IMG/VR virus record: IMGVR_UViG_3300030116_005614
Span: 1-27,311 of that record
DNA from: a virus
Strand: one strand, 5' to 3'
Length of the DNA: 27,311 nucleotides
Shown here: piece by piece, positions 1 to 27,311 of the stretch
How positions within the stretch are numbered: the first letter of the stretch is position 1
Layout: every line of letters starts with the position of its first letter
The notes under the pieces: model-generated
The model's input: the letters and a program-made list of their open reading frames with translations, nothing else
What the model was told of the DNA's origin: nothing
The model's database searches: none
Program-made: the position numbers and the translations under genes

Positions 1-843
1 GGTTATCAATTAAAAACTGCTAAAAGATCTTTAAATATTTTATTTTCTGAATGGGGAAATAGAGGTTTACATTTTTGGGAAGTAAAGAATCAAAGTGTAG
101 CTTTAGCAGATGGTCAAGCAGTTTATACTTTTTTTAGATCACCATCTGATGGAACTTCAGACGGTATTTCAACTACTTTGTCTGCAGGTATAAATTCAAG
201 TGTCTCAACCATTGGGGTTGCATCTGTTACTGGAATGCCAACAACAGGTGGAATTATAATTATTGGCAGCGAACAAATTACTTACTCAGGCATTTCATCA
301 TTAAATTTAACTGGATGTGTTAGAGGTGTTAATGGCAGCACAGCTGCAACTCACACTACTGGTGATGCAGTTTTACAGTTTCCAAATGGAATGACAGACA
401 TACAAGAATTAAATTTTAGAGATGCGTCTACAAATGTAGATACACCTATGACAAAAATTAGTAGATCGCAGTATCAAGGATTTTCTAACAAAACTTCAAA
501 AGGTTTACCTACACAATATTGGGTTCAAAGATTTATAGACAAAGTTACTGTTACTTTGTACTTAACACCAGGTTCTTCACAAGCTGGTGATTTTATAAAC
601 TTTTATTATACAAAAAGAATTGATGATGTGGGTGCTTACACAAATGCAAGCGACGTGCCTTACAGATTTGTACCATGTATGATTGCAGGTTTATCTTATT
701 ATTTAGCTGTAAAATATGCACCACAAAGAGTTCAAGAGTTAAAATTATTATATGAAGATGAGTTGTTAAGAGCAGAAGATGAAGATGGTTCTTCTAACTC
801 TACTTATATATCACCTAAAATATATTATCCGGGTATTGGCTAA
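1..843 (+). CDS. Head-tail adaptor / neck protein, 5' truncated
   Basis: The reading frame is open from base 1 and stops at 841-843, so this is the C-terminal 280 residues of a gene that begins upstream; the in-frame TTG at 178 is not a convincing start. The first residues (KTAKRSLNILFSEWGNRG) and the last third (PTQYWVQ, LYLTP, FYYTKRIDD, DVPYRFVPC, then a Tyr-rich helix and an acidic tail) match the layout of podoviral neck/adaptor proteins that sit between portal and tail. Between them, codons 66-127, is a small beta module (IGSEQITYSG ... GCVRGVNGST) that recurs in two other proteins of this window. The next gene starts in the stop codon (TAATG), so the two are translationally coupled. 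The family assignment is by remembered pattern; the position among tail genes supports it. Confidence 0.6.
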   Translation, partial: GYQLKTAKRSLNILFSEWGNRGLHFWEVKNQSVALADGQAVYTFFRSPSDGTSDGISTTLSAGINSSVSTIGVASVTGMPTTGGIIIIGSEQITYSGISSLNLTGCVRGVNGSTAATHTTGDAVLQFPNGMTDIQELNFRDASTNVDTPMTKISRSQYQGFSNKTSKGLPTQYWVQRFIDKVTVTLYLTPGSSQAGDFINFYYTKRIDDVGAYTNASDVPYRFVPCMIAGLSYYLAVKYAPQRVQELKLLYEDELLRAEDEDGSSNSTYISPKIYYPGIG

Positions 844-1334
844 TGGATGAGTTAATTGAATTATTTAGAGGAGAAGCTCCTTCAAGATCTGAAATGGATT
901 TTGGAGATAAAAGGGGAAAATATTTTACTCCGGACAAAAATTTTGCTAAATACATGGCTCGAGGAGGATCTCAAAAAGTTGGGGACCTTATTGGAGATTT
1001 AGGGGGAAAAGTAAAATCTTTAAAAATACCAGCATCAAAATATGCAGAACTTGGTGGAAATACTTTTGAGGTGCTTTTAGATGATGCTTCACTTAGTAAA
1101 GCAAAAACAAATTTATTTCAAACTTTTTTAGCTAGAGCAGGAAGTTTAACTCCTTTAGCAATAAAAGGTTTAAATATGTTGGCTAGTTTACCTGTTGCAA
1201 CAGCAGCAATGGTATTACAGTCAACACCTGCAAATGCAGATGAGGCAAACATGAAATTAGAAGATTTTGCAAAATTAGCTGAAGGTAGCACTAACATAGA
1301 TAAATCACTGCCTACAAAAAGAGGAGATATATAA
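843..1334 (+). CDS. Small ADP-ribosyltransferase-like protein with hydrophobic C-terminal segment
   Basis: This 163-aa protein opens with LFRGEA (residues 7-12), followed by GKYFTPDKNFAKYMA (25-39) and VKSLKIPASKY (57-67). The order R-G, then aromatic-F-T, then A-x-Y-A, then a beta strand is what ADP-ribosyltransferase-like domains of phage and MuF-type proteins often show. I cannot point to a certain catalytic Glu, so activity is unproven. Residues 101-126 are hydrophobic, and MLASLPVATAAM...ANADEA resembles an internal Sec-like signal with an ANA|D junction. The gene is coupled on both sides by TAATG overlaps (843 and 1334) and lies between adaptor-like genes, which suggests a virion-borne or injected protein. 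It could equally be a degenerate structural protein that only resembles the fold. Confidence 0.5.
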   Translation: MDELIELFRGEAPSRSEMDFGDKRGKYFTPDKNFAKYMARGGSQKVGDLIGDLGGKVKSLKIPASKYAELGGNTFEVLLDDASLSKAKTNLFQTFLARAGSLTPLAIKGLNMLASLPVATAAMVLQSTPANADEANMKLEDFAKLAEGSTNIDKSLPTKRGDI

Positions 1335-2149
1335 TGACTACTTTTTCTCAAGGTAAATATGCTTTAGCTATCTCCGATAGATCAGGCATGGCTTTTCCAT
1401 ATAACGAAATGGTTAGAGAATGGAATGGTGCCCTGGTCCATGTTTCAGAGTACGAGCCTAAACAACCACAATTAGATCCAAAACCTACAAGTGCAGACCC
1501 ACAAGCTTTGCAAAGAGCAAGAACTGCAAGAACAGAATTTCCAACAGAAGATTTTTTAATAAATAATCCAATCACAACTGCAGCTGCTGATGCAACTGTT
1601 TCTATAGCTTTTGAGAATGGTGCTATGCAGGTAAATGATTTTGTTAGATTAAGAGATGTTAAATCTCCAGTGGGTGGTGTTGCAATAACTACTTTACAAT
1701 TATCTACAACTTTAAATGGTGCAATTACAGATTCAGCTACTACAATTACTTTAGCTGATGGGTCAGCGTTTCCAACATCAGGTTTTATAGTTATTGAAAA
1801 AGTAAATGCAGTTTCAGGTTTATTTGAAAATGAAGTTATTGAATATACTGGAAGATCTTCAAATGATTTAACAGGGTGCACTAGAGGAACAAGCGCTCCC
1901 TACAGAGGAGTTAGTCCTGTTAATACAACGGCAGGCAGTCATGCGACAGGAGCAAAAGTATTTGGTGCATACAAAATAGCGACTCTTAATGAAACATCTT
2001 CACCAGCAGGATATAATGATAGCACAGGTAATCCAGCAACTACAACTACACAAACAGGTTTTACATTTGAGCTAGTTAGTAATGCTAGTAGCACAGAAAC
2101 AGGAGGCGGTTTTCAGTGTACAATTGGACCGATAAATGATAGGGCTTAA
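1334..2149 (+). CDS. Virion structural protein with shared beta module
   Basis: This 271-aa protein has an N-terminal block (GKYALAISDRSGMAFPYNEM, then EWNGALVHVSEYEPKQPQLDPKP) that I recognise as a conserved start of a structural protein found beside adaptor genes in many phages; its exact role in the virion is not known to me. Residues 126-211 carry the same type of beta module as the neighbouring adaptor and the nozzle-like protein (TITLADGSAFPTSG, VIEYTG, LTGCTRGT, AGSHATGAKV). The start overlaps the preceding stop by one base (TAATG). Low-complexity Ser/Thr-rich sequence follows the module and precedes a short C-terminal strand (FQCTIGPINDRA). Confidence 0.6.
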   Translation: MTTFSQGKYALAISDRSGMAFPYNEMVREWNGALVHVSEYEPKQPQLDPKPTSADPQALQRARTARTEFPTEDFLINNPITTAAADATVSIAFENGAMQVNDFVRLRDVKSPVGGVAITTLQLSTTLNGAITDSATTITLADGSAFPTSGFIVIEKVNAVSGLFENEVIEYTGRSSNDLTGCTRGTSAPYRGVSPVNTTAGSHATGAKVFGAYKIATLNETSSPAGYNDSTGNPATTTTQTGFTFELVSNASSTETGGGFQCTIGPINDRA

Positions 2150-2151
2150 TT

Positions 2152-2919
2152 ATGTCAGGAACAACATACGCAAATTTAACTACAGATATTAGAAATTACA
2201 CTGAAGTAGATGATAGTGTTTTTACACAAGCTGTAATTAATAGATTTATTGAGGATGCTGAATTTAGAATATATCAAGAGCTACCCATGGATTCTAGTAG
2301 ATATGTTTCTGAAGGCACTTTGGCTGCAAACGATAACACAATAAATAATCCCGGTAAAGGAAGTAAGGGTGCAACGGGTACATTGTTTATTAGGGGTGTT
2401 GAAGTTTTTAGTTCTACAGCAAATACTGAAGGAAATGGAACTTGGTTAGAGAAAAAAGATCAAACATATCTTTCAGAATATGTAGACAGAAAATTTGGTC
2501 CTTCTGGAAAAATACAAGCTCCCACAGATACAACTAATTCTGTTACAGGTTTTCCTAAATATTATGCTATGTTTGGAGGAGCTACGGGAGATTCTGATAC
2601 TACCTCTGGAGGAATGTATATTGCTCCAACTCCTGATGCTAATTACAAATATAGAATATATTATAACATGGTACCTCTAGGATTATCTAGCTCAACAACA
2701 TCTACATATTTAAGTAAATACTTTCCAAATGGGCTTTTATATGCTTGTTTGGTAGAAGCATATGCGTTTTTAAAAGGTCCAACGGATATGTTGACATACT
2801 ACGAAAATAGATATAAAAATGCTATACAACAGTTTGCAGGTATGCAGCTAGGAAGACGAAGACGAGATGATTATACTGATGGAACAGTTAGAATACAAGT
2901 CAGATCACCGTCTCCGTAA
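2152..2919 (+). CDS. Tail adaptor protein, SU10-adaptor-like
   Basis: This 255-aa protein starts with TYANLTTDIRNYTEVDDSVF, then INRFIEDAEFRIYQELPMDSSRY, the usual opening of the short adaptor proteins that bind the portal in SU10-like and related podoviruses. The middle reads as beta strands with a Gly/Thr-rich loop. The C-terminal part (YKYRIYYNMVPLGLSS, YFPNGLLYACLVEAYAFLKGP, YENRYKNAIQ) is the helical segment typical of these adaptors, and the protein ends in a basic GRRRRDD patch. It starts 2 bases after the previous stop. Family recognition is fairly secure; which ring of the neck it forms is inferred. Confidence 0.65.
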   Translation: MSGTTYANLTTDIRNYTEVDDSVFTQAVINRFIEDAEFRIYQELPMDSSRYVSEGTLAANDNTINNPGKGSKGATGTLFIRGVEVFSSTANTEGNGTWLEKKDQTYLSEYVDRKFGPSGKIQAPTDTTNSVTGFPKYYAMFGGATGDSDTTSGGMYIAPTPDANYKYRIYYNMVPLGLSSSTTSTYLSKYFPNGLLYACLVEAYAFLKGPTDMLTYYENRYKNAIQQFAGMQLGRRRRDDYTDGTVRIQVRSPSP

Positions 2920-2936
2920 ATTGAGGAGAAAAAATT

Positions 2937-3377
2937 ATGGCAATAACATCGGCAATATGTAACAGTTTTAAAACAGAAATTTTAAAAGCTGTACACAATT
3001 TTACAGCTTCGACTGGGAACACTTTTAACATCGCATTATACACAAGCTCTGCAACTTTAGGTGCAGGAACTACAGCTTATAGTTCATCAGACGAAATTAC
3101 TAATACATCTGGATCAGCTTATTCTGCAAAAGGAAAAGCTTTAACAAGCGTCACACCTGTTTTAGATTCAACAACTGCGGTTTGTGATTTTGCCGACATC
3201 TCATGGACGTCTGCATCTTTTACAGCTAATGGTTGTTTAATTTTTAACGACACTGCAACAGGTGACCCTGCAGTTTGTGCAGTAGCTTTCGGAGGAGACA
3301 AAACAGTTTCTTCTGGAACATTCACGATTCAATTTCCAGCAGCGGCAGCAACAACAGCTATAGTTCGAATAGCATAA
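2937..3377 (+). CDS. Virion protein, beta-rich, unknown role
   Basis: This 146-aa protein has a good ribosome binding site (GAGGAG at 2923-2928, 8 bases before ATG). It begins MAITSAICNSFKTEILKAVHNF, then NIALYTSSATLGAGTTAYSSSDEI, a pattern I associate with small phage virion proteins encoded next to tail genes. The rest alternates hydrophobic and Ser/Thr residues and looks like an all-beta fold. No catalytic motif is visible. Its place between the adaptor and the WG-repeat protein supports a tail or decoration role. Confidence 0.55.
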   Translation: MAITSAICNSFKTEILKAVHNFTASTGNTFNIALYTSSATLGAGTTAYSSSDEITNTSGSAYSAKGKALTSVTPVLDSTTAVCDFADISWTSASFTANGCLIFNDTATGDPAVCAVAFGGDKTVSSGTFTIQFPAAAATTAIVRIA

Positions 3378-3390
3378 GGAGTAACTCCTT
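3376..3390 (+). promoter_or_regulatory. Ribosome binding site inside a small hairpin
   Basis: The bases AAGGAG (3376-3381) and CTCCTT (3385-3390) are perfect inverted repeats separated by TAA and end directly before the ATG at 3391. AAGGAG is also the best ribosome binding site for that gene, 9 bases before the start, and its first two bases are part of the upstream stop codon (3375-3377). If the 6-bp stem forms, it would hide the ribosome binding site; ribosomes finishing the upstream gene would melt it. This function is inferred. Confidence 0.45.
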
Positions 3391-4347
3391 ATGGCTAACA
3401 CTTGGAATAAAGCCGGAACAACCTGGGGTTATAACTCTTGGGAATCTGATACCGTTACAGTTTCTTTAACAGGTCTTGGTCTTACAACATCATTAGGAAC
3501 ACCACTTGCTTTTCCTGAACAAGGATGGGGATCTGATACTTGGGGAATGGAAAACTGGGGCCAATCTGGTCTTGATGAAATCATAACAGCACCTAGTGCT
3601 TTAACCGCATCAGTAGGCACACCTACAATTACAGCCGAAGTTAATGTTGGTTGGGGACAAGATGGTTGGGGTGTTGAAAACTGGGGACAATCTGGTTTAA
3701 GAGTTATTGTAGATGTAGAGTCAAGTGGAGAATTAACTACCAACGTTGGTGCTTCTGGTTGGGGAGAAGTAAGTTGGGGCAATAATGGTTGGGGTACGTT
3801 TACGCTCAACCCTGCAGACGTACAAGGACTATCCGGACAAGCTTCAACAAGTTCTGTTGGATCACCTGATATCATTGTTGATTTTACTGGAACATTAACA
3901 GCACCTAGTGCTTTAACTTCTTCTGTGGGTTCAATATCTCCTACAGAAATGGCTATTGGATTAAGCAGTGCAGGAGTTGCAACAACTGCAGTAGGAGCGT
4001 TAGATCCAGCAGATGTAGTTGGGTTAACAGGTCTTTCTTTATCAACAGATGTTGGAGAAATAACTGTTGCGTCTGTAGAATTAATTGACGTTGATGGTGT
4101 TGGAGCTACAACTAGTGTTGGTTCAGTTATTATTGAAACAGCTTATTTAATATCTGGTCAAATTGCAACGTCTGCTGTGGGGTCAATATCTCCTACAGAA
4201 ATGACTGTGGGATTAACTGGTGTAGAAGCTACAACCGCGATAGGAAGTGTATCTCCATTAGGTTATTTTAACATTGATATCACTGGAAATACAAGTTATA
4301 ATGATATTGACATAACAGGTAATACATCTTATACAGATGTAGCTTAA
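3391..4347 (+). CDS. Repetitive tail/virion protein with WG and TSVGS repeats
   Basis: This 318-aa protein has two repeat types. The N-terminal half carries Trp-Gly blocks (WGYNSWESD, WGSDTWGMENWGQSGL, WGQDGWGVENWGQSGL, WGEVSWGNNGWGTF). Across the whole protein, units of about 30-40 residues contain an L/A-T-T/S-S-V-G-S core (for example LTASVGTPTI, LTSSVGSISP, ATTSVGSVII, IATSAVGSISP). The C-terminus repeats DITGNTSYNDIDITGNTSYTD. Proteins of this style are common next to tail genes in marine phages and are probably elongated beta-repeat virion components, perhaps surface-exposed. No enzymatic motif is seen. Confidence 0.55.
   Translation: MANTWNKAGTTWGYNSWESDTVTVSLTGLGLTTSLGTPLAFPEQGWGSDTWGMENWGQSGLDEIITAPSALTASVGTPTITAEVNVGWGQDGWGVENWGQSGLRVIVDVESSGELTTNVGASGWGEVSWGNNGWGTFTLNPADVQGLSGQASTSSVGSPDIIVDFTGTLTAPSALTSSVGSISPTEMAIGLSSAGVATTAVGALDPADVVGLTGLSLSTDVGEITVASVELIDVDGVGATTSVGSVIIETAYLISGQIATSAVGSISPTEMTVGLTGVEATTAIGSVSPLGYFNIDITGNTSYNDIDITGNTSYTDVA
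3584..3605 (+). repeat. Direct repeat copy 1 within the WG-repeat gene (second copy 3896-3917)
   Basis: A 22-base stretch is identical at 3584-3605 and 3896-3917 and encodes TAPSALT in both places. It marks recent internal duplication of the TSVGS repeat unit. Confidence 0.8.
3931..3951 (+). repeat. Direct repeat copy 1 within the WG-repeat gene (second copy 4183-4203)
   Basis: A 21-base stretch is identical at 3931-3951 and 4183-4203 and encodes SISPTEM in both places. Together with the other pair it could support recombination that changes repeat number. Confidence 0.8.
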
Positions 4348-4370
4348 AGCAGCATAGGAGAAAAAAAATT

Positions 4371-5588
4371 ATGGCATCATCATATTCAGATCTTGGCCTA
4401 GAACTAATGGCAACTGGTGAAAACGCCGGTACTTGGGGTGATAAAACAAACGCAAACTTAAATCTTATTGAACAATTAACTGGTGGATATTTAGAAGTAT
4501 CTATCGCAGGTGGTGCTCAAACTACAGCATTAGATATCGATAATGGAGCTCTTACAGGTAAAGCTCAAAACAGAGTAATAAAATTAACAGGTAGTATATC
4601 TGGAAACCAAATCGTAACTTTTCCAGTAAATACGGAAAACTTTTATTTTATAGATAACTCTACGACTGGTTCTTATACAGTACAATTAAAAGCAGCTTCA
4701 GGTTCTGGAGCAACTGTTACTCTTGCAACTGATGATAAAAGAACTCATATAATTTATTTAGATGGTGTTGCAACAAACACTGGAGTTTTTGATACAGGCT
4801 TAGGAGAAGGAGATGTAACTCTTACAGGAACACAAACTTTAACAAACAAAACTTTAACTTCACCTAAAATTGGGACAAAAATTGATGACACAAATGGAAA
4901 TGAATTAATTAATCTTACTGCAACAAGTTCAGCAGTTAATGAATTTACTATAGCTAATGCAGCAACTGGAGATGGTCCAATTTTATCATCAACAGGTGAA
5001 ACAAATGTTGATATAAATATTAATCCAAAAGGTTCTGGTGTTTTAAAATCAGGATCAGCTGCTGTTAAAATTGCAGGTAAAGAATCTATATGGGTTCCTG
5101 CACTTGCTATGTACCCTAATTCAACAAGTGGTTGTGCAGATTTAGCACAAACAGAATTATCAAATGGACCTGAAATTAAAACATTAGATTTTGACAAAGA
5201 CTCAGATGAGTTTGCACAATTCGCTGTTGCATTTCCTAAATCATGGAATGAAGGCACAGTAACTTTTCAAGCATTTTTTACAGCTGACACAACAAACACA
5301 GGAACAACAGCCTGGGGGTTATCAGGTGTAGCAATTGCAGATGACGATTCAATAAACACAGCTTTTGGAACACAAGTTGTTGCAACAGCAAAAGCCATGA
5401 GTGGTACAGCAAACGATTTAGCAGTAGCAAATGAAAGTGGAGCAGTAACAATTGCAGGTTCACCGAGCACTGACGAACAAGTGTTCTTTCAAATCTCAAG
5501 AGATGTATCAGCAGACTCTTTGACAGCTGATGCAAAATTATTAGGAATTAAATTATTCTTCACTACTGACGCTGCTAACGACGCATAA
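4371..5588 (+). CDS. Tail fibre-like protein
   Basis: This 405-aa protein opens with YSDLGLELMATGENAGTWGD, then KTNANLNLIEQL, a frequent N-terminus of marine phage tail fibre or fibre-base proteins. The middle holds the TLTGTQTLTNKTLTSPKIG motif (about residues 150-168), which recurs in many phage fibres, and GETNVDININPKGSG. The C-terminal 170 residues look like a separate beta domain with no motif I recognise and could be the receptor-contacting part. The start has AGGAG 10 bases upstream (4356-4360). The next gene encodes the poly-glycine adhesin-like protein, consistent with a host-recognition module. Confidence 0.6.
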   Translation: MASSYSDLGLELMATGENAGTWGDKTNANLNLIEQLTGGYLEVSIAGGAQTTALDIDNGALTGKAQNRVIKLTGSISGNQIVTFPVNTENFYFIDNSTTGSYTVQLKAASGSGATVTLATDDKRTHIIYLDGVATNTGVFDTGLGEGDVTLTGTQTLTNKTLTSPKIGTKIDDTNGNELINLTATSSAVNEFTIANAATGDGPILSSTGETNVDININPKGSGVLKSGSAAVKIAGKESIWVPALAMYPNSTSGCADLAQTELSNGPEIKTLDFDKDSDEFAQFAVAFPKSWNEGTVTFQAFFTADTTNTGTTAWGLSGVAIADDDSINTAFGTQVVATAKAMSGTANDLAVANESGAVTIAGSPSTDEQVFFQISRDVSADSLTADAKLLGIKLFFTTDAANDA

Positions 5589-5600
5589 TAGGAGGAATAT

Positions 5601-6485
5601 ATGAGTTCATTCGGATACACGATCTTAGGTTTCGGAGGCGGATCTGTCGCAAAAAAATTAGAGTTTGATTATTTAATTGTTGCTGGCGGAGGCGGCGGCG
5701 GTTTTGACGACGGAGGCGGCGGAGGAGCTGGCGGTTTAAGAAATTCTTTTCCTGGAGGAACTAAATTAGAAGTATCTGCAGGATCAACAATTACAATTGG
5801 CGGAGGCGGAGGCCCTCAAGTAAACGCTTCACCAGGAGCAGATGTAAGAGATGGAGCTAAAGGTGGTGGTTCAAGTATTGGTGGAACTTTTAATTCAACT
5901 GGTGGCGGAGGCGGAGGCCCCCCTAACGTACAAGGAGCAGCCGGAGGATCTGGTGGCGGTGGAGCTTTAAACGCAAACGGCGGAGCTGGAAACGAAGGTT
6001 CTTTTAATCCATCTGAAGGAAATCCTGGCGGTAACGGCGGAGGAAATAACTCTGGCGGTGGCGGCGGAGGAGCTGGTCAAGCTGGAATTAATGGAAATAG
6101 TGATCAATATGGAGGACCTGGTGGTAATGGAGTAACAAACAATATTAGTGGAAGTTCTGTAGTCTACGCTGGAGGCGCAGGCGGAGGAGCTAACAATCCA
6201 GGTAGTGGACCAAACGTTTCTGGTGGAAACGGTGGTGGTGGAAACGGCGGTTTTGGACCGAACACTCCTAATGCTGGAACCAATGGACGAGGCGGCGGAG
6301 GCGGCGGAGGCCCTGGCGGAGGAGCTAACAGAAACGGTGCAGTTGGAGGAAACGGTGTAGTTATTTTAAAATCACCTACTTCAGGCGGTACAATTAATGT
6401 TAATGGATCTGGAAACCAAGCACAAGCACAACCTGATGGTTCAACTATTTGTACATTTAACGTAACAGGAACAGTGGTATTCTAA
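5601..6485 (+). CDS. Glycine-rich adhesin-like tail protein
   Basis: This 294-aa protein begins with a short non-repetitive part, then YLIVAGGGGGG (about residues 24-34), and runs to about residue 255 as Gly runs broken by Asn, Pro and Ala, ending GGNGVVILKSPTSGG plus a short beta tail. The YLIVAGGGGGG start and VVILK end match the glycine-rich domain of phage adhesins. In the known tail-tip adhesin Gp38 of phage S16, such runs pack as polyglycine-II helices and bind receptors. The ribosome binding site is strong (AGGAGG 5590-5595, 5 bases before ATG). Its GGC/GGA codons make this the most GC-rich stretch of the window: 38 of 60 bases at 6301-6360. A receptor-binding role is inferred from family and position. 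Confidence 0.65.
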   Translation: MSSFGYTILGFGGGSVAKKLEFDYLIVAGGGGGGFDDGGGGGAGGLRNSFPGGTKLEVSAGSTITIGGGGGPQVNASPGADVRDGAKGGGSSIGGTFNSTGGGGGGPPNVQGAAGGSGGGGALNANGGAGNEGSFNPSEGNPGGNGGGNNSGGGGGGAGQAGINGNSDQYGGPGGNGVTNNISGSSVVYAGGAGGGANNPGSGPNVSGGNGGGGNGGFGPNTPNAGTNGRGGGGGGGPGGGANRNGAVGGNGVVILKSPTSGGTINVNGSGNQAQAQPDGSTICTFNVTGTVVF

Positions 6486-6486
6486 C

Positions 6487-6948
6487 ATGTCTCAACGTGC
6501 AGGTAAATTATTACCAAAACAACATCCTTTTGAAGTAGGACAAGAAGTTCAATCAGTAGAAGTTATTATAGCTGTGGGTGATGATGTTACAAACGAAAAC
6601 ATTCAAGAAAAAGTTGCATCTGTAACAGATGGAAATTGGAAAATATTAACAAACGATGTTTGTTTTGGTTTTTGGTGGGATGGTTCAAAATTTACACCAC
6701 CTCAACCTCATGCTTCATGGTCTTTAAATTCAGAAGGAACTCAATGGGAAGCGCCAGTTGCTAAACCTGCAAATCCTACTTTTACAGTCCAACATACAGA
6801 TGAAAACGGTGAGTCATACGACACAACTGTGGATACTTATTTTATGACTTGGAATGAAACTGATCAAAGATGGGAAGGTTATAACCGACAAGATAATAAA
6901 AACTATTACTGGGACACAGCTAATTCTAGCTGGACTTTAATATCTTAA
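6487..6948 (+). CDS. Small tail-associated protein
   Basis: This 153-aa protein contains a central FGFWWDGSKFTPPQPHASW block followed by LNSEGTQWEAPVAKP, and a C-terminal half with repeated W-x(n)-W spacing (TWNETDQRWEGYN, YYWDTANSSWTLIS). The D-G-x-F-x-P-P-Q-P ... W motif is common in short proteins beside tail fibre genes of marine phages. It starts one base after the stop of the adhesin gene. A role as fibre partner or assembly factor is plausible but inferred. Confidence 0.5.
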   Translation: MSQRAGKLLPKQHPFEVGQEVQSVEVIIAVGDDVTNENIQEKVASVTDGNWKILTNDVCFGFWWDGSKFTPPQPHASWSLNSEGTQWEAPVAKPANPTFTVQHTDENGESYDTTVDTYFMTWNETDQRWEGYNRQDNKNYYWDTANSSWTLIS

Positions 6949-6959
6949 TAAGCTATATT
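6931..6959 (+). promoter_or_regulatory. Candidate sigma-70-type promoter before the oxygenase array
   Basis: TGGACT (6931-6936, 4 of 6 matches to TTGACA) and TATATT (6954-6959, 5 of 6 matches to TATAAT) are 17 bp apart. Transcription would begin around 6966, just upstream of the ribosome binding site AAAGGA (6969-6974). The -35 box lies inside the end of the upstream gene. The match is moderate and could be chance in AT-rich DNA. Confidence 0.3.
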
Positions 6960-6979
6960 TTATTCTATAAAGGATAAAA

Positions 6980-7609
6980 ATGTTGCATTTTGAAAATCTA
7001 TATTGGTTTTTTCCATCAGCTATATGCACTGATGATATAAAAAGAATTATTAAACTTGGTAAAAAACAAAATAAAAGAATTGGTCGAATAGGAACTTTTC
7101 CTGCAAATAAATTTAAACGATTAAACAAAAAACAAAATAAAATTCTTAAAGAAACAAGAGATTCTCACGTTTCATTTATAGATGAAAGATGGCTATATGA
7201 TTTAATACAACCTTATTTTTTATCAGCTAATAAATCTGCTGGTTGGAATTTTGATATTAATTGGGTTGAACAAGTGCAATTCGCTCAATACACAAAAGAC
7301 CAACACTATGATTGGCATTGTGATTCTGGTGTTGAATTGAATGATGATGTTGCTTCACAAGGTCATGGAAAAATAAGAAAACTATCTATTGTAATATCTT
7401 TAAGTGATCCTAAAGACTATGAAGGAGGTGATTTTGAATTTCAATTTAGATCTTTAAAAGATCCTACTATAACTAAAATTGCTTCAGAACTAAAACCTAT
7501 GGGAAGTGTGCTTGTATTTCCCTCATACATTTGGCATAGAGTAAAACCAATTACAAAAGGATTACGATATTCTTTAGTAACTTGGGTGAGAGGTCACCCT
7601 TTTAGATAA
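6980..7609 (+). CDS. 2OG-Fe(II) oxygenase, PKHD/prolyl-hydroxylase-like (array gene 1)
   Basis: This 209-aa protein carries a complete oxygenase signature in its C-terminal half: QHYDWHCD with Fe ligands H113 and D115, GGDFEFQF (149-156), GSVLVFPSYIWHRV with the distal His H186, and GLRYSLVTW with R196, the residue expected to hold 2-oxoglutarate. The layout and length fit PKHD-type hydroxylases and phage relatives. Known members couple decarboxylation of 2-oxoglutarate to hydroxylation of a protein or small molecule; the substrate here is unknown. It has its own ribosome binding site (AAAGGA 5 bases upstream) and a candidate promoter, so it is probably the head of the array. The next gene starts directly after its stop. 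Confidence 0.8.
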   Translation: MLHFENLYWFFPSAICTDDIKRIIKLGKKQNKRIGRIGTFPANKFKRLNKKQNKILKETRDSHVSFIDERWLYDLIQPYFLSANKSAGWNFDINWVEQVQFAQYTKDQHYDWHCDSGVELNDDVASQGHGKIRKLSIVISLSDPKDYEGGDFEFQFRSLKDPTITKIASELKPMGSVLVFPSYIWHRVKPITKGLRYSLVTWVRGHPFR

Positions 7610-8125
7610 ATGTATAATAATTGGAATCACAACAAATACCTTTATATAAAAAATTTTATATCGAAAGAAGATTTAAATGTTATTTTAAAAGACATAGAAT
7701 ATTATTTTACAAGTAATTTACATAAAGAAGAAAAAGGAAGTGTTATAAAATCTGGTCAACAAACAAAACCAAACTTACATATTATAGGTAAAAGTAAACC
7801 TTGGAAAAATTACTATAAAAAATTAAGTGAACTTGCAAGCGCTTTAGGAAAAGAAAATTTAAGAAAAAGTTGGGCTCTTAGAATAAAAGAAAAAGCACCG
7901 GGTGTGCCTCATCAACACAAAGACAATAGTATAACTTGTGTTTTTTATGTTCAAAATCCTGATATTTCATTAGGCACACATTTACAAGAAAATAATACTG
8001 ACATCATTATACCAGGACACGAAAATTCTTTACTTATATTTGATGGCACAATTGTTCATGATGCAATTTTTCCTACACACAAATTAAAAAAACCTAGGTA
8101 TAGTTTAATTACTGATTATGAATAA
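7610..8125 (+). CDS. 2OG-Fe(II) oxygenase-like protein (array gene 2)
   Basis: This 171-aa protein has the double-stranded beta-helix signature in its C-terminal half: GVPHQHKDNS (Fe ligands H103 and D105), GTHLQE, HENSLLIFDGTIVHDA (distal H150) and KKPRYSLITDY (R163). H-x-D to distal His is 47 residues, shorter than in array gene 1, so it belongs to a different, compact subfamily. The N-terminal 90 residues begin with a strand-rich YLYIKNFIS block common to this superfamily. ATG follows the previous stop with no gap and no clear ribosome binding site of its own. Substrate unknown. Confidence 0.7.
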   Translation: MYNNWNHNKYLYIKNFISKEDLNVILKDIEYYFTSNLHKEEKGSVIKSGQQTKPNLHIIGKSKPWKNYYKKLSELASALGKENLRKSWALRIKEKAPGVPHQHKDNSITCVFYVQNPDISLGTHLQENNTDIIIPGHENSLLIFDGTIVHDAIFPTHKLKKPRYSLITDYE

Positions 8126-8774
8126 CTTTAAAAAAAATAAATACGTAATTTTAAAAGAAGTAGTTGACTTAAAGATTGCAAATTTTTTAACTGAATATTT
8201 GTTATTAAAAAAAGAAGTTGCTAATACTTTAACTAAATTAAATTACATACCTGAATATCTTAAAGATATGGTTGGTGTTTTTAACGATCCACAAGTTCCT
8301 AATGCGTATTCTATATACAGTGATATTGCAAATGAGATTTTATTAAAAAAAATAAAACCTGTTATGGAAAAAAACACTGGTTTAAAACTTGTTGAAACTT
8401 ATTCTTATGCAAGAATTTATAAAAAAGGAAACATACTTCATAGACATAAAGACAGGCCTTCTTGTGAAATATCGACAACAATAAATCTTGGTGGTGATCC
8501 TTGGCCAATATATCTAGAACCAGATCCTAAAAAAGGTAGACTTGTTGGAAATAAATATATATCAGATAATACTAAAGGTATTAAAGTAGATTTAAAACAA
8601 GGAGATATGTTAGTTTACAAAGGTTGTGAATTAGAACATTGGAGAGAACCTTTTACAAAAAACTACTGCGTTCAAGTTTTTTTACATTACAATCGTGCAA
8701 CTAAAAAAGCTATAAAATTTGATGGTAGACCACACCTAGGTTTACCTTGTGATATTAAAAATGAAACCATTTAA
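8118..8774 (+). CDS. 2OG-Fe(II) oxygenase-like protein (array gene 3)
   Basis: This 218-aa protein has YSYARIYKKGNILHRHKDRP (residues 95-114), with Fe ligands H110 and D112, followed by GGDPWPIYLEPD and a late QGDMLVYKGCELEHWRE block with distal His H174. The usual Arg about 10 residues after the distal His is not obvious; K181 or R176 may take its place. The pattern L-H-R-H-x-D-R-P ... Y-x-G-x-E-x-x-H-W-R-E is one I associate with phage oxygenases of unknown target. Its start overlaps the previous gene by 8 bases. Confidence 0.7.
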   Translation: MNNFKKNKYVILKEVVDLKIANFLTEYLLLKKEVANTLTKLNYIPEYLKDMVGVFNDPQVPNAYSIYSDIANEILLKKIKPVMEKNTGLKLVETYSYARIYKKGNILHRHKDRPSCEISTTINLGGDPWPIYLEPDPKKGRLVGNKYISDNTKGIKVDLKQGDMLVYKGCELEHWREPFTKNYCVQVFLHYNRATKKAIKFDGRPHLGLPCDIKNETI

Positions 8775-9378
8775 ACATAATAATAAAAATAATTTTTTAG
8801 CAGGATGGTACATTGACAAAAAAATTTGTGCCGACATGATTAAATATTTTAATAATAACAACGAAACTAATGCTGGAATAAAACACCAAGGAAGTGTTGG
8901 TGGACCAGATGGAGGATTTACAGTAGACAAAACAGTAAAAAATTCTACCGATCTTCCTATTAATAATTTAACTCAGGATAAAGTGCCCATAAGATATCTA
9001 AGTGAATTAACCAAAGTTGTTGAAAAATATAAAAAAAAATATCCTTGGTCTGATGAAAACCATGCTCGTTGGGGAATGAGAGAAAGTTTTAATATTCAAA
9101 GATATCCAAAAAACGGTGGTTTTTTTAAACCTCACTTTGAAAGAACAGGGAGTATTCATTTTGAACACAGGCATTTAGTTTTTATGACCTATCTTAATAC
9201 AATTAAAACAGGTGGCCAGACAGAATTTATACATCAAAAACTTAAAATTAAACCTGAGGTAGGTCTGACTGTAATATGGCCTGCTGATTGGACATTTGCT
9301 CATAGAGGTATACGAGCACCAAAAGAAATTAAATACATCGCTACAGGATGGTATGGATATTTACATGACATCAAATAA
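8761..9378 (+). CDS. 2OG-Fe(II) oxygenase, prolyl-4-hydroxylase-like with H-x-E (array gene 4)
   Basis: This 205-aa protein, starting at ATG 8761 (a GTG at 8749 is also in frame), has the classic order NIQRYPKNGG, FFKPHFERTG (H125-x-E127), HLVFMTYLN, GGQTEFIHQ, LKIKPEVGLTVIWPADW, AHRGI (distal H181) and EIKYIATGWYGY (K191). The Y-L-N, G-G-x-T-x-F and P-x-x-G sequence is that of the prolyl-4-hydroxylase branch, where Lys rather than Arg often binds 2-oxoglutarate. The Fe ligand acid is Glu, not the usual Asp. With ATG 8761 it overlaps gene 3 by 14 bases. Confidence 0.75.
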   Translation: MKPFKHNNKNNFLAGWYIDKKICADMIKYFNNNNETNAGIKHQGSVGGPDGGFTVDKTVKNSTDLPINNLTQDKVPIRYLSELTKVVEKYKKKYPWSDENHARWGMRESFNIQRYPKNGGFFKPHFERTGSIHFEHRHLVFMTYLNTIKTGGQTEFIHQKLKIKPEVGLTVIWPADWTFAHRGIRAPKEIKYIATGWYGYLHDIK

Positions 9379-9889
9379 AGATTTTATATTGGAAAAAAAT
9401 AATTTTATTACAAAACAAGAATGCAATATATTAATTAAAGATTTAAAAGATAAGACAAGTAAAGCTGAAAAAAAAGAATATGGTTATGAGTGTTTTGATT
9501 TAGAAGGCACAGTTATTTTTAGTCAAGTGCAGCAAAAAGTTTTTCCTTTGTGGAATGAATACATAAAAAAATTTCCTGAAATTAATTTGACTACAAACAA
9601 ATGGTCGTTAACAAATTTAAGATTTAAAAAATTTAAACCAGGCAAGTATTTTGAAAAATGGCATTCAGAACATAGTTATAACCATGCAACTAGAATTTTA
9701 AATATACAAATATATCTAACCTCACACGACTGTGGAACTGAATTTTATAATGGAAAGGTTATTAAATCAGAACAAGGAAAGGTTGTCATATTTCCGTCTT
9801 ATTTTACTCATACACACAAAGGACAAAAATGTCCTAATAAAAAAACAAGATACTTAATTACAGGATATGTTAATTTTTTAGATTTATGA
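9365..9889 (+). CDS. 2OG-Fe(II) oxygenase with H-x-E, paralogue of array gene 8 (array gene 5)
   Basis: The most likely start is ATG 9365, giving 174 aa and a 14-base overlap with gene 4, the same as the gene 3/gene 4 overlap; an upstream TTG at 9296 would lengthen it inside gene 4. The core reads LRFKKFKPGK, WHSEH (H100-x-E102), QIYL, CGTEF, GKVVIFPSYFTHTHKGQ (distal H151) and KKTRYLITGY (R162). By hand count 58 of 93 core residues are identical to array gene 8, so the two arose by duplication. The N-terminal 75 residues differ much more. Substrate unknown. Confidence 0.75.
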   Translation: MTSNKDFILEKNNFITKQECNILIKDLKDKTSKAEKKEYGYECFDLEGTVIFSQVQQKVFPLWNEYIKKFPEINLTTNKWSLTNLRFKKFKPGKYFEKWHSEHSYNHATRILNIQIYLTSHDCGTEFYNGKVIKSEQGKVVIFPSYFTHTHKGQKCPNKKTRYLITGYVNFLDL

Positions 9890-10416
9890 AAGTAGAAAAA
9901 CTAATTAAAGCAAATATGCTTCGAGAATATTATTTTATCAAAGGCAATTTGTCTATTGATACAAAATATTTTATAAAAAAAATTGAAGAAGGTATTAATT
10001 TAAATACAAACAAAAATTATACAACTAATATTGTAGGAAATATGACAGCTTTTAAATTTTTTCTTAATGATAAAAAATTTATTAAAATGATGATGCCTAT
10101 TTTTGATCTTATAGATAGTAATCCTTCTGAAGAAGTTAACTCTTGGACGTTATCTGAAGCATGGGGTTTTAAAGAAAAATTTTCAGATTATACTAGACAA
10201 CATGCTCACTTACCTTGTTTTCTTTCAGGTGCAATTCAATTATCTAATCATAGTCAAATATTAGAATTTCCGCAAATAAAAGAAACTTTAGAATGTAAGC
10301 CTGGAAACTTCGCTGTGTTTTCAAGTTTTTTAAAACATAAAAATAAAAGAAACACTACCGATAAAGAACGATACGGTCTTAGTTTTAATATAATAAATAG
10401 TGCAACTTATGGTTAA
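9886..10416 (+). CDS. 2OG-Fe(II) oxygenase superfamily-like protein with H-x-H (array gene 6)
   Basis: This 176-aa protein resembles the phage oxygenase group that has a His-rich motif before SG: SWTLSEAWGF, RQHAHLPCFLSGAIQLS (H106, H108), ECKPGNFAVFSSFLKHK (distal H151), KERYGLSFN (R162). The overall order matches the 2OG_FeII_Oxy_5-type family (H-x-H ... SG-x-x-x-L ... P-x-x-x-x-x-F-x-S-x-x-x-H ... R). The acidic ligand of H-x-D is not visible at the expected place, so activity is less certain than in its neighbours. The start overlaps the stop of gene 5 by 4 bases (ATGA). The DNA is very AT-rich: 11 of 60 bases are G or C at 10021-10080. Confidence 0.6.
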   Translation: MKVEKLIKANMLREYYFIKGNLSIDTKYFIKKIEEGINLNTNKNYTTNIVGNMTAFKFFLNDKKFIKMMMPIFDLIDSNPSEEVNSWTLSEAWGFKEKFSDYTRQHAHLPCFLSGAIQLSNHSQILEFPQIKETLECKPGNFAVFSSFLKHKNKRNTTDKERYGLSFNIINSATYG

Positions 10417-10963
10417 GAAAAAAAGATACGAAGAATTGTTTAATGGTTCTATTCACATAGAACGAAATTTTCTTTCTAAAAATGTTTATGAACAAATGTT
10501 TGAAGACATACAAAAATTAAAGTATGACGCCTGTCACCAACCATATAGTCAATACTTTGGTAATCGTTTTCAAGGTTATCCTGTCTACGAAGCTATATTT
10601 AATAAATATGATTCTATTATATTTAAGGAAATAGAAAAACTTATTGAATGTAAAATAACAGATGCACACAGTAAAGTTAGAAAAGTTATTGCTTCAGAAG
10701 TATCTAAATCTAAATATAATGTACCCCATGGACCAGTGCATATAGATAGTCAAACTAATTTAGCAGCCATACTTCCTTTTTATCATAGTGTTTCTGGCGG
10801 AACTGCTTTTTTTGAATATCAATCTGATAAATATCCAGACATATCAATAGGTGCTTATCCCAATAGAATAATAATTTTTAACGCTAAAAGATATCATGCT
10901 CCTTGCACTGATTTAACTTATGAAGTATCATATAAATATAATATGTTTTTTAATATAAAGTAA
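10409..10963 (+). CDS. 2OG-Fe(II) oxygenase-like protein, DUF6445-like (array gene 7)
   Basis: Starting at ATG 10409 (a GTG at 10400 is also in frame), this 184-aa protein has HGPVHIDSQTNLAAILPFYH (107-126) with Fe ligands H111 and D113, SGGTAFFEYQ, then YPNRIIIFNAKRYHAP with distal His H163. V-H-x-D-S, G-G-T-A-F-F and N-R-x-I-x-F-x-A-x-x-x-H-x-P is the pattern of the DUF6445 type of oxygenase-fold proteins. The C-terminal FFNIK ends the fold. It overlaps gene 6 by 8 bases and is followed by gene 8 with a TAATG overlap. Confidence 0.65.
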   Translation: MVKKKRYEELFNGSIHIERNFLSKNVYEQMFEDIQKLKYDACHQPYSQYFGNRFQGYPVYEAIFNKYDSIIFKEIEKLIECKITDAHSKVRKVIASEVSKSKYNVPHGPVHIDSQTNLAAILPFYHSVSGGTAFFEYQSDKYPDISIGAYPNRIIIFNAKRYHAPCTDLTYEVSYKYNMFFNIK

Positions 10964-11478
10964 TGGACAGAAATTTTATAGCTATAAAGAAAGAGTTTAC
11001 TACAAAAGCTAAATGTAAATCTTTAATTAAAACTTTAGATAAAAATTTAGAAATTGATAAATCTAATCCAGATTTAAATTATAGTTACAAAGATATAAAA
11101 ATTAAAAGTGTTCAAAAATTTATTGTAGATAAAGCAGTTAGTTTTGTTAAATTATATACCAGTGTTTATCCAGAATTAAACATGACTAGTGACAGATGGG
11201 CTATGACTGAATTAAGATTTAAAAAATTTAAACCGGGTAAATCTTTCAACAAATGGCATTCTGAACATTGTAATAAATATCCAAGCAGAGTGCTTGCTTT
11301 TCAATTATATTTAAGTGACCATAACTGTGGCACTCAATTTATGAATGGAGAATATGTAGAGTCTGACATTGGAAAAGCTATTTTATTTCCAGCTTATTTT
11401 ACCCACACCCATAGAGGCCAAGCTTGTCCTCAAAAGAAAACTAGATATTTAATTACTGGATATTTTAATTTTATTTAG
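10963..11478 (+). CDS. 2OG-Fe(II) oxygenase with H-x-E, paralogue of array gene 5 (array gene 8)
   Basis: This 171-aa protein has LRFKKFKPGK, WHSEH (H99-x-E101), QLYL, CGTQF, GKAILFPAYFTHTHRGQ (distal H150) and KKTRYLITGY (R161). It is the duplicate of array gene 5; at DNA level a 23-bp stretch is identical (11212-11234 and 9617-9639). Two unrelated oxygenase-like genes lie between the copies. It is the last gene of the array; its final 8 bases overlap the end of a minus-strand gene. Confidence 0.75.
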   Translation: MDRNFIAIKKEFTTKAKCKSLIKTLDKNLEIDKSNPDLNYSYKDIKIKSVQKFIVDKAVSFVKLYTSVYPELNMTSDRWAMTELRFKKFKPGKSFNKWHSEHCNKYPSRVLAFQLYLSDHNCGTQFMNGEYVESDIGKAILFPAYFTHTHRGQACPQKKTRYLITGYFNFI

Positions 11479-11683
11479 TTAACTTAGCTATTATATCTTT
11501 CAGCTCTGTAATTTTGTTTACAAACTCGTTGTTTAGTTTTCCTAAAGCTATTATTCTAGTTTCTAAATTAATTATATGTTTTTTGTAATCAGCATTAAGG
11601 TCAACTTCTGACATTTTAACTGATCTTTCCATCTCCAATTTTTCTTCTAAATCTTTAATTATCTCGTCTTTTACGTCTTTCAT
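11471..11683 (-). CDS. Small coiled-coil protein, convergent to the oxygenase array
   Basis: This 70-aa protein is highly charged with heptad-like leucine/isoleucine spacing (IIKDLEEKLEMERS, IINLETRIIALGKL, NKITELKDIIAKL), so a coiled coil is likely over nearly its full length. I do not recognise a family. It is the only minus-strand gene inside the late block and its 3' end overlaps array gene 8 by 8 bases. A good promoter lies just upstream (11692-11721) with only 8 bases between -10 box and ATG, which argues that the gene is real. Its transcript would face the late rightward transcript head-on. Confidence 0.55.
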   Translation of the reverse strand: MKDVKDEIIKDLEEKLEMERSVKMSEVDLNADYKKHIINLETRIIALGKLNNEFVNKITELKDIIAKLTK

Positions 11684-11691
11684 ATCTAATG

Positions 11692-11721
11692 ATTATATAT
11701 TGATAAACGTCTAAAAGTCAA
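11692..11721 (-). promoter_or_regulatory. Sigma-70-type promoter for the minus-strand coiled-coil gene
   Basis: Read on the minus strand, TTGACT (11721-11716) and TATAAT (11697-11692, perfect) are 18 bp apart. Transcription would begin about 6-7 bases later, within a few bases of the ATG at 11683, so the mRNA would be leaderless or nearly so. This is one of the best promoter matches in the window. Confidence 0.55.
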
Positions 11722-11773
11722 GTAAACTGCCCTCTACTCAAACTACAAAAAATATGTTAAGGGGCTATTACAT

Positions 11774-13954
11774 ATGTTACAAAAATTAGGATTTCAACCA
11801 GGATTTAACAAACAAGTCACAGAAACCGGTGCGGAAGGACAATGGTTTGATGGTGATAATGTTCGTTTTAGATATGGTACACCTGAAAAAATAGGGGGTT
11901 GGACCCAATTAGGTCAAGATAAATTGACAGGTGCTGCAAGAGCAATTCATCATTGGGACGATAATGCTGGTATTAAATATGCAGCAATAGGAACAAATAG
12001 AATTTTATATGTATACTCTGGAGGAATTTATTACGACATCCATCCTATCAGAGCCACTTTAACAGGAGCTAATTTTACTAGTACAGCTTCTTCTAAAACT
12101 GTTACAGTCACATGCACCGGGACACATGGATTAAACGAAGATGACATTGTTATGTTTGATTCTGTTAGTGGTGTTACTGCAGTGGGATCAACTTACACTG
12201 ATGCTACTTTTGAAGATCAAAAGTTTATGGTAACTTCGGTTCCTACAACATCTACTTTTACTATTACAATGGATGCTCAAGAATCAGGAACTCCTTTGTC
12301 AACTAGTGGGTCTGCTTCAATTCTTTGTTATTACACTGTCGGTCCGGCACAACAACTTGGAGGTTTTGGTTGGGGTACAGGTCTTTGGGCTGGTACAGCA
12401 ATTGGTCCAGCAACTACGACACTAGCTTCTACTATTAATGATACAGTAACCGATATTCCTTTAACCAGCTCCGCAGCTTTTCCATCTACTGGAGAAATTA
12501 GAATTGGATCAGAAGACATAAGTTTTACAGCTAACAACACAACAACAAATATATTAAGCGGAGGTGCAAGAGAAATTAATGGCACAACCAAAGCAGGACA
12601 TAGCGCCGGTGCAACTGTTACAAACATATCTGATTATGTTGCATGGGGTGAAGCGTCGTCTTCTGACTTTACTATTGATCCAGGAATGTGGGTATTAGAT
12701 AACTATGGAACAAAATTAATTGCACTTATATATAATGGTCAATGTTTTGAGTGGGATGCGGCAGGAGCCGGAGCAACATCTACAAGAGCAACTTTATTAG
12801 CTAACGCTCCAACAGCATCACGTCATGTATTAGTATCTACACCAGATCGTCACTTAGTATTTTTTGGAACCGAAACAACAGTAGGCAGCACCAGTACTCA
12901 AGACGATATGTTTATACGATTCTCTTCTCAAGAAAGCATTGATCAAACAGATTCTTATACTGTTAAAGCAAACAACACAGCAGGCACACAAAGACTAGCA
13001 GATGGATCTAAAATTATGGGAGCTATCAAAGGTAGAGATGCTATCTATGTATGGACTGACACTGCATTGTTTTTAATGAAATTTGTAGGACTACCATTTA
13101 CCTTTTCTTTTGAACAAGTGGGAACTAACTGCGGATTATTAGGGAAAAATGCATGCATTGAAGTAGATGGTAAGGCGTATTGGATGTCAGAAAACGGATT
13201 TTTTACTTACGATGGTCAATTAAAATCTATGCCCTGTCTTGTTGAAGATTTTGTTTATGACGATATAAACGTTGTATCTAGAGACTTAATTAATGCAGGA
13301 TTAAATAATCTTTTTGGAGAAATAAGTTGGTATTACGGTACAGTTAATTCTAATCAAATAAACAGAAATGTAACTTATAATTATTTAGACTCATCACCTA
13401 AACGTCCTATATGGACAACAGGAACTTTACCTCGAACAGCTTGGCAGGATTCTGCAGTATTTGAAAAACCTCATGCTACATTTTATGATCCATCAGATAA
13501 CGCGTCGACAGATTGCACTGGAAACACAGATGGTAGTACTATATACTATCAACAGGAAACAGGGACCGATCAAATTAATGCCGGCGGTGTAACGACTGCT
13601 GTTATTGGTTCTATTACATCTGGAGATTTTGATATTACACAAAGAAGAAGTAATACAGGACAGACTGTAGGAATGCCTGACTTAAGAGGGGATGGAGAAT
13701 TTATAATGAGAATAAGCAGATTTATACCAGACTTTATTTCACAAACAGGAAATACACAAGTTAGTTTTGTAACAAGAACCTATCCAAATAGTTCAGCTAC
13801 AACTACAAATTTTACAATAGATTCTAATACAACAAAAAAAGATACGAGATTAAGGGCTAGATCAATTGCATTAAAAGTTGCCAATACAACAACAAGTGAA
13901 GACTGGAAACTTGGAACTTTTAGATTAGACATACATCCAGGAGGTAGAAGATAA
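11774..13954 (+). CDS. Tail nozzle-like / packaged-DNA-stabilising protein
   Basis: This 726-aa protein starts with KLGFQPGFNKQVTETGAEGQ, WFDGDNVRFRYGTPEKIGGW and YAAIGTNRILYVY, the usual start of the large beta-propeller-like proteins that form the tail nozzle or DNA-stabilising plug in podoviruses (compare T7 gp12 and P22 gp10 in role). It has an insertion at residues 216-283 with the beta module shared with two neck proteins (FPSTGEIRIGSEDISF). Later blocks (RHVLVSTPDRHLVFFG, GRDAIYVWTDTALFLMKF, YWMSENGFFTYDGQL) are propeller-like blades. The ribosome binding site is AAGGGG (11759-11764), 9 bases before ATG. It is separated from the other neck genes by the oxygenase array. Confidence 0.6.
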   Translation: MLQKLGFQPGFNKQVTETGAEGQWFDGDNVRFRYGTPEKIGGWTQLGQDKLTGAARAIHHWDDNAGIKYAAIGTNRILYVYSGGIYYDIHPIRATLTGANFTSTASSKTVTVTCTGTHGLNEDDIVMFDSVSGVTAVGSTYTDATFEDQKFMVTSVPTTSTFTITMDAQESGTPLSTSGSASILCYYTVGPAQQLGGFGWGTGLWAGTAIGPATTTLASTINDTVTDIPLTSSAAFPSTGEIRIGSEDISFTANNTTTNILSGGAREINGTTKAGHSAGATVTNISDYVAWGEASSSDFTIDPGMWVLDNYGTKLIALIYNGQCFEWDAAGAGATSTRATLLANAPTASRHVLVSTPDRHLVFFGTETTVGSTSTQDDMFIRFSSQESIDQTDSYTVKANNTAGTQRLADGSKIMGAIKGRDAIYVWTDTALFLMKFVGLPFTFSFEQVGTNCGLLGKNACIEVDGKAYWMSENGFFTYDGQLKSMPCLVEDFVYDDINVVSRDLINAGLNNLFGEISWYYGTVNSNQINRNVTYNYLDSSPKRPIWTTGTLPRTAWQDSAVFEKPHATFYDPSDNASTDCTGNTDGSTIYYQQETGTDQINAGGVTTAVIGSITSGDFDITQRRSNTGQTVGMPDLRGDGEFIMRISRFIPDFISQTGNTQVSFVTRTYPNSSATTTNFTIDSNTTKKDTRLRARSIALKVANTTTSEDWKLGTFRLDIHPGGRR

Positions 13955-14973
13955 TGGTAGCATTTTATAATCCTGCTGATCAAGAGCTTTACAAAACATA
14001 TCAATATCTTCCTCAGGAACAATATAGACTAGGTCTTAATTTACCAAAGGCAGAACAAGACGTAAGCGCTATTAATACTAACGTTGGAATACCTGCAACT
14101 AATGCTTTTATTAATAGTGGTGGTGGTAGTTCTTATCCCGGTTCTCCTGATAATTTAATACAAGATTATAATCTAGCCACACGAAATTATTATTTTGATC
14201 GTCAACCAACACCACTTGTAGATGATTTATATCAAAGTAAACTTGATAAAACTTTTATGGGTTTTCCAAGTTACAGACAACAAGACCTAACCGGTGCAGA
14301 TTTAGGTGAGTATATTGGAACAGACACAGACGTACCTTTAGAATTAACCAGAGCTGGCAAAATACAACAAAACATTGGTAATGTTAAAAGTGGTATAGGA
14401 ACTATGGTAGATAAAATAGGTGGGCTTGGTCCTGTAAGTTTCGTGTTAAATAAAATGGATAGATTTAGTTCATTACCCACAGCAGATCAAAAATTTATAC
14501 AGATGAACATGGGTTACACAGGTCCAACTGTATTTGGTGAAAATACATCAGATTTAAATAAAGATCCATATGGAATAAATACAAGATCTATGTTTGGAAA
14601 TTATGCAGAGTATGTAGATGAGGCAGCTAGGTCAGATTTAACTGACGACGAGTATAACGAATTAACAGATTATCAAAAAACAAAAGTAGATTTTTATAGA
14701 AGACAAAAAAAAGAAAGAGAACGAATAGAAAAAGAAACTTTCGAACAACAAATGGCAGATGATAAATTTTATGGTGGTCAAGGTAAATCAGATCCGGGAG
14801 ATAGATCAAGAAAGGGCGCGACTGGAAGAAGACCTGGATCAGGAGGGACTGTAGATAGGGTAGAGTCTGGGCCAGGTAGAAATGTAGATGACACTGGTCA
14901 AGCCTACGATTCTGGTGGTCGAGAAGGATTTGGATATGGTTTAAAATATGGAGGACTAGCAAGTATTTTATAA
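13954..14973 (+). CDS. Virion protein, likely internal/ejection component
   Basis: This 339-aa protein has no enzymatic motif. Residues 1-100 are rich in Asn, Tyr and Pro; a charged helical stretch (TKVDFYRRQKKERERIEKETF region) follows near residue 240-265, and the C-terminus is Gly/Arg-rich, ending GGREGFGYGLKYGGLASIL. This type of Gly-rich tail is common in virion proteins of pelagiphage-like genomes. It starts in the stop of the nozzle gene (TAATG) and ends in TAATG with the next small gene. An internal virion role is inferred from the neighbours. Confidence 0.5.
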   Translation: MVAFYNPADQELYKTYQYLPQEQYRLGLNLPKAEQDVSAINTNVGIPATNAFINSGGGSSYPGSPDNLIQDYNLATRNYYFDRQPTPLVDDLYQSKLDKTFMGFPSYRQQDLTGADLGEYIGTDTDVPLELTRAGKIQQNIGNVKSGIGTMVDKIGGLGPVSFVLNKMDRFSSLPTADQKFIQMNMGYTGPTVFGENTSDLNKDPYGINTRSMFGNYAEYVDEAARSDLTDDEYNELTDYQKTKVDFYRRQKKERERIEKETFEQQMADDKFYGGQGKSDPGDRSRKGATGRRPGSGGTVDRVESGPGRNVDDTGQAYDSGGREGFGYGLKYGGLASIL

Positions 14974-15137
14974 TGGCAAAGATAGTAGAATCATTAACTA
15001 GAGCAGAACCGGAATACAATCAATCTAACTTACAATCGTTAATTAGAGATTTAGACTCTGTAATTACAAAATTAAACACTTCATTTCAAGATGAAGTTAA
15101 ACAGGAGATAGAAGCTAAAAGTTTCTTTTTGGAATAA
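14973..15137 (+). CDS. Small helical protein, 54 aa
   Basis: A 54-aa frame starts MAKIVESLTRAEPEYNQSNL and ends KQEIEAKSFFLE. It is predicted helical with a coiled-coil-like IRDLDSVITKLNTSF middle. It is bounded by one-base overlaps on both sides (TAATG at 14971-14975 and 15135-15139), which strongly suggests it is translated. The family is unknown to me; it may be a small virion chaperone or linker. Confidence 0.6.
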   Translation: MAKIVESLTRAEPEYNQSNLQSLIRDLDSVITKLNTSFQDEVKQEIEAKSFFLE

Positions 15138-15472
15138 TGGCAGTAGTAAACCAATATTTATTTGCAGGCATAGATAATAATACAACAGGCGGAGCTTTAA
15201 CTCCATTAGGAGCTAGTAGTCCTGCCGTTAATGAAACTTATATTGTTAAATCTATTTTAGTTACATCTGCTGGTACGCCAGTTGTAACTGTCACTAATAA
15301 TAGTATTACTGCAATTAAATCAGCAGCACTTACAGCTAATGAAACAAAAGAGTTGTTAACCCAACCATTAATAATAGTGGGCGGAACAGCGTTTACAGTG
15401 CAATCAAGCACTACAGATTCGTTTGATGTAGCTGTTAGTTATCTAAACATTAAAAAGGAAAAGGTAGATTAA
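15137..15472 (+). CDS. Small beta-sandwich virion protein
   Basis: This 111-aa protein has the pattern of small virion beta proteins: VNQYLFAGIDNNTTGG, YIVKSILVTSAGTPVVTVT, LTANETKELLTQPLIIVGGTAFTVQSS, DSFDVAVSYLNI. The order of strands and the LTQPL-x-V-x-x-G turn fits a family seen beside internal virion genes in marine phages. It is coupled on both sides by TAATG overlaps. Decoration or head-associated function is a guess. Confidence 0.55.
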   Translation: MAVVNQYLFAGIDNNTTGGALTPLGASSPAVNETYIVKSILVTSAGTPVVTVTNNSITAIKSAALTANETKELLTQPLIIVGGTAFTVQSSTTDSFDVAVSYLNIKKEKVD

Positions 15473-15639
15473 TGGAAATAAAACAAGCAAAAGTAGAGGA
15501 AACCTACAGACACAAGAAAACTGGTGAGGTTTTTAAGGAAAGAAAAGACTGGGAAGCTAAAGGTTACAAGAACGAGGACATGGCACAAGACGTAAAAGTT
15601 ATCATGCCACCTCTTGATTTACTAAGTAAAACAAAGTAA
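15472..15639 (+). CDS. Small charged protein, 55 aa
   Basis: A 55-aa frame starts MEIKQAKVEETYRHKKTGEV, continues FKERKDWEAKGYKNED and ends VIMPPLDLLSKTK. It starts in the previous stop (TAATG at 15470-15474). The H-K-x-T-G-E-V-F-K, D-W-x-A-K-G, M-P-P-L-D pattern is one I recall from small conserved proteins in related phages, but no function is known to me. Confidence 0.6.
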   Translation: MEIKQAKVEETYRHKKTGEVFKERKDWEAKGYKNEDMAQDVKVIMPPLDLLSKTK

Positions 15640-15661
15640 AACGTAGGATTAAGGTAAAATT

Positions 15662-16963
15662 ATGGCAATATCTAGAATGCAAGAACCCAGACAATTATAT
15701 GGATTAGGAAGTATCGTTAAGAAAGCGGTGCGAGGCGTTAAGAAAATCGTTAAAAGTCCACTAGGTAAAGCAGCTATTGGTGGTGCTTTAATGTTTGGTA
15801 TACCTGGAACAGGTATAGGTGGTCTATTTGGTAGAGCTGGTTTTGGTGGAGCAGCAACAGGTTTATTTGGACAACAAGGAATAGCTGCTAGTTTGGGTGC
15901 AGGTAGAGCAGCACTAGCAAATAGATTTGCACCTAAAGCTTTAGGTGTAGATAAGTTTGGTCAAACTATATTTCAAAGAAAAGCTCCAAGTTTTTTGTCA
16001 AAGTTAAATCCTTTTGGTGCAAACTTTGATGCGAAAACAGCTTTTCTTACAGGAGGAGCAGGTTTAATTGCAGCACCTTTTATAGCAGATGCTATGGCTC
16101 CTGAAGAAGTAGAAGAAGAAGTTGATGTAATGGATGTTGGAGGCATTAGACAAAGTGCAAAAGATTATTACATGGGTCTAGGCGGAAAAAATTTAGCGTT
16201 CATGCCACAAAAAAAATATGTAATGGAAAATTTTTATCAACCTAATGCTGATGGCGGTAGAGTCGGATATGCTAATGGAATGATGGTTGAAGACGAAGAA
16301 GAAGAATTTATTAGATCAGGTGCAGGTCAAAGATTTAGACAACCTAAAGCATTTTTAAATATGGGTGGTAATGCAGGTCAAGCTCAAGCAGAACAAATGT
16401 TGATGGCAGAGTATGTTAAATACAAAAACAAAGGTGGCACATTATCTTTTGAACAATTTGTAAAAGCAGTGATGCAACAACAAGCACCAGAAGGTGCAGG
16501 TATGGAACAACCAGTAGCTATGGCAGCTGAAGGTGGATTAATGACTCAAGTGCCAGGTTATACAACCCCAGAAGGTTACAACAAATTTGATTACCCTAGT
16601 GGTGGAAAAGAAGTTAGAGTTGGTAAACAAGAAGGCGGCATCATGGAAACAGAAGAAGCATCTGAAATGATTGACATGGGCGGCATGGAAAAAGATTATA
16701 GAAATACAGGTGGTTTTGTAGAGATGGGCGGTAAAGAAAGAGCTGACGATGTGCCTGCTAGACTATCTAAAAATGAGTTTGTATTTACAGCAGATGCTGT
16801 TAGAAATGCAGGAGGTGGCGATATAGATAAAGGCGCTGAAGTTATGGAAAATTTAATGAATAACTTAGAACAAGGCGGTGAAGTTTCTGAAGAGTCACAA
16901 GGATTAGAGGGTGCGCAAGCAATGTATGACCAACAACAAATGTTACAATCAAGGATGATATAA
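15662..16963 (+). CDS. Internal virion / DNA-ejection-type protein
   Basis: This 433-aa protein has an N-terminal basic stretch (IVKKAVRGVKKIVKSPLGK) followed by a glycine-rich hydrophobic segment (about residues 38-80), typical of phage proteins that enter or cross the envelope. A second hydrophobic part lies near residues 125-145. The C-terminal ERADDVPARLSKNEFVFTAD, then AVRNAGGGDIDKGA block is a conserved ending of phage internal virion proteins. It also has EPRQ at residues 8-11 and DGGRVGYANG near residue 197. Membrane-active ejection is inferred, not shown. Confidence 0.55.
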   Translation: MAISRMQEPRQLYGLGSIVKKAVRGVKKIVKSPLGKAAIGGALMFGIPGTGIGGLFGRAGFGGAATGLFGQQGIAASLGAGRAALANRFAPKALGVDKFGQTIFQRKAPSFLSKLNPFGANFDAKTAFLTGGAGLIAAPFIADAMAPEEVEEEVDVMDVGGIRQSAKDYYMGLGGKNLAFMPQKKYVMENFYQPNADGGRVGYANGMMVEDEEEEFIRSGAGQRFRQPKAFLNMGGNAGQAQAEQMLMAEYVKYKNKGGTLSFEQFVKAVMQQQAPEGAGMEQPVAMAAEGGLMTQVPGYTTPEGYNKFDYPSGGKEVRVGKQEGGIMETEEASEMIDMGGMEKDYRNTGGFVEMGGKERADDVPARLSKNEFVFTADAVRNAGGGDIDKGAEVMENLMNNLEQGGEVSEESQGLEGAQAMYDQQQMLQSRMI

Positions 16964-17823
16964 TGGCAATAGCAGATTTTATAGAACCGGCGATAAAAGA
17001 TTACGCAACACAGGCAACGGCCACTTACTCGGCACCTATTGATACAAGTAAATTTACTGGTAGACAATTTGTTGCTGGCGAAGATCCGTTACAAACACAA
17101 GCAATTAATATTGCACAACAAGGTGTAGGTTCTTATCAACCATTTTTAACAGCGGCACAAGCAGCACAACAACAAGCAGCAGGAACTGTAGGTGGACTTG
17201 GTGCATTAACAGGACCACAAGCTTATCAACCTTTTATGTCTCCATACCAACAACAAGTTATTGATACAACTCTTGCAGAGTATGACAAACAAGGTGCAGC
17301 AGGTGAACAAAGAATTAGAGATGCAGCTGTTGCTGCTGGAGGTTTTGGTGGTGGTAGAGAAGGTGCAATGTTAGGTCAATATCAATCAGATAGATTAGCA
17401 GACAGAGCAGCACTTCAAGCACAGTTATTAGCATCAGGTTTTGGTCAAGCACAACAAGCAGCTAACACAGCCTTTACACAAGGTGGTCAATTAGCAGGAT
17501 TACAATCTGGTTTAGGAACACAACAGTTTGGTTTATCTAATTTCCAAAGACAAAATATGGGTCAAGACGTTTCTGCTCTAGGATCTCTTGGTGCATTAAG
17601 ACAAGGTCAAGAACAAGCTATGCTAGGAGCTGATCAACAAGCAGCACAAACTGCAGCTTACGAACCTTATGGAAGACTTTCACAATATGGCAATACATTA
17701 ACTGGTTTAGCAGGTGGTGTAGCAGGACAACAGTATGCGCAACCCGCAGCACCAAGTCCTTTCTCAACTGCATTAAGCACAGCGTTAGGTGTTGGTGGAT
17801 TGTACGGAAAAATATTTAAGTAG
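16963..17823 (+). CDS. Internal virion / DNA-ejection-type protein, Ala/Gln-rich
   Basis: This 286-aa protein is rich in Ala, Gln and Gly. It contains the recognisable FMSPYQQQVIDTTLAEYDKQ block, then AAVAAGGFGGGREGAMLGQ, which is common in phage internal virion (injection) proteins, followed by Gln/Ala helices. G+C content is high for the window (30 of 60 bases at 17161-17220). It starts in the stop of the previous gene (TAATG). The hydrophobic C-terminus (STALGVGGLYGKIF) could contact membrane. Confidence 0.55.
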   Translation: MAIADFIEPAIKDYATQATATYSAPIDTSKFTGRQFVAGEDPLQTQAINIAQQGVGSYQPFLTAAQAAQQQAAGTVGGLGALTGPQAYQPFMSPYQQQVIDTTLAEYDKQGAAGEQRIRDAAVAAGGFGGGREGAMLGQYQSDRLADRAALQAQLLASGFGQAQQAANTAFTQGGQLAGLQSGLGTQQFGLSNFQRQNMGQDVSALGSLGALRQGQEQAMLGADQQAAQTAAYEPYGRLSQYGNTLTGLAGGVAGQQYAQPAAPSPFSTALSTALGVGGLYGKIFK

Positions 17824-17829
17824 GTAATT

Positions 17830-18036
17830 ATGGCTGATAAAAAAAAATCAGGTTACAAATTTAAAGCTTCTAATTTTATTAATCCTTTAAAATTAGAAAG
17901 TTTAGCAACAACAGGTGGATTAAATGAATTAGTTCAATTATTTGGTTACTCTGGATTATTTAAAGATGGTGGTAGAGTTAGAGGTTGTGGAAAAGCTAGA
18001 CGTGGATTTGGTAAAGTAATGAAGAGGAAGAAATGA
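17830..18036 (+). CDS. Small basic protein with DGGRVRGCGKARRG tail
   Basis: This 68-aa protein has a neutral N-terminal half and a strongly basic Gly/Arg C-terminus (DGGRVRGCGKARRGFGKVMKRKK, residues 46-68). Similar G-R-V-R-G-C/A-G-x-A-x-R-G-F-G tails occur on small virion proteins in marine phages. Binding to DNA or to another virion protein is plausible for such a tail but is not shown. The stop overlaps the next start by 4 bases (ATGA). Confidence 0.55.
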   Translation: MADKKKSGYKFKASNFINPLKLESLATTGGLNELVQLFGYSGLFKDGGRVRGCGKARRGFGKVMKRKK

Positions 18037-19319
18037 AACCATTAAATAGACCTATGTTTAGATATGGTGGCCCTATAAAAGAAGGGATTATGTCTGGTAT
18101 TAAAGAACCAAGACAAGGTTATAATGTGGCTGGACGTGTTTTAGGAAGTGTTAAAAATTTTTTTAAACCTAAAGCTCCAGTAACAGGGGGTATTACAGCG
18201 ACTAACAAAGGTGGTTTCTTTCCAGCAATGGGTAGTAAAATTAAACAATTATTTACTGGTCAAAAAACTACAACAGGACCAGGGACAGTTACCATACCAG
18301 CTCAACCGGGTAAGACAATATACCAAGGTGGATATTCTATGAGGGTGCCACCATCAGCTGCAAGAACTGTAGAAAAAATGGGTCCTCCTCAAGTAACAAC
18401 ACAGCTTGCTCCTTTTGGAACAGGCGGACCAACTAACCAAAATATTTATGCTGCATTACAAAGAGGTATTGTTCCTACTGTGGGTGCAACTGGTAAAGTA
18501 TTATCAGCAGCTAAACCATATACAGGATCAATTGTAATTGCAGGAACTATGTATTCAGTTTTAAAACCAGACGGCACTCCTAAATCAGTTGAAGAATTAA
18601 GTGCAGAATCAGGAGCAGATGGCAATACAATTGTAGAAAAAGTTAAAGAAAAAATTACTACAGGTGGTGGAACTTCAAAAACTTCAGAAGAATTAAGAGC
18701 TGAAAAAATTCAAAAATACAGAGACATCATGGATATTAAAGGTATGAATAAGCAAGCTGCGTATGATTCTTTAATTGCAGCTAGTCAAGCTGTTAACCAA
18801 GCAGGTGGAGATTTAACAGGAGCTATAAAAGATGGTAGTTTAATTAATCAAATTATACAATCAACTAGTAAAGCATTTGATAAACCTAAGAAAACTAAAG
18901 ATGCTATCGATACACTTATACTTAAAGGTGAGATTGAAAAAGATATTAAAGCATCAGATCCAACAAATAAACTTTTAAATGAATACAGATTAAAACAAAT
19001 GGAAAAAATAGACAAAGATTTAAATACTGGTTTTGCAGAAGCTAAAATCGCAGCATCTAAAAATTTATCTGGACAAGCAGCAATTGACGCTGCAGCCTCT
19101 GTTGCATCAGAAAACTTTAAAGGAAATTTACTTACAAAAACACAACTAACAGACGTAATGGAAAAAGCTAAAGGTTCTGGAGAAATATCAGAACAAGATA
19201 TAATTATAGCTGCAACCCAAGAAGTTATTAAAGGTAAAGATTTACCAGATGGTGATTATACTGTAGGTGATGTTTTAGTTACTATTACAAAAGGTCAAGT
19301 AACAAATATTAAGAGGTAA
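18033..19319 (+). CDS. Internal virion protein
   Basis: This 428-aa protein starts with NRPMFRYGGPIKEGIMSGIK and EPRQGYNVAGRVLGSVKNFF, a start I recognise from virion proteins of pelagiphage-like genomes. The first third is basic and Gly/Pro-rich, with a hydrophobic stretch at about residues 160-180. The rest is helical and charged. No enzymatic motif is visible. It shares the EPRQ motif with the protein at 15662. It lies between small and very large internal virion genes and is probably packaged with them. Confidence 0.5.
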   Translation: MKPLNRPMFRYGGPIKEGIMSGIKEPRQGYNVAGRVLGSVKNFFKPKAPVTGGITATNKGGFFPAMGSKIKQLFTGQKTTTGPGTVTIPAQPGKTIYQGGYSMRVPPSAARTVEKMGPPQVTTQLAPFGTGGPTNQNIYAALQRGIVPTVGATGKVLSAAKPYTGSIVIAGTMYSVLKPDGTPKSVEELSAESGADGNTIVEKVKEKITTGGGTSKTSEELRAEKIQKYRDIMDIKGMNKQAAYDSLIAASQAVNQAGGDLTGAIKDGSLINQIIQSTSKAFDKPKKTKDAIDTLILKGEIEKDIKASDPTNKLLNEYRLKQMEKIDKDLNTGFAEAKIAASKNLSGQAAIDAAASVASENFKGNLLTKTQLTDVMEKAKGSGEISEQDIIIAATQEVIKGKDLPDGDYTVGDVLVTITKGQVTNIKR

Positions 19320-19322
19320 CAC

Positions 19323-22300
19323 ATGGCCTCAAACTTTGATTATTCAGCTTATTTCGATACAGCAAACAGAGCTAGTAAAGTAGGTACAATAGAATCTATG
19401 TTATCGGGTGTAGCATCAGGTTTAATTGCTATACCAAAAGGTTTCTTTTCTTTAGGTGCAAGTCTTATGGACCTTGGTGTTAACAGTGGTAAAGCTGCTG
19501 CAGTCGAACAATGGTTCGATGATCTTACAGAATTTGACGAAAAAGCAGAGGCAACAGCTGCTGGTAAAATTACAGAAGCATTAGTAAACATTGGTGTACC
19601 TGGTGGTATTGCATTTAAATCTGCTAGCGGTATGGCAAAGACTGCAATGCTTGCAGGTAAGAATAATAAGTATGTAAGACTATCAAATAAAAAATTAGTT
19701 GATGCAGCTGACGAAGCATTAGAATTAACTGCTAGAGGTAAAGGTCGACAATTTGTTGCCGGTGCAATTGGTGGTGGTATAGCAGAAGGTGTTTTTGTTG
19801 GTGATGCAGAAGCTATTGGTACGTTTGGAGATCTCATTGGTGGTCCAACTAAAATAGATAGAAGCGACACTGATCCGGATGCAACAAGAGAAATCTTAAA
19901 TAGAATTAAATTTGGTACAGAAGGTGCATTATTTACAGGTATCTTAAGTGGTACAGGAAGAGTTATTAAAAAAATAACAGACAGAAACAAAGGATTAGAC
20001 ACAGCTAATTCAAAATTAGATAGATGGATTGATACTGTTGCATCTAAATTTAGAGCTCGTAGTGGTAAGACTCAAGAATTTTTTGATATAGAGAGACAAT
20101 CTATTGGTGCTCAAGCAGCTGATGCAAACGTTGCAAGAAATTTATCAAGAGAGCTAGATGTAGATGTGGATAAATTGTTTCCACCAATGCGTACTGTATT
20201 TAACAAGCAGTCTGCAAAAGAAAGAACAAAATTTTTAGGCGATGTAAATGATGCATTGTTATCTGGTGAAGCAAGACTAGGCGATGATGGTGTTGCAACT
20301 TTTGGAGAAATAGATGCAGCAGCTAAACAAAAAGTTATTGATGGTATAAGAAAATATGCACCAACTAAAGAAGCAGCAGAGGAATTAGAAAAATCTATTC
20401 TTGGTGGCTTATCGATAATGAGAAGTAAATGGTCTGAATTATTTTCTAAATTAGGTGGATCACTGGATGCACAAGACATTCAAGCATTTAAATCATTGTT
20501 TGGTAATAAGTTTAAAAACTATCTTGGTTCTACTTACGATATTTTTCAAGACAGAAGTATCTTACCATGGATGCGATACAAACCTTCTGCCGAAGCAATT
20601 GAAAATGCTAAAACTTTATTTAAAGATAGTGCAAGACAGGCTGGTAAAGATATTACAGATTTAGAAGCAGAGCAAATAGTAAACAACGTATTAAAAACTT
20701 CTGGTCTACCTAAAGGTATAAGAATGGACAAACCTTCTGATGCATTATTTAACATACCAGATTTTTTTGTAAACAGAACTGCGTTAGATGATGCGGTTAA
20801 ACGTGGTGGTATTGCTAGAATATCTATTAGAGATTTAGAGTCAGCAGCCGATAGAAAAGTATTTGATGATTTGTTTGGTAAACAAAAAAATCCTATGCAA
20901 ACAATGATCGGTGGTATGGCTAAATTATCTTTGATAACAAGACGTAATTTGTTTTATGATGATCTTATAAAAAAGAATGATGAAGTTGTTGCTAATTGGA
21001 CAGCAGCTGCTGACAAACAAGCAGTGCCACAACCAATGTTTGCTAGATCAGAACAAGAAGCCAGAGCTTTTTTTGGTGACGACTTTACTAGAATAGAAGT
21101 TATTGATCCTGCACAAACTTTAAACGTAAACATTGCATCAGGTGCAAGTAATCCTTTTGGTGATATTGCAAAACCTTTCTTTGCAAGACCAGGTGTCGCT
21201 GAAGCCATGAAAGCTACGTCTTTAAATACACAAAGCTCAGGCATATTAGGCAGACTGTATGAAAGTTTAGTACTATATCCTAAAGCTACATCACAAATTG
21301 CTAAAACAATTTTATCACCGGTGACACACTTACGTAACTTTGTAAGTGCTGGAGCTTTTGCTGCAGCTAATGGTATTATACCAGCAGCAGATGTAGGAGC
21401 AATCAAACAAGCTTACCAAGCTCTACAGACACCACTTAAAGGTACAAGACAACAGAATGATTTATACCAAGAATTACTAGAGCTAGGTGTTGTAAACTCA
21501 AACGTAAGACTTGGAGATCTATCTAGACTATTAAAAGATGTAAACTTTGGTGAAACCATGACATCAGATAAAGGTATGAGATTATTATTAAAACCATTAT
21601 CAAAATTAAAACAAGTGTCACAAGATTTATACACAGCAGAAGATGACTTTTGGAAAATATATTCTTGGGCTGTAGAAAAATCTAGACTAGAAAAAGCTTA
21701 CGAAAAAATCGGTGTAACAAGAGGACAATTTTTTAAACGTAATGGTGTTGATGTTAGATTAGATGAAAATTTTTTAAAACAAGAAGCAGCTGACATTGTA
21801 AGAAACAACATACCTAACTATGATTATGTGTCTGACTTTGTAAAAGGTTTAAGAAAACTACCAATTGGTAACTTCGTATCTTTTCCAGCAGAGATAGCTA
21901 GAACAGGTACAAATATTGTAAGACGAGCATTGAGAGAGATAAATGAGACTATAACTTTACCTGATGGCACAGTGGTTAAACCCATGGAAGGTATTGGATA
22001 TACTAGATTATTAGGTTTTACGACTACAGTTGCAGCTATACCAGTAGCTACAACAGCAGCATTTCAGGCCCTATACGACGTCACAGACGAGGAAAGAGAG
22101 GCTATCCGTAGGTTTGCAGCTCAATGGTCAAAAAACTCTACATTGCTACCTATTAAACAAAAGGATGGTAGTTTTAAATACATAGATTTTAGTCACGCTA
22201 ATGCATACGACACATTAATTAGACCATTACAATCAATAGTTAACGCCGTTCAAGATGGTAGAACAGATCAAGATGGTATGATGGATGACTTTGCAAAAGG

Positions 22301-23234
22301 TTTGTTTACAGCCATGTCAGAATTTGGTCAGCCATTTATATCAGAATCTATTTGGACAGAAGCTGCATTAGATATTATAGCCAGAGGCGGTAGAACAAGA
22401 GAAGGTTTTCAAGTCTATAGTCCAGAAGATACAGCAGGAGATCGTAACAGTAAAATATTTGCACACTTAGTTAAAGCACAAATGCCTTTTTCTTTTGATC
22501 AATTAAAAAGATTAGACAGATCTATAGAGTCTGTTAATGTAATTACTAAAGGTAAGTATGATGAGTATGGTCAAGAGTTTGAATTTGGTGATGAGTTTCA
22601 AGGACTGTTTGGTTTTAGAGCAGTAAAAGTAAATCCTGATCGAGCAATGAATTTTAAAGTTGCTGACTATCAAAAAGGTGTAAGGGATTCTAGATCATTG
22701 TTTACTAGAGTTGCATTAAAAGGTGGACCCATTGAGCCAAGAGAAATTGTGGACGCATATATAAATGCTAATCGTGCATTGTTTGATGTAAAGAAAACTT
22801 TAAAAGGTGACATGGAAGCTGCAAGATTATTAAATATATCTGATGATGGTTTTTACGGTGCATTAGATAGAATTTCTAATCAAGAAATAAATGCAATTGA
22901 ACAAAATGTTTTCAGACCTTACAGAGTATCTAAAGAAGTTAGAGATGCGTTTGAACAAAACGCTGCAAAAATAGGTATTGCTAATCCTTATGATGCAGCT
23001 GCGGATGTAATTTCAGAATTGGAAGGAAGGTTTGCAGATGTAAGTTTAAATCTTGCTGAGTTCCCCGTCTTTGCAAATCCACTAGAAGTTATTATGCAAA
23101 ACACACCACTCGGTCCAACAACACTTAATCTACCTAACATTGATGTTAATGCTGTGTCGGCTCAAGTGCAAGGTAGTAATTTTAATAACTTGACAACAGA
23201 ACAAAAATTATCAATACTATTTCCACAAGGATAA
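19323..23234 (+). CDS. Very large internal virion / ejection protein
   Basis: This 1303-aa protein is the largest in the window. Its N-terminus (YSAYFDTANRASKVG, then IESMLSGVASGLIAIPKGFF) and Gly-rich hydrophobic stretches near residues 90-150 are typical of large ejection proteins. A conserved SPVTHLRNFVSAGAFAAANG block lies near residue 665-685, and a hydrophobic TTTVAAIPVATTAAFQAL stretch near 898-915. Most of the rest is predicted helical. No lytic transglycosylase or protease catalytic motif was recognised. By size and place, right before the lysis genes, it resembles the role of T7 gp16, but homology is not claimed. Confidence 0.5.
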   Translation: MASNFDYSAYFDTANRASKVGTIESMLSGVASGLIAIPKGFFSLGASLMDLGVNSGKAAAVEQWFDDLTEFDEKAEATAAGKITEALVNIGVPGGIAFKSASGMAKTAMLAGKNNKYVRLSNKKLVDAADEALELTARGKGRQFVAGAIGGGIAEGVFVGDAEAIGTFGDLIGGPTKIDRSDTDPDATREILNRIKFGTEGALFTGILSGTGRVIKKITDRNKGLDTANSKLDRWIDTVASKFRARSGKTQEFFDIERQSIGAQAADANVARNLSRELDVDVDKLFPPMRTVFNKQSAKERTKFLGDVNDALLSGEARLGDDGVATFGEIDAAAKQKVIDGIRKYAPTKEAAEELEKSILGGLSIMRSKWSELFSKLGGSLDAQDIQAFKSLFGNKFKNYLGSTYDIFQDRSILPWMRYKPSAEAIENAKTLFKDSARQAGKDITDLEAEQIVNNVLKTSGLPKGIRMDKPSDALFNIPDFFVNRTALDDAVKRGGIARISIRDLESAADRKVFDDLFGKQKNPMQTMIGGMAKLSLITRRNLFYDDLIKKNDEVVANWTAAADKQAVPQPMFARSEQEARAFFGDDFTRIEVIDPAQTLNVNIASGASNPFGDIAKPFFARPGVAEAMKATSLNTQSSGILGRLYESLVLYPKATSQIAKTILSPVTHLRNFVSAGAFAAANGIIPAADVGAIKQAYQALQTPLKGTRQQNDLYQELLELGVVNSNVRLGDLSRLLKDVNFGETMTSDKGMRLLLKPLSKLKQVSQDLYTAEDDFWKIYSWAVEKSRLEKAYEKIGVTRGQFFKRNGVDVRLDENFLKQEAADIVRNNIPNYDYVSDFVKGLRKLPIGNFVSFPAEIARTGTNIVRRALREINETITLPDGTVVKPMEGIGYTRLLGFTTTVAAIPVATTAAFQALYDVTDEEREAIRRFAAQWSKNSTLLPIKQKDGSFKYIDFSHANAYDTLIRPLQSIVNAVQDGRTDQDGMMDDFAKGLFTAMSEFGQPFISESIWTEAALDIIARGGRTREGFQVYSPEDTAGDRNSKIFAHLVKAQMPFSFDQLKRLDRSIESVNVITKGKYDEYGQEFEFGDEFQGLFGFRAVKVNPDRAMNFKVADYQKGVRDSRSLFTRVALKGGPIEPREIVDAYINANRALFDVKKTLKGDMEAARLLNISDDGFYGALDRISNQEINAIEQNVFRPYRVSKEVRDAFEQNAAKIGIANPYDAAADVISELEGRFADVSLNLAEFPVFANPLEVIMQNTPLGPTTLNLPNIDVNAVSAQVQGSNFNNLTTEQKLSILFPQG

Positions 23235-23235
23235 C

Positions 23236-23424
23236 ATGGCTAAAAACGCACTACAAAAAATAGAAGACCACGAGAAACTGTGTCGAATCATGCAAAAGCA
23301 GACGCATGACAAGATACATAAGCTTGAACGTCAAATTAACCGCGTAGAAAGCATCTTATTAGTGTCTACTGGAGCGTTGATCTCGGGTATGGCCTATGTT
23401 ATATTTGCTTTAATTATACAATAA
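23236..23424 (+). CDS. Holin-like small membrane protein
   Basis: This 62-aa protein has a charged helical N-terminal part (KIEDHEKLCRIMQKQTHDKI, then HKLERQINRVESI) and one C-terminal transmembrane helix (LLVSTGALISGMAYVIFALII, residues 41-61, with Q62 last). This is the layout of XhlA-like/holin-associated proteins and it lies directly before the endolysin gene. Function as a holin or holin partner is inferred. Confidence 0.6.
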   Translation: MAKNALQKIEDHEKLCRIMQKQTHDKIHKLERQINRVESILLVSTGALISGMAYVIFALIIQ

Positions 23425-23430
23425 AAAATC

Positions 23431-23916
23431 ATGCAGCTATCTAAACACTTTAAACTTGAAGAAATGACTAAATCAATGACCGCAACACGTAAAGGCATTG
23501 ATAACTCACCAGGAGCAGGTGATATTAAAAATTTGGAGAACGTATGTTATGAAATTTTGGAACCGGTTCGTGCGCACTTTGATAAACCCATTACTGTTAC
23601 CTCTGGTTACAGATCGGAAGCACTTTGCGAAGCTATCGGCTCGAAAAAAACGAGTCAGCATGCTAAGGGCCAAGCGGTCGACTTCGAAATAGCAGGCGTA
23701 CCTAATATTCAAACAGCATATTGGATACAAAATAATTGTGACTTCGATCAATTGATCCTCGAGTTCTACAAAAAAGACGACCCTGCAGGTGGTTGGGTCC
23801 ACGTGTCGTACAATGAAAAAGGTGCTAACAGAAAACAAGTTTTGACTTACGATGGGAAGAGCTACGAGAATGGTTTACCGGAAATGAAATGGTCTGGTGG
23901 TAAAGTTGTAGGTTAA
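23431..23916 (+). CDS. Endolysin, peptidase M15A family
   Basis: This 161-aa protein has the M15A/M15_3 signature: ITVTSGYRS (R61), TSQHAKGQAVDFEI with Zn ligands H77 and D84, DQLILEFY and GGWVHVSY with the third Zn ligand H124. Members cleave peptide cross-links or D-Ala peptides of peptidoglycan and serve phages as lysins. There is no signal peptide, so release would need the holin-like protein encoded just before it. Its stop overlaps the stop of the convergent helicase gene in the shared TTAA at 23913-23916. Confidence 0.85.
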   Translation: MQLSKHFKLEEMTKSMTATRKGIDNSPGAGDIKNLENVCYEILEPVRAHFDKPITVTSGYRSEALCEAIGSKKTSQHAKGQAVDFEIAGVPNIQTAYWIQNNCDFDQLILEFYKKDDPAGGWVHVSYNEKGANRKQVLTYDGKSYENGLPEMKWSGGKVVG

Positions 23917-25346
23917 ATCCAATCTTTTAATTCTTCGCCCATAATCTGACTAGCTATATCTACTTTCTTTTTTAAAGCTTTTACAATTCTTTCATCAACA
24001 GTATGCTCACACATAATATCTATGTAAGTCATAGGATAGTGTTGTCCAATACGATCTATTCTAGCTTCTGATTGCTGTCGTTTTTCTAAATCATAACCAT
24101 TAGAATAGTAAATCATATTACTAGCTGCGGTAAGTGTGATACCATAACCACCTGTTTGTGTTGTACCAATAAAGTATTTGACAGGTGAGTTTGGATCCTG
24201 AAATTTCTCTATGTTTTTTTGACGTTCTGACATCGGCGTTAAACCATAGTAATCTACAAAACTATTTTCGCCAAATTTTTTAGATATCTCCTGGATTATC
24301 CTATGTACATCTCGTTGCCAATGAGCCCATATAACAACTTTACCTTCTATCTCTTCCAATACATTCATTAGTTCTGGTAATCTATTAGAGTCTACTTCTT
24401 TCATAGTACCATCATCAGCAGTAAAGTGACCACAAGTTATTTGTTGTAGTCTCATCAATTGCGTTAGCACGGTAGCGGTAGTCATTATCTTACCATCCAT
24501 TTGAGCTAGAGCTAATTGTTTCATCTGTAAGTATAGTTTCTTTTGATCTGGTGTTAACTGTACAATACGTTTCATAAATGTTTTCTTTGGTAAATCTAAA
24601 CAATCGTCTTTTAATACACGATAAGAAAAAGCTTTTAGTTTTTCTGACAATTCTGCAAGATGTTGATAACCAACAACAATCTGTACAGATCTACCACCAA
24701 AATTTGCTGTTTTCATTTTAGCATATCTAGTTCTAAACGTGTAATAAGACGTATGTCCTAGTAATTCTTTTTTAAGAAACTCACATTGTTTATATAAATC
24801 TAATGGTGACTTTGTTACAGGAGAACCGGTTAATATTCTTTTATAGGGTGCATATTCACCAAGAGAACATATGTGTTTAGTTCTTTTAGCATCTGGATTT
24901 TTAATAGTTGTGGACTCATCAATAGCCATCATCGTTCTATGACAACGTAAAAATTTAGCTGCAAACTCTACACCTTTTTTAGTAGAGAAAGCTTCTACAT
25001 TCATAATTAAAATATGTAAATCTTCTCCAGGTTTAAAAACTTTATCTAATTCTTTTTGTTGTTTTTGATTAATCATTGATTGCCACAAACAATCTTCATA
25101 TTCTACATGGTCAGGCATGTGTGTAGGTATTTCGCTATCATACCAATTTTTATATACACCTTTTGGTGCCACAATTAGGACACCATTGATTTTGCCAGCG
25201 TCATATAACATAGCAATATTATCTATCAGTACTTTTGATTTACCAGTGCCCATTTCCATAAAATAGGCAAAGTACGGCTTATCCCAAGAAAGCTCTAACG
25301 CTTTTAATTGATGGGCGTAAGGTTCTGTTTTAAATTTATATTTCAT
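23913..25346 (-). CDS. SF2/SNF2-type helicase
   Basis: With the ATG at 25346 this is 477 aa (a TTG at 25358 would overlap the upstream gene). Motifs are complete: EPYAHQLKAL (Q-like motif), MEMGTGKS (Walker A, 30-37), IDESTTIKN (motif II, 142-150), LTGSPVTKSPLDLY (motif III), IGTTQTGGYGITLTAASNMI (V) and QQSEARIDRIGQ (VI, 424-435). The R-I-x-R-I-G-Q motif VI is typical of SNF2-like phage helicases, which translocate on dsDNA or remodel DNA-protein complexes. It starts 2 bases after the stop of the oxygenase gene and is very likely translated with it. The precise role in infection is unknown. Confidence 0.85.
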   Translation of the reverse strand: MKYKFKTEPYAHQLKALELSWDKPYFAYFMEMGTGKSKVLIDNIAMLYDAGKINGVLIVAPKGVYKNWYDSEIPTHMPDHVEYEDCLWQSMINQKQQKELDKVFKPGEDLHILIMNVEAFSTKKGVEFAAKFLRCHRTMMAIDESTTIKNPDAKRTKHICSLGEYAPYKRILTGSPVTKSPLDLYKQCEFLKKELLGHTSYYTFRTRYAKMKTANFGGRSVQIVVGYQHLAELSEKLKAFSYRVLKDDCLDLPKKTFMKRIVQLTPDQKKLYLQMKQLALAQMDGKIMTTATVLTQLMRLQQITCGHFTADDGTMKEVDSNRLPELMNVLEEIEGKVVIWAHWQRDVHRIIQEISKKFGENSFVDYYGLTPMSERQKNIEKFQDPNSPVKYFIGTTQTGGYGITLTAASNMIYYSNGYDLEKRQQSEARIDRIGQHYPMTYIDIMCEHTVDERIVKALKKKVDIASQIMGEELKDWI

Positions 25347-25348
25347 AG

Positions 25349-25858
25349 TTAAAACCAATTAATGTTTATAAGTCCTCTTAATAAATTATCTGTATGAGTA
25401 GAACCTGTGTGTTCTAGATTAGTTGGAAAAGTAACCATTCTATTTGCAACACAGTTTATTTTTTTACCCGTTTTAAAAAAAGTTGGACCATTAGTTGTAT
25501 GCAAATAAAAAATACTTGTTTTTCCAACCGGTTCGTTTTTTGGTGTATCGATATCTACATGATATGCATACAATCTTTTTTTAGTTGTTTTAAATGTACA
25601 ATTAGCCTTAACTCTTTGTAAAGCTCTAACATTTAATTTATTTAAAATTGGGTTTAAAACATCAAAAAAATCACTATTTGGTTTGTGGGGTTGATAAAAA
25701 AGATGTGTAAGTTGCACCTCATTATCTCCTTTTATTACCTTATGATCTTGCAAATACCACGGAAATACGTTTTTAACATCTGCATCAAAAATAGTGTTTT
25801 TGATACTGTTAAAAATATCCTTATGTAAAAAATTGTCTTTAATAATAATTTTATTCAT
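25349..25858 (-). CDS. 2OG-Fe(II) oxygenase-like protein (ninth copy, paired with helicase)
   Basis: Starting at ATG 25858, this protein is 169 aa; ATG 25873 and TTG 25903 are also in frame but lie at or before the predicted transcription start. Signature: RLYAYHVDID (H100-x-D102), KTSIFYLHTTNGPTFF, CVANRMVTFPTNLEHTGST (distal H150) and LLRGLININWF (R161). This compact layout is close to other phage oxygenases. It is not an obvious duplicate of any of the eight array genes. Its promoter overlaps that of the rightward genes, and it is followed 2 bases later by the helicase gene. Confidence 0.7.
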   Translation of the reverse strand: MNKIIIKDNFLHKDIFNSIKNTIFDADVKNVFPWYLQDHKVIKGDNEVQLTHLFYQPHKPNSDFFDVLNPILNKLNVRALQRVKANCTFKTTKKRLYAYHVDIDTPKNEPVGKTSIFYLHTTNGPTFFKTGKKINCVANRMVTFPTNLEHTGSTHTDNLLRGLININWF

Positions 25859-25866
25859 CTTTCTAG

Positions 25867-25894
25867 TTGACATATATATAGAACATCCTATATT
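25867..25894 (+). promoter_or_regulatory. Rightward promoter for the genes from 25903
   Basis: TTGACA (25867-25872, perfect) is followed after 16 bp by TATATT (25889-25894, 5 of 6). Only 8 bases separate the -10 box from ATG 25903, so the mRNA would have almost no leader. The same 8-base distance is seen for the coiled-coil gene at 11471-11683. Confidence 0.5.
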
Positions 25895-25903
25895 GTTTGT
25901 CAA
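25875..25903 (-). promoter_or_regulatory. Leftward promoter for oxygenase-helicase unit
   Basis: On the minus strand, TTGACA (25903-25898, perfect) is followed after 17 bp by TATATA (25880-25875, 4 of 6). Transcription would start near 25868, about 10 bases before ATG 25858, leaving an AGAAAG directly before the start. It occupies nearly the same bases as the rightward promoter at 25867-25894. Confidence 0.5.
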
Positions 25904-26262
25904 TGTCAGAAAGAAAAATAGTTTACGTAATACAAGAATTGCCTGGAACTAAAGCCGGTACTCCTAAAATAAATATTATGAGTGCAAAAGAATATGGTGA
26001 TTTTGTTTTTTTACTTCCAGAATTTTCGCAAATAATATTTTCTCCTGGACCATTGGTTTTTAAATTAAGAAAACTTTTAAAAGACTATACTCCAAAAGAT
26101 TATTTATTATTAACTGGCGATCCTGCAATTATTGGTATAGCGTGTTCTATAGTTTCTGAATTAACAAATGGAAAATTTAATTTGTTAAAATGGGATAGAC
26201 AAGAAAAAATGTATTATCCTTTAAAAATAAACTTACATGAGAAAGGAAAAATAAATGAGTAA
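25903..26262 (+). CDS. Small protein of unknown function
   Basis: The best start is ATG 25903 (119 aa); TTG 25897 is also in frame. The sequence reads SERKIVYVIQELPGTKAGTP, then KINIMSAKEYGDFVFLLPEF, a LLLTGDPAIIGIACSIVSEL segment and NLLKWDRQEKMYYPLKI. It looks like a compact alpha/beta protein without a recognised catalytic motif. It is the first gene of the rightward early-like unit, and its end overlaps the next start by 8 bases. Confidence 0.6.
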   Translation: MSERKIVYVIQELPGTKAGTPKINIMSAKEYGDFVFLLPEFSQIIFSPGPLVFKLRKLLKDYTPKDYLLLTGDPAIIGIACSIVSELTNGKFNLLKWDRQEKMYYPLKINLHEKGKINE

Positions 26263-26809
26263 TATAAACTTTGAAGCAGATCAAAGAGAAGATTTAGATG
26301 GTGCAAATAATGCCAATAAATTATCTGATCAAGTAGTTAAACTACAAGAACTAGAAGCAGAACTTTTAGTTAAAGAACAAGAATATAAAGAGATAAAAAG
26401 AAAAGTAGAATTAGTATCATCAGAGGTAATACCTACAATGATGCAAGAAATGAACATCTCTACATTAAAATTAGCAGACGGGACTTCAGTAGAAGTTAAA
26501 CCTGTCTATGGTGCTTCTATACCTGCTGATAAAAAGGAAGAAGCATATAAATGGCTTCGTGAGAACGGACTAGGTGACCTTATTAAAAATGAGGTAACCG
26601 TTGCTTTTGGACGTTCCGAAGATAACAAGGCACAGCAATATGCTGTCCTTGCGCAAGGTCAAGGGTATGAACCTATCCAGAAATTAAAGGTTGAACCAAT
26701 GACACTTAAAGCATTAGTTAGAGAGCGTGTTGAGGCTGGACTTGATATGCCCTCTGACTTATTTAATTTGTTTACAAGCAACAGAACAAAAATAACAAGG
26801 AGTAAATAA
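26255..26809 (+). CDS. Protein with coiled-coil N-terminus, unknown function
   Basis: This 184-aa protein has a coiled coil at about residues 25-55 (VVKLQELEAELLVKEQEYKE), then LKLADGTSVEVKPVYGASIP, a helical KWLRENGLGDLIKNEVTVAF segment and a C-terminal block KVEPMTLKALVRERVEAGLD followed by MPSDLFNLFTSNRTKI. I have seen this C-terminal layout (x-P-M-T-L-K-A-x-V-R-E-x-V-E-A-G) in phage genes near replication genes, but no function is known to me. AAAGGA lies 8 bases before the ATG. Confidence 0.6.
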   Translation: MSNINFEADQREDLDGANNANKLSDQVVKLQELEAELLVKEQEYKEIKRKVELVSSEVIPTMMQEMNISTLKLADGTSVEVKPVYGASIPADKKEEAYKWLRENGLGDLIKNEVTVAFGRSEDNKAQQYAVLAQGQGYEPIQKLKVEPMTLKALVRERVEAGLDMPSDLFNLFTSNRTKITRSK

Positions 26810-26811
26810 CC

Positions 26812-27311
26812 ATGAACCAAGTAGCAGAGAAAAAGTCTGCAGGACTTCCTTCAAATATTTTTGAAGAAGATGCAGCAAAAGGTTTGGGTAAAATAGGTCA
26901 AGAAGATCTAGCCCTTCCTTTTCTTAAAATCCTAGGACAACTTTCACCTGAAGTTAATAAACGTGATGGTAAGTATGTTGAGGGTGCAGAACCAGGAATG
27001 ATATTCAATTCTGTTTCTGGAGATTTATACGACGGAGTAAAAGGCATAGATGTAATTCCATGTTTTTACAAACTCGAATACATCGAATGGAAAGATAGAG
27101 GAGAAGGACCAGGTGCACCTGTTGCAATTTATGATTCTTCATCTGATATCATGTCTAAAACAAAAGCAGATGCAAGTTACAAAGATAGATTACCTAATGG
27201 TAATTATATTGAAAAGACTGCATCACATTTTGTAATTATAACTGGAGACAGTCCATCGACTGCGTTGATCTCTATGAAATCTACTCAATTAAAAATTAGT
27301 AGAAAATGGAA
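26812..27311 (+). CDS. Protein of unknown function, 3' truncated by the window edge
   Basis: The frame starts at ATG 26812 with AAGGAG (26797-26802) upstream and is open for 166 codons to the window end. It reads LPSNIFEEDAAKGLGKIGQE, DLALPFLKILGQLSPEVNKR, DGKYVEGAEPGMIFNS and GVKGIDVIPCFYKLEYIEWK. It resembles a conserved phage protein found beside replication or single-strand DNA-binding genes, but I cannot assign a reaction. The gene probably continues the unit that begins at 25903. Confidence 0.55.
   Translation, partial: MNQVAEKKSAGLPSNIFEEDAAKGLGKIGQEDLALPFLKILGQLSPEVNKRDGKYVEGAEPGMIFNSVSGDLYDGVKGIDVIPCFYKLEYIEWKDRGEGPGAPVAIYDSSSDIMSKTKADASYKDRLPNGNYIEKTASHFVIITGDSPSTALISMKSTQLKISRKW

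Follow-up and report, generated by a model that had tools for sequence, protein, structure and literature searches.

The window, a 27,311-nucleotide stretch of viral DNA (IMG/VR record IMGVR_UViG_3300030116_005614), carries eight tightly packed genes (ox1 to ox8, positions 6980-11478, all on the plus strand, back-to-back and all different), at least seven of which encode 2OG-Fe(II)-oxygenase-like proteins, with the eighth (ox7) a probable further member. As read from sequence comparison, the fibre tip and this array have been swapped between phages as one block, while the flanking nozzle gene stays apart. The explanation that we favour, plausible if not yet probable, is that a translationally coupled hydroxylase set alters side chains in the phage's own receptor-binding fibre; its catalysis, substrate, timing and benefit are what we infer. 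Judged from its genes, the window belongs to a marine HTVC023P-type, pelagiphage-like podovirus related to SAR11 phages, as nozzle identity to 023Pt_psg01, HTVC027P and HTVC023P is 44-46% and the gene order around the nozzle also matches. The array and its neighbours are as follows.

4371..5588, plus strand: fibre-like protein (phrog_31104 over the N-terminal 184 aa)
5601..6485, plus strand: Gly-rich putative receptor-binding fibre/adhesin, the candidate substrate (PF21722 Gly_rich_2, 1.1e-11)
6487..6948, plus strand: small 153-aa fibre-associated protein between adhesin and array (phrog_7759, 4.8e-6)
6980..7609, plus strand: ox1, 2OG-Fe(II) oxygenase, PKHD/prolyl-hydroxylase-like (PF13640, 8.6e-14; phrog_61, 4.2e-38); H113xD..H186..R196
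7610..8125, plus strand: ox2, 2OG-FeII_Oxy_5-like, HxH type (PF13759, 1.1e-3; phrog_274, 2.8e-6; phrog_81, 6.8e-6); H101xH..H150..R163
8118..8774, plus strand: ox3, phrog_2954 family, predicted 2OG-oxygenase fold (phrog_2954, 3.3e-48; structure model); H110xD..H174
8761..9378, plus strand: ox4, 2OG-Fe(II) oxygenase (PF13640, 1.9e-10; phrog_61, 7.8e-39); H125xE..H181..K191
9365..9889, plus strand: ox5, 2OG-Fe(II) oxygenase, ox8 paralogue (PF13640, 8.9e-7; 47% identity to ox8); H100xE..H149/151..R
9886..10416, plus strand: ox6, 2OG-FeII_Oxy_5, HxH type (PF13759, 4.3e-6; phrog_81, 1.9e-9); H106xH..H151..R
10409..10963, plus strand: ox7, divergent DUF6445/phrog_274-like, probable 2OG fold (phrog_274, 1.8e-7; DUF6445, 2.3e-3); H111xD..H163..K176
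10963..11478, plus strand: ox8, 2OG-Fe(II) oxygenase, ox5 paralogue (PF13640, 6.7e-5, just under the cut-off; phrog_61, 1.9e-20); H99xE..H148/150..R
11471..11683, minus strand: 70-aa antisense ORF in the gap before the nozzle gene (coiled coil by eye)
11774..13954, plus strand: nozzle/stabilisation-type tail protein, the 3' border (phrog_3287, 1.7e-91)

All eight consecutive frames were confirmed at the starts given in the initial annotation, as were their junctions: ox1 and ox2 abut, and the recomputed overlaps are 8 (ox2/ox3), 14 (ox3/ox4), 14 (ox4/ox5), 4 (ox5/ox6), 8 (ox6/ox7) and 1 base (ox7/ox8). The placement of the array, with fibre/adhesin genes before it and the nozzle gene after it, was likewise borne out by the gene identities on both sides. 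In a search of other viral contigs, the same array was found in seven (L005-L011) from several other metagenomes, at approximately 70-100% protein identity, which rules out an assembly chimera. Recent tandem duplication of one gene is also ruled out, as only ox5 and ox8 are close to each other. In pairwise protein comparison, ox4 and ox2 were weakly related to ox5/ox8, and the remaining ox proteins had no significant match to one another. All eight genes are under purifying selection (dN/dS of 0.08-0.40 versus L009, L010 and L012).

Pfam, PHROGs, sequence motifs and the ox3 structure model support a 2OG-Fe(II)-type double-stranded beta-helix identity for most, if not all, of the eight proteins. 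Matches to 2OG-FeII_Oxy_3 (ox1, ox4 and ox5) and 2OG-FeII_Oxy_5 (ox6) exceeded the Pfam cut-offs, ox2 matched the latter family weakly, and DUF6445 was the sole Pfam match of ox7; all eight proteins matched 2OG or 2OG-like PHROGs. The ox1 match to the NCBIfam Fe2+-dependent dioxygenase model (5.8e-17) lay under that model's cut-off. The double-stranded beta-helix fold is predicted for ox1, ox2, ox4, ox5, ox6 and ox8 from Pfam or PHROG homology. The HxD/E or HxH motif and late His described earlier were found in all eight proteins, and the Arg or Lys 10-13 residues past the distal His (2OG carboxylate), reported for most, was present in seven and absent from ox3, which has C184/Q186 in its place. 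Among array cluster representatives, 108 of 109 contained the metal motif, compared with 42 of 109 on average after shuffling and 14 of 158 other ORFs. The nearest solved relatives by sequence were protein or peptide hydroxylases (PKHD type, prolyl 4-hydroxylase and lysyl hydroxylase); the joint ox2/ox6 profile matched 2rg4 (1.2e-15), while ox6 alone had no solved-structure relative by sequence. As iterated profiles may drift, 50 proteins from other arrays were scanned independently against Pfam and PHROGs as a control, with 27 matching 2OG-FeII_Oxy_3 and 25 matching 2OG-FeII_Oxy_5. The "DNA endonuclease V" label of phrog_274 is doubtful, since 29 of these 50 proteins matched that family and many of them also matched 2OG-FeII_Oxy_5.

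Structure prediction supported the fold for ox3; the ox7 model, built with AlphaFold2 from 13 sequences, reached a pLDDT of 63 and gave no useful structural match. In those 13 sequences, H111 and D113 were invariant and H163 and K176 nearly so, and the ox7 profile matched that of ox2/ox6 with the metal ligands aligned (P 1.3e-4). The ox3 family carries the published label "ferrochelatase". However, ox3 contained no ferrochelatase domain and matched no Pfam family up to E 1 and no NCBIfam family, and its alignment found no solved-structure relative by sequence. Its AlphaFold2 model (pLDDT 87.7) had prolyl-4-hydroxylase 4iw3 as best Foldseek match (7.3e-9) and superposed on 2OG oxygenases with VIA Z scores of 15-17, while H110, D112 and H174 were invariant across 27 sequences. 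The ferrochelatase label of ox3 is rejected on the basis of the missing domain match and of this superposition on prolyl-hydroxylase folds, and phrog_2954 is predicted from the model to be another prolyl-hydroxylase-like double-stranded beta-helix family. This re-reading as a 2OG-type enzyme appears to be new to the literature. The "co-occurring" 2OG and ferrochelatase categories look like one superfamily, which changes what has been published on iron/haem auxiliary genes and on how these vary with season (PMC9599517, PMC11561400).

The exchanged block has breakpoints near 4900-5600 and 11500-11800. From approximately 4900 to 11700 the window is 86-98% identical to L009, versus 56-70% in the nozzle gene, whereas L012 and L013 show the reverse pattern. 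Synonymous divergence from L009 was 0.07-0.22 in the ox genes and 0.61 in the nozzle gene, compared with 0.51-0.59 and 0.14, respectively, from L012. The 5' edge falls within the fibre-like gene (4371..5588) or at its end; DNA identity to L009 climbs from 56-64% to 86-92% near 4900. The small fibre-associated protein is 86-92% identical in L009/L010 and 35% in L012, while the nozzle protein is 58-59% identical in the former and 97% in the latter. The antisense ORF is 87-100% identical in all sister arrays and 50-57% in L012, L013, L101 and L102. Across 28 contigs, array similarity was correlated with that of the fibre (partial Mantel r 0.32, p 0.0015) but not with that of the nozzle (r -0.02, p 0.55; the way in which contigs were gathered limited the range of nozzle similarity). 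This fibre link of 2OG clusters and their joint exchange appear to be new; in the open-access literature we found no paper joining 2OG enzymes with Gly-rich phage tails.

Most arrays adjoin a Gly-rich fibre gene (PF21722), and they do so in podoviruses, in a pelagimyophage and in cyanomyoviruses. Such a gene lay no more than 3 kb upstream in 12 of 15 arrays of related contigs (4.8 expected) and in 6 of 12 in phage records (3.3 expected), with Gly_rich_2 proteins near the arrays of S-SM1, S-TIM4, Bellamy and HTVC008M and no Gly-rich neighbour in HTVC027P, S-T4 and S-SCSM1. A minority of arrays adjoin repeat fibres with a sulfotransferase; the WNGTNWTE-repeat fibre type goes with a different array composition. 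Turnover is very high (111 clusters at 60% identity), array size ranges from 3 to 10 genes in the 28 contigs, and phage genomes also carry single 2OG genes at other sites.

From the exchange of sequence and the gene neighbourhood, the likely target is the fibre tip and not, as the initial annotation had it, virion or host proteins at large. In the mechanism that we propose, the array would encode 2OG-Fe(II) hydroxylases, co-translated with the tail genes, which would modify side chains before or during assembly, each enzyme acting on a different residue or context. The most likely substrate would be the adjacent Gly-rich protein (37% Gly, 11% Asn; no solved homologue in the PDB by sequence), possibly also the product of the 4371 fibre gene. 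An enzyme set matched to one adhesin could provide surface chemistry beyond the twenty amino acids or stabilise Gly-rich helices, and the specificity of the enzymes for their fibre would explain why both are passed on and swapped as a single cassette. Adjacency and co-exchange could also reflect physical linkage alone.

Host targets, such as outer-membrane proteins, surface glycans or translation factors (e.g., EF-Tu), are a possible but rather unlikely alternative, in which modification would exclude superinfecting phages or steer the host, and the array would sit in the fibre block since fibre and enzymes both evolve with the host surface. A structural neighbour of ox3, a prolyl hydroxylase from P. 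putida whose solved structure includes EF-Tu, is consistent with this, as are the glycosyltransferase, carbamoyltransferase, sulfotransferase and halogenase genes near relatives' arrays; glycosyltransferases also occur in pelagimyophage host-recognition islands (PMC7029224). However, a fibre substrate explains the sharp-bordered joint exchange more directly, and eight enzymes acting on the host need not change along with the fibre. Co-exchange would also suit proteins that retain the enzyme fold but serve as chaperones in fibre folding or as minor virion components, and two weakly matched PHROGs carry the names minor coat protein and tail protein; this is unlikely, as a metal-ligand motif in nearly all of such diverse clusters is unexpected if only the scaffold matters, and the H/D/H triad is invariant in ox3 and conserved in ox7.

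The turnover and variable array size could instead mark a neutral or weakly selected slot that collects auxiliary 2OG genes, a quite improbable reading given purifying selection on all eight genes, their tight overlaps and an array composition that follows the fibre and not the nozzle gene. The published reading as iron/haem auxiliary metabolism, with 2OG oxygenases and a partner ferrochelatase (PMC9599517; PMC11561400), is very improbable, as the "ferrochelatase" is modelled as a prolyl-hydroxylase-like protein. Hypermodification of DNA or nucleotides by TET/JBP-like oxygenases is scarcely credible. DNA is modified by 2OG enzymes in other phages and some PHROGs are labelled "DNA endonuclease V", but the families are of protein-hydroxylase types (PF13640, PF13759) rather than TET/JBP, and the array sits in a tail block.

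Fibre modification may also extend, more tentatively, beyond this phage: marine phages with unrelated tails may share an exchangeable cassette of fibre plus enzyme set, in which many distinct hydroxylases, sometimes with a sulfotransferase or other enzymes, remodel the phage's own receptor-binding fibre after translation and diversify adhesins combinatorially. If fibres are chemically modified by matched enzyme sets, protein modification as well as fibre sequence would determine host range and phage resistance in very common marine bacteria, and sequence-based receptor prediction would miss the modification.

Gly-rich poly-glycine-II tips of gp38 bind receptors in phages S16 and PP01 (PMC12892980). 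The Gly-rich protein of the window resembles gp38 in composition only, with no sequence match to solved structures. We know of no hydroxylase array for gp38. PKHD-type, prolyl 4- and procollagen lysyl hydroxylases (including 6ax6) share profile and fold similarity with the ox1, ox4 and ox3 types, whereas the phage proteins are short single domains and ox3 lacks the usual 2OG Arg/Lys position. Such arrays had been thought an undescribed kind, which did not hold: eight non-orthologous 2OG families, often close together and with "ferrochelatase" partners, have been published for HTVC023P-type pelagiphages (PMC9599517). HTVC023P and 023Pt_psg01 belong to the same phage group and share the pre-nozzle slot, several non-orthologous 2OG genes and phrog_2954 with the window, but have approximately five array genes each, compared with eight abutting genes here. 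In contrast to our reading, that study described 2OG genes as nearby but not adjacent, with a ferrochelatase as partner and no fibre link. Likewise, in the cyanomyoviruses S-SM1 and S-RSM4, nine such genes, only partly annotated as 2OG, lie beside fibre genes. These two phages and HTVC008M resemble the window in that a Gly-rich protein is encoded near five to nine 2OG-like genes, phrog_2954 types among them, but differ in their unrelated tail machine (Kyanoviridae), in their gene members and in runs that are sometimes interrupted.

Recomputation reproduced exactly the eight consecutive frames and all of the junctions between them reported in the initial annotation. The features of the window considered here are as follows.

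5601-6485 (+), Gly-rich fibre gene, two genes upstream of the array
6980-11478, array of eight 2OG-Fe(II) oxygenase (2OG)-like genes, ox1 to ox8
11471-11683 (-), 70-aa antisense open reading frame (ORF), coiled-coil-looking, between array and nozzle gene
11774-13954 (+), nozzle gene, 3' border of the array
25349-25903 (-), probable ninth 2OG-like gene, outside the array, adjoining an SNF2-type helicase gene
25897-27309 (+), three successive genes assigned to the Pam3 phage gp32, gp33, and gp34 families

All eight array genes were assigned to 2OG or 2OG-like PHROG families, some oddly named ('ferrochelatase', 'DNA endonuclease V'). In Pfam, ox1, ox4, and ox5 exceeded the curated cut-offs for 2OG-FeII_Oxy_3 and ox6 that for 2OG-FeII_Oxy_5; ox8 fell slightly under the cut-off, ox2 matched weakly, the sole match of ox7 was subthreshold (DUF6445), and no Pfam family was found for ox3. 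Apart from ox5 and ox8 (47% identity), the array proteins are strongly diverged. The ox1/ox4 profile matched PKHD, prolyl, and lysyl hydroxylases, and the ox2/ox6 profile matched PDB entries 2rg4 and 3bvc. The HxD/E (or HxH)...H metal-ligand motif was present in 108 of 109 cluster representatives from relatives (mean of 42 after shuffling), a supportive but not independent count, as the profiles that gathered them rest partly on the motif itself. The gene at 25349-25903 was found by the ox2 profile (82 bits) and matches the motif, with no match in Pfam or NCBIfam.

The main doubt among the eight concerned ox3, because its family is named ferrochelatase. Its AlphaFold2 model (pLDDT 87.7) matched 595 PDB chains (E < 0.001), headed by a prolyl-4-hydroxylase, and aligned to 2OG enzymes at Z scores of ~15 to 17 (e.g., prolyl-4-hydroxylase 4j25, 161 residues at 2.8 Å). 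Across 27 relatives, H110, D112, and H174 are invariant, and no Arg/Lys occupies its usual place downstream of the second His. Judging from the predicted structure, 'ferrochelatase', the public label in ~150 marine phage records in which an ox3 relative occurs, very likely misnames a 2OG-oxygenase fold. The identity of ox7 as a 2OG oxygenase is less certain: its structure model is poor, H111 and D113 are invariant, H163 and K176 are nearly so, and its alignment to the ox2/ox6 profile (P = 1.3e-4) places the ligands at matching positions. In marine phage arrays, 'DNA endonuclease V' labels sit on 2OG-FeII_Oxy_5-like proteins. Examples from related records (L numbers) are listed below.

phrog_2954, phrog_3531, and T4-GC 615 proteins labelled 'ferrochelatase': L110, 12117-13233; L117, 11998-12639
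phrog_274, 2OG-FeII_Oxy_5-like proteins: L110, 8732-9220; L090, 8313-8795

The window, a virus record of 27 kb, carries a run of tail genes and, downstream of it, genes for an endolysin and a helicase. The nozzle protein is closest to those of 023Pt_psg01 and Pelagibacter phages HTVC027P and HTVC023P, and we infer SAR11 as the host. All three share the gene order of the window; the equivalent slot holds five 2OG-like genes in 023Pt_psg01 and HTVC023P and three, on the opposite strand, in HTVC027P. With the nozzle gene as anchor, 80 related contigs were gathered, and the slot held 3 to 10 2OG-like genes in 28 of these (at least three array genes each, upstream side visible, redundancy removed). 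When six further arrays were scanned independently with Pfam and PHROGs, the identity of most members was supported. Cyanomyoviruses S-SM1 and S-RSM4 carry nine 2OG-like genes downstream of fibre genes, and HTVC008M carries five consecutive ones. The antisense ORF is kept with ox7-carrying arrays and their nearest relatives; in L103 to L109, the matching sequence is on the opposite strand and upstream.

Fibre and array appear to have been exchanged together. DNA identity between the window and contig L009 was 86 to 98% from ~4900 to 11700, compared with 56 to 70% in the nozzle gene and 56 to 76% upstream. The reverse was seen with L012/L013, at ~80 to 94% up to ~5600, 55 to 80% between ~5600 and 11700, and 84 to 97% from 11700 onward. 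Synonymous divergence agreed with these blocks. Among the 28 contigs, array similarity tracked that of the upstream fibre and not that of the nozzle, whose range was narrowed by picking contigs on nozzle similarity. As the nozzle gene lies just 300 bases from the array, proximity alone does not account for this contrast.

The Gly-rich product (37% glycine) matches Gly_rich_2 (PF21722). Of 15 non-redundant contig arrays, 12 had such a gene in the 3 kb upstream (4.8 expected from random stretches taken from those contigs), as did 6 of the 12 in phage records (3.3 expected). Contigs L026 and L053 are exceptions, with WNGTNWTE-type repeat fibres and then a sulfotransferase in its place; HTVC027P, S-T4, and S-SCSM1 had no Gly-rich gene within the stretch examined. 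Sulfotransferase, glycosyltransferase, carbamoyltransferase, or tryptophan halogenase genes occur near other arrays, the last a possible further modifying partner.

Sulfotransferase-type genes shortly upstream of 2OG arrays: L026, 6148-6942; L053, 5668-6459; L069; L075; L076
Tryptophan halogenase genes near 2OG genes: L117, 4290-5684 (-), and L119, 6556-8112 (HTVC008M and Synechococcus phage Sf-FP1)

In L026, L053, and L076, the sulfotransferase-type gene comes after a fibre of WNGTNWTEVNDLNTAR-like repeats.

In the simplest mechanism, the array enzymes, as putative hydroxylases, would hydroxylate the fibre with which they travel. The partner genes near other arrays would suit extra decoration of that fibre; they equally suit decoration of host surface glycans. 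The gp38 proteins of phages S16 and PP01 bind the receptor through Gly-rich poly-glycine-II tips (PMC12892980), and the Gly-rich protein of the window resembles them in composition only.

The suggestion that this kind of array was undescribed was not borne out. Eight non-orthologous 2OG families, frequently close together and accompanied by 'ferrochelatase', have been reported in the phage group of the window (PMC9599517), and a further study builds on the pair of 2OG and 'ferrochelatase' (PMC11561400). Descriptions of eight such genes in one contiguous array, the reassignment of 'ferrochelatase' by fold, the association of 2OG arrays with the Gly-rich fibre, and the joint exchange of fibre and array were not found in the open-access papers searched, and the array is thus a variant of known 2OG gene clusters.
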